From: Caballeronia sordidicola
Lineage (GTDB): Bacteria > Pseudomonadota > Gammaproteobacteria > Burkholderiales > Burkholderiaceae
Assembly (NCBI RefSeq): GCF_000729995.1
Contig: NZ_JNFG01000020.1
Coordinates: 124,001 to 188,000 of the forward strand
DNA length: 64,000 nucleotides
Direction: 5' to 3'
In this document: positions 1 to 64,000 of the stretch, piece after piece
How the letters are laid out: the number at the start of each line of letters is the position of its first letter
Numbering within the stretch: the first letter of the stretch is position 1
Notes under the pieces: model-generated
What the model was told of the DNA's origin: nothing
Databases searched by the model: none
The model's input: the letters and a program-made list of their open reading frames with translations, nothing else
Position numbers and translations under genes: made by a program

Positions 1-54
1 GAGCCTCTCTCGCAGGTTCGTGCGTTTTACATCCTCTTCGATGATCCTCCATGA
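1..54 (+). CDS. C-terminal end of an upstream gene, probably of the type VI secretion operon (partial)
   Basis: An open frame runs from base 1 through 17 codons (ending FYILFDDPP) to a TGA at 52-54. The TGA overlaps the ATG of tssH as ATGA, the same coupling seen between tssH and tssE, so this is probably the last part of the preceding operon gene. Too little is present to name it. A T6SS baseplate gene such as tssG would fit the usual order, but that is inference from position only. Confidence 0.45.
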   Translation, partial: EPLSQVRAFYILFDDPP

Positions 55-2744
55 CCGCTCGCGACCTCTCGCCATTCCTGCGCCGCCTGAACGACCACTG
101 CGCCCGTGCACTTGCTGATGCAGCGAGCCTGTGCGAGACCCGCGCGCATAGAGAGATCGAGATCGAGCATTGGCTGATCAAGTTACTGGAACTCGGCGAC
201 GGCGATCTGGTAGCAGTCGCTCGGCGCTATGAGCTTGAGATGGACGGTATCTGGAACGGTTTGCTTAAAAGCATCGACCGGTTGCCGCGTGAATTAAGGG
301 GTAAGCCGGGTTTGTCTCATCGGCTTGGACAGATACTGGAGGCCGCTTGGTTGCGCGCTTCGTTCGAAGGTGATCAGCCTACTATCCGTTCGGCTCACTT
401 GCTGGCCGTGCTCGCTGATATGCCGCATTTGCTGCGTGCACCCGATGCATGGCAATTGTTGAGCATATCTGCCGTGCAGATCGAACGGTTGATTCCTGAA
501 TTAAATCGCGTGTCGGCGGAGGGGCGGACAGACGCGTCAACGGACAGCGCGACGGCCTTGGATATTAAGCACGCGAACGTTGAACAGCCGTCAACCGTAC
601 CCAATCATGCTGGCGCCGACGCGCTGCAGCGCTTCACCATCGACATCACGCAGAAAGCACGCGACGGCAAGATCGATCCGGTGTTCGGGCGCGAAGTCGA
701 AATCCGCCAGATGGTGGATATCCTTGCGCGACGCCGCAAGAACAATCCGATCCTCGTGGGCGAACCGGGGGTTGGCAAGACCGCACTTGTCGAAGGCCTC
801 GCGCTAAAAATTATCGAAGGCGATGTGCCTACGGCCATCCGCAATGTCAGTGTGCTCACGCTTGATCTTGGTCTTCTCCAAGCAGGCGCAGGCGTCAAAG
901 GCGAGTTCGAGCAGCGACTGAAGAACGTGATCGAGGCCGTTCAGCAATCGTCCACGCCCATTTTGTTGTTCATCGATGAAGCCCATACGTTGATTGGCGC
1001 AGGCAACACAGCAGGTGGCGCGGACGCGGCGAACTTGCTGAAACCTGCACTTGCCCGAGGCGAGTTGCGCACGATTGCTGCGACCACCTGGTCCGAATAC
1101 AAACAATACTTCGAACGTGACGCCGCTCTTGAACGGCGCTTCCAGATGGTCAAAGTCGATGAACCCGACGACGACAACGCGTGCCTGATGCTGCGCGGTT
1201 TGAAGGAGCGCTATGCGCAACACCATGGCGTGCATATCACTGACGCCGCTGTGAGCGCGGCGGTTCGTTTATCGCGTCGATACCTCACTGGTCGTCAATT
1301 GCCGGACAAGGCCGTTGATCTGCTGGACACCGCAGCGGCACGCGTGCGCATGAGTCTCGACGCAACGCCGATCGCGATCTCCACCCGGCGTGCAGAACAT
1401 GCAGCGCTGGAAGTGGAACGCGCGGCTTTGCTGCACGATGAAGGTGCGACCTCGGTGGAATATGTCGACCGTCTTGCTTCTATCGATACGCGGCTGGAAA
1501 TGCTCACGCGCGAGTTAATGCAACTGGAAGTTGAATTCGCACAGCAGAAGGATGCGATCGGGACGTTGTTCGCGTTACGTGCACGGTGGCATGCTGCAAC
1601 CGACGAAACCGAGCGTCGCGACTTGCAGCCATTAATCAAACAGGCGCACGATCAACTCGCCCAACATGGCAACGATGCATTGATCTACGCGGAAGTCGAT
1701 GAAGCCGCGATTGCCCGCGTGATTGCCGATTGGACGGGCGTGCCGGTGGGTAGTTTGCTATCGGACGAACTTGCCACGCTTCTCGAACTCGAAACGCAGC
1801 TCGGGCAGATCGTGGTCGGTCAGGATGATGCCTTGGCGGCGCTTGGAAAGAGCCTCCGTGCGGCGAAGGCCGGTCTCAAGTCCGACGACGCTCCGCTTGG
1901 TGTGTTTCTGCTTGTCGGACCATCCGGCGTCGGCAAAACGGAAACGGCACGAGCGCTTGCTGACCTGATGTTCGGCGGAGAACGGGCACTTCTGACGATC
2001 AATCTCTCCGAGTATCAGGAAGCGCATACGGTGTCTCAGCTTAAAGGCTCGCCCCCGGGCTATGTGGGTTATGGCCAGGGCGGCGTGCTGACCGAAGCCG
2101 TGCGCCGGCGACCCTACAGCGTGATCTTGCTCGATGAAGTGGAGAAAGCGCATCGCGATGTGTTGAACGTCTTCTATCAAGTTTTCGATCGTGGTTTCAT
2201 GCGCGACGGTGAAGGACGCGTGATCGATTTTCGCAACACGGTGATTGTGATGACATCGAATCTGGGTAGCGAACTGATCATGGCGGCACAAGAAGCGGTG
2301 GTCGAAGCCGGTGGAGAGGTCACCACCGGCATGCTGATGGAGGCAATCCGCCCGTCGCTGATCGAGCACTTCCAACCCGCGTTGCTCGCTCGCTTTCAGA
2401 CGGTCGCATACCGCCCACTCTCTTCCGCCGCGATGACCACGATCGTGCGCATGAAGCTTGCGAAAGTGGCGCAGCGCATCGAGCGTAAGTTCAACGTGCC
2501 GCTCATCTGTGACGACGCGCTGATCGGTGAACTGGTGCGTGCGTGTCAATTACCGGATTCGGGGGCGCGCAATATCGATAGCCTGCTCGACCAGCAGATT
2601 CTGCCTGTGCTCTCGCGGGAGTTGCTGGTGCGGGTGGCGCAAGCGCAAACCCTCCATGCGCTCAGGTTGTCGTACTCCGACGAAACCGGAATCGCTGTCG
2701 ATTTCGATGAAGCCATCGCGAGCACCGGCGGGTTACCCGCATGA
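51..2744 (+). CDS. tssH: Type VI secretion system ATPase TssH (ClpV)
   Basis: Cytoplasmic AAA+ unfoldase of the ClpB/Hsp100 class that disassembles the contracted TssB/TssC sheath so that it can be reused. The 897 residues show the N-terminal Clp repeat domain (about 1-160), a first AAA+ module with Walker A GEPGVGKT near 237-244 and Walker B LLFIDEAH, a middle coiled region (about 420-540), and a second AAA+ module with Walker A GPSGVGKT near 623-630 and VILLDEVEKAH, then the ClpB D2-small domain. The divergent N-domain and the adjacent tssE favour ClpV over the housekeeping ClpB. The start overlaps the upstream stop, and the end overlaps tssE (ATGA), so the genes are translationally coupled. 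No domain appears truncated. Confidence 0.95.
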   Translation: MTARDLSPFLRRLNDHCARALADAASLCETRAHREIEIEHWLIKLLELGDGDLVAVARRYELEMDGIWNGLLKSIDRLPRELRGKPGLSHRLGQILEAAWLRASFEGDQPTIRSAHLLAVLADMPHLLRAPDAWQLLSISAVQIERLIPELNRVSAEGRTDASTDSATALDIKHANVEQPSTVPNHAGADALQRFTIDITQKARDGKIDPVFGREVEIRQMVDILARRRKNNPILVGEPGVGKTALVEGLALKIIEGDVPTAIRNVSVLTLDLGLLQAGAGVKGEFEQRLKNVIEAVQQSSTPILLFIDEAHTLIGAGNTAGGADAANLLKPALARGELRTIAATTWSEYKQYFERDAALERRFQMVKVDEPDDDNACLMLRGLKERYAQHHGVHITDAAVSAAVRLSRRYLTGRQLPDKAVDLLDTAAARVRMSLDATPIAISTRRAEHAALEVERAALLHDEGATSVEYVDRLASIDTRLEMLTRELMQLEVEFAQQKDAIGTLFALRARWHAATDETERRDLQPLIKQAHDQLAQHGNDALIYAEVDEAAIARVIADWTGVPVGSLLSDELATLLELETQLGQIVVGQDDALAALGKSLRAAKAGLKSDDAPLGVFLLVGPSGVGKTETARALADLMFGGERALLTINLSEYQEAHTVSQLKGSPPGYVGYGQGGVLTEAVRRRPYSVILLDEVEKAHRDVLNVFYQVFDRGFMRDGEGRVIDFRNTVIVMTSNLGSELIMAAQEAVVEAGGEVTTGMLMEAIRPSLIEHFQPALLARFQTVAYRPLSSAAMTTIVRMKLAKVAQRIERKFNVPLICDDALIGELVRACQLPDSGARNIDSLLDQQILPVLSRELLVRVAQAQTLHALRLSYSDETGIAVDFDEAIASTGGLPA

Positions 2745-3169
2745 CGCGTGGCGGACCTGGACTTTTCGAAGCCGTAACCGGTCATTTTGCGAACGGCGAC
2801 CCGATTGATCTTCACAGCCGGAACCAACAAACATTCCTTTCGGTGCGCGACAACATCCAGCGCATTTTGAATAGCCGCCGCGAAAGCCTCGCGCATTTGC
2901 CTGACTACGGTTTGGGCGATCTATCGAAGATTTACAGGCACATGCCGGCCTCGGCGCATACGCTTCGGCGCGAGATTGAGGACACCTTGCTCAAGTACGA
3001 GCCACGTTTGAAATCGATCGATATAGCCTCCGCCGATCCTGAGGACGGCATGTTGCTCAGTTTCACGATGACCTGTGAATTGCATCAAGGGGGACTGGTG
3101 CGCTATGGCACGTATTTCACGCCAGAGGGACAAGCTCGGCTTACAACGCGTGAGGACGTGGACCGGTAG
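2741..3169 (+). CDS. tssE: Type VI secretion baseplate subunit TssE (gp25-like)
   Basis: A 142-residue homologue of phage T4 baseplate protein gp25. In the T6SS it is part of the TssE/F/G/K wedge on which the sheath polymerises. The family core is visible: an N-terminal helix with SVRDNIQRILNSR, the LPDYGLGDLS stretch that precedes the conserved helix, and a C-terminal beta region (DGMLLSFTMTCEL) as in gp25/LysM-fold proteins. The ATG overlaps the tssH stop codon by four bases. Nothing T6SS-like follows, so this is the downstream end of the cluster in this orientation. Confidence 0.88.
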   Translation: MTRGGPGLFEAVTGHFANGDPIDLHSRNQQTFLSVRDNIQRILNSRRESLAHLPDYGLGDLSKIYRHMPASAHTLRREIEDTLLKYEPRLKSIDIASADPEDGMLLSFTMTCELHQGGLVRYGTYFTPEGQARLTTREDVDR

Positions 3170-3327
3170 CAGGCCTGAAGTGCGCATCGCACAGGGGAAG
3201 CGAGGTGCGAAGTTCGGCATTGAAGCTAACGCGAGCAGGATGGGCATCGAGGTAATAGAATATCCAAACTAGGCCGACCACTGCGCCCGGCAACAGATTT
3301 CCACTGCGCGAGCAAACCCACCTTTCC

Positions 3328-3681
3328 ATGACCCTCTCCACCACCTCCCCCGTCCAAACCTGGCACGCCCACATCTACTTCGACGCCGCCACCCGCGACG
3401 CCGCTTGGCAATTCCGCGAGGAGATCGCAGCTCATTTCGGCGATGCTTTACAACTCGGCCGTTTCCATGAGAAGCCTGTGGGCCCGCATCCCAAATGGTC
3501 GTATCAGCTTGCTTTCGAGCGTGCGCAATTTGCCGATATTGTCGAATGGCTGACGCTTAACCACGGAGCGCTGGACGTTTTCCTCCATCCCAATACCGGC
3601 GATTCGTTGCGAGACCACCGCGACGCGGCCGTGTGGATCGGCCACTCGCACGAACTGTTGCTCGACAACTTCATGTCCTGA
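3328..3681 (+). CDS. DOPA 4,5-dioxygenase family protein
   Basis: A 117-residue protein resembling the small DOPA 4,5-extradiol dioxygenase family of fungi and bacteria. Family features seen are the N-terminal HAHIYFD with paired histidines, GPHPKWSYQLAF in the middle, and the C-terminal LHPNTGDSLRDHRD followed by WIG. In characterised members the histidines bind iron and the enzyme opens catechol rings such as DOPA. The bacterial role is usually unknown. The gene stands alone about 160 bases after tssE and converges with the AraC gene, so context gives no substrate. Length is typical for bacterial members. Confidence 0.85.
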   Translation: MTLSTTSPVQTWHAHIYFDAATRDAAWQFREEIAAHFGDALQLGRFHEKPVGPHPKWSYQLAFERAQFADIVEWLTLNHGALDVFLHPNTGDSLRDHRDAAVWIGHSHELLLDNFMS

Positions 3682-3707
3682 CTAAAGCGTAAAGCGATCC
3701 GCCCAAC

Positions 3708-4625
3708 TCAAGCCCCCCGCACTTGCCTGAACCCGCCCGGCCCAACCCCATACGTGTCCTTAAACTTCTTACTGAACGCCGATTCCGACTGATAACCCAC
3801 ATTGTCCGCAATCTCGGCAATGCTTTTCGATGTACGCATCAGCAAGGTCCCCGCAAGCTGCATGCGAATGCGGGTGAGGAGGGACATCGGCGAATCTTCA
3901 GTGAGTGCGCTGAAAGTTCGCATGTAGGTGGCGCGTGACATCGCCGATTGTTGCGCCAGCATTTCGATCGTCCATGGTTCAGCAGGCCGTTCCAGCATGG
4001 CAATCACCGACGCCCCAAGCCGCGGATGCGCGAGCAGCGCGAGTACGTCGGTGGTGGATGGCTGCTGTTCAAGATGCGCCCGCAGCAACAGGGTGAACAG
4101 CGCAGTGGAAAGCGCAGACACAATGGAATACGCACCGGGCGCGGCCTCGCTCGCCTCCTTGCGCATCATGCCGACCATCCGCGTGAGGTCGGGGACATCG
4201 GCGCGCGCAAAGGACATTTTCACGAGATCCGGCAGCACGTCGATGAGCAATGCATTGGCCGCGTAGTTAAAGCGACCGCATAACAAATCGAGGCTCGCGG
4301 CATTTGGCCCACAATTCGAGCGGACCGTCACCACGCCGTTATGGCGGCTTTCCATCTCCCTGTGTTCGTTCCCATTAGCCGGTTCAAGTCCCTGCAGCAC
4401 GTGGGCATCGCCGCGCGGCAACATGACAATATCGCCAGTCTCGAGCTGCACGTCCGCTTTCCCGCGGAATTTGAGGAGACAGCTTCCGGCAAGCACCACG
4501 TGATAGACGGCTTCGCTCGGCGGAGCCGGCGGATGGTCCAATTCCCACTGGCCGCTGAGAAGACAGCGCAGGTCGAGCGCGCCTTGCAGGCGGGATAACT
4601 GGATCAGTCGGTCGAGTGCATCCAT
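3708..4625 (-). CDS. AraC family transcriptional regulator with cupin-type sensor domain
   Basis: A 305-residue regulator from the ATG at 4625; a TTG nine codons upstream is less likely. The N-terminal half is a cupin-like AraC_binding/cupin_6 domain (HVVLAGSCLLKFRG, LETGDIVMLPRGDAHVL). The C-terminal half has two helix-turn-helix units: MLAQQSAMSRATYMRTF, then SIAEIADNVGYQSESAFSKK followed by the typical GPGGFR end. Regulators of this subtype often control a neighbouring oxidoreductase, and the divergent gene at 4951 is the natural candidate. The target and the ligand are unknown. Confidence 0.9.
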   Translation of the reverse strand: MDALDRLIQLSRLQGALDLRCLLSGQWELDHPPAPPSEAVYHVVLAGSCLLKFRGKADVQLETGDIVMLPRGDAHVLQGLEPANGNEHREMESRHNGVVTVRSNCGPNAASLDLLCGRFNYAANALLIDVLPDLVKMSFARADVPDLTRMVGMMRKEASEAAPGAYSIVSALSTALFTLLLRAHLEQQPSTTDVLALLAHPRLGASVIAMLERPAEPWTIEMLAQQSAMSRATYMRTFSALTEDSPMSLLTRIRMQLAGTLLMRTSKSIAEIADNVGYQSESAFSKKFKDTYGVGPGGFRQVRGA

Positions 4626-4950
4626 GGTTGAGCGGGTCGGCGCGAGTGGCAAGGTTTGAAAGGCGGCGTAGCGATCTTACCGGAGAACGCGGCGCGCGAT
4701 TATTGGCCTGGCCGTGCACGAACCCCGACCCCTCCACGCAACTCGTCAGCAATGAAATCCCCGCATTGAGACGAACAAGCATCCGTTCGAGCCGGTTCGA
4801 CATGGAGATTCGACGCTCCGACGTCTACATTTACGTCATGGCGCGGGGCAGGGTTGTACGGATCGAAGCAAACCCGCTCTCTCGGCATAGCGAGAATCGT
4901 CCCATACCGGCCCGGTTCAGCTAGGCAAAAACCTTCGAAAGGGAGTTGAA
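4626..4950. other. Intergenic region between the divergent AraC and oxidoreductase genes
   Basis: About 325 bases with no convincing reading frame. It must hold the promoters of both flanking genes. A Shine-Dalgarno-like GAAAGGGAG lies just before the ATG at 4951. I see no clear inverted repeat that I would name as the AraC site. Confidence 0.5.
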
Positions 4951-6336
4951 ATGTCAACAGTCGAACAATTCGAATATGTGTTTCTGGGCGGCGGAAAGGG
5001 CGGCAAAACGCTGGCGATGGAACTCGCCAAAGCAGGCAAGCGCGTGGCGGTGGTCGAGGAGGGAATGATCGGCGGCTCGTGTATCAACGTGGCATGTATC
5101 CCGAGCAAGGCGCTGATTCAAACCGCTCGGATCATGCACGCGGTGCGTTCCGCAGACATATTGAAGGGTGGCGCTCCCGATGCCAAGGTCGACATGACGC
5201 AAGTTCATCGTTGGGTGCGTGAGGTCGTGGATGGCATGGTCGACATCAACTCAAAAGCGTTCGAAGCGTCGGGCTTCGACCTGATCCTCGGCACCGGTCG
5301 TTTCGTCGGACCGCGCCGCATTCAGGTGGCAATGAACAACGGACAGGAACGCGTGGTCGAGGGCGCTCAAGTGTTCATCAACACGGGGACGTACGCCGCG
5401 ATTCCGGATATCCTCGGCCTGCGCGATGCCGCTCCCATGACGCACGTCGACGCTCTCGAACTCGACTCGCTGCCGGAGCATCTGATCGTGATCGGCGGTG
5501 GTTATATCGGTCTGGAAATGGCGCAGGCATTCCGTCGGCTCGGCAGTAAGGTAACTGTCGTGCAAGAGGCGCCACGGGTTGCCATGCGCGAAGATAGCGA
5601 CGTCACGGATGCCATCGAATCGATCTTGACGGGCGAAGGGATCGACATAAGGGTGTCGGTCAAACCCTTGCAGGTCAGCGGTCGCTCAGGACAGTCGGTG
5701 ACCGTTGAACTTAGCGACAACACGCGCTTAACAGGCACGCATCTGCTGGTGGCGACGGGCAGGGTACCGCGAACGTCAGGCATTGGACTGGACGTGGCCG
5801 GTGTAGCGCTCGATGAACGCGGATTTATCAAAGTCGATGAGCGCCTTGCAACGTCGGCGCCAAATACATGGGCGATCGGTGAAGTAGCGGGAACACCCAT
5901 GTTCACGCATGCATCGTTCGATGACTATCGCGTACTCAAGTCGCAACTCGCGGGCGGCAATCTGACTACGCGCGACCGCCTCATTCCATACGCCATGTTT
6001 ATCGAGCCGGAACTTGGACGCGTCGGTATCAATGAAAGCGATGCGCAACGGCAAGGTATCGCTGTGCGCGTAGCCAAGCTGCCGATGGCATCCATCCCCC
6101 GCGCACGTACGACCGGCGACACGCACGGCTTCATGAAGGTGATAGTTGATGCGCAGTCGGATCGCATCCTCGGTTTCACGATGGTCGGTTCGAACGCGGG
6201 CGAAGTGGTGGCGACCGTGCAGATGGCCATGCTCGGCAATCTTCCGTACACCACGGTCCGGGACGCGATCCTCTCGCATCCGACCATCGCGGAAGGGCTG
6301 AACATGCTCTTCGCGAAGATCCCTGAGAGAGCGTAA
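4951..6336 (+). CDS. FAD-dependent pyridine nucleotide-disulfide oxidoreductase (dihydrolipoyl dehydrogenase/mercuric reductase-like)
   Basis: A 461-residue class I flavoprotein disulfide reductase. It has the N-terminal FAD motif LGGGKGGKTLA, the redox-active cysteine pair in GGSCINVACIPSKAL (C44 and C49), the second dinucleotide fold GGGYIGLEMA for NAD(P)H, the FAD-ribityl ATGRVPRTSGIGL region, and a C-terminal dimerisation domain with SHPTIAEGL carrying the catalytic His/Glu. Such enzymes pass electrons from NAD(P)H through the cysteine pair to a disulfide, metal or quinone. There is no heavy-metal-binding N-terminal domain or C-terminal vicinal cysteine pair as in MerA, and no 2-oxoacid dehydrogenase genes nearby, so the substrate is open. 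It starts divergently from an AraC gene, the probable regulator. Confidence 0.85.
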   Translation: MSTVEQFEYVFLGGGKGGKTLAMELAKAGKRVAVVEEGMIGGSCINVACIPSKALIQTARIMHAVRSADILKGGAPDAKVDMTQVHRWVREVVDGMVDINSKAFEASGFDLILGTGRFVGPRRIQVAMNNGQERVVEGAQVFINTGTYAAIPDILGLRDAAPMTHVDALELDSLPEHLIVIGGGYIGLEMAQAFRRLGSKVTVVQEAPRVAMREDSDVTDAIESILTGEGIDIRVSVKPLQVSGRSGQSVTVELSDNTRLTGTHLLVATGRVPRTSGIGLDVAGVALDERGFIKVDERLATSAPNTWAIGEVAGTPMFTHASFDDYRVLKSQLAGGNLTTRDRLIPYAMFIEPELGRVGINESDAQRQGIAVRVAKLPMASIPRARTTGDTHGFMKVIVDAQSDRILGFTMVGSNAGEVVATVQMAMLGNLPYTTVRDAILSHPTIAEGLNMLFAKIPERA

Positions 6337-6357
6337 TAGCGCTTCATTGTCAGGGCT

Positions 6358-7374
6358 TCAACTGCGCACCCGTCCCGTCGACGCTCTTTGCACCAGCACG
6401 GGCGGGGGTGCTACCCGCATGGGCGTCTCGCAGCGGCCACCGCTTTCAATCAACGCTTCTAGCAACTCGACGGCCATGGCAGCGGCGGCATCGGTGGGAA
6501 CAGCAACTGTCGATAGTCCTGGCCGCGATTCGCGTGCCAGTTGAATGTCAGTAATCCCAATCACCGACAGGTCGTCAGGAATCCGCATGCCACGATCCGC
6601 AGCGGCATGCATCGCGCCTAACGCGGGCAAGTCGTTGGTCGCGAAGATTGCGGTCAGGTCCGCGTGCTCCGTCAGCAATTCACACGCGGCCTCATAGCCG
6701 CCCTGGACGGCATCGCGGGTAAAGCGCGCCTCCCGCGCCGGATGCCCCACGCCCGCAGCCTTCAGCGTGTGACAAAAGCCGGCGTATCGCGCTGCCTGCA
6801 CACCATCCGGCTGACTGCCGATGATCGCGCCAATCCGCGTATGCCCGAGGTCCAGCAGATGCTGCGCGGCCAGCGCCCCAGCCGCAAAAAAATCGACGGC
6901 GACGCAAGGCAATCCCGGCGATACATCCGGCCGTTCCCACATGCACAGCACGACTGGCGTACCGCGTGCACGCGTGGTGTGAAGATCGTCGAAGGCAATT
7001 CGGGAGTTCATCACGAGCACGCCTTCCGATAAGGTCCCCGCAATCTGATCCAGGTACGCGCGGCTGATCACGGGATCTTCGTTCGTATTACATACGATCA
7101 GAAAGCGCCCGTTTTTTCGCGCGGCCCGTTCTGCCGCTAGCGCGAACTCCGGATAAAACGGGTTCGCGATACTGGTCACCATCAGCGCAAGAGTAGGCGC
7201 GCTTCCTTCGGCCAGCGCCCGCGCTGTCAGGTGCGGCCGATAGCCTAATGCCTCCACCGCATCGAGCACCCGCTGACGTGTCGCGGCGCCCACCTTGCCG
7301 CGATTGCGCAGCACGTTGGACACGGTTGCCGGCGTGACGCCGGCGCGAAGTGCGACTTCGGCCAAAGTAGTCAT
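6358..7374 (-). CDS. LacI family transcriptional regulator of the beta-galactoside island
   Basis: A 338-residue repressor starting at the ATG at 7374; a TTG five codons upstream is possible. The N-terminal HTH reads TLAEVALRAGVTPATVSNVLR with the hinge GYRPHLTARAL, followed by a periplasmic-binding-protein-like sugar domain. It is divergent from the ABC/beta-galactosidase operon, whose leader holds a perfect palindrome, so autogenous and operon control by a galactoside-type inducer is the simplest reading. A half-site resembling the operator (GGGTTAACGCG) lies about 15-25 bases upstream of its own start. Confidence 0.92.
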   Translation of the reverse strand: MTTLAEVALRAGVTPATVSNVLRNRGKVGAATRQRVLDAVEALGYRPHLTARALAEGSAPTLALMVTSIANPFYPEFALAAERAARKNGRFLIVCNTNEDPVISRAYLDQIAGTLSEGVLVMNSRIAFDDLHTTRARGTPVVLCMWERPDVSPGLPCVAVDFFAAGALAAQHLLDLGHTRIGAIIGSQPDGVQAARYAGFCHTLKAAGVGHPAREARFTRDAVQGGYEAACELLTEHADLTAIFATNDLPALGAMHAAADRGMRIPDDLSVIGITDIQLARESRPGLSTVAVPTDAAAAMAVELLEALIESGGRCETPMRVAPPPVLVQRASTGRVRS

Positions 7375-7606
7375 CGAATCTCTAGGCAAGGGTTAACGCG
7401 TGGGCAACATCGGCAAATTCAATGAACTGTCGCCAGGGTGGCTGCTTCGTCCAACTATCCGTGCTGATGTCCACATTTTGGGATGGCTTCCCGGCATTTG
7501 TGTAAATCGTCCGACGCCGCTAGATTTGACACCCAAGGCAGCTAAAAACATAGACGGAGACAGCCGGTCAACGCGATCCCGAACACGGATCGTTTTTTCA
7601 CAGGCA

Positions 7607-7628
7607 GAAGGTTAAGCGCTTAACCTTC
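7607..7628. promoter_or_regulatory. LacI-type operator: 22-bp perfect palindrome
   Basis: The sequence reads as an unbroken palindrome for 22 bases around the core GGTTAAGCGCTTAACC, with the central CG step usual for LacI-family operators. It lies 35 bases before the ATPase start (7663) and about 230 bases from the divergent lacI-type gene. Repressor binding here would block the operon promoter or leader. Confidence 0.75.
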
Positions 7629-7662
7629 GATTGTCTCCCCGGTAAAACACGGAGACGTCGGC

Positions 7663-8817
7663 ATGGCGAGCATCTCGTTACGATCGGTTCAAAAAGCATA
7701 CGGCGATCACGCACTCGTGATTCGTGATGTTGATCTCGAGATCGGCGAGCACGAATTCTGCGTGTTCCTCGGCCCTTCGGGATGCGGCAAATCCACCTTG
7801 CTGCGTATGATCGCGGGTCTGGAAGACATCACGGACGGCGACCTGTATATCGACGACAAACTCGTCAACGAAGTACCGGCCGCGCAGCGCGGTGTCGCGA
7901 TGGTGTTCCAGAGCTACGCGCTCTTTCCGCACATGACCGTCTACCAGAACATGGCATTCGGCCTGACGCTCGCGAAGACACCGAAGGACGTGATCGACCA
8001 GAAAGTGAAGGAAGCGGCTCGCGTGCTGCAACTCGAAGCGCTGCTTGAACGCAGGCCGAAGGAGTTGTCCGGCGGCCAACGGCAACGCGTGGCAATCGGT
8101 CGGGCAATCGTTCGGAGTCCGAGTGTATTTCTCTTCGACGAACCCCTCTCGAATCTGGATGCTACATTGCGCGGCCAGACGCGGGTCGAGATCGCGCGCC
8201 TGCACAAGCAGTTCAATACCGCCAGCGTTGTCTACGTCACTCATGACCAGATTGAAGCCATGACGCTCGCCGACAAGATCGTCCTGCTGCATGCAGGCGC
8301 GGACACGGCGAAATACGGCAGCATTGCGCAGGTGGGCGCGCCGCTCGAGTTGTATCACCGGCCGAAAAGCCGCTTCGTTGCGGGGTTTATCGGCTCGCCG
8401 CGAATGAACTTCCTGCCTGCGAGAGTGGTATCGGGGAGCGCGGAAAGCGTGTCGGTTGTGCTCGATGGGACGAACGAGCGACTGGAGGTTCATGCTAACG
8501 GCGAGGCTTTGCGACCCGATCAGGCCGTCACGCTCGGCATTCGGCCCGAGCATCTCGAACCGGCCGCTAGCGCTGGCTCGACTCAACAATCCACTCAACA
8601 AATCAGCCGCACGGTATCGCTGGTCGAACAACTCGGCGAGCACAGCTATCTGCATCTCGATCAACCGGGCGGCGCGGTGCTGATTGCAAAAGCACCGGGC
8701 GACAAGACGCCACGGCAGGGCGAGAACGTGGTCTTTAACGTGCCGCCCGCGTCCTGTCATCTCTTCACCGAGGACGGCTTTGCCGTCACGTCGGCCGTCA
8801 CCAAACAATTTGCGTAG
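7663..8817 (+). CDS. Carbohydrate ABC transporter ATP-binding protein (MalK/UgpC type)
   Basis: A 384-residue ATPase that would energise uptake by the two permeases downstream. Seen: Walker A GPSGCGKST, Q-loop MVFQSYALFPHMTV, signature LSGGQRQRVAIGRA, Walker B FLFDEPLSNLDA, H-loop VTHDQIEAMTLAD, then a C-terminal TOBE/OB region (about 245-384) with the FIGSPRMNF motif typical of MalK/UgpC proteins. The start is supported by GGAGA a few bases upstream. It is the first gene of the island operon, directly behind the palindromic operator. Confidence 0.95.
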   Translation: MASISLRSVQKAYGDHALVIRDVDLEIGEHEFCVFLGPSGCGKSTLLRMIAGLEDITDGDLYIDDKLVNEVPAAQRGVAMVFQSYALFPHMTVYQNMAFGLTLAKTPKDVIDQKVKEAARVLQLEALLERRPKELSGGQRQRVAIGRAIVRSPSVFLFDEPLSNLDATLRGQTRVEIARLHKQFNTASVVYVTHDQIEAMTLADKIVLLHAGADTAKYGSIAQVGAPLELYHRPKSRFVAGFIGSPRMNFLPARVVSGSAESVSVVLDGTNERLEVHANGEALRPDQAVTLGIRPEHLEPAASAGSTQQSTQQISRTVSLVEQLGEHSYLHLDQPGGAVLIAKAPGDKTPRQGENVVFNVPPASCHLFTEDGFAVTSAVTKQFA

Positions 8818-8828
8818 GAGCGCACTGT

Positions 8829-10769
8829 ATGCGTCTTGGAGTCTGCTATTACCCGGAACACTGGCCCGAATCGATGTGGAAAGACGATGCGGCGCGCATG
8901 AAAGCGCTGGGCATCGACCGCGTCCGGATTGCTGAGTTCGCGTGGAGCCGGATCGAACCTTCGCCAGGTGAATACAACTGGGACTGGCTGGATCGCGCAA
9001 TCGATGTGCTCGCCGACGCGGGCCTCAAGGTCGTCATGTGCACGCCGACCGCGACGCCGCCGAAGTGGCTGATCGATCGTCATCCGGACATCCTGCCGAT
9101 CGGCGCTGATGGCCGTCCGCGTGCGTTCGGTTCGCGCCGGCACTACGATTTTTCGTCGCCTTCGTACTTCGAGGCGTCGCAGAAAATTTGCACGGCAGTG
9201 GCCGAGCGTTACGGCAAGCATCCCGCTGTGGCGTTCTGGCAAACAGACAACGAGTTCGGCTGCCACAACACCGTGGTCAGTTATTCCCCAGCCGCGTTGC
9301 AGCGTTTTCGAGGATGGCTGAAGCATCGCTACGGCACCATCGACGCGCTCAACGCCGCATGGGGCACGGTTTTCTGGAGCATGGAATTCCGCAGCTTCGA
9401 CGAAATCGATCTGCCTGTCGCCACCGTGACGGAAGCGCATCCGACCCATCGGCTGGATTACCGGCGTTTTGCCTCGGACGAAGTCGTACGCTACAACCGG
9501 ATGCAAGCGGACATCATTCGCGCGCATTCGCCGCAGCGGCCGGTCGCGCACAACTTCATGCAGCTATTCACCGAGTTCGATCACTACAAGGTGGCGGCTG
9601 ACCTGGATATCGCGACATGGGACAGCTATCCGCTCGGCGCGCTGGAGGAGCAGTGGTTCGATCCGTCGATCAAGTCGAAGTGGCTGCGCACGGGTCATCC
9701 CGACTTCGCATCGTTTAATCACGATGTGTATCGTGGGATGTCGAAACTGCCGTTCTGGGTGATGGAGCAGCAGCCGGGCCCGGTGAATTGGGCGCACTGG
9801 AATCCCGCGCCGCTGCCGGGCATGGTGCGTCTCTGGAGTTGGGAGGCGTTCGCGCATGGCGCCGGATGTGTATCCTATTTCCGTTGGCGGCAAGCGCCGT
9901 TCGCGCAGGAACAGATGCACGCGGGTTTGAACACACCGGATAACCGGCTCGATATGGGCGGCACGGAAGCGTCGGTAGTGGCGAAGGAAATCGAGCAGGT
10001 TCTGGAAGCGGATGGCGAATCCAAGGTCGCCACCAAAGTTGCGCTTGTTTGGGATTACGAAGCAAAATGGTTGTTCGAAATTCATCCACAAGGCGCTGAC
10101 TTTCACTATCCGCGTTTCGCGTTCGAGTACTACAGCGCGTTGCGCAGCCTTGGACTCGATGTTGATGTGATCCCGGTCGATGCGCCGCTGGATGGATACA
10201 AGATGATTGTGGTGCCGCCGCTGCCGGTGGTGCCCGCGGACTTTGCGGACAGGCTCGCGGCGAGCGGCGCGCAAGTGGTGCTTGGACCTCGCACGGGGTC
10301 GAAGACCGTGGACCTGACGATTCCCGCTGCGTTGCCGCCGGGCGAGGGTATCGCGAAGCTCATTCCCATTCGCGTGTGGCGCGTTGAATCGATGCGTCCG
10401 AACGTGACCGAAAAAGTGGGTCAGCGCGGCGAGGCGCGTCAGTGGCGCGACTTCATCGAGACGAGCCATGGCGTGCAGATTGAAGCGACGTTCGCCGATG
10501 GTCATCCCGCCATCGTACGAAGCGGTTCCGTGCTCTATCTCGCCAGCCTCTTCGATGAAACCCTCACGCAGGATATCTTCCTGGATGTGGCGAAAGCAGC
10601 CGGCCTTAATGCAGCACCGCTGCCCGAGGGTATCCGGGTCAGCCGGCGTGGTGGCTTGACTTACGTCTTCAACTACAACGCGACGCCGTACAAGATTCCG
10701 GCGGCTGCGAGTTTTATAGTGGGGCAGGAGGAAGTAGAACCGCAGGGCGTCGCAATTTATAGAGCATAG
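8829..10769 (+). CDS. Beta-galactosidase, glycoside hydrolase family 42
   Basis: A 646-residue intracellular GH42 enzyme that removes terminal beta-D-galactosyl residues from short galactosides. The N-terminal TIM barrel begins GVCYYPEHWPE and contains WQTDNEFGCH, with the acid/base glutamate, and WVMEQQPGPVNW, with the nucleophile glutamate. A trimerisation domain and a small C-terminal beta domain (GGLTYVFNYN) follow. There is no signal peptide, so substrate is taken up first by the co-encoded transporter. TAGGAG precedes the ATG, only 11 bases after the ATPase gene. Length matches the family. Confidence 0.95.
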   Translation: MRLGVCYYPEHWPESMWKDDAARMKALGIDRVRIAEFAWSRIEPSPGEYNWDWLDRAIDVLADAGLKVVMCTPTATPPKWLIDRHPDILPIGADGRPRAFGSRRHYDFSSPSYFEASQKICTAVAERYGKHPAVAFWQTDNEFGCHNTVVSYSPAALQRFRGWLKHRYGTIDALNAAWGTVFWSMEFRSFDEIDLPVATVTEAHPTHRLDYRRFASDEVVRYNRMQADIIRAHSPQRPVAHNFMQLFTEFDHYKVAADLDIATWDSYPLGALEEQWFDPSIKSKWLRTGHPDFASFNHDVYRGMSKLPFWVMEQQPGPVNWAHWNPAPLPGMVRLWSWEAFAHGAGCVSYFRWRQAPFAQEQMHAGLNTPDNRLDMGGTEASVVAKEIEQVLEADGESKVATKVALVWDYEAKWLFEIHPQGADFHYPRFAFEYYSALRSLGLDVDVIPVDAPLDGYKMIVVPPLPVVPADFADRLAASGAQVVLGPRTGSKTVDLTIPAALPPGEGIAKLIPIRVWRVESMRPNVTEKVGQRGEARQWRDFIETSHGVQIEATFADGHPAIVRSGSVLYLASLFDETLTQDIFLDVAKAAGLNAAPLPEGIRVSRRGGLTYVFNYNATPYKIPAAASFIVGQEEVEPQGVAIYRA

Positions 10770-10804
10770 CTAAGCAGACAACACTCATCGATGAGGAGAC
10801 ACGT

Positions 10805-12049
10805 ATGAAAACCTTGTTTCGCCACGGACTGACCGGTGCGGCGCTGGCCGTCGCAATAGCTACGACCAGCATTGCGCAGGCGGGCACCTTGACCGCGAAC
10901 ATCGCGTTCAAAGGGGCAAGCCAGCGCGCTGTCTGGCAACAGACCTTTGACGCCTTCAAGAAAGCACATCCGGATATTGACGTGAAGGTGACCTTCGTCG
11001 ATGAAGAAGCCTACAAGGTGCAATTGCCCGGCTGGCTCACAACCGTCGCGCCCGATATTGTCAACTGGCACAACGGCGAGCGCATGGCGTACTACGCGAA
11101 GCGCGGCCTGTTTGAAGACCTGACGCCCGACTGGACCAAGAACGGCTGGAACGGGATGTACGCGTCGACGAAAGAATCGTCCACGTACAACGGCAAGCAA
11201 TATTCGGCGCCGACCGTGTATTACGCGTGGGGCATGTTCTACCGGAAGGACTTATTCCAGAAGGTGGGCATTACCGCGGAACCGAAGACATGGCCTGAAT
11301 TCCTCGACGCCTGCAAGAAGCTGAAAGCAGCGGGCATTGCACCGGTCGCGGTGGCAGGGCGTGATGCGTGGACACTCGCCGGCTGGTTCGACTACCTCGA
11401 CCTGCGCATCAACGGCAACGCGTTTCATCAGAAGCTGATGGCAGGCGATATAGCCTATACGGATCCGCGCGTGAAGAAGGTTTATACGGCGTGGAAGGAC
11501 TTGATCGACAACAAGGTGTTCATCGACAACTCGCTGTCCTATGACCTTGACGCGGTGCAGCCGTTCCTGTTCCAGGGCAAGGCCGCCATGATGCTGATGG
11601 GCACGTTCATCACCGGCGGATTCCCGGAGAACATCAAGCCGCAGATGGGCTTCTTCCAGTTCCCGATTATCGACAGCAACGTGCCGACCGCTGAAGATGG
11701 TCCGGTGGAGTCGCTGCATATTCCGTCGAAGGCGAAGAACAAGGCGGACGCGCATACGTTCCTGGCATTCGCGGAAACGCCGGACATCAGCGCGCAACTG
11801 GCGAAGGGCCTGGGGTCGTTGCCGGCCAATAGCAAGGCGCCGGAACCGGACGATCCCATCTCGAAGATCGGTTTCCAGATCCTCTCGCAGACGAAGGGTG
11901 GCATTGCTCAGTTCTACGACCGCGACATGACCAAGGAAATGGCTGACGAAGGCATGAAGGGCATGCAGCAGTTCGTGTCCGATCCGACGCAGCTTGACGC
12001 GATCCTGGCGCAGCTCGAAGCCACGCGCAAGCGTATCTACAAGAAGTAG
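10805..12049 (+). CDS. Extracellular sugar-binding protein of the ABC transporter (family 1)
   Basis: A 414-residue periplasmic solute-binding protein. A signal peptide (about 1-26: MKTLFRHGLTGAALAV, ending SIAQA) precedes a family-1 fold: IAFKGASQRAVWQQTFDAFKKAHPDI in overlapping short motifs, then DIVNWHNGERM and YYAWGMFYRKDLF. GAGGAGA lies before the ATG. It probably delivers a galactoside oligosaccharide to the permeases at 12120 and 13042. It is followed by a strong intercistronic hairpin that could raise its expression above that of the permeases. Confidence 0.93.
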   Translation: MKTLFRHGLTGAALAVAIATTSIAQAGTLTANIAFKGASQRAVWQQTFDAFKKAHPDIDVKVTFVDEEAYKVQLPGWLTTVAPDIVNWHNGERMAYYAKRGLFEDLTPDWTKNGWNGMYASTKESSTYNGKQYSAPTVYYAWGMFYRKDLFQKVGITAEPKTWPEFLDACKKLKAAGIAPVAVAGRDAWTLAGWFDYLDLRINGNAFHQKLMAGDIAYTDPRVKKVYTAWKDLIDNKVFIDNSLSYDLDAVQPFLFQGKAAMMLMGTFITGGFPENIKPQMGFFQFPIIDSNVPTAEDGPVESLHIPSKAKNKADAHTFLAFAETPDISAQLAKGLGSLPANSKAPEPDDPISKIGFQILSQTKGGIAQFYDRDMTKEMADEGMKGMQQFVSDPTQLDAILAQLEATRKRIYKK

Positions 12050-12056
12050 TGTGGGA

Positions 12057-12085
12057 CGGCGGCTCGCGATTGCTGCGAGCCGCCG
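12057..12085 (+). terminator. Intercistronic hairpin between binding-protein and permease genes
   Basis: An 11-bp perfect stem, CGGCGGCTCGC paired with GCGAGCCGCCG, with a 7-base loop begins 8 bases after the binding-protein stop and about 35 bases before the permease start. There is no T tract, so it is more likely an mRNA-stabilising or partially terminating element than a full terminator. Such hairpins are common after periplasmic binding protein genes. Confidence 0.6.
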
Positions 12086-12119
12086 CGTTGAACAAAATCG
12101 GGATCACGGAGAGCAAGAC

Positions 12120-13028
12120 ATGTCCGAAACCCTCAGTGTTCCGGCGATCAAAACCAGACGCCGCGGAAAGATGTCGGCTACTGCACGCCAGCAGCGCCTT
12201 GCCGCGTTCCTGTTCCTCGCGCCGGCCTGCATCATGGTCGCGATCTATGTGATCTGGCCGATCTTCTCCAGCCTCAGGCTCAGCTTTTACAACTGGGACG
12301 GGATGACGGAGAAGACCTTTATTGGCTTCGATAACTACGTCGAACTGTTCCATGCGCCCACGTTCTATACCGCGCTGAAGAACAACGTCTTGTGGCTGAT
12401 CCTGTTCCTGCTGGCGCCGCCGATGGGCCTCGCCGTCGCGTTGTACCTGAACCAGGCGGTAAGAGGCATTCGCATGGTGAAGTCGCTGTTCTTCGCGCCG
12501 TTCGTGTTGTCCGGCGTCGTGGTCGGCTTGATGTTCAGCTGGTTCTACGACCCGACCTTCGGCTTGCTGAAGCTGATCCTCGGGCATGGCGTGCCGGTGC
12601 TTGGCGATCCGCATTACGTGACCTTCGGGATCATCTTCGCGGCGCTCTGGCCGCAGACCGCCTACTGCATGATCCTGTACCTGACCGGATTGACGTCGCT
12701 TAATTCCGAGCAGATAGAAGCGGCCCGCATGGAAGGCGCGAAGGGCTGGACCATGCTGTGGCACGTCGTCCTGCCGCAACTCCGGCCAACCACTTTCATG
12801 GCGATCGTGGTCACGATCATCGGCGCGTTGCGAAGCTTCGACCTGATCTCCGTCATGAGCGGTGGCGGCCCGTTCGAAAGCTCGACCGTGCTGGCCTATT
12901 ACATGTACGACCAGGCGATCAAGTACTACCGCATCGGCTATTCCGCCGCGATTGCCGTGGTGCTGTTCGCGATCATGATGGTGTACATCGTCTATCACTT
13001 GCGCAGAATGTTGCGCACCGAGCAATAA
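12120..13028 (+). CDS. Sugar ABC transporter permease (MalF/UgpA type)
   Basis: A 302-residue inner-membrane permease with six predicted helices. The first is AAFLFLAPACIMVAIYVIW. The EAA loop that docks the ATPase is seen as EAARMEGAKGWTMLWHVVLP. The ATG at 12120 follows GGAGAGCAAG and gives the normal family start (MSETL). A longer in-frame extension into the hairpin region is not credible. It pairs with the permease at 13042 to form the channel. Confidence 0.93.
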   Translation: MSETLSVPAIKTRRRGKMSATARQQRLAAFLFLAPACIMVAIYVIWPIFSSLRLSFYNWDGMTEKTFIGFDNYVELFHAPTFYTALKNNVLWLILFLLAPPMGLAVALYLNQAVRGIRMVKSLFFAPFVLSGVVVGLMFSWFYDPTFGLLKLILGHGVPVLGDPHYVTFGIIFAALWPQTAYCMILYLTGLTSLNSEQIEAARMEGAKGWTMLWHVVLPQLRPTTFMAIVVTIIGALRSFDLISVMSGGGPFESSTVLAYYMYDQAIKYYRIGYSAAIAVVLFAIMMVYIVYHLRRMLRTEQ

Positions 13029-13041
13029 GCAGGAGTGCGCC

Positions 13042-13893
13042 ATGTTTCCAATGCCCATCGCCAAGTGGAAGCCCGTGAACCGGGGGCTTTACAAGTTGTC
13101 GTTACCGGTCGCGCTGGTGATCTGGTTGTTGCCGTTGATCGCGGTCATGGTGACGTCCATTCGTTCCTCCGATGAACTCGTCGAGGGCAATTACTGGGGC
13201 TGGCCTCGGCACTTTTCGCTGATCGCGAACTATAGCGACGCGCTGACGACCTCACCGATGCTCCACTATCTGTGGAACAGCGTGCTCATTACCGTGCCGG
13301 CTGTCGTCGGCTCGATCGTGCTGGCGTCCATGGCCGGTTTTGCACTGGCGATCTATTCGTTTCGGGGTAACACCGCGCTATTCGCAACGTTCGTCGCGGG
13401 GAACTTCGTGCCTATCCAGATCCTGATGATCCCGGTGCGGGACCTGTCGTTGCAGATGGGCATCTTCAATACCGTCGGCGCGTTGATCCTGTTTCATGTC
13501 TCGTTTCAGACTGGTTTTTGCGCGCTGTTCCTGCGCAATTTTATTAAGCAGTTACCGTTCGAGCTGGTCGAAGCCGCACGTATTGAAGGGGCGAATGAGT
13601 GGACGGTGTTCTTTCGCATCGTCTTGCCATTGATTCGTCCGGCATTGGCCGCGCTGGCAATCCTGGTCTTTACGTTCGTATGGAACGACTACTTCTGGGC
13701 GCTGTGTCTCACCACGGGAGACGAGGCAGCGCCCATTACGGTGGGTGTCGCCGCGCTCAAAGGCCAGTGGGTGACGTCGTGGAACCTGGTCTCGGCGGGG
13801 TCCATACTCGCGGCATTGCCGTCGGTCATGATGTTCTTCGCCATGCAGCGCCACTTCGTTGCCGGGCTGACATTCGGGGCAACGAAGGGCTAG
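13042..13893 (+). CDS. Sugar ABC transporter permease (MalG/UgpE type)
   Basis: A 283-residue membrane protein, partner of the preceding permease. It has an N-terminal helix (SLPVALVIWLLPLIAVMVTS), the family loop MPIRSSDEL-like SIRSSDELVEG, the EAA motif EAARIEGANEWTVFFRIVLP, and a C-terminal helix ending HFVAGLTFGATKG, which is typical for MalG-type subunits. AGGAG precedes the ATG, 13 bases after the previous gene. It is the last gene of the operon and converges on the GDSL esterase gene. Confidence 0.93.
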   Translation: MFPMPIAKWKPVNRGLYKLSLPVALVIWLLPLIAVMVTSIRSSDELVEGNYWGWPRHFSLIANYSDALTTSPMLHYLWNSVLITVPAVVGSIVLASMAGFALAIYSFRGNTALFATFVAGNFVPIQILMIPVRDLSLQMGIFNTVGALILFHVSFQTGFCALFLRNFIKQLPFELVEAARIEGANEWTVFFRIVLPLIRPALAALAILVFTFVWNDYFWALCLTTGDEAAPITVGVAALKGQWVTSWNLVSAGSILAALPSVMMFFAMQRHFVAGLTFGATKG

Positions 13894-13902
13894 GGCGATG
13901 AC

Positions 13903-14970
13903 CTATTCGTGCAACCACTCGTCGATCCGGATCACAACGTAGTCCGCTATGATTTTTTGCAGATGAGTGGTTGGATGATAAGCGTCAGCGAACATGTAGA
14001 TAGTGTCAGCATGGGCGGAGACATACGTTGAACGTGAGCAGAAGAGCGCGCTGGTGTCATCGGCTTGAAAAGCCGGGGGCAGGTTTGCCGGGGCGCAGGC
14101 TACGTTGGTGCCAACGCTGCCGTCGAAGCGAAAACCAAGCTGGCGATAGTTCGCTGACACTTCATCGATGAACGTGAATGCATCGATCCGCAACACGGCC
14201 GGCGATGAAGGGAGTGCATCATCCAGCGCGGCGTTGAATGCCTGTGCCAGCTTCCGAAGCAATTTCGCGGAGCCTGGCAGTTGCTGCTCGGCAAGGTTTG
14301 CGATCGGCGCCTTGCTGATGTCCGGTACGTTTTGTACGACGATATGAGTGGCGCCATGTTGCTGCACGTTGTGCACCAGCCCTGCAAATTGTTGCGCCGC
14401 CTGTTGCAGGGCCGGTAGCACCGCTTGCAACGAAGCGGCCGGGTCGCCGCCGCTCGCAACCATTCCCGCCCATGCATCATAGGCATCCTGAACGTCGTTG
14501 GCGCCACCTTGCATCAGTACGAGCTGCTGTGCGTTGAAGCGCGTATGCGACTGGAGATAGGCGGCCAACTGTAAGGTCAGTGGAGTCTGTAACTCGCCGG
14601 TGTCGCCCGTTGCATCGCCGGGGTTCGGCGGCCCTGCTACCCGGGCGCCCCCTTGGGCGTAGCCGAATCCTTCCGGATGAACGACGCTCGGTTCCCCGAA
14701 GCCGCCTGTCAACGCTGGCGCGAGGCCTGACCCATAATGTTGCGCGACGAGCTGTACGGAGATGGCGCCCGGATTGGTGGTGTAGGTGCCGCCGCCGAAT
14801 TTCCGGGCATAGGCGTAGGTGCCAACGTCCGAAAGACTGTCCCCGAACGAGACGACCTGCTTGATGCTCCGTTGCGGATCGGCAGAACCGGCCGATGCGT
14901 TCGACGAAGGCGACAAACCAATGACACTGCATGTCAACGCAAGGAACGCTAAACGACGGACTGTCTGCAT
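13903..14970 (-). CDS. Secreted GDSL/SGNH-family lipase or esterase
   Basis: A 355-residue protein with a signal peptide (about 1-28, ending SNASA). The family blocks are present: block I VVSFGDSLSDVG with the nucleophile serine at 45, a GGAND block, and DAYHPTTH near the C-terminus with the catalytic Asp329/His332. These enzymes hydrolyse acyl esters of phospholipids, glycerides or polysaccharides outside the cytoplasm. GGAG lies upstream of the ATG. It is on the opposite strand to the galactoside operon and appears monocistronic. The substrate cannot be read from the sequence. Confidence 0.88.
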   Translation of the reverse strand: MQTVRRLAFLALTCSVIGLSPSSNASAGSADPQRSIKQVVSFGDSLSDVGTYAYARKFGGGTYTTNPGAISVQLVAQHYGSGLAPALTGGFGEPSVVHPEGFGYAQGGARVAGPPNPGDATGDTGELQTPLTLQLAAYLQSHTRFNAQQLVLMQGGANDVQDAYDAWAGMVASGGDPAASLQAVLPALQQAAQQFAGLVHNVQQHGATHIVVQNVPDISKAPIANLAEQQLPGSAKLLRKLAQAFNAALDDALPSSPAVLRIDAFTFIDEVSANYRQLGFRFDGSVGTNVACAPANLPPAFQADDTSALFCSRSTYVSAHADTIYMFADAYHPTTHLQKIIADYVVIRIDEWLHE

Positions 14971-15131
14971 GGCGCACTCCGGGGTAGTGTGGTGTACCGA
15001 AGAATAACCTTGTTTGCGCGGGTTGCACTACCTCGAGATTTGAGCGTTGCACGGGAGGAGAGGTGGGCAGTCAATCCATTTACTGTCGTTGAAGTTATTC
15101 TCGGTCCATCAAACTCTCTCGACGCAGTTCA

Positions 15132-15158
15132 TTTATTCAGTTGCCCAAAGGCCGAAAA
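15132..15158 (+). promoter_or_regulatory. Possible sigma-28 (flagellar) promoter of the chemoreceptor gene
   Basis: GCCGAAAA at 15151-15158 resembles the flagellar sigma-28 -10 element (GCCGATAA), with an AT-rich TTTA 15 bases upstream. The match is partial. The rest of the 320-base gap 14971-15290 shows no gene and no other clear site. Confidence 0.3.
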
Positions 15159-15290
15159 TAATCGCTTTTAACCCGCCTGAATCCCGCTAATTGGGCTGGT
15201 TTGATTTATTCATCCAAGACCCTCCAGTCCTGTCTCCGGCCCGCCGATATACCTTCGATACAACGCACACGACCAGTCGGAGACAATCGG

Positions 15291-16889
15291 ATGAAAACAT
15301 TAAATACGCCGGGCATATCCCATTCTGCGGGATATACCGGCCTCGTGAGTCACATCAGCTTGCGGGCCAGTATCACGCTTGTGTTGACGGTTTTTACCGC
15401 GCTGTTGATCGCGGTCAGCGCACTGGCCGGCGTCGCGCTTCAAACCAGTAATGCCGCGATTGAAAAGATGTACACGGAAGACACCCACTCGCTTCTTCAG
15501 ATCAAAAGCAGTTATGAACACGTGATGCATGCGCGTCTCGCGCTGGGCAGTTTTGCGGCGCTTTACGCACTAGGCGATGTTCAGCCGGCGTTGCTCGAAG
15601 GCGCGCATGGCGATCTGCGTCAATCGGATGAAGAAGTTCGGGCCTACCTGGCAACCGCATCGGCGGACGATGCTGAAACGGCGCTGCGCGCCCGCTTTGT
15701 CGCCGCGCGTCAGAAGTATCTGCATGACGGTCTGGAAGCTTCGTTCGAAGCGCTGGGTAAAAGCGATTTCTCAGCCTACAAATCCCTGCAGGGCGCAGAA
15801 ACGGAAGCGCTGGCAAATAACTTCGGCGCACAAGTTGCTGCACTGGAAGGTGTTTTCACCGAGCGTCAGAAGGCGCGTTATACCAGCGCTCAAAACCGCT
15901 TCCACATGATGCTCTGGCTTCTTGCCGCGGCGGCGTTCGCGTCGGTGGTCATCGGTACATTCGCGCGACATGCGTTGCTTAACGCGATCGTCAAACCGGT
16001 CGGGCAAGCGATTCGCCAGTTTCAGCGGATCGCTGCGGGCGACCTGACGAATCCCGTCGATACCGGCCGCAACAACGAGATGGGCGCGCTATTGCGTGCG
16101 CTCGAACAGATGCAGCAGTCGCTGGTCGAGACGGTGACGACCGTGCGGACCAGCACCGAATCGATCAACGTTGGCGCGACGGAAATCGCCAGCGGCAACA
16201 ACGACCTGTCCATTCGAACAGAGCAACAGGCGGCGTCGCTGGAAACAACGGCAAGCAGCATGGAGCAAATCACGGCGACGGCGAAAGCGAGCTTCGAGAG
16301 CGCCCGGCAAGCGAGCGAGATGGCGACACATGCATCGGAAATGGCCGTCAAGGGAGGCGCAGTCGTCGGCAACGTAGTGACGACAATGCAGGGCATTGCC
16401 GCGCATTCGAAGAAAATTTCGGAGATCACGAGCGTGATCGACGGCATCGCTTTCCAGACCAACATCCTCGCGCTGAACGCAGCAGTTGAAGCGGCGCGTG
16501 CCGGTGAACAGGGTCGAGGTTTTGCGGTGGTCGCGGGTGAGGTACGCAATCTCGCGCAGCGCAGCGCATCGGCGGCGCAGGAGATCAAGATGCTCATTCA
16601 AGACTCGAGCGCGCATATCAACGCCGGATCGACGCTGGTGGAAAGCGCGGGGACGACCATCGGCAATGTGGTGAGCGCGGTCGAGCGCGTCTGCCAGATC
16701 GTGACAGAGATTTCCGCTGCGGCGGGCGAACAAAGCAAGGGGATCGAGCAGGTCAATCTGGCGGTTGCGACGATGGACCAGAGCACGCAGCAAAACGCGG
16801 CGCTCGTCGAGGAAGCCGCCGCAGCAGCACAGTCCCTGCAGAGTCAGGCGAGAACGTTAAGCGAGGCTGTGGAGGTGTTTCGGCTTTAA
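15291..16889 (+). CDS. Methyl-accepting chemotaxis protein
   Basis: A 532-residue transmembrane chemoreceptor. Using the ATG at 15291 gives a short cytoplasmic tail, TM1 (about 27-49), a periplasmic four-helix-bundle ligand domain (about 50-205), TM2 (about 206-228), HAMP (about 230-282) and a long cytoplasmic coiled coil. The conserved hairpin tip reads [20 protein letters not shown] followed by [19 protein letters not shown]. It ends in EAVEVFRL without an NWETF-type CheR/CheB tether, so it would depend on other receptors for efficient adaptation. No che genes are nearby, so it is an orphan receptor. The ligand is unknown. Confidence 0.93.
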
Positions 16890-16952
16890 GGCGTGGATGG
16901 CATTCGACCGGTGGTTAGCGCGCATGATGCTGCGCGACCAGTGAAAGCTATA

Positions 16953-16986
16953 CGTCAGGTCAGCCCATTCAGCGGCTGACCTGACG
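16953..16986. terminator. Bidirectional terminator hairpin
   Basis: A 13-bp perfect stem (CGTCAGGTCAGCC with its complement) and 8-base loop sit between the chemoreceptor stop and the stop of the convergent small gene at 16997. There is no strong T run on either side. Confidence 0.65.
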
Positions 16987-16996
16987 CGGCAGAAAG

Positions 16997-17206
16997 TCAG
17001 GCCTGTGCTCCGGCACTGTCCGCATCGTCCGGAGCGGCTTCGTCCTCTTTCTTCTCTACCAACGACTCCAGAGCACCGGCGCCTTTGAAGCCGGCCACGG
17101 CTGCAATCCCTTTCGTCAGGATTGAAGCATCCGGGTCGACCTTGTCCGTCGCTTCCACTGCCGCGATTGCTCCCGCGACCTTACCTACCTCATCCAAAAA
17201 TCCCAT
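16997..17206 (-). CDS. Small acidic protein of unknown function
   Basis: A 69-residue protein from the ATG at 17206, preceded by a GGTGA-type ribosome site; an upstream GTG gives three more residues. It is rich in Ala, Asp and Glu (MGFLDEVGKVAGAIAAVEAT, tail EKKEDEAAPDDADSAGAQA), with an amphipathic N-terminal helix and a disordered acidic tail. I do not recognise a family. It converges on the chemoreceptor with a shared hairpin terminator. Coding status rests on the ribosome site and a plausible composition. Confidence 0.55.
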   Translation of the reverse strand: MGFLDEVGKVAGAIAAVEATDKVDPDASILTKGIAAVAGFKGAGALESLVEKKEDEAAPDDADSAGAQA

Positions 17207-17886
17207 GTCGATCACCGTATAGTTAAAACGTGAACGCGCGCTATTTCACGTTCACGCATATCAAAGGACGTCGCGGTTGGAACCGTCAGCGGCATCTCCC
17301 ACCGGCGACACATCCTCCTTCTCCAGCCTCGTCGACGAATACGCCCATTTTGAGTGCGCGACAACGAGGGACATGTCTTACGTTAATGACGGACGTCTGC
17401 CCGCCATCGTCGATGACAATATCACCGCGCGGACCGCAACACTGTAAATTCTTGTTATGGGCTTTTGCGGTCGTTCTTCAGCTCAGCTCCAACGCATTGG
17501 TGCCGCTGTCCATGTCACCTTGCCGGAGGCTTTCAATTGCCTTCTTATCTCCGTGCGACCGTTCACCCCGGGTCAAGGCGACGTGCCTCATGTCTGCGCA
17601 AATGCGTGCCGTTGCGCAATGTCCAAAGCAACCTGACTAAGCGAATGCTGAGTGAAACGCGACGGTTTTATCAACGGCGGCGCCAATGTTCTGCGGACTC
17701 GAAATGGCGCGAGTACCAACAATGCGCGCAAGAGCACGAGGCCTGGCCAACCATCTTTTTGGGCGTCCTGTAACCGCTTCCGGCAATTGGGCGAAATACC
17801 CTATGAAGCGTCTGTACCCAAGCATGCCCTGACCCGGCAGGCACGTTGGCAAGTCAATGGTCGATAAATGACCTCTTTGGAGAGTA
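17207..17886. other. Gene-poor stretch
   Basis: About 680 bases with several short overlapping open frames, none with a good ribosome site, recognisable motif or typical codon use. It probably carries promoters for the small gene at 17206 and for the DUF4148 gene. I see no RNA gene or repeat in it. Confidence 0.5.
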
Positions 17887-18135
17887 ATGATGAAACTGAA
17901 CAAGTTAATGATGATCATGGCCGTAGCAGCCCTGGGCGTGTCGACACTGGCGAGCGCGCAATCCGTGCAGCCTGTGGAAGGAAACGCAATGGCGGCGACA
18001 TCGAATCAAGGTCCGAAAACGCGTGAGCAAGTGCGTGAGGAATTGGCCCACGCTCGCATGGACGGCACCATCTCACGTTTTGGTAACCCCGATCCGTATG
18101 GACCGGGCGGCACGCCGAATTTCACCCGGCATTAA
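17887..18135 (+). CDS. DUF4148 family periplasmic protein
   Basis: An 82-residue secreted protein. The signal peptide covers about 1-24 (MMIMAVAALGVSTLASAQ). The mature part carries KTREQVREELAHARMDG, the core of the small DUF4148 family that is abundant in Burkholderiaceae, and ends in a Gly/Pro-rich tail. GGAGAG lies just upstream; the second ATG at 17890 has better spacing. The function of the family is unknown, and many members respond to stress. It appears to be a single-gene unit. Confidence 0.8.
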   Translation: MMKLNKLMMIMAVAALGVSTLASAQSVQPVEGNAMAATSNQGPKTREQVREELAHARMDGTISRFGNPDPYGPGGTPNFTRH

Positions 18136-18467
18136 ACAACGGGCAGGGAGCGACAACTGGCAGGTCACTGAAAGAGGAAGGCAACGCCGTGTGAAGACTC
18201 ATTCCTGACCAGATTGATACAAGCCAATTGTGTAGTCATCCTTATATTGCAATTATCAACATGACAGAACCAGTTACTGGATCTGTTCAAGGGCCACTAG
18301 CCCCATCCGACTATCGTTTACCGAGGCTGCTTCGGGCACAATGTCAGTGTTTGCTCGCGAGGCCGCAGTCTCGGTAACCTCAGCGCCGAGGCGGCACAGG
18401 CCGGCCGGGTTGCCCGTCGGTGGTTCATGCACATTGCATCCGGTAGCGCCCCGCAGGAGCGGCAGAC
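18136..18467. other. Intergenic region before the patatin gene
   Basis: About 330 bases in which I find no gene, terminator or clear promoter. Confidence 0.4.
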
Positions 18468-19364
18468 ATGTCTTTTGATCATCCCCCTCTAGCCGTTTCA
18501 TCGGGATTGACCGCCTTCGTATTCGCGGGTGGCGGCAGCCTCGGTGCGATCGAGGTGGGTATGCTGCGAGAGTTGCTTGATTGGGGTGTGCGTCCGGATT
18601 GCGTGATCGGCGCGTCGGCGGGGGCCATCAACGCGGCGTATTTTGCTGGGCGGCCCGATGCCGAGGGTGTCGCGATGCTTGAATTGCTGTGGTGCCGCAT
18701 CCGGCGGCGGGACATCATGCCGCTCAGCATGTTTGGGCTGTTCGAGATGATATTGCGTCGCCGTTCCCACCTCGTCGAAGCGAAGGCGCTGCGCATTCTG
18801 CTGGAAAACAATTTGCCCTATGAGCGAGTGGAGCAGGCGACCATACCGCTGCACATTGTTGCGACCAACATGCTGAGCGGCAACGAAGTCGTTCTCTCGT
18901 CCGGTCCGGTCGTGGACGCCGTCCTTGCAAGCGCCGCGATTCCCGGCGTGTTTCCGCCGATACGCATTGACGGAGTCGATCTGGTCGACGGCGGCGTGGC
19001 CAACAATACGCCGATCTCGGTCGCCGTCGGGCTCGGCGCAACACGCATCATCGTGCTGCCGGCCGGCTTCGCCTGTGCGCTGCAGAAACCGCCGGCCAAC
19101 GCGATCGCGCAGGCCATTCATGCGCTGACGCTTATCATCGCGCGCCAGCTTGTGCGTGATCTGGCGTTCTATTCATCGCGTGCGGAAATTTTCGTCGTTC
19201 CGCCCTTGTGTCCGCTCGATGTATCGCCTTACGACTACACGCAGTGCGAGCGCCTGATCGAGCGTGCGGCCGGGCAGACGCGTACGTGGCTAAGCGACGG
19301 TGGCCTTGAACACGGGTCTATCCCGGCTGAACTGCACGAGCACGCGCATGCCGAAGTGGTTTAG
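18468..19364 (+). CDS. Patatin-like phospholipase
   Basis: A 298-residue Ser-Asp dyad lipid acyl hydrolase. The oxyanion-hole motif FAGGGSLGAIEVG, the nucleophile elbow GASAG (Ser50) and the catalytic Asp174 in LVDGGVANNTP are all present in the expected order. No signal peptide is seen, so the protein is cytosolic or exported by another route. Such proteins cleave phospholipid or other acyl esters and some act as secreted effectors, but no VgrG, PAAR or immunity gene lies next to it. The C-terminal 100 residues are helical and less conserved. Confidence 0.9.
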   Translation: MSFDHPPLAVSSGLTAFVFAGGGSLGAIEVGMLRELLDWGVRPDCVIGASAGAINAAYFAGRPDAEGVAMLELLWCRIRRRDIMPLSMFGLFEMILRRRSHLVEAKALRILLENNLPYERVEQATIPLHIVATNMLSGNEVVLSSGPVVDAVLASAAIPGVFPPIRIDGVDLVDGGVANNTPISVAVGLGATRIIVLPAGFACALQKPPANAIAQAIHALTLIIARQLVRDLAFYSSRAEIFVVPPLCPLDVSPYDYTQCERLIERAAGQTRTWLSDGGLEHGSIPAELHEHAHAEVV

Positions 19365-19533
19365 AGAAATTAAATAGGCGGCTGCACTGCATCCGAACGT
19401 TGGCGCCTTACGTATCTCGTCTAACGTTATCTAAAATCCGGCAATCTGAATTAAACACTAACTTATCGAGAGACCCGCACGCGATTGCGGGTAGCCCTGT
19501 TGAGCCAAGTTTTGCCTGGCTAAGGAGTAAGCG

Positions 19534-19743
19534 ATGCGCAACGACCTCACGGAGTTCGAGCTTAACTGGCTTCTTGAACTGGCAATGAATGGGGACGCTG
19601 CAGTGCCTCCCGCCCTGTTGAAGCGCCTGCGCGAGCTTGGGTATGCGAAACAAGTGTTTTCCCAGACCCAGGCTACAAATCTTGGCCGTGAACGATTGCT
19701 GGCGAGGGCGCGAAGCGATCGCGCCCCGCACGCGAACGCGTGA
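19534..19743 (+). CDS. Small hypothetical protein
   Basis: A 69-residue protein with a good ribosome site (AAGGAG, 7 bases before the ATG) and ordinary codon use. The sequence is charged and helical (LTEFELNWLLELAMNGDA, LLKRLRELGYAKQVF, LGRERLLARAR), compatible with a small winged-helix-like or regulatory fold. I do not recognise a named family. It lies between the patatin gene and a convergent hydrolase gene. Confidence 0.6.
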   Translation: MRNDLTEFELNWLLELAMNGDAAVPPALLKRLRELGYAKQVFSQTQATNLGRERLLARARSDRAPHANA

Positions 19744-19800
19744 CAACGCCCGTTTGCGGAGTGCGAGCCTGGCTACGCTTCGCCTGCCATCGGCTGACGG

Positions 19801-20697
19801 CTATCTGATGTTAAGTGCCTTGCGTATTTCTGCGTGCAGCACAGGCCACACCGGCGAGCTTGTCGACACTTCGTCGTAATGGCTGGCATCGGGAATAACA
19901 ATTGTCATTGCCTGGTTGCCTGCGTGACGGGCCAGGGCCGCATAGCGCGCTGCCAGATCGGGCGGCGCGACCGTATCCAGTTCACCGTTGATCAGCACGG
20001 TGCGTGCTCCAGATGGCAGCATTTCAGTAGGCGATGTATCGGCCAGCACATCTTGCCTGCCGGGTTCCGGTGCACCGGTCAGTGCAATGGGGTCGAGCCC
20101 GCACGCGTGTTCGATAGACCATGTATCGCGCAAATCGGGTAGCGTGCCCAGGCCTATGACGGCTGGAATAGGCAATGGTGTTGCTGCGTACAGAGGACTC
20201 GCCGGACTGATACGCTGCCGAGCGGCTGCCCATTGCGCGAGTTGCGCGCCTGCTGAATGACCGACGGCCACCAGACGAGTCAAGTCGATATCAAGCGCGG
20301 ACGACTGATCCTTTAGCTTGTCCAACGCAGCAGCAATATCCTCATAGGTGCCGGGAAATCCGCCGCCGTCTTCATCCACGCCTCTGTACTCAATGCTCCA
20401 CACGGCGATCCCTTCGTTCGCCAGCGTGCGGCCCAGTGCGGCGACCTGGGTCAGGCCACCATATTTGTGCGCCCAGCATCCACCGTGAATTAATACGACC
20501 ACGGGATAGGGACCCGCACCGGTCGGCCGGAACAACTCGACAAATTGCGACTGTGCCGGGCCATAGGCGATACGCGCGTCAGCAGGGGGACCTGCCAAGG
20601 CAAGGTAATCCTGAAGTCGCATTGGCTCGGCTATCGTCCGTGACGAAAGCAGCGCAGTAAGCAACGCGAGTATTAGTCGACGATAAATTCGCATCAT
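19801..20697 (-). CDS. Secreted alpha/beta hydrolase (BD-FAE/esterase type)
   Basis: A 298-residue protein with a signal peptide (about 1-23). The oxyanion motif VVLIHGGCW, the nucleophile GHSAG (Ser148), the acid Asp251 in INGELDTVAPP and His283 in PDASHYDE make a full catalytic triad. This order matches small esterases and kynurenine-formamidase-like hydrolases. The substrate is unknown and the gene stands alone between the small gene and the histidine kinase gene. Confidence 0.88.
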   Translation of the reverse strand: MMRIYRRLILALLTALLSSRTIAEPMRLQDYLALAGPPADARIAYGPAQSQFVELFRPTGAGPYPVVVLIHGGCWAHKYGGLTQVAALGRTLANEGIAVWSIEYRGVDEDGGGFPGTYEDIAAALDKLKDQSSALDIDLTRLVAVGHSAGAQLAQWAAARQRISPASPLYAATPLPIPAVIGLGTLPDLRDTWSIEHACGLDPIALTGAPEPGRQDVLADTSPTEMLPSGARTVLINGELDTVAPPDLAARYAALARHAGNQAMTIVIPDASHYDEVSTSSPVWPVLHAEIRKALNIR

Positions 20698-20781
20698 GAA
20701 GCGATATACGCCGCGCTCGCTGGAGTGGATGCGGCGACGGCGACCCGGTCAACAGGTCGCGAGCGCTTCTAAAAACGCACC

Positions 20782-23700
20782 TCAGCCACGCATACGCTCG
20801 CGGCTTGGCAACCACACGCGCAGCAGCGAATAGAGTCGATCCAGATCGATCGGCTTGGCGAGATAGTCCGTCATCCCCGCTACACGCGTCTGTTCCTGAT
20901 CGTCCTTCATCGCTTTCGCTGTGATCGCAATGATCGGCAGGGTGGCGAAGCGAGGGTCGGTGCGAATCCGGCGTGTGGCCTCGAGTCCGTCCATGCCGGG
21001 CATCATGACGTCCATCAGCACAAGGTCGATGTCCGGCGTTTCGTTCAGCTGGCTGATCGCTTCGAAGCCGTTGCGGGCGATTTCCACCGTCATGCCCTTG
21101 TGCTCGAGCGCGCTGCTCAACGAGAAGATGTTGCGGATATCGTCGTCGACCAGCAGGATACGCCGCCCCTCGAAGGCACGGTCCCGGCTGCGCACCGTCT
21201 TCAACATGGTTTGCCGTTCATACGACAGGTCCGCCTCGACCTTGTGCAGGAACAGGGTTACTTCGTCCAGCAACCGTTCCGGTGAACGCGCGCCCTTGAT
21301 GATGATCGAGCGTGAATATTTCAGCAGCTCGGCTTCTTCCGCATGCGTCAGGTTGCGTCCGGTATAGACGATCACCGGCGGGAACGAGCACATGCTTTCG
21401 CCTGACATCTTCCGCAGCAACTCGCCTCCCTGCATGTCGGGCAGCTTCAGGTCGATAATCATGCAGTCGAAGATAGTCGTTCTCAGCAGCGCCAGCGCCT
21501 GTTCGCCAAGCTCGACGGCGGTGATGTCGATATCGTCGTCTGAAATGAGCCGCACGATGCTTTCGCGCTGGCGTGCATCGTCTTCCACCAGCAGCACGCG
21601 CTTGACCTTCTGCGTGAACTTTTCCTCCAGCTTGTGGAAGATGTCCGTCAGTTGCTCGCGCGTGGTCGGCTTGATTGCGTAGCCGATTGCGCCGAGATGC
21701 AGCGCGGCCTCGCTGCGATCGACGGCTGATACCACGTGCACCGGAATGTGACGGCTGAGCGAGCCATCTTTCAACTGTTGCAACAGCGCGAGGCCCGACA
21801 GGTCCGGCAAGCCGATGTCGAGAAGAATGGCATCGGGTAAATACTGTGCGGCAAGTTGCAGCGCTTCATCGGCAGTCTGCGCGACCAGGCAGTGGTATTG
21901 CATTTCATGGGCAAGCTCGAACAGGATGCTCGCAAATGCCAGGTCGTCTTCAATCACCAGCACCGATCGGCGGCCTGGTGTCCAGTTCGCGCGATCGTCG
22001 TCATACGCTGCCACATCTTGCGTCCGGGTGGCAGGCGGCGGAGTCGGCGCGACGACGATTGGCGTCGATGGGGGTACGGGAAGCGGTGCGTGCAATGCAG
22101 GGCCGCTTTCCATCGGCTCGCTTGCGCCCGTCCAGTGCGTGGGTAGCGTCAGCTCGAACGTGCTTCCTGCGCCGAGCGTGCTGCTGACGCGGATAGCGCC
22201 GCCGAGCAGCGTTGCCAGATCGCGTGAGATCGACAGACCCAGGCCCGTGCCGCCATAGCGCCGGCTAGTGGTTCCATCGGCTTGACGGAACGCCTCGAAA
22301 ATTGTCTGGTGGTGTTCCGGTGCAATGCCGATACCCGAGTCCGTTACGGCAAAGCGCACCCGATTGCCGTTGTCCAGATGCAAGGCCAGATCGATGGTCC
22401 CGGCGTCCGTGAACTTCAACGCGTTCGACAGCAGGTTCTTGAGAATCTGTTCCAGCCGCCGCGAGTCGGTGAATATCGATGGCGGCATATCCGCTGCTAT
22501 ATCGACGGCGAATTTCAATTGCTTTTGCGCGGCGAGCGGTTCGAAGGTTCGCTTCAACGAATCGACCAGGCGGAGTACCGATACATCTTCCGGCACGAGT
22601 TCGAGCTTGCCGGCTTCGACCTTGGAGATGTCGAGGATGTCGTTGATCAGGTGGAGCAGATCGTTGCCGGCCGAATAAATGGTATTGGCGAACTTGATCT
22701 GCTCGGCGCTCAGATTGCCGCCGTGGTTTTCGGATAACAGTTTGGCGAGGATCAGCGAACTGTTGAGCGGCGTGCGCAACTCGTGCGACATATTCGCGAG
22801 GAATTCTGACTTGTACTGGCTGGCACGCTGCAGGTCGTCGGCGCGCTGCTCCAGTTCTGCCTGGGTGTCGTTGAGTTCCTCGTTCTTTTGATCCAGTGCG
22901 AGCGCCTGGAAAGTGAGTTGTTCGTTAATCGATTCGAGCTCTGCTTTCTGGTTGCCCAGATCCACTTGCGACTCTTCGAGCGCGGCGGTCTGCTCTTCCA
23001 GTTCCTCGTTCGTGGTGCGCAGTTCTTCCTGCTGAAGCTGCATTTCTTCGTTGAGGCGCTGCGTTTCCTCTAGCGTGTCCTGCAGCCGTTGGCGATACAG
23101 CGCCGCTTCCACCGACGCACCCATATTCGTTGCGATCAGCTTCAGGAATTCGATGTCCCGTGCCGATACCGGCTGCATGAATCCGAGTTCCAGGACGCCG
23201 TTGACCGCACCGCCGTTTTCGATCGGCGCCATGACTACGCTCTTCGGCGCGCTGGTTCCCAGTCCCGATGTGACCTTGAGATAGTTGTCGGGGATGTTGT
23301 CGACTTCGATCAGCCGGCCATCTGTGGCAGCTTGCCCGACCAGCGTCTCTACGCCATCGAAAGATTGCGGACGTTCTTCATTCTCGCGGCTGAAACCGTA
23401 GGCGGCGGTCCGGCGCAACGTGCCGGTTTCATCGCGGACATAGAGCGCCGCCACCACCACGCCGAGGTACTGGGCGAGAAATTCGAGCATCGCGCGGCTG
23501 AGTTGCGGCAGAGCCGGTTGCCCGGCCGCGCTTTCCGCCAGCAGACTCTGGCCGGTGCGCAGCCACGCTTGTTGTTTCAGCGTTTCAGTGTGGTCGGTCT
23601 GCGCCCTTAGTGCACGATCATAGGTGGTCGACAGGTTCGTCAATTCGCGCCGGCCGAGCACGGCGAGCAGTAAGCTCAGCGAAAGGCTGACGCCGAGGAA

Positions 23701-24270
23701 GGCGGCCACGGAAATGATGGTGACGCGCCTGACCGTCGCCGTACGTTCCCAGCGCAGGTTCAGTTCGAGATCCATGAAGGCAGCGAACTCACGGCGCATT
23801 TCGTCGAACTCGAGCTTGCCTCGGCCGGTGCGCATGACGCCCTGGATATCCTGGTTCGCGCGACGCAAAGTAATAAGCTGTTCAGCAATCCCGTTCCACT
23901 GAGCTTCCAACGCGCCGATACGTTTCAGACGTTCGATTTGCGGCGGGTTATCGCTGACGAGATCGGTGAGCGTGGCCAGCTTTGCTGTGAAACTGGCGCG
24001 GCCGAGTTCATAGGGCGCGAGATACGCGTCGTCGCCGGTGATCAGGAAGCCCCGCATACCGGACTCGCGATCGACGGCGATCTTGATCAGGTCGTTGCCG
24101 TCCGCGACCACGCGCTCGGAATGGTCGAGCCAGTCCATGGCCGACAGCAGGTAGAACAGAAGGGCGACGAATACGGCGGCGGTAGTGAGGCCTGCGCCGA
24201 TCGGCAATGCGATATTGCGACGAATTATGCGGCGAAAGCCAAGCTGGTCGACAGCAATATGGCCGGGCAT
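20782..24270 (-). CDS. Hybrid sensor histidine kinase: CHASE3-GAF-HisKA-HATPase with three receiver domains
   Basis: A 1162-residue inner-membrane kinase. Order: TM1 (about 18-45), CHASE3 periplasmic domain (48-180), TM2 (183-207), GAF (about 245-390), a long Gln/Glu-rich coiled coil (395-485), HisKA with the phospho-acceptor His496 in FLANMSHELRTPLN, and HATPase with TDSGIGIAPEH and GGTGLGLSIS. A Pro/Thr linker (715-750) and three receivers follow with acceptor aspartates 818, 940 and 1087. Receiver 2 reads IIIKGA where KP is usual, so it may be non-standard. No response regulator or Hpt gene adjoins it. Output could go through a distant Hpt protein. The start is supported by AGGGA upstream. 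Confidence 0.94.
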   Translation of the reverse strand: MPGHIAVDQLGFRRIIRRNIALPIGAGLTTAAVFVALLFYLLSAMDWLDHSERVVADGNDLIKIAVDRESGMRGFLITGDDAYLAPYELGRASFTAKLATLTDLVSDNPPQIERLKRIGALEAQWNGIAEQLITLRRANQDIQGVMRTGRGKLEFDEMRREFAAFMDLELNLRWERTATVRRVTIISVAAFLGVSLSLSLLLAVLGRRELTNLSTTYDRALRAQTDHTETLKQQAWLRTGQSLLAESAAGQPALPQLSRAMLEFLAQYLGVVVAALYVRDETGTLRRTAAYGFSRENEERPQSFDGVETLVGQAATDGRLIEVDNIPDNYLKVTSGLGTSAPKSVVMAPIENGGAVNGVLELGFMQPVSARDIEFLKLIATNMGASVEAALYRQRLQDTLEETQRLNEEMQLQQEELRTTNEELEEQTAALEESQVDLGNQKAELESINEQLTFQALALDQKNEELNDTQAELEQRADDLQRASQYKSEFLANMSHELRTPLNSSLILAKLLSENHGGNLSAEQIKFANTIYSAGNDLLHLINDILDISKVEAGKLELVPEDVSVLRLVDSLKRTFEPLAAQKQLKFAVDIAADMPPSIFTDSRRLEQILKNLLSNALKFTDAGTIDLALHLDNGNRVRFAVTDSGIGIAPEHHQTIFEAFRQADGTTSRRYGGTGLGLSISRDLATLLGGAIRVSSTLGAGSTFELTLPTHWTGASEPMESGPALHAPLPVPPSTPIVVAPTPPPATRTQDVAAYDDDRANWTPGRRSVLVIEDDLAFASILFELAHEMQYHCLVAQTADEALQLAAQYLPDAILLDIGLPDLSGLALLQQLKDGSLSRHIPVHVVSAVDRSEAALHLGAIGYAIKPTTREQLTDIFHKLEEKFTQKVKRVLLVEDDARQRESIVRLISDDDIDITAVELGEQALALLRTTIFDCMIIDLKLPDMQGGELLRKMSGESMCSFPPVIVYTGRNLTHAEEAELLKYSRSIIIKGARSPERLLDEVTLFLHKVEADLSYERQTMLKTVRSRDRAFEGRRILLVDDDIRNIFSLSSALEHKGMTVEIARNGFEAISQLNETPDIDLVLMDVMMPGMDGLEATRRIRTDPRFATLPIIAITAKAMKDDQEQTRVAGMTDYLAKPIDLDRLYSLLRVWLPSRERMRG

Positions 24271-24548
24271 TTTTGTCCCTGTTATTTAATGCGCAAAAAG
24301 CGCGGTTCGACCGAATGATCAGCGTGAGCGGAATGTCCCGCACCATGTTCGGTGGTGCGCACCCGAAGGACAAGCCGCGCCAATCGTTGGCGGGATGATA
24401 CAGAGTTCACACGGCAGACGAATTGGCACGACCATGTCATGGCCCGGTAAACACGGCCGCTGATAATCAGACCCTTCGAGCCGGTCTGCTCTCAGCGCCG
24501 CCGTCGGCGTATTGCTGGCTTAATCCCTCAAGGACTAGAACACCAGAC

Positions 24549-26234
24549 ATGTCGAACAAGAACATTGATGATCTTCCGCCGGCCGAGCAGGGCGCGACTG
24601 TTTCGCGGCGTGGTTTTCTCAAGCTTGCCGGTGCTTCCGGGCTGGCCACGGCCACTGGCGCTCTGGCTTCAACGAGCAGGGCCGCTGCGACGAACCCGGA
24701 CGGCACGCCTGAGCAGATTCACCTGACCTGGGGCAAGGAACCGTGGGCCGAGGTAGTGATCTCGTGGGCCTCGCTCAGCCCCTCGGTCAATCCGCGAGTA
24801 CGCTTTGGCCGTGCTGGCGAGACGAGGATGACGGTGCATGGCGTTCAGCGCACTTACACCGATGGACTCAATGGCGAGATTGTCTGCACGTATCACGCGC
24901 GCCTTCATGGACTGAAACCGGCGGTCACTTACGAATACGAAGTCACCGCCGATAACGACAGCAACGCCGGCCGCCCCTTCACGGCGAGTTTCCAGACCGC
25001 GCCGCATGGCCGGGCCCCGTTTCGCTGGACCAGCTACGGCGACCTCGCCACGCCGAATACCGGTTGGGTCCTCTCGTCGCCGCAGAGCCGCTTTGCCGTG
25101 CAGGCAGTCGAGCGGTTCCAGCCGCTGTTTCACTTGCTCAACGGCGATCTTTGCTACGCCAACCTGAACCCGGCGCATCAGCCCGAGGTCTGGCGCGACT
25201 TCGGCAACAACGCCCAGACCTCGGCGGCCAATCGTCCCTGGATGCCTTGTCCGGGCAATCATGAGCTGGAATTCAACAACGGCGAGCAGGGGCTTGACTC
25301 GTATCGGGCGCGTTATACGCTGCCGGAAAACGGCACCCGCTTTCCCGGTCGCTGGTACAGCTTTCGTGTGAGTTCGGTGCTGTTCGTCTCGCTTGATGCG
25401 GACGATGTGGTCTATCAGGACGCGGCTGCATTCGTCGCCGGTCCGGATCCTCTGGTGCCGGCTGCAAGCACAGGCAACCCGCCGATCGCTCCGGGGACAT
25501 CGCTCTACGTTCGTGGCTATAGCGGTGGTGAGCAAACGCGCTGGCTAGGGGAGACGCTGCGCCAGGCGGCCGAGGACAAGGATATCGACTGGATCGTCGT
25601 TCAGATGCATCAGGACGCGCTGACTTCATCGAAGACCGGCAATGGCTCCGACAAAGGCATCCGGGAGGCGTGGCTGCCCTTGTTCGACCGCTACGGCGTC
25701 GATCTCGTGCTCTGCGGCCATGATCATGACTACGAGCGTAGCTACCCCGTGCGCGGCTGCAATCACCATGCGGGCATGGATGCCGTGACGGGTGCCCCGG
25801 TGGATACGCTGCAGCCTCGGCCGGTCATTACGTCGAATCCCGCCGACGGCGCCTTCGATACGAGCCAGGGTACCGTGCATCTTATATTGGGCGGTGGCGG
25901 CACGAGTGCGCCGCTGGATGTTTATGGGCTGGACGCCGGAACCGGCAGTGTGCAGGCGAAGGTGTTCACCAGGCCCAACCGGCCGATACCTGGGACAGCG
26001 GCGAACACATTCGTTCGCCAGCCCGCCGATGCGCTGGAAGATGCCATCTGGTCGGCACAACGCGATACCGGTACGGGTTACGGCATTGCCGTGTTCGATC
26101 ATGATCCGGGGAAGCCGGGTGGCAAGACCACCATTACGATGAACTACTATCACGCGCCCGGCGCCGACCAGACGCCGACCGCGACTTACGAGCTGTTCGA
26201 GACCATCACGTTTTCGAAGGCGCGGCGGAATTGA
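24549..26234 (+). CDS. Tat-exported purple acid phosphatase-like metallophosphoesterase
   Basis: A 561-residue phosphatase. The ATG at 24549 gives a twin-arginine signal (SRRGFLKLAGASGL, residues 19-32), so the enzyme is folded before export. A fibronectin-like PAP N-domain (about 50-155) precedes the metallophosphoesterase domain with YGDLATPN, LNGDLCYANL, the PGNHE motif, a metal-binding VQMHQDA, and CGHDHDYERS. The set of metal ligands is complete for a dinuclear centre. It likely releases phosphate from organic esters in the periplasm. It is divergent from the histidine kinase, separated by 278 bases, so co-regulation is possible but unproven. Confidence 0.9.
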   Translation: MSNKNIDDLPPAEQGATVSRRGFLKLAGASGLATATGALASTSRAAATNPDGTPEQIHLTWGKEPWAEVVISWASLSPSVNPRVRFGRAGETRMTVHGVQRTYTDGLNGEIVCTYHARLHGLKPAVTYEYEVTADNDSNAGRPFTASFQTAPHGRAPFRWTSYGDLATPNTGWVLSSPQSRFAVQAVERFQPLFHLLNGDLCYANLNPAHQPEVWRDFGNNAQTSAANRPWMPCPGNHELEFNNGEQGLDSYRARYTLPENGTRFPGRWYSFRVSSVLFVSLDADDVVYQDAAAFVAGPDPLVPAASTGNPPIAPGTSLYVRGYSGGEQTRWLGETLRQAAEDKDIDWIVVQMHQDALTSSKTGNGSDKGIREAWLPLFDRYGVDLVLCGHDHDYERSYPVRGCNHHAGMDAVTGAPVDTLQPRPVITSNPADGAFDTSQGTVHLILGGGGTSAPLDVYGLDAGTGSVQAKVFTRPNRPIPGTAANTFVRQPADALEDAIWSAQRDTGTGYGIAVFDHDPGKPGGKTTITMNYYHAPGADQTPTATYELFETITFSKARRN

Positions 26235-26270
26235 TTCGGGGTCTTTACTTGACCGTGCCTCAGCCGCACC

Positions 26271-27623
26271 TTACCCGCGTACGAACCACGTTCGTTTAGC
26301 CGCCAGGAGCATCGCCCGATAGACCAGCCACGATACGATGAACGTGGCTGGCGCGGAGAACGATTGCAGCGCGCCCGGAAGGTTCATCAGGAGCAAGCCC
26401 ACAAGCGCGCCGGCGAACCACGCCGCTAGTCCACCCGGGTTGAACGCCGGGACATGTGAATCGCGACACTCGATGTCGGTGCCGAGCAAGGTATCGACCC
26501 GGGTCGACAAGATATGGGCAAGCGCAACACCCACCCACGCCACCACGAAGATGCCCTGATACGCGAGTGCCTGGAGGATCTTCGAAAACACGTCGGCCAT
26601 CATCAGCGCATACACCACCGCGCCGACCACGAGCGCCCACACGAACTTCGGCGCGTGCAGGCCTGCTACCTTACGGAAGAAAGCTTGCATGTTGATCGCG
26701 GCAAGATAGTAGTTCGCCGTGTTGATACGCGATTGAGTGACCCACACGAACAGAAGACCCCATATCCCCATCAACTTCAGCAACGCAAGCACCACCGACA
26801 CTTCCGAGAGCGGTCCCAGTCCAGGGATCGTGCTGACCAGGTAGATACCAACTGCGCCGTTCAAGAGAAACGTCACGAGGTAGAAGGGCATGCCGAAATT
26901 GAAGCGGCCATGATAGGTGGCATCTTTCTGGCGGCCGAAGCGCGCGTAGTCGAACGTGAACATCATCAGGATCCAGACGCCCATGTAGTACACGAAACAA
27001 TTCCACCAGCCATTCGCGGGGATCGTGCCCTTGGGACCGAAGTCGAGCCATGCGGCGTTATAGCCATACTCGTGAGTCGTCAGGACTACTGCTGCCAGCA
27101 GGCCAAGCAGATAGAACGGCAGCAGCACCCCGTTGAACTTGTCGAGCCAGTGCTGGACACTGCCGAACACCAGCGGCACGCTGTAGCAGACGACGATCAG
27201 CGCAGCCCACTTATAGTCGAGCGCAGGAAAGAGGTTGTGCGCCGCGACTGCGATCACTGAGCCTTCGAACACCGCGTAGTAGATCGCAGTCGCAAAGAAG
27301 ATCAGCGTGGCGAGCGCCGCGCCCGCACCTCCAAAAAGCACGCGCGAGAACAGCGCGACCGATAATCCGGTACGGATCGCGTAGCGGCTGATGATCGAAT
27401 TGACAATGCCGTATGAGATGACCGAAAGCGCCATGCCGATCAACGCATTGCGCGTGCCGTACTGCAACGCGAGCGCCGCCCCGACCACAATATAGAACAC
27501 GGCGCTGCACACGGCCCACCATGCCATCGTCAGGGAAAATGCGGGCATTCGGGCGCTGTCGGGAACCGAGTGTGTCGATAAATCCAGTTCGTGCCCCGCA
27601 GGGGCCTGTGACAGGTTGGCCAT
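26271..27623 (-). CDS. NCS1-family permease (purine/cytosine/allantoin type)
   Basis: A 450-residue membrane protein with about twelve hydrophobic helices. The ATG at 27623 has GAAGGAG upstream. The cytosine/purine permease pattern is seen in the early MAWWAVCSAVFYIVVGAAL helix and later QSRINTANYYLAAINMQAFF. NCS1 carriers move nucleobases, hydantoins or allantoin with H+ or Na+. Its place behind pxpABC in the same orientation suggests it imports the lactam or ureide substrate of that enzyme set. Confidence 0.88.
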   Translation of the reverse strand: MANLSQAPAGHELDLSTHSVPDSARMPAFSLTMAWWAVCSAVFYIVVGAALALQYGTRNALIGMALSVISYGIVNSIISRYAIRTGLSVALFSRVLFGGAGAALATLIFFATAIYYAVFEGSVIAVAAHNLFPALDYKWAALIVVCYSVPLVFGSVQHWLDKFNGVLLPFYLLGLLAAVVLTTHEYGYNAAWLDFGPKGTIPANGWWNCFVYYMGVWILMMFTFDYARFGRQKDATYHGRFNFGMPFYLVTFLLNGAVGIYLVSTIPGLGPLSEVSVVLALLKLMGIWGLLFVWVTQSRINTANYYLAAINMQAFFRKVAGLHAPKFVWALVVGAVVYALMMADVFSKILQALAYQGIFVVAWVGVALAHILSTRVDTLLGTDIECRDSHVPAFNPGGLAAWFAGALVGLLLMNLPGALQSFSAPATFIVSWLVYRAMLLAAKRTWFVRG

Positions 27624-27787
27624 GATTCTTGCTCCTTCATGCAGTAGATTGAAAGAAGCAGGCGCGACCGGCTGACGCCCGCTATAGAGAAAAGCACCAC
27701 TGGAGTTGACTGCAAGCGAACGCCTCCCGCGCGGCGCCGTGACGAGCACGACGCAGCGGGTCTGCTTCGATTCAAACGGGTACTTGC

Positions 27788-28783
27788 CTAATAGCTCAGC
27801 GCTTCACGCAAACGCGCCAGCCTTTCGTGTGCGACACGGCGCGCAGCGAGCGTTTGTTCCATCGACACAGCGACAAAACGCGCTCGATGATTCGGCTGCA
27901 TCTGGCCTATCAGATCCATGTCCGCGCTGATCACGGTGCCAATGGTGGCGTAGCCGCCGCCGGACACGGCATCGCGATGCAGGATGATCGGTTCGAGCCC
28001 GCCGGGCACCTGGATGGAACCGATCGGATAACACGCATCGACAATGTTCGATGGGTCAGCGCCCGCGCCAAAAGGTTGCACGCGTTCGCGGAATTGCAGG
28101 GCGCGTCCCTGCTTGTAGCGGTAGCCGATCCGATCCGCTTCCGGCGCGACTACCCAGGTGTCATCGAAGAAAGTGCGGGCCGATTCGTCGGTCAAGCGGT
28201 GGTGATAGAGCCCGGGCAACACGCGCAATTCGATTTCCCTGGCTAGCGGCGTTCTGAGGTCGGCACGCAACTCGCGTCCTTCTTTCGCCGGTTGTTTGGG
28301 CGCCTGACTGGTCAGTCGATCGCCCTTTTGCAAACGCCGTCCGTTGAGTCCGCCGATCGCACCCAGGGTGTAGGTCGAGCGGCTCCCCAGCACGACCGGC
28401 ACGTCGATACCCCCGGCCACCGCAAGGCACGCCCTGGCGCCCGCCTTCACGTGATCGAACGTGAGCGTGCTCCCGGCCTTGATACGCAGCGAGACATTGC
28501 AGGACTGCGCGACACCATCGATCTTCGGGGTCATCTCTGCACCGGTGACGGCGATCACGGTGTCCGTATGAAACACCAGTTGCGGCCCGAGCAACGTGCA
28601 TTCGAGTGCGGCCGCGTCTTCGCTGTTGCCGACCAGCAGGTTCGCCGCTCGCAATGAAAACTGGTCGAGTGCACCCGAGGGTGGAATGCCGACGTAGTAG
28701 TAGCCTTGCCGTCCGGTATCCTGCACCGACGTCGCAAGCCCCGGCTTCACTACTTCGATCACGCAGGTGGCGTCAGTCGGCAT
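27788..28783 (-). CDS. pxpC: Biotin-dependent carboxyltransferase-like subunit PxpC (KipA/AHS2)
   Basis: A 331-residue protein from the ATG at 28783, which overlaps the pxpB end by 11 bases; an upstream start at 28816 would lengthen the overlap. The AHS2/KipA fold is recognised from VVKPGLATSVQDTGRQGY, the GIPPSGALDQFSLRAAN segment, and GGYATIGTVISADMDLIGQ. With PxpB it forms the 5-oxoprolinase partner complex. The same two folds make the carboxyltransferase domain of urea carboxylase. Here a biotin carboxylase and a carrier protein are co-encoded, which supports a real carboxyl-transfer role. Confidence 0.9.
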   Translation of the reverse strand: MPTDATCVIEVVKPGLATSVQDTGRQGYYYVGIPPSGALDQFSLRAANLLVGNSEDAAALECTLLGPQLVFHTDTVIAVTGAEMTPKIDGVAQSCNVSLRIKAGSTLTFDHVKAGARACLAVAGGIDVPVVLGSRSTYTLGAIGGLNGRRLQKGDRLTSQAPKQPAKEGRELRADLRTPLAREIELRVLPGLYHHRLTDESARTFFDDTWVVAPEADRIGYRYKQGRALQFRERVQPFGAGADPSNIVDACYPIGSIQVPGGLEPIILHRDAVSGGGYATIGTVISADMDLIGQMQPNHRARFVAVSMEQTLAARRVAHERLARLREALSY

Positions 28784-29648
28784 GGAGTACCTCGGCGAGG
28801 GAGCGATTGTAGGCATCGGGATTACGCTTGAATTCGCTCAAGATGAACTTGACGGGTCTCACGCGTAGCGCAAACGTGCCGGCTTCGACCTCGCCAATAT
28901 TGCGATCATAGGTTTCCCGATCGATCGGCTTGAACTTGACGATGTCGCCCGGCCGGAAGAACACCATGAAGTCACGCAAGTAGGAAAGGCGCTGCTCAGG
29001 GTCGAAGATCGGGGCGGGCGTCACGCCGAACATCTGGTAACCGCCTGCGCCGCGCACCGAGTAAATGCAGCCGAAACAACCGCCGTGGCCGACGGTGAGT
29101 TTGGGGGTATCGGTACGCGGGCGCAGATACTTCGGCACTTCGAGTTGCCGTGATCGTTCGACCATCTGGAACATGAAGGGCAAGCCCGCGACGAAACCCA
29201 CCATCGAAACAAACCATGGCGCGCCTGAATGCGCAGCAATGAACGCATCGACGCTGCTTAGGCCATTGATGCGCGCGGCATATTCCAGATCGGTCGATGA
29301 AGGGTCCTGGTGACGTTCCCGAAAACGCATCTGCGTCTCATGGGTCCACGGATCGTTGTAGAGCACAGGCACTTCCACAATGCGTGTTTCCAACTCTAGA
29401 GGTGCATCGCCTACCTCTGCCTCGATCTGCTTGAGCAAGGCGAGCAGCGTTTCGGGCGCGATCACGTCCGGGTCGTATCGAACCTGATACGACGCGTTGG
29501 CGGGACAAATCTCCGTCACGCCCGCTACGTTGCGACGCTGTAGCTCACGCGTGATCGCAGTCCCTTTGAAGAAGGCATCGAGCGACATGTCCTCGCTGAT
29601 CTCGACGAAGATGAACTCGTCGCCGCCGAATGTATAACGGGCGCTCAT
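28773..29648 (-). CDS. pxpB: 5-oxoprolinase subunit PxpB (KipI/AHS1 family)
   Basis: A 291-residue AHS1/KipI-fold protein. The start at 29648 overlaps the biotin carboxylase stop as ATGA. Typical features are the N-terminal GDEFIFVEISED, the middle PVLYN and MVGFVAGLPFMFQM, and the conserved glycine-rich VGHGGCFGCIYSVRGAGGYQ. It pairs with PxpC. In Bacillus KipI inhibits kinase KinA, but in this operon setting the metabolic role is far more likely. Confidence 0.9.
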   Translation of the reverse strand: MSARYTFGGDEFIFVEISEDMSLDAFFKGTAITRELQRRNVAGVTEICPANASYQVRYDPDVIAPETLLALLKQIEAEVGDAPLELETRIVEVPVLYNDPWTHETQMRFRERHQDPSSTDLEYAARINGLSSVDAFIAAHSGAPWFVSMVGFVAGLPFMFQMVERSRQLEVPKYLRPRTDTPKLTVGHGGCFGCIYSVRGAGGYQMFGVTPAPIFDPEQRLSYLRDFMVFFRPGDIVKFKPIDRETYDRNIGEVEAGTFALRVRPVKFILSEFKRNPDAYNRSLAEVLHAD

Positions 29649-31054
29649 GCCGCCTCCTCGCTTTGGTTGCGCTTTGCGGCGCGTTGCGCCATCCATGCCT
29701 CAAGAAAATTCGTGTGATATCGGCCCGCGCGAATATCCGCGTCTGCGAGCATGGCCTGATGCAGCGGCGCGGTCGTCTTGACGCCGCCAATCTTCATTTC
29801 GCGCAGCGCGCGATCGAGCCGCGCGAGCGCCGCCGGCCGGCTTTCGTCGAGCACGATGAGCTTGGCGAGCAGCGAGTCATAGAACGGCGGAATGGTGTAG
29901 CCCTGATACAGCATTGAATCTATCCGCACGCCGGGGCCGGCCGGCCACACCAGTTCGTCGATACGGCCCGGACTCGGGCGGAAATCGCGCTCGGGATCTT
30001 CTGCATTGATACGGCACTCGATAGCGGCTCCCCGCATGACGATGTCGCGCTGTTCATAACGCAACGGCTCGCCGTCGGCCACGCGCAGCGACTCACGCAC
30101 GAGGTCGATGCCAGTGATGGCTTCGGTCACCGGATGTTCGACCTGAATACGCGTGTTCATTTCAATGAAGTAAAACTCGCCGCGTGTTTCATCGAACAGG
30201 TATTCAAGCGTGCCCGCGCTCCGGTATCCGACTTCACGCGCCAGCCGCGTCGCCGATTCGCATAACGACGCGCGCAGTTCCGGCGTGAGTGAGGGCGAGG
30301 GCGCCTCCTCCATGATTTTTTGTCGACGCCGTTGCAGGGAGCACTCGCGCTCGAACAGATGAACGACGTTTGTGCCATCGCCCAGCACCTGTACCTCAAT
30401 ATGGCGCGCCCGCCCTATAAAGCGCTCCAGATAGACGCCGGCGTTACCGAACGCCGCGAGGGCCTCACGTTGCGCGAGCGGTAGTTCGACATCGAGCTGC
30501 GTCGCATCGTGCGCCACGCGAATGCCGCGTCCGCCTCCGCCCGCAGCCGCCTTGATCATGACCGGATAACCAATGCGACCGGCAACGTCGCGCGCCTGCT
30601 CGAGTGAATCGAGAACCCCCTCGCTGCCCGGCACGGTCGGCACGCCTGCGCGTTGCGCGGTGGCGCGTGCACGGGCTTTATCGCCCATCATCGCGATGAT
30701 GTCTGAAGATGGGCCGACGAAGATCAGCCCGGCGGTCTCCACCTTCTCCGCGAACGCCGCGTTCTCCGATAAAAACCCATACCCGGGATGAATCGCATCC
30801 GCGCCGCATTGTCTGGCGGCTTCGAGAATGGCGTCAGGATTGAGGTAGCTCTTAGCGGCGTGCGCAGAGCCGATCGGCACGGCCTGGTCCGCCATGCGCG
30901 CAGCCAGACTGTCGCGATCCGCGTCGCTCACCGTCACGGCCGCCCGCATGCCCAGTTCCTGCGCTGCGCGAATGACCCGCACTGCGATCTCACCACGGTT
31001 GGCGATCAGCAGGGTGCGAATGCGTTGAGGCTTGTAGAAGGCATCTGAGAACAT
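29645..31054 (-). CDS. Biotin carboxylase (AccC-like) of the Pxp operon
   Basis: A 469-residue ATP-grasp enzyme that carboxylates biotin with bicarbonate and ATP. Landmarks: LLIANRGEIAVRVIRAA, IHPGYGFLSENAAFAE, the glycine-rich ATP lid KAAAGGGGRGIRV, the metal site FIEMNTRIQVEHPVTE, and the C-terminal RIDSMLYQGYTIPPFYD. It is full length. It sits 4 bases after a one-domain biotin carrier gene and overlaps pxpB, so it serves this operon and is probably not the housekeeping fatty-acid enzyme. Confidence 0.93.
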   Translation of the reverse strand: MFSDAFYKPQRIRTLLIANRGEIAVRVIRAAQELGMRAAVTVSDADRDSLAARMADQAVPIGSAHAAKSYLNPDAILEAARQCGADAIHPGYGFLSENAAFAEKVETAGLIFVGPSSDIIAMMGDKARARATAQRAGVPTVPGSEGVLDSLEQARDVAGRIGYPVMIKAAAGGGGRGIRVAHDATQLDVELPLAQREALAAFGNAGVYLERFIGRARHIEVQVLGDGTNVVHLFERECSLQRRRQKIMEEAPSPSLTPELRASLCESATRLAREVGYRSAGTLEYLFDETRGEFYFIEMNTRIQVEHPVTEAITGIDLVRESLRVADGEPLRYEQRDIVMRGAAIECRINAEDPERDFRPSPGRIDELVWPAGPGVRIDSMLYQGYTIPPFYDSLLAKLIVLDESRPAALARLDRALREMKIGGVKTTAPLHQAMLADADIRAGRYHTNFLEAWMAQRAAKRNQSEEAA

Positions 31055-31058
31055 CGGC

Positions 31059-31301
31059 TTAGCCCTCGATCCGCATCAGCACCTGGCCCGCGTCGACCGG
31101 CTCGCCGTCTTCGGCAAGGATCTCGGTCACGCGGCCCTTGGCCGTCGCTTCGATTTCGCTGAATTGCTTCATGACTTCGACGAGTCCCACGGTCGTGCCC
31201 TCGTCAATCTCGCTTCCGATCTCGACGAGCGGCGCTGCATCAGGGGATGAGCGCCTGTAGAACGTCCCGGGCAAGGGGCTGACAATGTCGTGCTGGGCCA
31301 T
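31059..31301 (-). CDS. Biotin carboxyl carrier protein (single lipoyl/biotinyl domain)
   Basis: An 80-residue protein that is just a biotinyl domain. The attachment site VEVMKQ places the biotinylated lysine at 45, and the flanking glycine hinges (PLPGTFYRRSS and GEPVDAGQVLMRIEG) match the family. It lacks the Ala/Pro N-terminal arm of housekeeping AccB. It would shuttle carboxybiotin between the adjacent carboxylase and the PxpB/PxpC pair. Confidence 0.9.
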   Translation of the reverse strand: MAQHDIVSPLPGTFYRRSSPDAAPLVEIGSEIDEGTTVGLVEVMKQFSEIEATAKGRVTEILAEDGEPVDAGQVLMRIEG

Positions 31302-31316
31302 GGTTGTGCTCCTGTC

Positions 31317-32111
31317 TCAGGCGGATTGAAAGCTGTTGGGGGAAGCCAGTTTGGGCGCGGCAATGCGGATGTCGTTGCGAATCAGCGCGTCGCGCGTTGC
31401 CTGGACGAGTTCGAGTGCGCCCGGGGTGTCGCTGTGGATGCAGACCGAATCGAAATCGATGTCTATGTCGCCGCCCTCCACGGTCGTCACGCGTCCTTGC
31501 GTGCAAGCGCGCAGAACTTTTGCCGCCACTTGAGCAGCGTCGAGGCGGCCGACGCGGCGAGTGAAAACGATTGATCCACTCGCGTCGTAGTCGCGATCGG
31601 CGTAGAACTCGCGGACCACGGGCTGGCCCAGTTCGCGCGCCACTTTGTACGTGACCGACGATTCCATGCAATACAACAGCAGGCTCGGATCGATTTTCTG
31701 CAGCGTTCCAATCAGGCAACGCGACAACTCTTCATCCCGTGCTGCGAGCATGTAGAGCGCACCATGGGGTTTCACGTGCTGTACGCCGACATTCGCCAGT
31801 CTTGCGAACTCGCGCAACGCGCCAAGCTGGAACACGATGTCGTTCACCAGCGCCTGCGGCGACTCGGTAATCGTGCGGCGGCCGAATCCGACCAGGTCAC
31901 GAAAACCCGGATGAGCGCCCACGCCCACACCGGCTTCTTTCGCCGATTGAACCGTGCGCGCCATGATATTCGGGTCTCCCGCATGGAAACCCGTGGCGAT
32001 ATTGGCTGAGCTGATCAGCGGCATGATCTCGGCGTCCACGCCGTCTCCGATCGTCCAGGGGCCAAAGCCTTCGCCCATGTCCGAATTCAGGTCGATGCTG
32101 CATTTCTTCAC
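31317..32111 (-). CDS. pxpA: LamB/YcsF family protein PxpA, 5-oxoprolinase subunit A
   Basis: A 264-residue protein of the LamB/YcsF family. It starts with [14 protein letters not shown], the family signature, followed by [20 protein letters not shown] and VKPHGALYM, the His/Asp-rich metal-like site of the seven-stranded barrel. PxpA with PxpB and PxpC opens 5-oxoproline to glutamate with ATP. It is the first gene of the minus-strand operon, with the start 232 bases from the divergent LysR gene. Confidence 0.92.
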
Positions 32112-32201
32112 GATGGGGTGTCTCCTGATTCATCGGCCCGGGTAAGCACGAACGCTCCCCGCAGTGCCGATGACATGAACCTTATGGCGCGGCGGCGCGC
32201 C

Positions 32202-32217
32202 AAAATAGTTCTATTTT
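32202..32217. promoter_or_regulatory. Inverted repeat in the pxpA-lysR intergenic region
   Basis: AAAATAG-TT-CTATTTT is a perfect 7-bp inverted repeat in otherwise GC-rich DNA, roughly 90 bases from the pxpA start and 127 from the lysR start. AT-rich dyads of this kind are typical LysR binding sites. The assignment is inferred from position. Confidence 0.5.
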
Positions 32218-32343
32218 CAGATGACCTGTATCTGTTTTTTCGATGCGGCGTCGACCGCTCGTTGCTTATTGCTACTCACTCGACCGGGGGATTTTGCGAA
32301 GATAAGATACTGCGACGGGCAATATCAATTTTTGGCGGGTACC

Positions 32344-33261
32344 ATGGCTTTGACTCTCCGGCAGCTTAAGTACTTCGTGGCAACGGCCGAACTAGGGCAA
32401 ATATCGCAGGCTGCAATTCAACTGACGATTTCCCAATCAGCGGTGACAAATGCGATCAAGGAGCTTGAGGACAGCCTGGGCACTCAGCTCTTTGCACGCA
32501 TGTCGAGCGGCGTCACGCTGACTCAAACCGGCCGAAAATTTCTGAATCAGGCCTACACCATCCTCTCTTCCGTCGAAGAGGCAATGCGCATTCCGAATCT
32601 GGAGAGCACGCTGACCGGAACGCTCACCATTGCGGCGAGCTATACGGTGATCGGTTATTTCCTGCCGCATCATCTGCAGCGGCTAAGCACGCTCTATCCG
32701 CTGCTCTCCATCAATCTGCATGAACTGAATCGCGAGTCGATCGAAGAGGGCCTGCTCAGCGAGCGCTACGACATGGCGGTTCTGTTGACGTCGAACGTGG
32801 CGAACCCGGAGCTTGTGTTGGAACCGGTGATTCACTCTGTGCGCAGGCTTTGGCTTTGCGCGCATCATCCTTTGCTCAAGCGCGAAAGCGTCACGCTTGC
32901 TGATGTTGCGCCAGAGCCGTTCGTCATGCTGACTGTAGATGAAGCCGCTTACACGGCGCTGCGCTATTGGGCCGATACACCGCACAGGCCGAACGTGAAG
33001 CTGCGCACGTCGTCGGTGGAGGCTGTCCGAAGCATGGTGGCGAACGGAAGCGGCGTCGCCATCCTCTCCGACATGGTCTACCGCCCCTGGTCGCTGGAAG
33101 GGAAGCGGATCGAAACTGTGGTCCTGCGCGATCAGGTTCCACCCATGAGCGTCGGCCTTGCGTGGCGCAAGAACCGTGAGTTCAGCCCTGCGATGCACGC
33201 GGTACGGGAGTATTTCCGCCATACTTTCATGGAACCCCGATCGAGCGTGAGCAATGTTTAG
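32344..33261 (+). CDS. LysR family transcriptional regulator
   Basis: A 305-residue LysR protein from the ATG at 32344. The N-terminal HTH reads LRQLKYFVATAELGQISQAA and ISQSAVTNAIKELEDSLG, followed by the linker helix and a two-lobed effector domain (about 90-295). It is divergent from the pxp operon and therefore its likely regulator. The co-inducer could be 5-oxoproline or a related lactam. The longer in-frame upstream extension has poor composition and was not used. Confidence 0.92.
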   Translation: MALTLRQLKYFVATAELGQISQAAIQLTISQSAVTNAIKELEDSLGTQLFARMSSGVTLTQTGRKFLNQAYTILSSVEEAMRIPNLESTLTGTLTIAASYTVIGYFLPHHLQRLSTLYPLLSINLHELNRESIEEGLLSERYDMAVLLTSNVANPELVLEPVIHSVRRLWLCAHHPLLKRESVTLADVAPEPFVMLTVDEAAYTALRYWADTPHRPNVKLRTSSVEAVRSMVANGSGVAILSDMVYRPWSLEGKRIETVVLRDQVPPMSVGLAWRKNREFSPAMHAVREYFRHTFMEPRSSVSNV

Positions 33262-33308
33262 TTTCTTCTTTTCATGATGTCACTTCTGACAAGACAAGGG
33301 CTTGTGCG

Positions 33309-33887
33309 ATGAGCTTCGAGGCAGGTGAGGCGGTCATGTGGCGGCTGGTTCAGCGCTACACGGGACGAGTTGGTTATCAGCGCGGGGTGAAGTCCGAAGG
33401 ACTGTCCGCCACGCCGCCCGTCATCGATTGCTCGGGATGGACTGCGCTGCTCCTTGGGCAAGCCATGCAAGCGGAGAACGAAGCGGCTGGCCGCGACGTG
33501 TTTGGCGCTGATGACATGCTTGCCTCGCAAATGTGGTCGGATCGGATCATTCAGGAGGTTGAAACCCGGACAGGGTTCATTCTTCAGGCGCACGAGATCA
33601 CGGCCACCAGCCTTCCGCGATGCGCGACCATCGGACTGAAGATGGGAGAGCCTGGCTGGGCGATCAACCATCCGCGTCCGCGCGGGATTACGCACATTGT
33701 TCAGGTCGTTCGTCGCCCGGGAGATGATGCACCGTTTGTTTCCGAGTCCTTCGGCGGTTCACCGCTGCCTGGAATAAGCCTTACACCGCTCGTGGAGTGG
33801 TTGGTGCGTGCTCAGCCGCGAATTCAAGCCGGCGAAATGTGGGCCGTTGACCCCTTCCGGATGGCGGACAAGAGGAGCTTGCGGTGA
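33309..33887 (+). CDS. Hypothetical protein with an NlpC/P60-like DCSGW motif
   Basis: A 192-residue protein with no signal peptide. PPVIDCSGWTALLLGQAM resembles the active-site Cys motif of NlpC/P60 or CHAP amidases (DCSG followed by an aromatic residue). GITHIVQVVRRPGD could supply the partner histidine, and FVSESFGGSPLPGI looks like the final strand. If so it would cleave amide or peptide bonds. The match is by motif only. The gene lies between the LysR gene and a hairpin terminator, and its neighbours do not point to a role. Confidence 0.6.
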   Translation: MSFEAGEAVMWRLVQRYTGRVGYQRGVKSEGLSATPPVIDCSGWTALLLGQAMQAENEAAGRDVFGADDMLASQMWSDRIIQEVETRTGFILQAHEITATSLPRCATIGLKMGEPGWAINHPRPRGITHIVQVVRRPGDDAPFVSESFGGSPLPGISLTPLVEWLVRAQPRIQAGEMWAVDPFRMADKRSLR

Positions 33888-33898
33888 TTGGAGCGCAT

Positions 33899-33933
33899 AA
33901 GCCAGCGGACCCGCGCAATAGATTCGCTGGCTT
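33899..33933. terminator. Terminator hairpin between convergent genes
   Basis: A 9-bp perfect stem, AAGCCAGCG with CGCTGGCTT, and a 17-base loop, followed by GTTCT, lies between the stop codons at 33887 (+) and 33945 (-). Confidence 0.6.
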
Positions 33934-33944
33934 GTTCTCGTACT

Positions 33945-34754
33945 CTAAAGCGCGGCCTTCGGACTCGGCGCGTCATCGAACGCACCCCACACCGATTGAT
34001 CGTAATTCACCATCGACCCTGTCATCAGGCCCGACTCCTCGCTCGCCAAAAAAGCCACCGCGCGCGCCGCTTCAGCCGGGTCGATCAACCGCCCGAACGG
34101 TTGCGCAGCACTCGCTTGTGTCAGCCAGTCGTCGGCCGCGCCGTGGTATTCCCGCTGAATCCGATCCTCGCCATCGGAGGCCATCCAGCCGAGATTCAAG
34201 CCGTTCACCCGAATCCTGTTGCGCAACAGCGCGTAACCCGTGTTCTGCGTGAGCGTGGCCAGTGCTCCCTTCGACGCACAATACGCCGCGATGAACGGTT
34301 GCCCCGACATCGCCGACATCGAGCAGATGTTGACGATCGAACCTTCAATGCGCTCGCGCCGCATGACACGAATGGTCTCCTGCATCAGGAAGAACGGCGC
34401 CCGCACGTTCGTCGCGAAGACGCGGTCGAAGAGCGCAGGATCCGTGTCGATGATCGTGCCGCGATCCGTCATGGCAGCTGCATTGACCAGTACATCAATG
34501 CGCCCAAACCGCGCGTCCGCTGCCGCGATCACCGCCCGGCAATCGTCGACTTGCGAGAGATCCGCCTGCACGTAACGAACGTCCGCGCCGCTTGCCTCGC
34601 TCAACTCACGCGCCTTCGCTTGGCCCTTCTCCTTCGAACGCCCGCAGATAACGACACCCCTCGCGCCGCGCTCAACGAACAGCGCCGCGATCGCGGCTCC
34701 TAGCCCTTGTGTACCACCGGTGACCACAGCCACCTTGCCGTCGAACTGTCCCAT
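33945..34754 (-). CDS. SDR family NAD(P)-dependent oxidoreductase
   Basis: A 269-residue short-chain dehydrogenase. The nucleotide motif VVTGGTQGLGAAIA, the structural NAAA, the catalytic Ser in IVNICSMSA and the YCASK catalytic pair are present. GGAGAG precedes the ATG, 27 bases after the ABC ATPase gene, so it is the last gene of the sugar-transporter operon. It would oxidise a hydroxyl of the imported sugar or cyclitol. In rhizobial rhizopine loci a Gfo/Idh/MocA dehydrogenase fills that slot, so this would be a replacement. Confidence 0.9.
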   Translation of the reverse strand: MGQFDGKVAVVTGGTQGLGAAIAALFVERGARGVVICGRSKEKGQAKARELSEASGADVRYVQADLSQVDDCRAVIAAADARFGRIDVLVNAAAMTDRGTIIDTDPALFDRVFATNVRAPFFLMQETIRVMRRERIEGSIVNICSMSAMSGQPFIAAYCASKGALATLTQNTGYALLRNRIRVNGLNLGWMASDGEDRIQREYHGAADDWLTQASAAQPFGRLIDPAEAARAVAFLASEESGLMTGSMVNYDQSVWGAFDDAPSPKAAL

Positions 34755-34781
34755 CGATTTATCTCTCCACCATGTAGTCGA

Positions 34782-35576
34782 TCAAAGCATCTCTGTTACT
34801 TCTTCGATAGACGTCTGCGCCACCGGCTTGTCGAGCACGACTTCACCGCGCGCCATTGCGACAATCCGGTCGCACGAGTGAAACACGTGCTGCAGGTTGT
34901 GGCTGATGAACACGCCGGTAATGCCCTGAGCCGATAAGCCCCGCACAAACCCGATCACCTTGCCCGTCTCCTTGACCGATAAATGGTTCGTCGGTTCATC
35001 GAGGATCAGCACCTTCGACTTGAAGTGCATCGCGCGCGCAATCGCCACGCCCTGGCGCTGACCGCCCGATAGTTCGCCCAGCAGCGCTTCCGCGGAACGC
35101 AGATGCAGGTCGACATCGGCAATGGCTTTGACGGCGTCGGCGCGCATGCGCGCATGGTCCATAGGGCCAATGCCGAACAGCGAAAACAGCAGCGGCTCGC
35201 GCCCGATAAACAGATTGCGCGCAATCGACAGGTTCGGCACGAGCGAGTTGTGCTGATGAATCGTTTCGATACCCAACTGCATGGCCGCTTTCGGCGTGGG
35301 GATGCGCACAGGCCGGCCCTGGAACAGGATCTCGCCTTCATCCGGCCGATGCACGCCCGAAAGAATCTTGATGAGCGTCGACTTTCCTGCGCCGTTGTCG
35401 CCGAGCAGGCCCACGACTTCGCCGCGTTTGAACTCCAGGCTCACGCCTTTGAGCGCATGCACGCCGGAGTACCACTTGTGCAAGTTGCGCACCGCCATCA
35501 GTGAGGTCGATGTAGTAAGCGCGTCGGCGGCGCTGTCGTTGTCGGCGTAGGAACTTAGAGAAGAAAGTGTGTTCAT
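34782..35576 (-). CDS. Sugar ABC transporter ATP-binding protein (ribose/fructose type, single domain)
   Basis: A 264-residue ATPase from the ATG at 35576, which overlaps the permease stop (ATGA). Walker A GDNGAGKST, signature LSGGQRQGVAIARAM, Walker B VLILDEPTNHL and the H-loop FISHNL are intact. Unlike RbsA it has one ATPase domain, as in FrcA-type importers, so it should act as a homodimer with a permease dimer. It belongs to the operon with the permease (35573) and binding protein (36563). Confidence 0.92.
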   Translation of the reverse strand: MNTLSSLSSYADNDSAADALTTSTSLMAVRNLHKWYSGVHALKGVSLEFKRGEVVGLLGDNGAGKSTLIKILSGVHRPDEGEILFQGRPVRIPTPKAAMQLGIETIHQHNSLVPNLSIARNLFIGREPLLFSLFGIGPMDHARMRADAVKAIADVDLHLRSAEALLGELSGGQRQGVAIARAMHFKSKVLILDEPTNHLSVKETGKVIGFVRGLSAQGITGVFISHNLQHVFHSCDRIVAMARGEVVLDKPVAQTSIEEVTEML

Positions 35577-36553
35577 AGCTGGACCTTCAGATGTCGCGCC
35601 GTGCGGCGCATCCATGCGTTGGCGACGACCGCGAAAATGGTCAGGCTGCCGACGGCGAACTTGAACCAGTTGGCATCGACTTGTGTCAGCACCAGGCCGT
35701 TATCGATCACGCGAATCAGCAGGGCACCGACCACTGCGCCAAGCACATTGCCGATGCCGCCGGACAGGGCGGTCCCGCCGATCACCGCAGCGGCCACAGC
35801 TTGTAGCTCGAGACCATCGCCTATTGATGGAAGCGCCGCGCCAAGCCGCAGCACCTGGATCAAACCCGCGAAACCTGCAAGCACCGAGCACAGCACGAAG
35901 GAGAACAGCTTCACGCGCCGCGCCGGCACACCACTCGAGATAGACGCTTCAAGGAAGCCGCCAGTTGCTTTCATCCAGTTGCCGAGATTGGTCGCGGACA
36001 GCAAGAATGCCGCTGCCGCACCGATGACGATGAACCAAAGAAACGACGCACGAAACAACCCCTCAGGTCCTATGAAACTCACGAACAGCTGCGCGGGCAT
36101 CCGTTCAATTGGCAGGTTCGGCGGAAAGCCGCCGGACAGCACGACGGTCAGCGAGCGCACGATGAACAACATGCCAAGCGTGGTGATGAAACTCGGTATG
36201 TTGAAGACCAGCGTGATCAATCCGTTAGCGAGTCCCACGCACGCGGCGACCACCAGCCCGATAAAAAATGCCGGCCAGAACGGTACGCCGGCATTCATCA
36301 ACAACGTGATCGCCATCGGTGTGAGTGCAAACACCGATCCCACCGACAAATCGAACTCACCGCAGATCATCAGCAGCGTCACGCCTATTGCCACCAGTCC
36401 CACTTCAGGCAACACGCCAAGCACGCCACGGATATTTTCGGCGCTGAGAAATATCATCTGCGAGCGCACCTGGAACAAACCGATCAGCACGGCGAGCAAT
36501 ACAATGCCCGCCAGCTCCGGTTTCTGCAGGTAGATCTTGAGCAGCTTTTTCAT
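35573..36553 (-). CDS. Sugar ABC transporter permease (RbsC/FrcC type)
   Basis: A 326-residue inner-membrane protein of the branched-chain/ribose permease fold, with eight to ten helices. It has an N-terminal ELAGIVLLAVLIGLFQVRS segment, EFDLSVGSVFALTPM typical of RbsC-like proteins, LITLVFNIPSFITTLGML, and AVAAAVIGGTALSGGIGNVLG in overlapping short motifs. It couples to the ATPase gene by ATGA overlap and follows the binding-protein gene by 9 bases. With them it would import a monosaccharide or inositol-like compound. Confidence 0.92.
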   Translation of the reverse strand: MKKLLKIYLQKPELAGIVLLAVLIGLFQVRSQMIFLSAENIRGVLGVLPEVGLVAIGVTLLMICGEFDLSVGSVFALTPMAITLLMNAGVPFWPAFFIGLVVAACVGLANGLITLVFNIPSFITTLGMLFIVRSLTVVLSGGFPPNLPIERMPAQLFVSFIGPEGLFRASFLWFIVIGAAAAFLLSATNLGNWMKATGGFLEASISSGVPARRVKLFSFVLCSVLAGFAGLIQVLRLGAALPSIGDGLELQAVAAAVIGGTALSGGIGNVLGAVVGALLIRVIDNGLVLTQVDANWFKFAVGSLTIFAVVANAWMRRTARHLKVQL

Positions 36554-36562
36554 GCGAATCTC

Positions 36563-37573
36563 CTAGCGCAAGCCTTGTTGCGAGAGCGCGATGACCGAGT
36601 CCGCCTGAGCGGGCATGACGAGCGAATTGCCGGTGTTGATATCGGTGGGCGCGAGGCCGAACGACTTCGCCAGATACACCTGCATCACAGGCATGAAACC
36701 TTGCGCATACGGTTGCTGATCGACCTCGGCCTGGATATAGCCGGCCTTCATCATCTGCAGGACCTGAGGCACGATATCGAAGCCTGCAAGCAGCACCTTG
36801 CCCGGCGGCACGTTACGGTCCTGCAATGTGCGAGCGACGGCTGCATGGAAGAAGCCCATGTCGAAGTACGCCGTTGTATCGGGGTGAGCGGTGAGATAGG
36901 CGCCAACGCGTTCACCTGTGACCGAGAGATCCGTGCCCGAGTCGATGCGATCAATCACGACAGTGCGAGTGGGGTTGGCGCGCTTCCATTCATCGAGACC
37001 TTCCATCACGCCTTTCGCGCGCTGCTCGGCCCAGTTCTGCCCCGGCGCGCTGACACCAATCAGCACGCGGATCGGGCCGTCCTTCGGAAACTGGCTGGTG
37101 AGTTGATGCGCAAGACTGCGCCCGGCCGGGACAAAGTTCTGGCCGATAAACGCCTGCCGTTTCGCGGCGCCCGTCGCGCCGCCGCTTTGATCGACGTTAT
37201 AGGCGATCACGATGATGTGCTTCGCGCGGGCGTCGTTGATCATCGGCGTGAGCGCGTTGTCGTCCACAATGGTCGTCAAGATTGCATCGGGCTTGCGCGC
37301 GACCGCGGCCTGGAAATTCGCGCTTTGCTGTTCGATCGAGCCGTCGGTTTGCGTAAAGACCATCTGGCAATGTGCCTGAACGCGCGTGCAGGCATCGTCG
37401 AAACCTTTCTTCACGGCCTGCCAGAACGCGTTGGTCGCCGCGCCGTGCGTCAGCATCACAATGTTCAGCGGCTCTGCGCTGTGAGCAACGCTCGCAGCGA
37501 AAAGCGTGGACGTTATGCATGCCGCTATCGCCAACTTCGAACGCGTTTGAAATGTGCTGAATCTCCGGGTCAT
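36563..37573 (-). CDS. Periplasmic sugar/inositol-type binding protein (MocB-like candidate)
   Basis: A 336-residue solute-binding protein of the ribose/inositol class (Periplasmic_binding_4). A signal peptide (about 1-33, ending SVAHSA) precedes LNIVMLTHGAATNAFW, the first strand and ligand loop, and VDQQPYAQGFMPV near the C-terminus, the usual DQ-P pocket. It is the first gene of a minus-strand operon with permease, ATPase and SDR, divergent from a LacI gene. The linked oxygenase set suggests a methylated cyclitol or amino-inositol such as rhizopine, but this is inference. Confidence 0.88.
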   Translation of the reverse strand: MTRRFSTFQTRSKLAIAACITSTLFAASVAHSAEPLNIVMLTHGAATNAFWQAVKKGFDDACTRVQAHCQMVFTQTDGSIEQQSANFQAAVARKPDAILTTIVDDNALTPMINDARAKHIIVIAYNVDQSGGATGAAKRQAFIGQNFVPAGRSLAHQLTSQFPKDGPIRVLIGVSAPGQNWAEQRAKGVMEGLDEWKRANPTRTVVIDRIDSGTDLSVTGERVGAYLTAHPDTTAYFDMGFFHAAVARTLQDRNVPPGKVLLAGFDIVPQVLQMMKAGYIQAEVDQQPYAQGFMPVMQVYLAKSFGLAPTDINTGNSLVMPAQADSVIALSQQGLR

Positions 37574-37719
37574 CTCTTGTCTCCTGTTATGTCCCGTGCG
37601 CGACTGCATCCGCGGTGCGAATGTCAGGCCGTCGTGCGGGGTACTGCTGTCGCCGTTCGTGGCCGGTGACTTATTAGGTAGGGCTTTGCTCACGCGCCCG
37701 CTTGATAGGCGAGTGCGGT

Positions 37720-37733
37720 TGATGCGATCATCA
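37720..37733. promoter_or_regulatory. Possible LacI operator between the divergent regulator and transporter operon
   Basis: TGATG-CGAT-CATCA is an inverted repeat of 5 bp with a 4-base CG-containing centre. It lies about 40 bases upstream of the LacI gene and 147 from the binding-protein gene. It is the best dyad in this gap but short. Confidence 0.4.
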
Positions 37734-37773
37734 GGTCAGTCCCGTGGTCCATTCCCTAAACCGTGTAAGGCTC

Positions 37774-38814
37774 ATGCCCGATCTGACCAACCGCCGTAAA
37801 ACGAGCATGGCCGATATCGCGAAGGCCGCCGACGTCAGCGAAGCGACCGTTGACCGCGTCCTCAACGGCCGTGGCGGCGTCTCGCGCGAGAAGGAGCGGC
37901 GCGTGCTTGAATGGGCGCGCAAGCTCAAGATCGATCGGGCGCTCGATGCGGTATCGGTGCGCTGGTTGCGCATCGCAATCCTTTTGCAGCAACCCGTTGC
38001 GCCGTATTACGTCTATCTCAAGCAGGGTTTCGAAATCGCCCAGAAGGCATTCGAAGCGCAGCGCGTGATCTGCGCGGTGACTTACTTCGATAACCTCGAG
38101 CCGGCGCGTGTGGTCGAGACCATCAGCCGCGCGACGCAGAAGGCCGACGCGCTGATCATCGTCGCGTATGAACATCCCGACATCACGGCGGCGCTGCGAC
38201 AGGTCAGCCGTGCGATGCCGGTCGTCACGCTTGCCAGCGACTTGCCGGGAACAGGGCGGCTGGCCTATGTGGGTATCGACAATCGCGGGGCAGGACGCGT
38301 CGCGGGCGAGCTGATGGGCCGCTTTATCGGCGATGCGGGAGGCAAGGTGCTCGTGATGACGGGCATGCATGATTTCCTCGGCCATGAAGAACGTGAAAGC
38401 GGTTTTCGTTCGGTACTGCGGCGGCGTTTCCCTAACTGCGACATCGTGGAGACCGTCGAGAGCCGCGAGCAATCCGGGCTCACCGAAAAGCTCACTCGCG
38501 ACGCGTTCCGGCGCTATCCCGACCTGCGCGGCATCTACAACATTTCAGTCGGCGACGAAGGCGTCGGTGCGGCACTTCAGGCGCTCGACCGGGTTCGTTC
38601 GACGGTGTTCGTGGGCCACGAACTCAACGACATTTCGCGGCGCTTGCTCATTGAAGGAACGCTCGACGCCGTGCTCGACCAGAACCCGGCCGCCGAAGCA
38701 ATGCGTTCCATCGAAATCATCTTGCGGCACTATCATCGCGATCCTGGCGTGGCGTTGCCGCAGCAGATTCCGGTCACGGTGTTGTTGCGCGAAAACCTTC
38801 CGCTCAGCGACTAA
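37774..38814 (+). CDS. LacI family transcriptional regulator of the Moc-like locus
   Basis: A 346-residue regulator from the ATG at 37774, which has AAGG upstream. The HTH reads SMADIAKAADVSEATVDRVL. The effector domain is of the sugar-binding type, seen in VAPYYVYLKQGFEIAQKAF and VGIDNRGAGRVAGELMGRF. The unusual TVDRVL (TVSRVL is common) is shared by regulators of ribose/inositol-type transporters. It is divergent from the transporter operon and convergent with the isomerase gene, whose stop codon it overlaps by 11 bases on the opposite strand. Confidence 0.92.
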   Translation: MPDLTNRRKTSMADIAKAADVSEATVDRVLNGRGGVSREKERRVLEWARKLKIDRALDAVSVRWLRIAILLQQPVAPYYVYLKQGFEIAQKAFEAQRVICAVTYFDNLEPARVVETISRATQKADALIIVAYEHPDITAALRQVSRAMPVVTLASDLPGTGRLAYVGIDNRGAGRVAGELMGRFIGDAGGKVLVMTGMHDFLGHEERESGFRSVLRRRFPNCDIVETVESREQSGLTEKLTRDAFRRYPDLRGIYNISVGDEGVGAALQALDRVRSTVFVGHELNDISRRLLIEGTLDAVLDQNPAAEAMRSIEIILRHYHRDPGVALPQQIPVTVLLRENLPLSD

Positions 38815-39673
38815 GCGCTAAAGGCGCGGGTTTTTCCTGGCGGCACAGGCCGTCCCAAAGTTCGCGAATCCAGCCCTGCATCAGCTTTGATTCTGCCCAG
38901 CGATCGGTTGTGTCATTGCCATCGCGGCCGATGATTGCGTAAGGCTTGGGTCCCAGCTCGCAAGTAAAGACCAGCGTGTCGTCAGGACCGGCGCGTCGTT
39001 GCCACGACGCAAAGCCGTAAGACCACCAGTCGAGAAACAGGTCCACCCAGATCCGGTGCGGCTCGAATGAGATCTCTATCTGCACTTGCTCACGGCTTGC
39101 GACGCGGCCGTGAAACGCCCACGAGTGATCGAGAATCCGGTGCATATCCGCGTGGTTTTCATCGGACACGGGCAGCGCGAATTCACGTCCGACCAGATAG
39201 TGCGAGATGTCGCCGAGCAGTTTCAGATCCGGACGGGCATCGAGCAGATCGAGTGTGAAATGCAGGTCGGTCGTCATGCGGTCCCGATGCGTTTCGATAT
39301 ACACCGGAAAATCCACCTGCTCGGCGAGCCTTGTCCATCCATCGATCAACTTGAGCGCGTCATCGAGGCGACGTGGGCGTACATCGGGCTGCAAGTCGAT
39401 GTGATGCACGCCGAATTCGGTGGCTATTTCAAGGATCGGTTGCAGGTCATCTACCGTACTCGGGAAACATTGTCCTTCTGCTTGCAGGCCGAGCGGTCTT
39501 AGCAAACCGCTAAGCCGACGCACGTCATCGCGCGATGCATAAGAAGTGCTGACGCCGTTAAAGCCCGCCTGCGCGATCATCGCTATGTTGTCTTCAAGCG
39601 AGCGCTCATGACCGTCGGTGTGACGCCGCTCCATTGCCCATAGCGACTGATAGATGTCGAGCCGTTGCGTCAT
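38804..39673 (-). CDS. Sugar phosphate isomerase/epimerase family protein (MocC/IolE-like)
   Basis: A 289-residue TIM-barrel protein of the AP-endonuclease-2 superfamily. The ATG at 39673 overlaps the reductase stop (ATGA), and this short form was chosen over a longer frame that is merely the reductase read out of phase. Metal-site residues expected of the family appear in FPVYIETHRDRM, LKLLGDISHYL and QIEISFEPHRIW. Rhizobial MocC and IolE/IolI belong to the same superfamily and act on inositol derivatives. It is the last gene of the four-gene operon that begins at 42379. Confidence 0.88.
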   Translation of the reverse strand: MTQRLDIYQSLWAMERRHTDGHERSLEDNIAMIAQAGFNGVSTSYASRDDVRRLSGLLRPLGLQAEGQCFPSTVDDLQPILEIATEFGVHHIDLQPDVRPRRLDDALKLIDGWTRLAEQVDFPVYIETHRDRMTTDLHFTLDLLDARPDLKLLGDISHYLVGREFALPVSDENHADMHRILDHSWAFHGRVASREQVQIEISFEPHRIWVDLFLDWWSYGFASWQRRAGPDDTLVFTCELGPKPYAIIGRDGNDTTDRWAESKLMQGWIRELWDGLCRQEKPAPLALSR

Positions 39674-40923
39674 AGCGCCTCCACGGCAAGCAGCGGCTTG
39701 AGCTTGACGCTGCGATCGGAAAGCAACGAGGGTGCAACGCACGCGCGCCGCGCAATCAACTCCTGCGCTACGCGCACGTCGCGAGCGATCTCGCTTGCCT
39801 GGCCCACGCCGCTTGCGCCGACCAGCACGCCATCGCGATCCAGCGCGAAGAAGACCCGCGAAGCGGCGCTCGTCTCGCGCACGGCTGTCGTGACGCCGAA
39901 CGCAGGCATGCCGGCAATCTGTATGGTCATGTCGTATTGATCGGACCAGAACCACGGGACTTCGGAATAGGTCTCGCCGCGGTCCAGCATGTTGCGCGCG
40001 ACAATGCGCGCATGGTCCTCCGCGTTCTTCCAGCATTCGAGCCGCATGCGGCGCCTGAAGAGCCGGTGCGGGAACGAGCAGACATCACCCGCCGCAAAGA
40101 TATACGGATCATTGGTGCGCAGCGTGTCGTCCACCGCAATACCATCTGCTACGTCGATACCGGCCGCTTCCGCCAGTTCCGTGCGCGGCTTCACGCCAAT
40201 GCCGGCGATCACGCAATCGCACGCTATGCTCGTGCCATCGGAGAGCTTCACGCCCGTGACGCGTTTCGTGGTGGAGCCGATGATCCGGTCGACCTGCACG
40301 GCGAAGCGCACGTCCACGCCCATCTGCTTGTGCCGCTCCACCAGATATGCCGCGACGATCTCCGGCACAGCACGCATCAGCGCACGCGCTGCCGCTTCGA
40401 TCACGATCACTTCACAGCCTCTCGCGATGGCTGTTGCCGCGATCTCCAGCCCGATGAAACCCGCACCCACGATCGCGATCTTGCGTCCCGGCAACAACTC
40501 GCCGACCACACTCGACGCGTCTGCAGCCGTGCGCAACACATGCACGCCCTCAAGCGTTGCGCCGGGCGCACTCAGGCGCCTTGGCGCAGCGCCGGTGGCA
40601 ATGAGCAGCCGGTGATAGGCGACGGTATGTCCATCGTTTAGAACCACTTTGCGCGACGCGCGATCGATCTGCCGTACGCCCGCATCGACGCGCAGATCGA
40701 TACGTTGCTCGGAATAAAACGTCTCGTCATACAGCGCACATTGCGTTGTGGTTTTTTGACCGAGCAGCACGGCCTTTGAGAGCGGCGGCCTGTCATAAGG
40801 TGCAACCCCTTCATTGCCGAGCAGCGTGATCTCGCCGTCCCAGCCGTTGTCGCGCAACGCATGGGCGGCGCGCGCTCCGCTTTGCCCGGCGCCGATGATC
40901 ACCATCGCGGGTCGGCTTTTCAT
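39670..40923 (-). CDS. Ferredoxin reductase, FAD/NAD(P)-dependent (MocF-like)
   Basis: A 417-residue flavoprotein of the oxygenase-coupled ferredoxin reductase family. It has the FAD fold VIIGAGQSGARAAHALRD, the family hallmark YDRPPLSKAVL, the NADH fold IAIVGAGFIGLEIAATA, and the FAD-binding AAGDVCSFPH near 270. It would transfer electrons from NADH to the Rieske ferredoxin next door. Both ends overlap neighbouring genes by ATGA, so it is strictly co-translated with the ferredoxin and isomerase genes. Confidence 0.92.
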   Translation of the reverse strand: MKSRPAMVIIGAGQSGARAAHALRDNGWDGEITLLGNEGVAPYDRPPLSKAVLLGQKTTTQCALYDETFYSEQRIDLRVDAGVRQIDRASRKVVLNDGHTVAYHRLLIATGAAPRRLSAPGATLEGVHVLRTAADASSVVGELLPGRKIAIVGAGFIGLEIAATAIARGCEVIVIEAAARALMRAVPEIVAAYLVERHKQMGVDVRFAVQVDRIIGSTTKRVTGVKLSDGTSIACDCVIAGIGVKPRTELAEAAGIDVADGIAVDDTLRTNDPYIFAAGDVCSFPHRLFRRRMRLECWKNAEDHARIVARNMLDRGETYSEVPWFWSDQYDMTIQIAGMPAFGVTTAVRETSAASRVFFALDRDGVLVGASGVGQASEIARDVRVAQELIARRACVAPSLLSDRSVKLKPLLAVEAL

Positions 40924-41270
40924 GACGCAGCCTTCGCTTGCGACGGGACACCAAGCAGCACTTCGCCGCCTTCAATGCGCACCGGGTAAGTCTTCAAATG
41001 CACGCAGACGGGCGGGCTCTTGGGCTTGCCGGTCGGAATATCAAAACGCCCCTGATGCAGCGGACATTCGATCTCGCGATTCAGCACGAAGCCATCGGCG
41101 AGATGCGCGCGTTCATGCGTGCACCAGCCGTCCGACGCAAAGAAACCTTCGGCGATCCGATACACCGCGTAACTCGCGCCGGCGTGATCGAAGCGGACTA
41201 CGTCTTCTTCCGCAATCTCGCTGGCAGCGCAGGCGACGACCCACTCGATGTCATTCGTTTCAACGGCCAC
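40920..41270 (-). CDS. Rieske-type [2Fe-2S] ferredoxin (MocE-like)
   Basis: A 116-residue single-domain Rieske protein. Cluster ligands are seen as GWCTHERAHLADG (C-x-H) and IECPLHQGRFD (C-x2-H), spaced as in bacterial oxygenase ferredoxins. It would carry electrons from the reductase to the membrane oxygenase encoded at 41306. The start codon is 35 bases after the oxygenase gene and its end overlaps the reductase start. Confidence 0.93.
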   Translation of the reverse strand: MAVETNDIEWVVACAASEIAEEDVVRFDHAGASYAVYRIAEGFFASDGWCTHERAHLADGFVLNREIECPLHQGRFDIPTGKPKSPPVCVHLKTYPVRIEGGEVLLGVPSQAKAAS

Positions 41271-41305
41271 AAAAGCCTCCGGGTTGTTGTTGGAGTTATT
41301 CAGGT

Positions 41306-42379
41306 TCAGATGCCCGGCTGGGTCGCAAATGTTCCGCGCGGAGCGCTTTCAACCGGCACCTTGCGTTCGATCACGTGACCCGGCTCGGAACGCTGTTTCC
41401 ATAACGCGGGCACCATCTCGCGATACACGGCGTAAAGGCTCGGATAAGCGGGCGGAAGCTGATCCTTGATGACTTCATGCAAACGCGGCAGCGCGTGGAA
41501 TGGCACCATCGGCAGGAGATGGTGTTCAAGGTGATAGTTCATGTTCAGGTAGAGAAAGCGGAAGACCGGATTGATGTAGACCGTACGTGTGTTCAGCCGA
41601 TGGTCTTTCACGTTGACCGCGAGGCCGGCATGCTGCGTGAGGCCGAGCAACTGATGCAGCCAGCCGCCGTAAAACCGCGGCGTCCACACGAACATCAGCG
41701 GCAGGAAACTATGGAGCGCGATAGCAAGTCCGATCGTGCCGATGACCACCAGCAGATAGATTCGGCATGACCAGATCATCTTCGGCTTTTCGGTGGCGGG
41801 GAGGAACGCGTCGGTGGCGGCATCCACGCGGCCAAATGCATGCCGCACGATCTTTCCGATTTCAAGCGAAGTACCCAGCAGTCCGAAGAAATCGACGATG
41901 ATCGGCCAGACCTTCGTCGGTCGTGCGACCTGGATTTCCGGATCACGCTCCTCGAAGTACGTGTGCGTGTGGTGACGTGCGTGACTCCAGCGCCACCAGT
42001 AGCCTTCGCGAATCGTCAGGAACGAAGACAGGTGATAGAACGCGTCGTTGAGCCAGCGGGTCTTGAAGGGCGTGCCGTGGGCGAGTTCGTGCCAACGGGC
42101 GTCGCTGGACGAATAGATCGTGCCGTAGACCAGAAAGGCTGGCACCGCCCACCACGTGCCCCAGCACAGCGCTGCCACCCACCCCGACGCGATCAGCAGC
42201 AACAGCCACGGCACGAAATTACGCAGGCCTTCGGCGTCGCTGCGTTTCATCAGTTCTTTCAGAACGGCGCGCGGAATGCGTGGCTGGTACCACTGCTGGC
42301 CGATACGCTCGTCCAAAGTCGGGTCGGTGAGGCCGGGCTTGGCCGTATCGGCGCCGCTGATGTCGGGAGTCGAGGACAT
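41306..42379 (-). CDS. Fatty acid desaturase-family membrane di-iron oxygenase (MocD-like)
   Basis: A 357-residue integral-membrane protein with the three histidine boxes of the desaturase/alkane hydroxylase superfamily: HELAHG, HARHHTH and YHLEHHLLP. Hydrophobic helices lie between them (LLLLIASGWVAALCWGTWW, YLLVVIGTIGLAIALHSFLP). A di-iron centre would activate oxygen using the co-encoded Rieske ferredoxin and reductase. Together with a MocC-like gene this makes a MocD/E/F-type oxygenase that could cleave a methyl ether, although true lipid desaturation cannot be excluded. AGGAGA precedes the ATG. It is the first gene of the operon. Confidence 0.9.
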   Translation of the reverse strand: MSSTPDISGADTAKPGLTDPTLDERIGQQWYQPRIPRAVLKELMKRSDAEGLRNFVPWLLLLIASGWVAALCWGTWWAVPAFLVYGTIYSSSDARWHELAHGTPFKTRWLNDAFYHLSSFLTIREGYWWRWSHARHHTHTYFEERDPEIQVARPTKVWPIIVDFFGLLGTSLEIGKIVRHAFGRVDAATDAFLPATEKPKMIWSCRIYLLVVIGTIGLAIALHSFLPLMFVWTPRFYGGWLHQLLGLTQHAGLAVNVKDHRLNTRTVYINPVFRFLYLNMNYHLEHHLLPMVPFHALPRLHEVIKDQLPPAYPSLYAVYREMVPALWKQRSEPGHVIERKVPVESAPRGTFATQPGI

Positions 42380-42401
42380 GGGTTGTCTCCTGCTTTTTAA
42401 T

Positions 42402-42434
42402 GATATTCAAGCGATATTCAAGCGATGTTTGAGC
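42402..42434. repeat. Three tandem 11-bp repeats upstream of the oxygenase operon
   Basis: GATATTCAAGC occurs twice head to tail (42402-42412 and 42413-42423), followed by a variant GATGTTTGAGC (42424-42434) and then GCTTC. The 11-base period is one helical turn, so a protein could bind the same DNA face repeatedly. They lie 23-55 bases upstream of the oxygenase ATG, in the promoter or leader. This is a regulatory candidate with no confirmed factor. Confidence 0.6.
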
Positions 42435-42639
42435 GCTTCCCGTCAGTACAACCGCCGGGCGACCCTCTTGTTGACACAACGATAGATGACCGCCGCTTGC
42501 TGCTCACTCAAAAAAATGATGGGTTTCCATCAAGTGCGACTGGGGGCCGTATCGGCTAAGGCTGTCGAAATGGAAATTAAATTCCACCTATCTAATTCAT
42601 GAAACTCGCATTGCACCGACTCAAACGGTCTCACATGCT

Positions 42640-43099
42640 GTGTTCACCAGGAGTTTTCCGCTTAACGCCCAAGTGGCCATTCCGCTTGACGCGTTCACTG
42701 CGCGAACCGGTGCGACGGCTTTTGTGCCGCACACGCAGCATGAATTGCGTTGTCCCGGCGAGGGCGATGCTTTCTTCGAGCGCTGCGAGCGCATGGAAGA
42801 GGAACCCGGCGATGCGACTGTATTTTTTCGGCGCGACCTGGCATTGCGCGATGTCAAACCACAGCACGCAGAATCGCAGCGCGGTGTTGATTCAATACCT
42901 GCCGAACTTCGTCAAGGCGATGGGAGACCTACGCGCGATGGTCGGCGAAGCGTTCATCAAGAACGCCAGCTCGACAATGCGACAGTTGCTCGGCATGAAC
43001 CTCGCGCATCCACAGAATCTCGATGCGATTGCGATTGCGATTGCGATTGCGATTGCGGTGGCGACGAATGCCGAGGGTCGAAAGAACGCCAAGCGCTGA
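42640..43099 (+). pseudogene. Broken phytanoyl-CoA dioxygenase (PhyH) family gene
   Basis: Two overlapping frames together read as the C-terminal part of a PhyH-type Fe(II)/2-oxoglutarate dioxygenase. The first frame gives VAIPLDAFTARTGATAFVP and EEEPGDATVFF; the second continues GATWHCAMSN and NRSAVLIQYLPNF, which has the family's distal histidine and RxxxxxQY pattern, then LLGM. The break is at a run of six T (42823-42828). Removing one T restores GDATVFFGATWH. The N-terminal part with the HxD iron ligands is not found upstream, so the gene is both truncated and frameshifted. The end runs into a hexanucleotide repeat coding (Ala-Ile)5. Confidence 0.7.
43025..43054. repeat. Hexanucleotide tandem repeat GCGATT x5
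   Basis: Five exact copies of GCGATT, preceded by CGAT and followed by the degenerate GCGGTG. It lies in the 3' end of the PhyH remnant, where it encodes alternating Ala-Ile. Repeats of this kind are prone to slippage. Confidence 0.9.
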
Positions 43100-43100
43100 T

Positions 43101-43451
43101 TCAACCTTCCGAGAATTTCAGCGCGTGCTCCAAAGCGCCGGGGCTGATCGGCTTGTGCAGATAACCGTCGAACGGTTCCAGGTCCTTGTCCCGCAGATCG
43201 GTCCTGCCGGTCACCGCGATCACACACGCGTCGCGGGACGCGCCTTCGTTGCGTACTCGCCGGCATAGCTCCCGGCCATCGCCGTCGGGTAACTCAATGT
43301 CGAAGAAAACGACATCGAAACTCTGCGCCTGGGTGAGCGCCAGCGCCGAGCGGCCGTCGTACGCAACTTGCACTTTGTGCCCCAGGCCAGATGCTATTTC
43401 GCCAAACGCGTCCGCTGAATCTTTATGGTCATCGATAAACAGGATGTGCAC
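43101..43451 (-). CDS. Single-domain response regulator (receiver protein)
   Basis: A CheY-like protein. I prefer the GTG at 43451, preceded by GAGGAAA, which gives 116 residues, just one receiver domain. A TTG start at 43547 would add 32 low-complexity residues. Conserved residues: the acidic pair ILFIDDHKD, the phospho-acceptor Asp in VVFFDIELPDGDG, Thr in IAVTGRT and Lys in GYLHKPIS. There is no output domain and no kinase adjacent. It could be a phosphate sink or a partner of the orphan hybrid kinase at 20782, but nothing in the sequence links them. Confidence 0.85.
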   Translation of the reverse strand: MHILFIDDHKDSADAFGEIASGLGHKVQVAYDGRSALALTQAQSFDVVFFDIELPDGDGRELCRRVRNEGASRDACVIAVTGRTDLRDKDLEPFDGYLHKPISPGALEHALKFSEG

Positions 43452-43668
43452 GATTTCCTCGCTGGTGGTCGGTTGTTGCGGCTTTGGAAGCAGATGAACC
43501 GAACGAGGTCGCGCGTTCGTGTCTTGTTCGTGTTTAAGACCTTGCAATGAAGATGCCAGCTTTAATCGACCCCGTAGTGTGGGAACAGCGATTGCAGAGA
43601 TCGGGAGCCCGGCGCGGCGTCGTCGGCACTTTGTTCCACAATCAATTACCCGTTCAGAGGGGACACCT

Positions 43669-44379
43669 ATGCGACTCCTAACTACTCAAGATGGCTTGCC
43701 CCGTATCTCGTGGGGCGCGGTCATAGCCGGCGTGATCCTGTCGCTGATCGTTTATCTGGTTATGAGCGTGTTGGGGACTGCGATCGGCGCGTCGCTTCTG
43801 GCGCCCATGTCTCAGCCAAATCCCGGGCGCGTCTTTGGATTTGGCTCAGGCGTATGGGTGATTGTTACAACCGTTCTAGCCGTGTTTGTCGGTTCGTACT
43901 TCGCAGGACGTTGCGCGCCGGTGCTCGGATGGCTGCACGGTTTGCTTGCCTGGGCTGTGATGACCTTGCTGCTTCTCTATGGCATGACATCGATCATCGG
44001 CGGAGCAGTGAGCGTGGCGGGGAACGTGGCGGCAGCGACGGCGAATGTCGGGGCGGTGGGGGGTAGTCAAGGGGATCAACCGGCTGGGTCGCCAGCTAAT
44101 TCCGTCAGGCAGCAGGCGCAGGCAGCGCTGAATGGGGCAGCGTCGGCTGCGACCAGCGCCGATGCGCAGCAGGACGCGATGCAGGCGGCGCAGACGGCCG
44201 CGGGCGGCATTGCCCGCGCGACGTGGTATTCGTTCGCGGCGCTGGTAGTCGGCGCGATCATCGCGGTAGTGTCCGGCAGCGCGGGTTTTCGGCATCAGCC
44301 GCCGTTTGAGGAAGGCGGCGGGTCAGCGCGCGATGATGCAGTGGTGACAGATGCAATGGGACGGCGGAGGGTTTCCTGA
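43669..44379 (+). CDS. Integral membrane protein of unknown function
   Basis: A 236-residue protein from the ATG at 43669 (AGGGGACACC upstream). It has four predicted helices: ISWGAVIAGVILSLIVYLV, VWVIVTTVLAVFVGSYFAG, LHGLLAWAVMTLLLLYGM and FAALVVGAIIAVVSG. A long Ala/Gln-rich, probably periplasmic loop (about 125-185) lies between helices 3 and 4. The N-terminal ISWGAVIAG is common in a bacterial membrane family of no known role that is sometimes labelled PhnA-like. It is divergent from the receiver gene and followed by a strong hairpin. Confidence 0.75.
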   Translation: MRLLTTQDGLPRISWGAVIAGVILSLIVYLVMSVLGTAIGASLLAPMSQPNPGRVFGFGSGVWVIVTTVLAVFVGSYFAGRCAPVLGWLHGLLAWAVMTLLLLYGMTSIIGGAVSVAGNVAAATANVGAVGGSQGDQPAGSPANSVRQQAQAALNGAASAATSADAQQDAMQAAQTAAGGIARATWYSFAALVVGAIIAVVSGSAGFRHQPPFEEGGGSARDDAVVTDAMGRRRVS

Positions 44380-44400
44380 GCTGACCGCCCGCTGAACGAG

Positions 44401-44421
44401 GGCCGGTCGGTTCGACCGGCC
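44401..44421 (+). terminator. Hairpin terminator after the membrane protein gene
   Basis: GGCCGGTCG-GTT-CGACCGGCC forms a perfect 9-bp stem with a 3-base loop, 22 bases after the stop codon. It has no T tract. Confidence 0.6.
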
Positions 44422-44560
44422 TGTCCTCACCATCGGGAAATCAGGCCGATTCTTCCAACCGGCCGATGTTGGCAAAGCCTTGCTCGGTCAACCCTCGGTC
44501 GGCGTGGCTCATGGGCTCATGGGGTGGCTCTTGCTCGCGAGTTCTAGGAGACATCTATCT

Positions 44561-45793
44561 TCACGTCATCGCTGCGATCGCTTCGAGCAATGCGAGATTC
44601 CGGCGCTTGAGATCGTTATTGGTCGGTTCCGGTTGTGACGAGAACTTGGCGATGACCGTTTCTCGTAACGGGTCGACATATAGCCACTGACCATGGATGC
44701 CGATCGCGAAGCAGGCGCCGCTGGCGTTGCCGACCTGGTACCACTTGTTGCGGTACTTGCCGTTAGGCAACCAGGCCGAGAAGGTCCCTTGTCGCCATGC
44801 CTCGGCGCTTCCGCCCGTGAGCGTGTCGTCTACCCAGTCCGCCGATATCAGCCTGCGCCCGCCCACGATGCCGCCGAGGCGCACCAACTCGCCGATCCTC
44901 GCCAGGTCGCGCACCGCCATGCACAGGCCGCCGCCTGAGCGCGCGGTGCCGGCCAAGTCCACCGTCACGCATCCGTCCTGTCGTAGCCCCAGCGGCTGCC
45001 ATAGACGCGTGGCCGCGAAGTCTGTGTAGCGCGTGCCCGAGGCACGCTCGATCACGAGGCCGAGCACGTCAGAGTTGGGAGAGCAGTAGTGGAAAGGACC
45101 GCCGTGCTCCCGCGCGCCTTTGGGCAGCGAAGCAAGGAAGCCGATCACCGTCTCCGGTTCCTCACCGTCTCGCCGCGGGTCCCACAGGCCGGCCCGGCGA
45201 TAGCGGGCATAGACGCCGTCCGGATCGAGATAGTCTTCGTTGAACGCGAGGCTCGTGCGCATATCCAGCACGTGCCTGACGCGGGCGTCGCCAAAAGCCG
45301 ACTGCGCGAGCTCCGGCACGTAATGCGCTACCGGAGCTTCGGGGTCCAGAAGACCGTCGCCGACGAGCATGCCGGCGAGCAGGCCAGCGACTGACTTGCT
45401 GGCCGAAAACAGGATGTGGCGACTCTGCAGGGTAAAGTGCGGCGCGTGAAAATCAGCGATAAAACGCCCGGCTCGCATCACCGTGATCGCATCGGTCGAG
45501 GTCTGCCGGAGAATGGCTGCGACGGTGCTGCGTTCGCCGTCGAGCACGAATTCGTGTTCGGTCAGCGCGGTGGCATCGACCATGGGTTCTTCGGCGAGAC
45601 CGGACGTGGCCGGGATTCGCGCCGTTGGAATCAGCTCGTGGACATGGCGAAAGGCCCAGACATTCCAGGGCGCTTCACGCCAGTTGTCATGCCGGACATT
45701 GTCCCGGCGAAAGCCGTAGTCGCTTTCGAAATGTGAAGAGATCATCTTGCCTGCAGACTCCTGTTGCGTGCGGTCGTGAAAAAGCGAGGACAT
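44561..45793 (-). CDS. Serine hydrolase of the class C beta-lactamase/esterase family
   Basis: A 410-residue protein. The ATG at 45793 overlaps the ABC ATPase stop by one base (TGATG). The catalytic SxxK is SASK (Ser130, Lys133), with HYCSPNSDVLG as the second, tyrosine-bearing motif. There is no clear signal peptide, so it is probably cytoplasmic. The family contains beta-lactamases, D-aminopeptidases, amidases and esterases. In an operon with an amino-acid importer, an amidase or peptidase on an imported amide is more plausible than antibiotic resistance. Confidence 0.88.
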   Translation of the reverse strand: MSSLFHDRTQQESAGKMISSHFESDYGFRRDNVRHDNWREAPWNVWAFRHVHELIPTARIPATSGLAEEPMVDATALTEHEFVLDGERSTVAAILRQTSTDAITVMRAGRFIADFHAPHFTLQSRHILFSASKSVAGLLAGMLVGDGLLDPEAPVAHYVPELAQSAFGDARVRHVLDMRTSLAFNEDYLDPDGVYARYRRAGLWDPRRDGEEPETVIGFLASLPKGAREHGGPFHYCSPNSDVLGLVIERASGTRYTDFAATRLWQPLGLRQDGCVTVDLAGTARSGGGLCMAVRDLARIGELVRLGGIVGGRRLISADWVDDTLTGGSAEAWRQGTFSAWLPNGKYRNKWYQVGNASGACFAIGIHGQWLYVDPLRETVIAKFSSQPEPTNNDLKRRNLALLEAIAAMT

Positions 45794-46521
45794 CAATGAA
45801 CGTGCTGCAGGAATTCTCGGAAGCGTTCTCCCGGCGGCGACGACAGCATCTCGACGGGCTTGCCGTCGTGCACCACGCGGCCGGCTTCCATGAAGAGGAG
45901 GCGCGAACCTACGCGTTTCGCAAAGCCCATTTCATGAGTGACCACGACCATTGTCATACCCTCGCTGGCGAGTGTCTGCATGACCTTGAGGACCTCTTGG
46001 CGCAGTTCCGGATCGAGCGCCGAAGTCGGCTCGTCGAACAGCATCAGCTTTGGCTGGACCGCGAGCGCCCGCGCGATGGCCACGCGTTGTTGCTGACCGC
46101 CGGAAAGCTGCGACGGATAGTGATGCATCCGCTCGGACAGACCGACCTTATGCAGAAGCGCCGTGGCGATCTCGCGCGCTTGCGCCCGCGTTTGGCGCCG
46201 CGCCCGGATCGGTCCGAACATGACGTTCTGTATCGCCGTGAGGTTCGGAAAGAGATTGAACTGCTGGAACACCATGCCGGCTTCGAGCCTGATGCGTCTG
46301 ACGTCGCGCGCGGAACCGAGCACGCTGAGATCGTCGACGCGCAGGTCGCCGCTGCTGATTTTTTCGAGCCCGTTGATGCAGCGTAGCATCGTCGACTTGC
46401 CGGACCCGGATGGCCCAACGATGACCGCGACTTCTCCCCGTTCGATCGCGAGGTCGAGGGGATGCAGAACGACGTTGGCGCCGAAATGCTTCGAGGCTTG
46501 CTGAAATTCGATCATGCTCAT
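45793..46521 (-). CDS. Polar amino acid ABC transporter ATP-binding protein
   Basis: A 242-residue ATPase of the GlnQ/HisP type. Walker A GPSGSGKST, Q-loop MVFQQFNLFPNLTA, signature LSGGQQQRVAIARAL, Walker B LMLFDEPTSALDPEL and the H-loop VTHEMGFA are intact. The start overlaps the permease stop by ATGA, and the end touches the serine hydrolase start. It energises uptake through the permease at 46518. Confidence 0.94.
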   Translation of the reverse strand: MSMIEFQQASKHFGANVVLHPLDLAIERGEVAVIVGPSGSGKSTMLRCINGLEKISSGDLRVDDLSVLGSARDVRRIRLEAGMVFQQFNLFPNLTAIQNVMFGPIRARRQTRAQAREIATALLHKVGLSERMHHYPSQLSGGQQQRVAIARALAVQPKLMLFDEPTSALDPELRQEVLKVMQTLASEGMTMVVVTHEMGFAKRVGSRLLFMEAGRVVHDGKPVEMLSSPPGERFREFLQHVH

Positions 46522-47174
46522 GGCAGGCGTACTCTCCGTTCAAGCACTCGCAGACTCAGTGCGAGCAGGCTGATCACGAGCAGGTAGATGATCGCCACCG
46601 CAGTCCAGATCTCCACCGCCCGAAAGTTCGCGGCCATGATTTCCTGGCCCCGCCGGGTCAGTTCGCCGACGCCGATGACGAGAAAAATCGAGGTGTCCTT
46701 GACCAGGTTGACGAACTGGTTTCCCATTGCCGGCAGCGCGCGCCGAAAGGCGATGGGTGTGATGACGTGAAGCAGCACAGTGCGAAAAGGCAGCCCCATC
46801 GCCAGGCCCGCCTCGCGCAGCCCGAACGGCACGCCGTCGAGCGCGCCGCGGATGATCTCCGCGTTATAGGCGCCTGAGTTGACGACCAGGGTGATGATGG
46901 CGGCGCTGATCCCGCTGATACGGATATCCATCATGATCGGCAATGCGAAGTAGACGAACATCACCTGAACCACGATCGGCGTGCCGCGGATCAATGCAAC
47001 ATAGAGCTGGGCCGGCAAGACGGTGAGCCGGCCGCCGTAGGTCAGCGCCACGCCCGCGAGGATGCCGAGCACGATGCCTCCGGCCAGGCCAGCCAACGCG
47101 ATCAGGAGGGTGAGCTGAAGGCCTTGCAGCAGGTCCGGCAGCGCGGCAATGACTGCCGCCCAGTCAAAGGTCAT
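46518..47174 (-). CDS. Polar amino acid ABC transporter permease
   Basis: A 218-residue HisM/GlnP-type membrane protein from the ATG at 47174, which overlaps the binding-protein stop (ATGA). It contains the family segment LYVALIRGTPIVVQVMFVYF, the EAA-like loop LREAGLAMGLPFRTVLLHVI, and LVKDTSIFLVIGVGELTRRG. As the only permease gene in the operon it should form a homodimer. Confidence 0.93.
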   Translation of the reverse strand: MTFDWAAVIAALPDLLQGLQLTLLIALAGLAGGIVLGILAGVALTYGGRLTVLPAQLYVALIRGTPIVVQVMFVYFALPIMMDIRISGISAAIITLVVNSGAYNAEIIRGALDGVPFGLREAGLAMGLPFRTVLLHVITPIAFRRALPAMGNQFVNLVKDTSIFLVIGVGELTRRGQEIMAANFRAVEIWTAVAIIYLLVISLLALSLRVLERRVRLP

Positions 47175-47923
47175 GACGACGCCTCGCCGAACCATTTGCG
47201 GCTGAGCGCCTGGAGCCGCCCGTCGGCCTTCATGGCGGCGAGTTGAAGATTGACCGCGGCGACTAGTGGGCTGCCCTTCTGGAAGCCGATGCCGACATCG
47301 AGGCCCTCCAGAGCCGGCTGCACAACCCTGACCTTGTTCTTGCCGGCGTTGTTGGCGTAGTAAAGCATTTGAGGTTTGTCGTAGACGACCGCGTCGGTGC
47401 GGCCGGCTTCCAGCGCCAGCAGCGCGTTGTTGATGCTGGGCAACTGCTCGACCGTGGCATCTTTGATGTGGTCCTTGATGTATCCGACCGCGAGCGTGCC
47501 CGTTTCGGTGCCGATGTGTTTGCCGGCAAGATCGGCCGGGGTGTGGATGGTGCTGTTGTCCACGCGGGTCAGCGCGATCAGGCCGCTTTTATAGTAGGGA
47601 TCAGAAAAATCGATCACCTGCCGGCGCTCCGGCTTGATGAAGAGTTGCGACACAATGACGTCGATGTTGTGGGTCTGAAGTGCCGGGATCAGCGCGCCGA
47701 ACTCCATCGGTTGCAGGCGCCATTTGCGATTCATGCCCTTCGCTATCTCGTTCCAGACTTCGACGTCGAAGCCGCTATAGGTGTCACCCTGCTTGAAGAC
47801 GAACGGCGGCGCGCCGACGTTGGAGCCGACGATCAGTTCGGAGTCGGCAGCCCGGACGACACGGGACAGCAGGATGGCAGGCGCGGCTGCCAGGCTGAGT
47901 TGCAGCAGTTGACGGCGATTCAT
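47171..47923 (-). CDS. Amino acid ABC transporter substrate-binding protein
   Basis: A 250-residue family-3 solute-binding protein. The N-terminus NRRQLLQLSLAAAPAILL carries a twin-arginine-like pair, with cleavage near VVRAAD. Mature motifs are VGSNVGAPPFVFKQGD, YSGFDVEVWNEIAKGM and the hinge GTETGTLAVGYI. It feeds the permease/ATPase pair downstream. The ligand is likely an amino acid or small amide. PhzF and RidA genes lie upstream in the same operon. Confidence 0.92.
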   Translation of the reverse strand: MNRRQLLQLSLAAAPAILLSRVVRAADSELIVGSNVGAPPFVFKQGDTYSGFDVEVWNEIAKGMNRKWRLQPMEFGALIPALQTHNIDVIVSQLFIKPERRQVIDFSDPYYKSGLIALTRVDNSTIHTPADLAGKHIGTETGTLAVGYIKDHIKDATVEQLPSINNALLALEAGRTDAVVYDKPQMLYYANNAGKNKVRVVQPALEGLDVGIGFQKGSPLVAAVNLQLAAMKADGRLQALSRKWFGEASS

Positions 47924-48005
47924 GGTGTTGCCTCCACGGTAAGGGAATCGTGCCGGGCCTGCCGTTTCCAGGGCGGTCCGGTGGTTGTTGCGTGCTGGTG
48001 TTGTG

Positions 48006-48536
48006 TTATGGCTTGGTGTCGATGCCGCAGGCGGCGTGTTCTTGCGGACAAGGACGAGGTACGGGCGGAGGCACGGTGGTCAACGTGACCGTGAGTTCGA
48101 TTTCGAGCAAGCCGTTGCCCGGCAGGCTTGCAACGCCGACTGCCGATCTCGCATGCCGGCCGCTTTCACCGAAGATGTCGTGGAGCAGGGTCGAGGCCTC
48201 ATCCATGACCTGGCTGTGGTTCACGAAGCCGGGCACGGCATTGACAAAACCGCGCAGGAACAGGATGCGTTCGACCGCGGTCGCGGCCGGCAGCGTTGCA
48301 ACGAGCACGCTCAGGGCGCGCAGCACGCAGGTCCGTGCCGCGTGCCGGATGACGTCGGGCGGCGTATCGTGATCGACCGGCCCGGCAATGATTTCGTCGC
48401 CGACACGGCTGACCTGGCCGCTGATATAAGCGATGCCATCGTGGATCACGGCACTGACGTAGGAGCCTCGCGGCAATGGCGCAAACGGCAGCGTCAAGCC
48501 TAGTTGCGCCAGCCGGCCGGTGATATCGATCGTCAT
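48006..48536 (-). CDS. RidA family protein (YjgF/YER057c/UK114)
   Basis: A 176-residue protein from the ATG at 48536, which overlaps the PhzF stop by ATGA. It carries the family pattern GSYVSAVIHDGIAYISGQV and AVGVASLPGNGLLEIELTV near the end. It belongs to the longer RidA subgroup, as indicated by the extra C-terminal proline-rich tail. RidA enzymes hydrolyse reactive enamine/imine intermediates made by PLP enzymes or amino acid oxidases, which fits an amino-acid catabolic operon. Confidence 0.9.
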   Translation of the reverse strand: MTIDITGRLAQLGLTLPFAPLPRGSYVSAVIHDGIAYISGQVSRVGDEIIAGPVDHDTPPDVIRHAARTCVLRALSVLVATLPAATAVERILFLRGFVNAVPGFVNHSQVMDEASTLLHDIFGESGRHARSAVGVASLPGNGLLEIELTVTLTTVPPPVPRPCPQEHAACGIDTKP

Positions 48537-49456
48537 GACGGCGTTCCGGCGTGCGCTTCGAAGCAAACCGGGCCGCCGAGCCAGCAGCCGTCCGGGCGGC
48601 CAGGCTCGAGACCTGTGTCGAAACTGAAGCGCACCGAGATTTGCGACGGGCGTTTCATCGCGCGTCCCTGACGGATCGTGATGGTCCGTTCGGACGATTC
48701 AACCATGCCATTGGTCAGGAGGCCGAAAGAGAGCGCAGAGGCCGCGATTCCGGTGGCTGCGTCTTCCGGATAACCCGAGGCACGCGGAAACTGACGGGCG
48801 TCGAAGATTTGTCGGTCCGCGTCGAAAATGGCGTAGGGATAAAGGCCAGTGGACCCGATCCGCTCGCACAGTGTCTCGATCTTCTCGAAGCGCGGCTGAA
48901 GGCTGTCGAGATCGGCGGTGGTCGTGAGCGGAATCAGCGTCTTGACCCGGCTTGTGCAGGCGTTCTGGATTGGCAGGGGTGCCAGCTGGGCGCGGCTGAT
49001 GCCGAGTACGTCGAGGATCTCGTCACGGCTGAGTTGCCCCTCCGTCAACGACTCGATACGGCCCGCGGGTTGGGAAATCTCGACCGCCGCGCCCTCGGCC
49101 GTGTGCCCGGTGATACGGACTCTCACCTTGCCGCTGCGGGTCTGGATGGTCAGGCGGTCGCGCTGCAATCGCCCGCTTCGATGGAGCAACCAGACCGCAC
49201 CGACCGTGGCGTGTCCGCACATCGGCATCTCGTGATTGGGGACCCAGAACCGAAACTCGTAATCGCAGTCAGAGCCAGGCGGGGCCGGCAAGACGAAGCC
49301 GCTTTCGTGGCCGTAGCGCCGGGCCACCTCCTGCATTTGCGCGTCGGACATGCCGGCGGCATCGACCACGATGGGCGCCGGGTTGCCGCCGCCGGGACCG
49401 GCGGCAAACACGCTGACAAGTTCGACTGCGTGGCGGATTGTGTGGCGCTGAGGCAT
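48533..49456 (-). CDS. PhzF family isomerase/epimerase
   Basis: A 307-residue protein with the diaminopimelate-epimerase-like double fold. Family features are FAAGPGGGNPAPIVVD near the N-terminus, RRYGHESGFVLP with the conserved catalytic glutamate, FRFWVPNHEMPMCGHATVGA and DAATGIAASALSFGLL. PhzF itself isomerises a phenazine precursor. No other phenazine gene is present, so this is a related isomerase, possibly acting on a hydroxy-amino acid. The ATG at 49456 was chosen over an upstream start because it begins the conserved fold. Confidence 0.88.
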   Translation of the reverse strand: MPQRHTIRHAVELVSVFAAGPGGGNPAPIVVDAAGMSDAQMQEVARRYGHESGFVLPAPPGSDCDYEFRFWVPNHEMPMCGHATVGAVWLLHRSGRLQRDRLTIQTRSGKVRVRITGHTAEGAAVEISQPAGRIESLTEGQLSRDEILDVLGISRAQLAPLPIQNACTSRVKTLIPLTTTADLDSLQPRFEKIETLCERIGSTGLYPYAIFDADRQIFDARQFPRASGYPEDAATGIAASALSFGLLTNGMVESSERTITIRQGRAMKRPSQISVRFSFDTGLEPGRPDGCWLGGPVCFEAHAGTPS

Positions 49457-49543
49457 AACCGTTTGAGCCCCGCTGACCGGGGAGCGTGTTTCCATCCGGT
49501 CAGATTACGGGGATCGGCGCTGCGCCGCGCGCTCGAGCGGGCC

Positions 49544-50419
49544 CTACCTTTTGACCGAACGGGCCATGCCGGTACGCAGGTCCGAGGGAGAATGGTCGCC
49601 AATCCGGCGCATGGCGCGCGAGAGGGCTGCGCCGCTTTCGAAACCGACGCGGAAGGCTATCTCGCCGACCGGCAGGTCCGTCTCGGCGAGCAGCCGGCAG
49701 GCATTCTCGTAACGCGTGCGCTGCTGGAATTCGCCGATCGAGATGCCGGTGCCTTCGCGGAACAGACGCGTAATGTGACGGCGCGAAATGCCGAAGCGTT
49801 GTTCCAGGGCGTCGAGCGGGATGTCCTGATCGGCATGGCGGGTCACGAAGGCTTCGAGTTCAGCAACCAGCGCCATGCCGTGCTCTCGGGGTGACGTCGC
49901 GGGCACCGTCTCGCCGGCGATGACCTCGCCAATGCACTGCATCAGCAAGGCCGACGACAAGGCCTGGCGGATCGTCGGGCCGCCATAGGACCCCATGTCG
50001 TCGCGCAGCGAGATTTCCTGCAGGGCGCGAATTGCGGAGGTACGGCGCACGAGGATGGGGACGCGCGTGCGCCGGCGGAATTCACCGAGTGAGCCAATGC
50101 CGGTATCGAGCTTTTGCAGCGCGTCGTCCGTCACGTAGACGGCGACGTGCGTGTGCGTGGCGAATCCTGCGCGGGTTTGATGCGCCCGTCCCGAGGGCAC
50201 CACCGCGAAGCGATCCTGCGACAGCCAGGTGCCCGCGCGCTGGTCTTCGTGCCGAAGCTCGACGGCGCCGTGGCTCGGCAGGATGAACATCAGGCAATCG
50301 TGCCAGTGCCACGGCATCGCGTAGGTGCCGCCGCCGGTGAGCGTCGCGTGGCCGTGGTCGGCAGCGACCAGCAGGCCCTTGTCGGCCGGCTGACAGACTT
50401 GGTCGAACGATCGCAGCAT
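49544..50419 (-). CDS. AraC family transcriptional regulator
   Basis: A 291-residue regulator with an excellent ribosome site (GGAGG) before the ATG at 50419. The N-terminal cupin-type domain contains YAMPWHWHDCLMFILPSHG. The C-terminal domain has two HTHs: LDALEQRFGISRRHITRLF, then PVGEIAFRVGFESGAALSRA. It is upstream of and in the same direction as the PhzF-RidA-ABC-hydrolase operon (88 bases away), so it probably activates it in response to the transported compound. Confidence 0.9.
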   Translation of the reverse strand: MLRSFDQVCQPADKGLLVAADHGHATLTGGGTYAMPWHWHDCLMFILPSHGAVELRHEDQRAGTWLSQDRFAVVPSGRAHQTRAGFATHTHVAVYVTDDALQKLDTGIGSLGEFRRRTRVPILVRRTSAIRALQEISLRDDMGSYGGPTIRQALSSALLMQCIGEVIAGETVPATSPREHGMALVAELEAFVTRHADQDIPLDALEQRFGISRRHITRLFREGTGISIGEFQQRTRYENACRLLAETDLPVGEIAFRVGFESGAALSRAMRRIGDHSPSDLRTGMARSVKR

Positions 50420-50646
50420 GGCGAACCTCCCATGCGATATTAAATGGGTGTCAACCCCTCTTGCCGGCCTTGAGACGAATGCGCAACGCGGTCAGGATGG
50501 CGCGGGCCCGGCATGAACGGGATGCGGCGAGGATAGCAGCGCAAAATACGGCGGGATATTCCGTTTGTCATCGATGCAGGTTGAACGCCCAGCGTTATCT
50601 GCGAACAACTATCCCTTATCCGTGAAATCCCCTACGGACCTTCCTC

Positions 50647-50664
50647 AATGATAGCGTTACCATT
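50647..50664. promoter_or_regulatory. LacI-type operator 1 upstream of the sugar-acid operon
   Basis: AATGATAGCGTTACCATT is a near-palindrome that shares TGRTAGCGYTACCA with operator 2. Its centre is 34 bases upstream of that of operator 2, about three helical turns. Confidence 0.65.
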
Positions 50665-50681
50665 CGCCCATTCAAGCGCAT

Positions 50682-50697
50682 TTGGTAGCGCTACCAA
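50682..50697. promoter_or_regulatory. LacI-type operator 2 overlapping the ribosome site
   Basis: TTGGTAGCGCTACCAA is a perfect 16-bp palindrome with the central CG typical of LacI/GntR-type regulators. Its last bases overlap the AAGGAG ribosome site (50696-50701) of the dehydratase gene. The adjacent LacI gene at 54712 is the likely binder. Confidence 0.75.
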
Positions 50698-50708
50698 GGA
50701 GAATAAGC

Positions 50709-52493
50709 TTGTCCTCGAACCCCACGGCTCCCCGCAAGACCCCTGAACAATTACGCAGCTACCGCTGGTATGGCGTGAACGACCTGCGCTCGTTCGGACA
50801 CCGTTCGCGCACGGCGCAAATGGGCTATCACCCGTCCGATTACATGGGCAAGCCGGTCATTGCCGTCGTCAATACGTGGAGCGAACTCAACTCTTGCCAC
50901 ACGCACTTCAAGCAACGCGTGGAGGAGGTCAAGCGCGGCGTCTGGCAGGCTGGCGGCTTCCCGGTCGAGATGCCCGTGATGACGCTTGCCGAGCCGTTCC
51001 AGAAACCGACCACCATGCTGTATCGAAACTTCCTCGCGATGGAAACCGAGGAATTGCTGAAGTCCTACCAGTTCGACGGCTGCGTGCTGATGGGCGGTTG
51101 CGACAAGACCACGCCCGGCCTGCTGATGGGCGCGATCAGCATGAATCTGCCAACAATCTTTCTGCCTGCCGGGCCGATGCTGCGCGGCAACTGGAACGGC
51201 CGCACGCTCGGCAGCGGTTCCGACACGTGGAAATACTGGGCGGAACTGCGCGCCGGGAAGATCACGGAAGAGGAGTGGAAGGGCATCGAAAGCGGCATTG
51301 CGCGCTCGCCGGGTCACTGCATGACCATGGGCACGGCATCGACCATGACCACCGCCACAGAATCGCTCGGCCTGACACTGCCCGGCTTTTCATCGATACC
51401 CGCAGTCGATTCTCGCCACGCACAGTTCGCGTCGTTGACCGGCCAGCGGATCGTGGAGATGGTCTGGACCGACCAGAAACCGTCGGACATCCTGACCGCG
51501 AAATCCTTCGATAACGCCGTCACCACCGTGCTTTCCATGTCCGGTTCCACGAACGCGATCGTGCATCTGGTGGCGGTGGCGCGCCGGGCGGGTATCGACC
51601 TGACGACCGCGCGCTTCGATGAACTCGCGCGCATCACGCCGGTGCTCGCCAACTTGCGCCCGGCCGGCAAATACCTGATGGAAGACTTCTTCTATGCAGG
51701 CGGTTTGCGCGCATTGCTCGTGGAGTTGGGCAGCCTGATCGACGGCACGCAGATGACGGTAAGCGGGTCGACGCTCGGCGAAAACATCGCAGGCGCGGAG
51801 ATCTTCGACGAAGACGTGATCCGCAAACGCGCGAATCCGGTGGTGGAACGCGATGGCCTCGCGGTGCTGACCGGCAACCTCGCGCCGGATGGCGCGGTCA
51901 TCAAGCCGGCCGCAATGGAGCAGCATCTGCTGAAGGCGCGCGGACCGGCCGTCGTGTTCAAGGATTACGCCGATATGGCGGCGCGCATCGACAATGAAGA
52001 CCTCGACATCACCGCTCAGTCCGTGATCGTGCTGCAACACGCGGGTCCGGTCGGTGCGCCCGGCATGCCCGAGTGGGGCCAGTTGCCGATCCCGCAGAAG
52101 CTGCTGAAGCAAGGGGTAAGAGACATGGTGCGCATCTCGGACGCCCGCATGAGCGGCACGAGCTACGGTGCGTGCGTGCTGCATGTGGCGCCGGAATCCT
52201 TCGTTGGCGGTCCGCTTGCGCTGGTGAAAGATGGCGACATGATCGAGCTCGACGTGCCGGGCCGTCGCCTTCATCTCGATGTCAGCGACGAAGAACTCGC
52301 CGCTCGCAAAGAAGCGTGGAAGGCGCCGAAACGACCGTTCGAGCGCGGCTTTGGCGTGATGCATCAGCTTCACGTCACGCAGGCGAACAAGGGCTGCGAC
52401 TTCGATTTTCTCGAAGAACCGGTGGCCGTGTCGACGTCTGAAACCGTGGCAGCAACGACGAGCGCGCAACGCGATGAACCCGAGATTCACTAA
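50709..52493 (+). CDS. IlvD/Edd family dehydratase (sugar acid dehydratase)
   Basis: A 594-residue Fe-S dehydratase. The likely start is TTG at 50709, 7 bases after AAGGAG; an upstream TTG at 50682 lies inside the operator. Cluster ligands are in [17 protein letters not shown] and [14 protein letters not shown]. The C-terminal swivelling domain has [15 protein letters not shown] with the catalytic serine region. The [15 protein letters not shown]-terminus is typical of arabinonate/xylonate/fuconate dehydratases and not of branched-chain IlvD. It would convert an aldonate to 2-keto-3-deoxy acid. It is the first gene of an operon with an RraA-type aldolase and an MFS carrier. Confidence 0.9.
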
Positions 52494-52513
52494 CCTTATT
52501 CAGAGCACTACTT

Positions 52514-53251
52514 ATGAACCCGTCCGATACCCCCGTCAGCGACGCTGCGCTCGAACTGTTGCGCCATGTCAGCACTGCCACGCTCACCACGCAGTTGTTC
52601 AAACGCGGCTTGCGCAACGTATTCCTGCAAGGCGTCGCGCCGCTCGTCAAGCCCGCACCGGGCGCACCGAACCTCGTTGGACCGGCATTCACGCTGCGCA
52701 ATATTCCGGCGCGTGAAGACCTCGATCACGTGGGCGTGTTCCAGGACCCCGACCATCCGCAGCGCAAGGCGGTGGAGAGCGCGCCGCCGGGCAGCGTGCT
52801 GGTTCAGGATTGTCGCGGCGACCGCTCGGTGGCATCGGTGGGATCGATTCTCGCACTCCGGCTGGCGAAGCGCGGCGTAGCGGGCATGGTCTCCGATGGC
52901 GCCGTGCGCGACAGCGGCACGATTTCCGAACTCGGTTTGCCGCTGTGGTGCGCGGGCGCGAGCGCGCCGCTGAACCTCGCCAAACATCATGCGGTGGATA
53001 TGAACGTGCCTATAGCATGCGGCGGCGTGGCGGTGTATCCGGGCGATATTGTCGTCGCCGATGTGGACGGCGTCGTTATAGTGCCGCGCGAAATGGCGGA
53101 AGACGTGGCGCGCGATGCGACCGAGCAGGAGCAGCTTGAAATCTTCATCTCGCAACGTATTGATGAAGGCAGGCCATTGCGCGGCACCTATCCGCCGAAT
53201 GAAGAAACGCTCGCGGCCTACGCGCAATGGCGCGCGCAAAAACAGAGCTAA
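52514..53251 (+). CDS. RraA family protein, probable 4-hydroxy-4-methyl-2-oxoglutarate-type aldolase
   Basis: A 245-residue protein of the RraA/HMG-aldolase fold. The active-site signature is MVSDGAVRDSGTI (Asp-Gly, Arg-Asp), and VSTATLTTQLFKRGLR marks the N-terminal helix. True RraA inhibits RNase E, but members in catabolic operons are class II aldolases or decarboxylases acting on 4-hydroxy-2-oxo acids. Its place between a sugar-acid dehydratase and a permease supports the metabolic role. The gap from the upstream gene is 20 bases. Confidence 0.85.
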   Translation: MNPSDTPVSDAALELLRHVSTATLTTQLFKRGLRNVFLQGVAPLVKPAPGAPNLVGPAFTLRNIPAREDLDHVGVFQDPDHPQRKAVESAPPGSVLVQDCRGDRSVASVGSILALRLAKRGVAGMVSDGAVRDSGTISELGLPLWCAGASAPLNLAKHHAVDMNVPIACGGVAVYPGDIVVADVDGVVIVPREMAEDVARDATEQEQLEIFISQRIDEGRPLRGTYPPNEETLAAYAQWRAQKQS

Positions 53252-53301
53252 ATGTTGGACCTATAACGGCTCGCTAGCACGCAGCGAGCGCAGGAGACAC
53301 G

Positions 53302-54636
53302 GTGAATACTGTTCCGCAAGCGATAGATGAAACACCGCTGATCAACCGGCTGGCATTCAGGCTGATGCCGCTGCTTGGCCTGCTCTATCTGATCGCGTAT
53401 ATCGACCGGTCGAACATCAGTTTCGCCAAGCTGCAGATGCTGGGCAGTCTCGGTTTGAGCGAAGTGGCGTACGGGCTTGGCGCGTCGTTGTTTTTCATCG
53501 GCTACCTGATCTTCGAGGTGCCGAGCAATGTGCTGCTGCACAAGTACGGCGCACCGCGCTGGATCGCCCGGATCATGCTGACGTGGGGCATTGTCACCCT
53601 GCTGCTCGCGTTCACGAAAAACGCCACGATGTTCTACGTGCTGCGCTTCCTGCTCGGCGCTTCCGAAGCCGGGCTTTATCCCGGCGTGATCTATTACCTG
53701 ACCTTGTGGTTTCCATCGCGGCACCGGGTGCGGATGCTGGGGTATTTCACGGTGGGCAGTAGCCTTGGCAACATGGTGGGCGCGCCTATTTGCGGCTGGC
53801 TGCTGGACAAGGGTGGACTCTTTGGTCTGCAAGGCTGGCAGCTTGTGTTTATTGTCACAGGCATACCGTCGATTCTTCTGACTGCCGTCGTGCTGTTGTA
53901 TCTGCCGGCGTCCCCGCTGAAAGCGAAGTTCATGTCGGATGCCGAAAAGAAATGGCTCGCCGATACGCTCGATAACGAACGCGCCCTCGCAGCGCAAACG
54001 GAAGCGGGGAAGACGAATTTCCTGAGCGTGTTGACGGAACCGCGCGTGATTGGAATGGCCTTGTATTACATGATGCTGTCCATGTCGGTGTATGGCGTGA
54101 GCTACTGGCTGCCGACGCTCGTCAAGGGGTTCGGTGTCAGCAATACCGTCAACGGCCTGATCAACATCGTGCCGTGGCTGCTCGCGACTATCGTGCTCGC
54201 GTGGCTGCCATCGAAGTTGCGCGCAGCCGACCGCACGATGACCGCAATGCTCTGCGCGTCGATACTCGGTGTGATGTTCTTTCTCGGCAGCGTGTTCCTG
54301 CCGACGAATACGTTGCGCTTCATTGCATTGAGTCTCGGCGCGCCGTGCATGTATTTGCTGCTGCCGTGCTTCTGGACACTGCCGCCCAAGTTCCTGACCG
54401 GCGCACGTGCGGCAGCCGGAATCGCGGCGATCAATTCGCTGGGTAATGTGGGCGGTTTTATCGCGCAGAACCTGGTGCCATGGGTCCGGCAGGTGAGCGG
54501 CAGCACGAAGGCGCCCATGCTGATTCCTGCAGCGTGTCTGTTTACGTTCGGCGTCGTCACGCTGATTCTGATTCGCCGCAATCGTCATGACGGTACGCAA
54601 GAGGCGGGCGCTCGGAGGAGGGTGGAAGCGACGTAG
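53302..54636 (+). CDS. MFS transporter (anion/cation symporter, sugar-acid type)
   Basis: A 444-residue twelve-helix carrier starting with GTG at 53302 behind CAGGAGA. It is a member of the ACS family (GudP/TctA-like phthalate and glucarate carriers): LLYLIAYIDRSNISFAKLQM is the hallmark first helix, and AGLYPGVIYYLTLWFPSRHR is the conserved loop after helix 4. It likely imports the aldonate or aldarate that the dehydratase and the RraA-type enzyme degrade. Confidence 0.92.
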   Translation: MNTVPQAIDETPLINRLAFRLMPLLGLLYLIAYIDRSNISFAKLQMLGSLGLSEVAYGLGASLFFIGYLIFEVPSNVLLHKYGAPRWIARIMLTWGIVTLLLAFTKNATMFYVLRFLLGASEAGLYPGVIYYLTLWFPSRHRVRMLGYFTVGSSLGNMVGAPICGWLLDKGGLFGLQGWQLVFIVTGIPSILLTAVVLLYLPASPLKAKFMSDAEKKWLADTLDNERALAAQTEAGKTNFLSVLTEPRVIGMALYYMMLSMSVYGVSYWLPTLVKGFGVSNTVNGLINIVPWLLATIVLAWLPSKLRAADRTMTAMLCASILGVMFFLGSVFLPTNTLRFIALSLGAPCMYLLLPCFWTLPPKFLTGARAAAGIAAINSLGNVGGFIAQNLVPWVRQVSGSTKAPMLIPAACLFTFGVVTLILIRRNRHDGTQEAGARRRVEAT

Positions 54637-54711
54637 GATCGTTCTTGCGACGACACGCGGCCGGCGTTGTCTACAATACCCGCGTCCAGCCTTCCTGCAA
54701 CCACTCAAACC

Positions 54712-55782
54712 ATGCCGAACGACAAGCCGACCGCTGACCCCATCGACACCCAGGACGAAGCTCCGCCCGTCCCGGTCAAGCGCTCGCGCGGCGGTCCGAA
54801 GGGGCTGCGCATCACCGACGTAGCGGCTGTCGCGGGCGTCTCGCCCATCACGGTATCGCGCGTTTTCAACAATCCGGAATCGGTCGCGCCGGAAACGCTC
54901 GAGCGCGTGCGTCAGGTCGTGCAGAAACTGGGTTATGTGCCAAACCGGCTCGCGGGAGGGTTGTCCTCGTCGAAATCGCGGCTAATCGCGGCGATTGTTC
55001 CGACCATCGCGCACTCGTTGTTCTCCGAGACTATTCAGGTGTTCAGCGAGACCATGTCGAAGGCCGGTTATCAGGTGCTGCTTGCGTTGAGCGGTTACAG
55101 CGATTCAAGCGAAGAAACGTTGCTCGACGCCGTCTTGAGCCGGCGTCCTGAAGGGGTGTTGTTGACGGGCGTGGCGCACACGGATTCGTTGCGCGAAAGG
55201 CTGCGCAATGTCGGCATTCCGATTGTGGAAACGTGGGACATGACGGAGACGCCGATCGATATGCTCGTGGGCTTCTCGCATTACCAAGTGGGCGTGGCGG
55301 TTGCAGAGCGGTTCCTGGCGAGAGGCGTTTCGCATCCTGGCCTGGTATCCGCCAACGATGATCGGGCGATTGCACGTATCAGCGGTTTTCGCGAGCGGCT
55401 GGCGCAGGCAGGGATCCACGATATAGCAGAGGTGATAGTTGCGCCGCCCAGTTCGGTGGCTATCGGCAAGACCGCATTGCCTATGCTTCTTGAGCAGATG
55501 CCCGCGCTCGATGCGGTTTTCTGCGGCTCGGATCTGCTTGCTATCGGCGTGCTCGGCGAGGCAAAACGGCGAGGTATCGACGTGCCGTCGCATCTGGCCA
55601 TCTGCGGTTTCGGCGATCTGGAGTTCGCTTCGGAAACGAGTCCGCAATTGACGACCGTCGGCGTGGACGGCACGCGTATTGGCGTAAGCGCAGCGCGCTG
55701 TTTGTTAGAACGCTTGAAAGGCGTGACGGAAACGAACGTGGTGGATGTCGGGTTTCATATTGTCGAGCGGCAGACGGTTTGA
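54712..55782 (+). CDS. LacI family transcriptional regulator of the sugar-acid operon
   Basis: A 356-residue repressor. The ATG at 54712 is preferred over an upstream TTG at 54667, because a candidate -10 element TACAAT (54672-54677) lies between them. A charged, Pro-rich N-terminal arm (about 1-35) precedes the HTH ITDVAAVAGVSPITVSRVF and the hinge LGYVPNRLAGGLSSSKS. The effector domain is GntR-like. The two TGRTAGCGYTACCA sites before the dehydratase gene are its expected targets. Confidence 0.92.
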   Translation: MPNDKPTADPIDTQDEAPPVPVKRSRGGPKGLRITDVAAVAGVSPITVSRVFNNPESVAPETLERVRQVVQKLGYVPNRLAGGLSSSKSRLIAAIVPTIAHSLFSETIQVFSETMSKAGYQVLLALSGYSDSSEETLLDAVLSRRPEGVLLTGVAHTDSLRERLRNVGIPIVETWDMTETPIDMLVGFSHYQVGVAVAERFLARGVSHPGLVSANDDRAIARISGFRERLAQAGIHDIAEVIVAPPSSVAIGKTALPMLLEQMPALDAVFCGSDLLAIGVLGEAKRRGIDVPSHLAICGFGDLEFASETSPQLTTVGVDGTRIGVSAARCLLERLKGVTETNVVDVGFHIVERQTV

Positions 55783-55798
55783 GTTAGCGCCAACCGCC

Positions 55799-56521
55799 CT
55801 AAGCCCCCACCTTATCCGCCAGATCATTAAAGTCACGCGCGATCACGTCCCAATCTTCTTCTGCCTTCAAATCCGTCGTCTGCCCCGGCCCATGTTCCGT
55901 CGGGCGCGCAACAAACGCCGTCTTGTATCCGCATTGCCTCGCTGCCGCGAGATCGTTGTTATGCGCGGCGACCAAACACATTTGCTCCGGCCGCAGACCC
56001 AGTACATCGGCGGTTCTCAAATACGCTTCGGGCATCGGCTTGTACGCTTGCACGACTTCCGCGCCCAGAATTGCGTCCCACGGAATGCCGGCGCGTTTCG
56101 CCATGTCCAGCATCAGAACGATGTTGCCATTCGATAGCGGCGCAATGATGCGAGTGGCCTTGAGTCGCGTGAGGCCGCTGAGCGAATCGAGCCACGGATC
56201 CAGCCGATGCCATGCCAGATTCAGCTCATCCACTTCCTCGGCCGGAATCCTGGCGGCATCGATTCCATAGTCCGCCAGCACCGTCAGCAAGTTCTCGCGG
56301 TGCAACACGTCGAGCCGGACAAATGCTCTCCGGCCGCTGCGCACTTCCTCCATGGCAGGGCCATACTGGCGACGCCATGCATCTGCGAATTCCGCCGGGT
56401 CGATGCCGTTGATCGGATGCCGCGCCAGAAACAGCGCCGCGTCGCGCGCCACGCCGCTGCGCCAATCCACGACCGTGCCGAATACATCGAATACCAATGC
56501 TTTAACGCCGCTCAATGCCAT
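55799..56521 (-). CDS. Haloacid dehalogenase, type II
   Basis: A 240-residue HAD hydrolase. Motif I FDVFGTVVDWRSGV carries the nucleophile aspartate in the L-2-haloacid dehalogenase form, motif II is IIAPLSNGN, the lysine region is GAEVVQAYKPMPEAYL, and motif IV is CLVAAHNNDLAAARQCGY. This matches L-2-haloacid dehalogenases, although members of the group also act as phosphatases. It is convergent with the LacI gene and divergent from the aldehyde dehydrogenase unit. Confidence 0.9.
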   Translation of the reverse strand: MALSGVKALVFDVFGTVVDWRSGVARDAALFLARHPINGIDPAEFADAWRRQYGPAMEEVRSGRRAFVRLDVLHRENLLTVLADYGIDAARIPAEEVDELNLAWHRLDPWLDSLSGLTRLKATRIIAPLSNGNIVLMLDMAKRAGIPWDAILGAEVVQAYKPMPEAYLRTADVLGLRPEQMCLVAAHNNDLAAARQCGYKTAFVARPTEHGPGQTTDLKAEEDWDVIARDFNDLADKVGA

Positions 56522-56642
56522 CGCGTGTCCCTTCCTCTAGTCCCACCTGCGACGAACGCCACCGCCGTGATTAACGGCCCGAACCCATAGTTTGCACAAC
56601 AAATTCACTGCGCGCCGTACGCGACCATCGCGCCACTGCGCT

Positions 56643-56688
56643 GTTCCGTTTCAACACGAATTCCGGCGCAGGTGTTCCGAAACGGAAC
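56643..56688. promoter_or_regulatory. Probable upstream activator sites for the sigma-54 regulator
   Basis: GTTCCGAAACGGAAC at 56674-56688 is a perfect 15-base dyad (6-bp arms, AAA centre). A related copy GTTCCGTTTCAACA starts 31 bases earlier, at 56643, and the two also pair as 10-bp inverted arms (GTTCCGTTTC with GAAACGGAAC). They lie 65-110 bases upstream of the -24 element, the usual distance for an enhancer-binding protein such as the AcoR-type regulator at 58925. Confidence 0.6.
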
Positions 56689-56752
56689 GCCTGCTGATCC
56701 TCGTGCACAAGCGAGAATCCCGCACAACCTATGCCCATCTGCAAGACGCCCA

Positions 56753-56769
56753 TTGGCACGCATCTCGCA
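56753..56769 (+). promoter_or_regulatory. Sigma-54 (-24/-12) promoter of the aldehyde dehydrogenase gene
   Basis: TTGGCACGCATCTCGCA aligns with the consensus YTGGCACGrNNNTTGCW with two mismatches. The invariant GG (56755-56756) and GC (56767-56768) have exact 10-base spacing. It is about 70 bases before the ATG at 56841, and a GAFTGA-containing activator is encoded downstream. Confidence 0.7.
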
Positions 56770-56840
56770 AGCATGTATTCACCGGTCGCGGCAATCATAG
56801 TCGCGGCGGTCATTCTCACCGACATGCGAGGAGCACGCAC

Positions 56841-58361
56841 ATGAATCACGCCGAGATGCAATTTTTGAACACCGATTTCCCGTATAAAAAGCAGTATGGC
56901 AACTTCATCGGCGGTCAATGGGTCAAGCCGGTAGGTGGTGAGTATTTCGATAATATTTCGCCGATCACGGGCGAAGCGTTCACATCGATTCCGCGCTCGC
57001 GCGAAGCTGATGTCGAACTCGCGCTAGATGCAGCGCACAAAGCCAAGACCGCTTGGGGCAAGACGTCGCCCGCCGAGCGAGCGAACATCCTGAACAAGAT
57101 CGCCGACCGGATGGAAGCGAACCTGACGCGCATCGCGGTGGCGGAAACCATCGATAACGGCAAGCCGCTACGCGAAACCATGGCCGCCGATATCCCGCTC
57201 GCGATCGATCATTTCCGCTATTTCGCGGGTTGCGTACGAGCTCAGGAAGGCTCGATTTCGCAAATCGACGAGGACACGGTCGCGTATCACTTTCACGAGC
57301 CGCTAGGCGTCGTGGGGCAAATTATTCCGTGGAATTTCCCGATCCTGATGGCGGTGTGGAAACTGGCGCCTGCGCTAGCCGCCGGCAATTGCGTCGTGCT
57401 CAAGCCCGCTGAACAAACCCCCGCTTCAATACTCGTGCTGCTCGAATTGATCGAAGACCTGCTGCCCGCCGGCGTGCTGAACGTGGTCAACGGCTTTGGG
57501 CTGGAGGCAGGCAAACCGCTGGCATCGAACAAACGGATTGCCAAGATCGCGTTCACCGGCGAGACGACGACCGGCCGCCTGATCATGCAGTACGCGAGCC
57601 AGAACCTGATTCCGGTGACGCTGGAACTTGGCGGCAAGAGCCCGAACATTTTCTTCGCCGATGTCATGAACGCCGACGACAGCTACTTCGACAAGGCGCT
57701 CGAAGGTTTCGCCATGTTCGCGCTGAACCAGGGTGAGGTCTGCACGTGCCCGTCGCGTGCGTTGGTCGAAGAGAGCATCTATGACCGCTTCATGGAGCGC
57801 GCGCTCAAGCGCGTAGCGGCGATCAGCCAGGGACATCCGCTCGACTCGAAGACGATGATCGGTGCGCAAGCCTCGCAGGAGCAGCTTGAAAAGATCCTGT
57901 CATATATCGATCTCGGCAAGCAGGAAGGCGCTGAATGCCTGATCGGCGGCGAACGCAATGCGCTCGACGGCGAGTTGAAGAATGGCTATTACATTAAGCC
58001 GACCGTCTTCCGCGGTCACAACAAGATGCGTATCTTCCAGGAGGAAATCTTCGGGCCGGTGCTGTCTGTGACGACGTTCAAGAATGAGGCAGAGGCGCTG
58101 GAAATCGCCAATGACACGCTCTATGGCCTCGGTGCTGGCGTGTGGACCCGCGATGGCACACGAGCCTACCGTTTCGGCCGCGACATCCAGGCTGGCCGCG
58201 TGTGGACCAACTGCTATCACGCGTATCCGGCGCATGCGGCGTTCGGTGGTTACAAGCAATCGGGTATCGGCCGGGAAAACCACAAGATGATGCTCGATCA
58301 CTATCAGCAGACGAAAAACCTGTTGGTGAGTTATAGCCAGAAGCCGCTTGGTTTCTTCTGA
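56841..58361 (+). CDS. NAD-dependent aldehyde dehydrogenase (acetaldehyde dehydrogenase type)
   Basis: A 506-residue ALDH. The start at 56841 has GAGGAG upstream. The active-site cysteine is Cys301 (QGEVCTCPS) and the general base Glu262 (LELGGKSPN). The NAD-binding segment is [19 protein letters not shown], and the C-terminus [18 protein letters not shown] is typical of bacterial AldA/AcoD/ExaC enzymes. It would oxidise short aldehydes such as acetaldehyde to acids. It lies between a sigma-54 promoter and a DUF779 gene, the classic partner of this ALDH subgroup. Confidence 0.94.
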
Positions 58362-58388
58362 TCGATGAGGTTTTTTGATTGAAACGGC

Positions 58389-58406
58389 GGGCCGCTTTTG
58401 CGGCTC
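58389..58406 (+). terminator. Intercistronic hairpin after the aldehyde dehydrogenase gene
   Basis: A 7-bp stem (GGGCCGC with GCGGCTC, one G-T wobble) and TTTT loop lie between the ALDH and DUF779 genes, 30 bases before the next ATG. It probably stabilises mRNA or terminates partially. Confidence 0.45.
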
Positions 58407-58435
58407 GTCATGTTGCGCGTTAAGTGGAAACCCTT

Positions 58436-58828
58436 ATGACCGAACAAGAAGTTTCGCGCGTGGTGGTAACCCCAGCGGCAATCGAGTTGATCGATAAGCT
58501 GAAGGCCGAACATGGGCAGGTGTTGTTCCATCAGTCCGGCGGTTGCTGCGACGGCAGCGCACCCATGTGTTTCCCCGTCGCCGAATTCATGGTCGGTTCA
58601 TCGGACGTCAACCTCGGCGAGATCGCCGGCGTGCCGTTCTACATGAGCGAATCGCAATTCGAGTATTGGCAACACACGCAACTGATCATCGATTGCGTGC
58701 CGGGGAACGGCGGCATGTTTTCGCTGGAGCGCCCCAGCGGGTTGCGTTTTCTCACGCGATCACGTCTTTTCGACGACACCGAATCTGCCTGGCTCGAACG
58801 CCATCCGGTCGAGCACGTCACTGGTTGA
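58436..58828 (+). CDS. DUF779 domain-containing protein
   Basis: A 130-residue protein from the ATG at 58436; a GTG four codons upstream is possible. The conserved cysteines lie in HQSGGCCDGSAPMCFP (Cys37, Cys38, Cys45), suggesting a metal or cofactor site, followed by DVNLGEIAGVPFYM and the C-terminal FSLERPSGLRFLTRSR. The family occurs next to acetaldehyde dehydrogenases and its function is not established. A redox or metallochaperone role is only a guess. Confidence 0.88.
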   Translation: MTEQEVSRVVVTPAAIELIDKLKAEHGQVLFHQSGGCCDGSAPMCFPVAEFMVGSSDVNLGEIAGVPFYMSESQFEYWQHTQLIIDCVPGNGGMFSLERPSGLRFLTRSRLFDDTESAWLERHPVEHVTG

Positions 58829-58924
58829 ACACTGTAGCAGTGGTACATTGTCTCGATCGACCACGCGACGGGCGGAGCTGACGACCGACTCCCTCCGCGA
58901 ATGTTGGCGGAGGAGACATTGCTT

Positions 58925-60907
58925 ATGAACCCGGTTTCTGTCGACCGTTCAAGCGGATCAAGCCGACCTGCGCTGCTGGCCGACGATCACGCCGGCCATG
59001 GGGAGGGGCAGGACATCATTAGTCAATCGCACGAACGTTCCCGCAGCTTCGGCCTGTCGGACACCATGCGCCCCGACTACCGCGTGCTGGGCGTTGCCGA
59101 TCTCGTCCTCAAGCGCGAGCAGAACCGCGCGCTCTGCTCGCATGCGCTGCCCGTCATAGAAACGCTCTACGGGCAGATCGCCAATACGCATAGCATGGTC
59201 GTACTGACCGACTCTGAAGGGCTGATCCTGCATTCGCTCGGCGACGACGATTTCCTCGCTCGTGCCGATCGTGTCGCGTTGCGTCCGGGCGCGCTATGGA
59301 GCGAACAGCACCAGGGCACCAACGCGATAGGCACGGCCATTGCCGCGCGCGACGCCACCATGGTGCTCGGCGACCAGCATTACCTGCGCGCGAACCAGTT
59401 CCTTGCATGCTCCAGCGTGCCGATTCTTGATCCATTCGGAGAATTGCTGGGCGTTCTCGACGTCACCGGAGATTGTCGCGGTCACAGCCGTCACACCATG
59501 GCGCTTGCCAAGATGTCCGCGCAGATGATCGAGAACCATTTGTTCACCAGCGCCTTTCCCGAAGCATTGCGAATCCATTTTCACGGGCGGCCCGAGTTTA
59601 TCGGCACATTGATGGAAGGCATTGCTGCGTTCAGGGCCGATGGGCGCTTTCTCTCGGCAAATCGCAGCGCCCAATTTCAGTTCGGCTTGCCGCTTGCGTC
59701 GTTGCGTGCGCATACCCTGTCGTCGTTGTTTAACGTCTCGTGCGGCGAGTTGTTCGACCGGATGCGCAGTGGCGCGGGAACGCCTGTCGAGCGCACGATC
59801 TCGCTCTGCCTGCACAGCGGCGTTAACGTATTTGCTTGCGCAGATCTGAGGCGTTCGACCGCCGTCGCACTCTCGACGGACACCCGCGATGTCACCGATG
59901 TCGTGGCACGCAAACGCGTGTCCGAACCGCAGCCAAAGCTCTCCGGCCTGCGGTACCTGATGACCGGCGACGCCCAGGTTGCGGCGCTCGTAGAACGAGT
60001 GCGCAAGGTGATCGGTAAAAATATTCCGATCCTGATTGGCGGCGAGACAGGTACCGGCAAAGATGTCCTGGCGAGCGCGGTTCATCGTGACTCGCCGCGT
60101 AGCGACGGGCCGTTCGTTGCGGTGAATTGTGCGTCGATCCCTGACACGCTGATCGAAGCGGAGTTGTTCGGTTATGAAGAGGGCGCGTTCACCGGCGCGT
60201 CCAAACGCGGTGCTTGCGGCAAGATCCTGCAAGCCGACGGCGGCACCTTGTTCCTTGATGAAATCGGCGATATGCCGTTCTCATTGCAAAGCCGTTTGCT
60301 GCGTGTGCTGCAGGAGCGCACGGTGACGCCGCTGGGGAGCACGCGCGCTGTGCCCGTGGATTTCGCGCTGATCTGCGCGACCAATCGCAACCTTCGCGAA
60401 CGCGTCACTGCCGGCGAATTCCGCGAGGATCTGTATTACCGGATCAACGGTCTGCTGGTGACGTTGCCGCCATTGCGCCTGCGTACTGATCTAGCCGTGA
60501 CCGTCGAAAAGATCCTGCGTGCCGAGCGGGCAACCGGTGAGCCCATCAGGGTTTCACCCGAGGTGCTGGCGGCATTCATGCGCCACGCGTGGCCAGGGAA
60601 TTTCCGGCAACTGGCGAACGTGCTGAGGACCGCGTGTGCGATGCTCGACGACGATGAGACATGCATCGACCTGGACCATCTGCCGCAAGATTTCTTCGAT
60701 GACGAACGCGACGCGAAGAACACTCAAGCGGTCATGTCGCCGTCTGCGAAAGACAGCGCGCGCCTGGACGATCTCGCTTTGTCGGCCGTCGCCGCAGCGC
60801 TCGAGACCCACGCCGGCAACATCTCGGCGGCCGCGCGAATGCTGGGCGTATCGCGTAACACGCTCTACCGGAAGATGGCTGCGCTCGACGAAACGAGGCG
60901 TCGATAA
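58925..60907 (+). CDS. Sigma-54-dependent transcriptional activator (AcoR type)
   Basis: A 660-residue enhancer-binding protein; the ATG at 58925 follows GGAGGAGA. An N-terminal GAF sensor (about 70-215) and a PAS-like segment (about 220-330) precede an AAA+ domain with Walker A GETGTGKD, the sigma-54 contact loop GAFTGA (about 420), Walker B GGTLFLDEIGDM, and R-finger region TNRNLRERV. A Fis-type HTH (ISAAARMLGVSRNTLYRKM) ends it. Such proteins respond to acetoin, acetaldehyde, ethanol or similar. It likely drives the aldehyde dehydrogenase promoter at 56753. Confidence 0.94.
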   Translation: MNPVSVDRSSGSSRPALLADDHAGHGEGQDIISQSHERSRSFGLSDTMRPDYRVLGVADLVLKREQNRALCSHALPVIETLYGQIANTHSMVVLTDSEGLILHSLGDDDFLARADRVALRPGALWSEQHQGTNAIGTAIAARDATMVLGDQHYLRANQFLACSSVPILDPFGELLGVLDVTGDCRGHSRHTMALAKMSAQMIENHLFTSAFPEALRIHFHGRPEFIGTLMEGIAAFRADGRFLSANRSAQFQFGLPLASLRAHTLSSLFNVSCGELFDRMRSGAGTPVERTISLCLHSGVNVFACADLRRSTAVALSTDTRDVTDVVARKRVSEPQPKLSGLRYLMTGDAQVAALVERVRKVIGKNIPILIGGETGTGKDVLASAVHRDSPRSDGPFVAVNCASIPDTLIEAELFGYEEGAFTGASKRGACGKILQADGGTLFLDEIGDMPFSLQSRLLRVLQERTVTPLGSTRAVPVDFALICATNRNLRERVTAGEFREDLYYRINGLLVTLPPLRLRTDLAVTVEKILRAERATGEPIRVSPEVLAAFMRHAWPGNFRQLANVLRTACAMLDDDETCIDLDHLPQDFFDDERDAKNTQAVMSPSAKDSARLDDLALSAVAAALETHAGNISAAARMLGVSRNTLYRKMAALDETRRR

Positions 60908-60914
60908 CCTCGCT

Positions 60915-60941
60915 GTTGATTGAGACAAATGTCTCATCAAC
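60915..60941. promoter_or_regulatory. Palindromic activator site between two AcoR-like regulator genes
   Basis: TGAGACA-AA-TGTCTCA (60921-60936) is a perfect 7-bp inverted repeat, and the flanks GTTGA and TCAAC extend the symmetry with one extra base. It starts 8 bases after the first regulator's stop and 126 bases before the second regulator. It lacks a T tract, so a binding site is more likely than a terminator. Confidence 0.6.
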
Positions 60942-61066
60942 TTCGATGGTGCACTGCGGTGTGATCTCCCGGAACACGCATGCTAAAACGTCACCATGCG
61001 TTTAAGTTTTCGGGTTGCAGCGTGTCGTGAATTGCGCGAGCGCACCGAATCTGCCGGAGGCTCTTC

Positions 61067-62218
61067 ATGCCGTATGTTTCGCAGACCAGACACATCGATC
61101 GCGTGCGCAACGTGATAGAAGGCCGCATGAGCAGCCCCGGTGCTGATGCGTCGCGGCTGGCGTCGTCGTATAGGCGCTCTCTGGAGCAATATCACCTTGA
61201 TCCAGGCGCGACTATCGGTCCGCGTATCCTGACCGTTCCCGAATTACGCGATGTCCAGCAGCGCCAGGAAACCGTGCTGCGTGCATCCGGCGAATGCCTG
61301 TCGCGGCTGCATGAAACCGTACGCGAAGCCGACTACTGCGTGATGTTGACCGATGCAGAGGGTGTGACCATCGACTACCGGGTGGATCGCGATCGCCGTC
61401 ATGAATTCAAGCGTGCAGGTTTGTATCCCGGTTCGTGCTGGTCCGAGCGAGAAGAGGGGACATGCGGCGTTGCTTCAGTGCTGCTCGACGCCGAGGCGAT
61501 CACCGTCCACAAGACCGACCATTTCCGCGCGGCGTTCACTACGCTGACGTGTAGCGCATCGCCTATCTTCGGCGTGCAAGGCGAGTTGATCGGCGTGCTG
61601 GATGCGTCCGCCGTGCGCTCACCCGAAGAGCGCGAGAGCCAGCGGCTGGTTAACCATATAGTGCGGCAAAGCGCGTTGCTGATCGAGGACGGTTTCTTTC
61701 TCAACGCTACCACGCATTGCTGGGTCTTGCTCGCGCATCGCAGCCGCCATTACGTTGAGGCGCAGCCGGAAATACTCATCGCCTTCGATGCACGCGGTTA
61801 CGCGATCGCAGCTAATCGGCGCGCGAAAGAATGTGTTCCGGGATTGAACCAGTTGCCGTGCCACGTCTCCGAACTCTTCGATATCCGCGCCGAGCGCCTG
61901 CTCGATGCACGCCCTGGCCGCGATCTCATCTCGTTCAGGTTAGTGGGCTCAGGTTCACCGCTGCATGCGCGTGTCAGGCCGCCTGTCGTGCGCGCTTCCC
62001 GAAGCCCGGCGCCGACACCGACATCGCGCGAAGCCGCTAACCCTGTCACGCAACCCGCGTTGTCTGAAAGCGAAGCACTGGAGCGCACTCGCATACTTGC
62101 TGCGTTGACGGATGCGAAATGGCGGCCCGCCATGGCGGCGCAGGAACTGGGCGTATCGCGGGCAACGTTGTACCGGCGCATAGCGAAGTTTGGAATAGTG
62201 GCGCCGCACAGGCGCTAG
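61067..62218 (+). CDS. AcoR-like GAF/Fis regulator lacking the AAA+ domain
   Basis: A 383-residue protein that looks like the N-terminal sensor and C-terminal DNA-binding ends of an AcoR regulator without the centre. The N-terminus (SSYRRSLEQYHLDPG, RVLTV-like RILTVPELRD) and GAF domain with WSEREEGTCGVASVLLD (about 125-145) match AcoR-class activators. A Fis HTH is at the C-terminus (AAQELGVSRATLYRRIAKFG). No Walker A, GAFTGA or R-finger is found, so it cannot activate sigma-54 promoters itself. It may repress or modulate, or work with sigma-70. It lies directly upstream of the monooxygenase gene. Confidence 0.88.
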   Translation: MPYVSQTRHIDRVRNVIEGRMSSPGADASRLASSYRRSLEQYHLDPGATIGPRILTVPELRDVQQRQETVLRASGECLSRLHETVREADYCVMLTDAEGVTIDYRVDRDRRHEFKRAGLYPGSCWSEREEGTCGVASVLLDAEAITVHKTDHFRAAFTTLTCSASPIFGVQGELIGVLDASAVRSPEERESQRLVNHIVRQSALLIEDGFFLNATTHCWVLLAHRSRHYVEAQPEILIAFDARGYAIAANRRAKECVPGLNQLPCHVSELFDIRAERLLDARPGRDLISFRLVGSGSPLHARVRPPVVRASRSPAPTPTSREAANPVTQPALSESEALERTRILAALTDAKWRPAMAAQELGVSRATLYRRIAKFGIVAPHRR

Positions 62219-62241
62219 CACTAAATAAGCGTTTTCATTTT

Positions 62242-62266
62242 AGCGGGCAAAGAACCCGTCTTTTTT
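62242..62266 (+). terminator. Rho-independent terminator after the AAA-less regulator gene
   Basis: A short stem (CGGG with CCCG, extended by a G-T pair) is followed by six T at 62261-62266, about 25 bases after the stop codon. Confidence 0.5.
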
Positions 62267-62316
62267 AATCGGTACCAATCGATACTTAGTGATCCGTATC
62301 TCATGGAGGAGCGACC

Positions 62317-64000
62317 ATGTCTGAGCAGAATCCGAACCAAACCATTACCCATATCCTGGAGACATTCGAAGCAGCGCTTAAAAGCGGCGACACAGCGGCG
62401 GCCGTTGCGCTATTCCAGCCCGATGGTTATTGGCGCGACCTGGTGGCGTTCACCTGGAACATCAAGACGATGGAAGGCCGCGAGCAGATTGCGGCGATGC
62501 TGGAATCGCAGCTGGACACGGTCAAGCCTTCCAGGCTGAAGATTGCCGATAACGAAACGGCGACCGAAGCGGACGGCGTCACGCAAGCGTGGATCACGTT
62601 CGAGACCGGTGTTGCGCGCGGCACGGGTTTTATCCGCGTGAAGGACGGGCAGATATGGACGCTGCTTACGACCATGACCGAACTCAAAGGCCACGAAGAA
62701 CCAAAAGGCATCAAGCGCCCGATGGGCGCCGAACATGGCGCACGCAAGGACCGCACTAGCTGGAAGGAGAATCGCGAGGCCGAACTGGAGAAGCTGGGTT
62801 ACGAGAAGCAGCCGTATTGCCTGATCGTCGGCGGCGGGCAGGGCGGCATTGCGTTAGGTGCGCGGCTGCGGCAACTGGGTGTGCCGGCAATTATTATCGA
62901 TAAGAACGAGCGGCCCGGCGACCAATGGCGCGCTCGTTACAAGACCCTGTGCCTGCATGATCCGGTCTGGTACGACCACATGCCGTACCTGCCGTTCCCC
63001 GACAACTGGCCGGTGTTTTCGCCGAAGGACAAGATTGGCGACTGGCTCGAGATGTACACCAAAGTGATGGAGCTGAACTACTGGGGATCGTCCACGTGCA
63101 CGTCCGCTAAATACGACGAGGCTGCAGGCGAATGGATCGTGGAAGTCGAACGCGGCGGTGAAAAGCTGACCCTTCGGCCGAAGCAACTTGTGCTCGCCAC
63201 GGGCATGTCGGGCAAGGCCAATACGCCGACGTTCAAGGGCATGGATGTTTTCAAGGGCGAGCAGCATCATTCGTCGAAACATCCGGGGCCGGACGCTTAC
63301 AAGGGCAAGAAGGTTGTCGTGATTGGCGCCAACAATTCTGCGCACGACATTTGCGGCGCGCTGTGGGAAGCGGGTGTTGACGTGACCATGGTGCAGCGTT
63401 CGTCCACGCACATAGTCAAGTCGAATACGCTGATGGACCTGGCGCTGGGCGATCTTTACTCTGAGCGCGCGGTGGCCGCGGGCATGACCACGATGAAGGC
63501 CGACCTGACGTTTGCATCGGTACCGTACAAGATCCTGCACGAATTCCAGATCCCGGTTTATAACGCGATCAGGGAGCGTGATGCGGAGTTTTATGACCGG
63601 CTGGAGAAGCGGGGTTTCATGCTCGATTTCGGCGATGACGACTCGGGCCTCTTCATGAAATACCTGCGGCGCGGATCGGGTTATTACATTGACGTGGGCG
63701 CGTCGGACCTTGTCGCTGACGGCAAGATCAAGCTGAAGAGCGGCGTGGACGTGGTCGAGTTGAAGGAGCATTCGGTTGTGCTCAGCGACGGCAGCGAACT
63801 TGAAGCGGATCTGGTGGTGTACGCGACAGGTTATGGATCGATGAACGGCTGGGCGGCAGATCTTATATCGCGTGAGGTGGCGGACAAGGTGGGCAAGGTG
63901 TGGGGATTGGGATCGAACACGACCAAGGATCCGGGGCCGTGGGAAGGCGAGCAACGCAACATGTGGAAACCTACGCAGCAGCAGGCGTTGTGGTTCCACG
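62317..64000 (+). CDS. Flavin-containing monooxygenase with N-terminal NTF2/SnoaL-like domain (runs off the window)
   Basis: A frame open from the ATG at 62317 (GGAGGAG upstream) to the window end: 561 codons, no stop reached. Residues about 8-120 form an NTF2-like domain (ITHILETFEAALKSGDTAAA, GYWRDLVAFTW). The flavin part follows with the FAD motif LIVGGGQGGIALGARL (about 169-184), an FMO-like motif FKGEQHHSSKH (about 312-322), and the NADPH motif VVVIGANNSAHDICG (333-347). This is a class B monooxygenase layout that may hydroxylate or insert oxygen into a ketone. Since it follows GAF regulators and an aldehyde dehydrogenase, small ketone or alcohol metabolism is possible. The C-terminus is missing. 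Confidence 0.92.
   Translation, partial: MSEQNPNQTITHILETFEAALKSGDTAAAVALFQPDGYWRDLVAFTWNIKTMEGREQIAAMLESQLDTVKPSRLKIADNETATEADGVTQAWITFETGVARGTGFIRVKDGQIWTLLTTMTELKGHEEPKGIKRPMGAEHGARKDRTSWKENREAELEKLGYEKQPYCLIVGGGQGGIALGARLRQLGVPAIIIDKNERPGDQWRARYKTLCLHDPVWYDHMPYLPFPDNWPVFSPKDKIGDWLEMYTKVMELNYWGSSTCTSAKYDEAAGEWIVEVERGGEKLTLRPKQLVLATGMSGKANTPTFKGMDVFKGEQHHSSKHPGPDAYKGKKVVVIGANNSAHDICGALWEAGVDVTMVQRSSTHIVKSNTLMDLALGDLYSERAVAAGMTTMKADLTFASVPYKILHEFQIPVYNAIRERDAEFYDRLEKRGFMLDFGDDDSGLFMKYLRRGSGYYIDVGASDLVADGKIKLKSGVDVVELKEHSVVLSDGSELEADLVVYATGYGSMNGWAADLISREVADKVGKVWGLGSNTTKDPGPWEGEQRNMWKPTQQQALWFH

Follow-up and report, generated by a model that had tools for sequence, protein, structure and literature searches.

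A candidate locus for catabolism of an O-methylated cyclitol in Caballeronia sordidicola, with a MocD/E/F-type oxygenase chain

The window analysed here is a 64,000-nucleotide stretch of Caballeronia sordidicola DNA (contig NZ_JNFG01000020.1), in which positions 33945-42379 hold nine genes, all open frames, forming two operons that flank a LacI-family regulator gene, as an earlier note on this DNA had described. The regulator, with a Peripla_BP_4 effector domain, is encoded on the forward strand at 37774..38814; judged from the sequence, 37774 is probably its start, the longer frame opening at 37744. On one side, all on the reverse strand, lie genes for a periplasmic sugar/cyclitol-binding protein (36563..37573; PF13407), whose start was read from the sequence and refined to 37573 with AGGAGA immediately upstream, a permease of the ribose/inositol class (35573..36553; PF02653), a single-domain ABC ATPase (34782..35576; PF00005; the longer frame starts at 35615) and an SDR oxidoreductase of the PRK06198 subfamily (33945..34754; 456.1 bits to the NCBIfam model, cut-off 240). 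On the other side, also on the reverse strand and next to the LacI gene, an operon encodes a 357-residue MocD-type di-iron oxygenase of the FA_desaturase family (41306..42379; PF00487) with the histidine boxes HELAH, HARHH and HLEHH, a 116-residue MocE-family Rieske 2Fe-2S ferredoxin (40920..41270), a 417-residue MocF-type FAD ferredoxin reductase (39670..40923; PF07992 and PF14759) and a 289-residue xylose-isomerase-like TIM-barrel protein, named by its predicted fold (38804..39673). The overlaps said to join the last three genes were found, each of four bases (40920-40923 and 39670-39673), and permease and ATPase overlap likewise if 35576 is taken as the ATPase start.

Upstream of the oxygenase operon, the palindrome TTGATGGAAACCCATCA (42517..42533, reverse strand) is a candidate operator on the grounds of its conservation. 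The window contains a single copy of its 16-base core, against a mean of 0.00 in 100 shuffles, and the palindrome is exact upstream of mocD in 23 of 27 related Burkholderiaceae loci; the genome's two remaining exact operator-like sites both fall within ORFs. Related palindromes were seen between LacI and mocD in all four Pseudomonas loci scanned, and no clear palindrome in 6 of 11 LacI-to-mocD-type intergenic regions scanned outside the window group. The intergenic region between LacI and the importer (37700..37733) contains a GCTTGAT element, identical in all eight aligned regions of this kind, together with the inverted repeat TTGATGCGATCATCA, absent from one of the loci (L016), and might tentatively be considered a second regulator site. 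No palindrome common to the upstream regions of both operons was found at the settings used. Of 92 loci, 61 encode a LacI belonging to the sequence cluster of the window's regulator.

The assignment of the oxygenase chain to the MocD/E/F type stood up well. Compared with the moc locus of a Rhizobium indicum plasmid (L100), the oxygenase is 47% identical to MocD over 320 residues (E 7e-107), the ferredoxin 52% identical to MocE, with 129.7 bits to TIGR02377 (MocE), slightly below the cut-off of 136.15, and the reductase 45% identical to MocF over 412 residues. Membership of PF00487 leaves room for an ordinary lipid or carotenoid desaturase, with the sugar genes nearby being unrelated, and the earlier note had proposed to check whether the oxygenase groups with such enzymes. 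It does not: it scores 308 bits to MocD and at most 88 bits to each of four lipid desaturases, and in a tree rooted on one of these none of the four falls within the group of the window protein and MocD. Their branches are very long and were not joined in the free tree, although a constraint uniting the four was 17.9 log units better (p-AU 0.75). The oxygenase trees excluded two long-branched sequences (L038_5715 and L080_4972), and 14 near-duplicates were left out of the 96 rows of the first one. Moreover, the conserved operon supplies a ferredoxin and a reductase of its own, and in three loci (L034, L055 and L078) the oxygenase is fused to the Rieske protein. A lipid desaturase is consequently rejected as the identity of this protein, and that explanation of the locus is extremely improbable. 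A sequence search of solved structures with the oxygenase gave no match.

The same comparison served the earlier reading of the locus as rhizopine-like less well. The moc locus of L100, of the order mocCABRDEF, gives a picture of the complete set, and its MocD, MocE and MocF homologues follow the same order as in the window. At E 1e-3 the binding protein, which had been likened to MocB, does not match the protein that occupies the mocB position of L100. The TIM-barrel protein, which had been taken for a MocC/IolE-type isomerase, aligns with L100 MocC over 47 residues only (28%, E 0.095) and gives no hit at 1e-3 to TIGR04379 (IolE), whereas MocC itself is a true IolE (395 bits to this model). 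Neither MocA (Gfo/Idh/MocA) nor MocR found a match at E 1e-3 among the 12 window proteins compared, and the SDR, suggested to stand in MocA's place, does not match MocA. The window thus has LacI for MocR, an SDR for MocA, a TIM-barrel protein that is not MocC/IolE and an unrelated binding protein, and no PanB-like or PurU gene alongside. The MocB, MocC and MocA identities were rejected on these comparisons, and the MocDEF chain is the part of the rhizopine-like reading that holds. Since MocB and MocC find no support, rhizopine itself is not indicated; despite the MocDEF homology, catabolism of true rhizopine (3-O-methyl-scyllo-inosamine) outside rhizobia is hardly probable at all. By homology, the locus has the oxygenase of the rhizopine pathway in common with rhizobia, yet it is not a rhizopine pathway.

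As a separate observation, the rhizopine-binding-protein model NF052284 turned out to be misleading. The window's binding protein reaches 138.1 bits, below its cut-off of 420, and no protein exceeds this cut-off in 101 genomes, but the label tells little, because the L100 protein in the mocB position likewise falls short of the model (at E 1e-30).

As for the remaining enzymes, the TIM-barrel protein has no Pfam match, and its profile, built from an alignment of the window protein and 24 of 41 clustered TIM rows, reaches no better than E 0.0065 (AsbF) and E 0.016 (IolE) among solved structures; IolI is absent among the 50 matches listed for the predicted fold. The protein is a putative isomerase or epimerase of an inosose. 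The SDR, probably a cyclitol dehydrogenase by sequence, is 75% identical to an SDR adjoining iolE in Acidiphilium (L110), and it adjoins iolE in another locus (L111) too, while one of the three SDR plasmid loci opened carries no annotated iol gene. In a search of 200 Burkholderiaceae genomes, all eight that bear the SDR also carry mocD, at a distance of 23 kb or less in seven, and in two Caballeronia loci (L167 and L168) the SDR gene directly follows mocDEF as fourth gene.

Among the 27 related Burkholderiaceae loci, which were found via the oxygenase and counted at thresholds of 60% identity and 70% length, with contig ends cutting some of them, the ferredoxin is kept in 26, the reductase in 24, LacI in 22, the TIM-barrel protein in 19, the SDR in 13 and the importer in 7. 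All 25 Pseudomonas loci have LacI upstream of mocD, and 24 of them give a TIM match; the gene of cluster c11 adjoining LacI-mocD in several of them encodes a sigma-54 regulator and not an iol product. Inositol genes do accompany relatives elsewhere: in Plasticicumulans (L076) LacI-MocDEF-TIM stands beside iolA, iolG, the gene of a kinase of IolC type and one for a binding protein with 51% identity to MocB, and in Aidingimonas (L037) iolE, iolA, iolG, IolC- and IolD-type genes are followed by LacI and MocD. Around the best 80 of 214 MocD loci, taken from several phyla, MocB-like binding proteins were counted in 14 and iol genes within the fetched flanks in 4, the latter too few alone, against none of either in 40 control regions; these were placed at round coordinates in genomes drawn from the window's genus (nine) and from its order (one), a narrower taxonomic range, and all such counts, one-carbon genes included, depend on analyst-set cut-offs. 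The own genome carries a separate cluster (contig C24) with iolE above cut-off, IolD-, IolC- and IolG-like genes and an importer, and its second mocD locus includes a class III formaldehyde dehydrogenase that scores above cut-off. IolE is present in 34 of 34 Burkholderiaceae genomes with MocD versus 80 of 200 overall, a figure confounded by how widespread iol genes are in these genera: the available text of PMC9430895 counts 93% of the Caballeronia genomes and 100% of those of Paraburkholderia as iol-positive.

With relatives of the SDR and of LacI-MocDEF-TIM among iol genes, and an iol cluster in the same genome, a methyl-ether cyclitol remains the best substrate class, as had been suggested, and on sequence grounds we find it reasonably likely that the locus serves the catabolism of an O-methylated cyclitol, with pinitol, ononitol, bornesitol and sequoyitol as candidates. 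In such a pathway, the ABC importer would take up the methylated cyclitol, and NADH would supply electrons that reach the di-iron oxygenase by way of the FAD reductase and then the Rieske ferredoxin, parts assigned by homology. Following the rhizobial model, the oxygenase would hydroxylate the methyl-ether carbon, giving a hemiacetal that falls apart into formaldehyde and the free cyclitol. The SDR may oxidise the cyclitol, free or still methylated, to an inosose, which the TIM-barrel enzyme could isomerise or epimerise towards scyllo-inosose, and IolE, IolD and IolC of the C24 cluster might then complete the breakdown. LacI is expected to repress the oxygenase operon at the conserved palindrome at 42517-42533, from which the substrate or an intermediate would release it.

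The identical chemistry could act on a methylated sugar (a methyl hexose or 6-deoxyhexose), with the TIM-barrel protein as an aldose/ketose isomerase and the SDR as a sugar dehydrogenase. The nearest relatives of the importer outside Burkholderiaceae (61, 65 and 71% identity) neighbour an enolase-family dehydratase, an aldose epimerase and an FAH hydrolase, with no iol gene annotated among them, and because of these sugar-type neighbours a methylated sugar keeps a small but real chance. It is unlikely nonetheless: the nine genes include no lactonase, sugar-acid dehydratase or aldolase, the SDR and LacI-MocDEF-TIM relatives adjoin iol genes, and the importer says least about the core, as it is present in only 7 of the 27 loci.

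The oxygenase might also hydroxylate its substrate without removing a methyl group, in the manner of a GntB-type arginine hydroxylase, another member of the broad family. A MocD relative (36.6% identity) and a ferredoxin adjoin a guanidino-oxopentanoate decarboxylase, which indicates that the family does more than demethylate, and one-carbon genes are not enriched around window-type MocD (PanB, PurU, FolD or FrmA near 3 of the best 80 of 214 MocD loci versus 1 of 40 controls), none being found in the window locus. The window protein, however, scores 308 bits to MocD versus 176 to the decarboxylase-linked protein, and formaldehyde or one-carbon genes adjoin MocDEF or TIM relatives, so that hydroxylation at another position or of another polar small molecule is quite unlikely. 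Loss of the methyl group as methanol, after the SDR has produced a ketone from which the TIM-barrel enzyme eliminates the methoxy group, with the oxygenase serving another step, would resemble the action of DgpB/C-type enzymes on keto-sugars. It would make MocDEF superfluous, and two relatives have a class III formaldehyde dehydrogenase alongside, which leaves this route very improbable.

Oxidative demethylation of a cyclitol therefore remains our preferred reading, and pinitol and ononitol are abundant in legumes and conifers, much plant carbon going into methylated inositols. According to the available text of PMC5789663, pinitol is the most concentrated compound of Mimosa root exudate, and this exudate raises mocDEF of R. 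mesoamericanum 1.5- to 2.1-fold, a response that the authors attribute there to the use of rhizopine and not of pinitol. Our open-access literature search found no paper naming bacterial genes for methyl removal from pinitol or ononitol.

Occurrence outside rhizobia is nothing new by itself, and related sets are already in print; the gene set of the window differs from them. In P. syringae, mocDEF adjoins a gene named xylose isomerase (xylA2) without mocCABR, and the available text of PMC5132102 leaves the function open and mentions neither SDR nor importer. In rhizobia, a gene for a FixV-like LacI adjoins mocDEF as in the window, and R. etli and R. leguminosarum have a TIM-barrel gene downstream of that regulator gene; an inositol derivative was proposed for these sets, as far as the available text of PMC3538637 goes. 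Unlike the window, these sets carry a PanB-like gene after mocF in 7 of 7 loci opened, their TIM-barrel protein belongs to a different sequence cluster, and they have no SDR or importer. Five rhizobial loci (L113-L117) and one of P. phymatum (L118) encode a TIM-barrel protein 66-75% identical to that of the window together with MocE and MocF, and LacI in five of the six, but here a PF04116-type hydroxylase ('sterol desaturase') replaces the oxygenase type of the window.

It is conceivable, if short of an even chance, that the locus represents, in one of its forms, a widespread and exchangeable module for O-methyl-cyclitol demethylation, that this module supplies the bacterial route still lacking for pinitol and ononitol, and that the rhizopine moc genes are a specialised offshoot. 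Such a module would comprise LacI, MocE, MocF and the TIM-barrel protein, with either MocD or the unrelated PF04116 hydroxylase, and an SDR or PanB-like, PurU, FolD or FrmA helpers. If the locus does demethylate a cyclitol, the bacterial genes for methyl removal from pinitol or ononitol would become directly testable in harmless soil bacteria, mocDEF would turn from a curiosity of symbiosis into one branch of a wider ability to use plant cyclitols, and the regulator with its site could serve as a cyclitol sensor. Two loci (L117 and L071) carry both kinds of oxygenase, MocD-type and PF04116.

Two minus-strand operons flank a single plus-strand LacI gene at window 33945-42379, with every frame open, so that the nine-gene locus proposed in an earlier note is real. 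One operon encodes the oxygenase, the Rieske ferredoxin, the FAD reductase and a xylose-isomerase-like TIM-barrel protein (TIM), and the other the binding protein, the permease, a single-domain ATPase and the SDR. The source genome comprises 10.26 Mb in 216 contigs, and its relatives belong to Caballeronia: of seven loci whose oxygenase is 91-95% identical to the window's, six bear the label Caballeronia and one is labelled Burkholderia sp. Our reference for MocDEF was the moc locus of an R. indicum plasmid (L100), whose genes were named by order; rhizobial mocDEF reportedly demethylates rhizopine. The window proteins are 47% (MocD), 52% (MocE) and 45% (MocF) identical to this reference, and the oxygenase scored 308 bits against MocD compared with at most 88 bits against four desaturases, which bears out the suggested MocD/E/F-type chain. 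With one desaturase as the root of the tree, the smallest common group of the window protein and MocD comprised 74 of the 84 rows, with the other three desaturases outside. Outgroup branches were very long and a free tree left the four desaturases unjoined, whereas constraining them to one group improved the tree by 17.9 log units (p-AU 0.75). In a 15-sequence alignment the His boxes are conserved. Moreover, natural fusions of oxygenase and Rieske (L034) and of oxygenase, Rieske and reductase (L055, L078) show that these parts work together, the reductase domain of the triple fusions belonging to another family (NAD_binding_1). The fusion loci come from Verrucomicrobia and Chloroflexi MAGs.

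The same note had read the locus as rhizopine-like, with MocB and MocC also present, and this part did not hold. At E 1e-3, the 12 window proteins compared gave no match to MocC, MocA, MocB or MocR, and rhizopine was consequently rejected as the substrate. The TIM protein, taken for MocC, resembled it at chance level in a direct comparison, the MocC of L100 being an IolE (395 bits), and the binding protein failed to match the L100 protein in the mocB position at that same threshold. Its top named model is indeed the rhizopine binding protein NF052284, but this name carries no weight, because the score of 138 bits lies far below the cut-off of 420 and the L100 mocB-position protein itself did not match the model at E 1e-30. 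NF052284 also gives 211-236 bits on binding proteins adjoining Burkholderiaceae mocD genes (L087, L104) and 227 bits on one near the iolE of the same genome, and its name may mislead annotation.

In Pseudomonas, LacI is divergent from mocD in 25/25 loci (L062 and L064 share one contig) and a TIM match, in one case partial, occurs in 24 of them, the contig ending in the remaining locus. The Plasticicumulans locus L076 consecutively carries iolA and iolG (over the cut-off), a binding protein with 51% identity to MocB, an importer, MocD, E and F, TIM, LacI and an IolC-type kinase, and in Aidingimonas (L037) IolC- and IolD-type genes (Pfam), iolE, iolA, iolG and a binding protein are followed by LacI and MocD. 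Within the Burkholderiaceae, L170 joins LacI-MocDEF to a different TIM gene, a MocB-like protein (48%) and an importer; in L024, whose oxygenase is 80% identical to ours, the place of the window importer is taken by a binding protein sharing 57% identity with MocB. Altogether, MocB-like proteins occurred in 14 of 80 MocD loci and iol genes in 4, compared with none in 40 control regions for either. Relatives of the window TIM (66-75%) were found in five rhizobial-order plasmid loci and in P. phymatum (L113-L117 and L118), where a 'sterol desaturase'-type hydroxylase (PF04116 in L113) takes the place of the oxygenase beside MocE, MocF and TIM. LacI is present in 5/6 of these sets, S-(hydroxymethyl)glutathione dehydrogenase comes after one of them, and both oxygenase kinds coexist in L117 and L071. 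The set of S. meliloti ABS7 pSymA (L115, 5381-9844) looks broken in its record, with the hydroxylase, ferredoxin and TIM matches in several unannotated pieces.

The oxygenase start is preceded, at a distance of 138-153 bases, by a palindrome, TGATGGNNNNCCATCA, of which the window contains a single copy (100 shuffles gave a mean of 0.00). Of 27 Burkholderiaceae loci, 23 carry it unchanged and L021, L024 and L026 with one mismatch; the exact sequence also precedes, by about 140 bases, the TIM gene located after LacI in two R. leguminosarum loci (L102, L103). The genome itself holds the exact pattern at three places, the other two inside ORFs. A perfect palindrome, TTGATAGAAAACTATCAA, stands between LacI and mocD in all four Pseudomonas loci scanned, with a related site in the same position of L103; in six other scanned LacI-mocD regions the palindrome was not clearly present. 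These observations favour a role of the LacI protein in controlling the oxygenase operon through this candidate operator, control of the importer operon being weakly indicated.

The SDR falls far above the cut-off of the NCBIfam subfamily PRK06198, and its plasmid relatives in Acidiphilium and Pantoea (75% and 71%) come directly after iolE; a third plasmid locus, from Neorhizobium, had no annotated iol gene. Among 200 Burkholderiaceae genomes the SDR was found in 8 and MocD in 34, and all 8 SDR genomes contained MocD (hypergeometric 3e-7, relatedness ignored). Both genes share a contig, at most 23 kb apart, in seven genomes, and the eighth has them on separate contigs, both genes containing a stop. 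Genomes G052 and G047 have another MocD type (respectively 48% and 47% identical to the window MocD) with the SDR directly after mocDEF, and therefore the SDR accompanies MocDEF across two MocD types.

Another contig, C24, holds iolE over the cut-off, IolD-, IolC- and IolG-like genes, an importer, a binding protein and an RpiR-like regulator. IolE was present in 34/34 MocD genomes against 80/200 overall, an association confounded by the share of iol-positive genomes given in PMC9430895, 93% for Caballeronia and 100% for Paraburkholderia, and thus consistent with a link to inositol breakdown rather than decisive. With regard to the one-carbon product, in all seven rhizobial MocD loci opened with their annotation (L084-L086, L100-L103) mocF is followed by a PanB-like gene, with purU in three and folD in two. 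PanB-like proteins are of the 3-methyl-2-oxobutanoate hydroxymethyltransferase type, also found in the moc locus L100 itself, and a one-carbon role for them in demethylation is an idea worth testing. A second mocD locus of the same genome (L087, contig C15, 5858-10866), directly before hydrogenase-like genes, encodes a MocE-like ferredoxin, a LacI sharing 68% identity with that of the window, a binding protein, a MocD (42-43%) and a class III formaldehyde dehydrogenase that exceeds its cut-off. These neighbours and the C15 dehydrogenase fit formaldehyde release. The window locus has no one-carbon or formaldehyde gene, and one-carbon genes were not enriched across the 80 MocD loci at the cut-offs used; L087 may be a better candidate than the window locus for a cyclitol with formaldehyde handling.

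As for the substrate, PMC5789663 reports that pinitol, at 145 uM, reached the highest concentration of the compounds measured in root exudate of Mimosa pudica, and that exudate raised mocDEF and an importer with a MocB homologue in R. mesoamericanum, a response taken by its authors as rhizopine use. In PMC3538637, FixV is a LacI protein akin to those beside rhizobial mocDEF, with an inositol derivative proposed as its signal. On these data a plant O-methyl-inositol is the likeliest substrate. The main rival would be the same chemistry on a methylated sugar instead of a cyclitol, for which it can be said that the sets closest to the window importer stand in sugar-acid contexts. With the O-methyl-inositol preferred, we lean towards a methyl-cyclitol demethylation locus, a previously undescribed variant of the LacI-MocDEF kind.

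A decaying copy of the locus in Caballeronia udeis (L008, 10001-13600) retains the oxygenase, ferredoxin and LacI; there, the reductase, binding protein and SDR were not found, and TIM, permease and ATPase persist as short pieces only. Adjoining the locus, at window 27788-33261, LamB/YcsF-, biotin carboxyl carrier- and biotin carboxylase-like genes and a LysR gene (whose protein was scanned), recognised from sequence, are perhaps a 5-oxoprolinase set.
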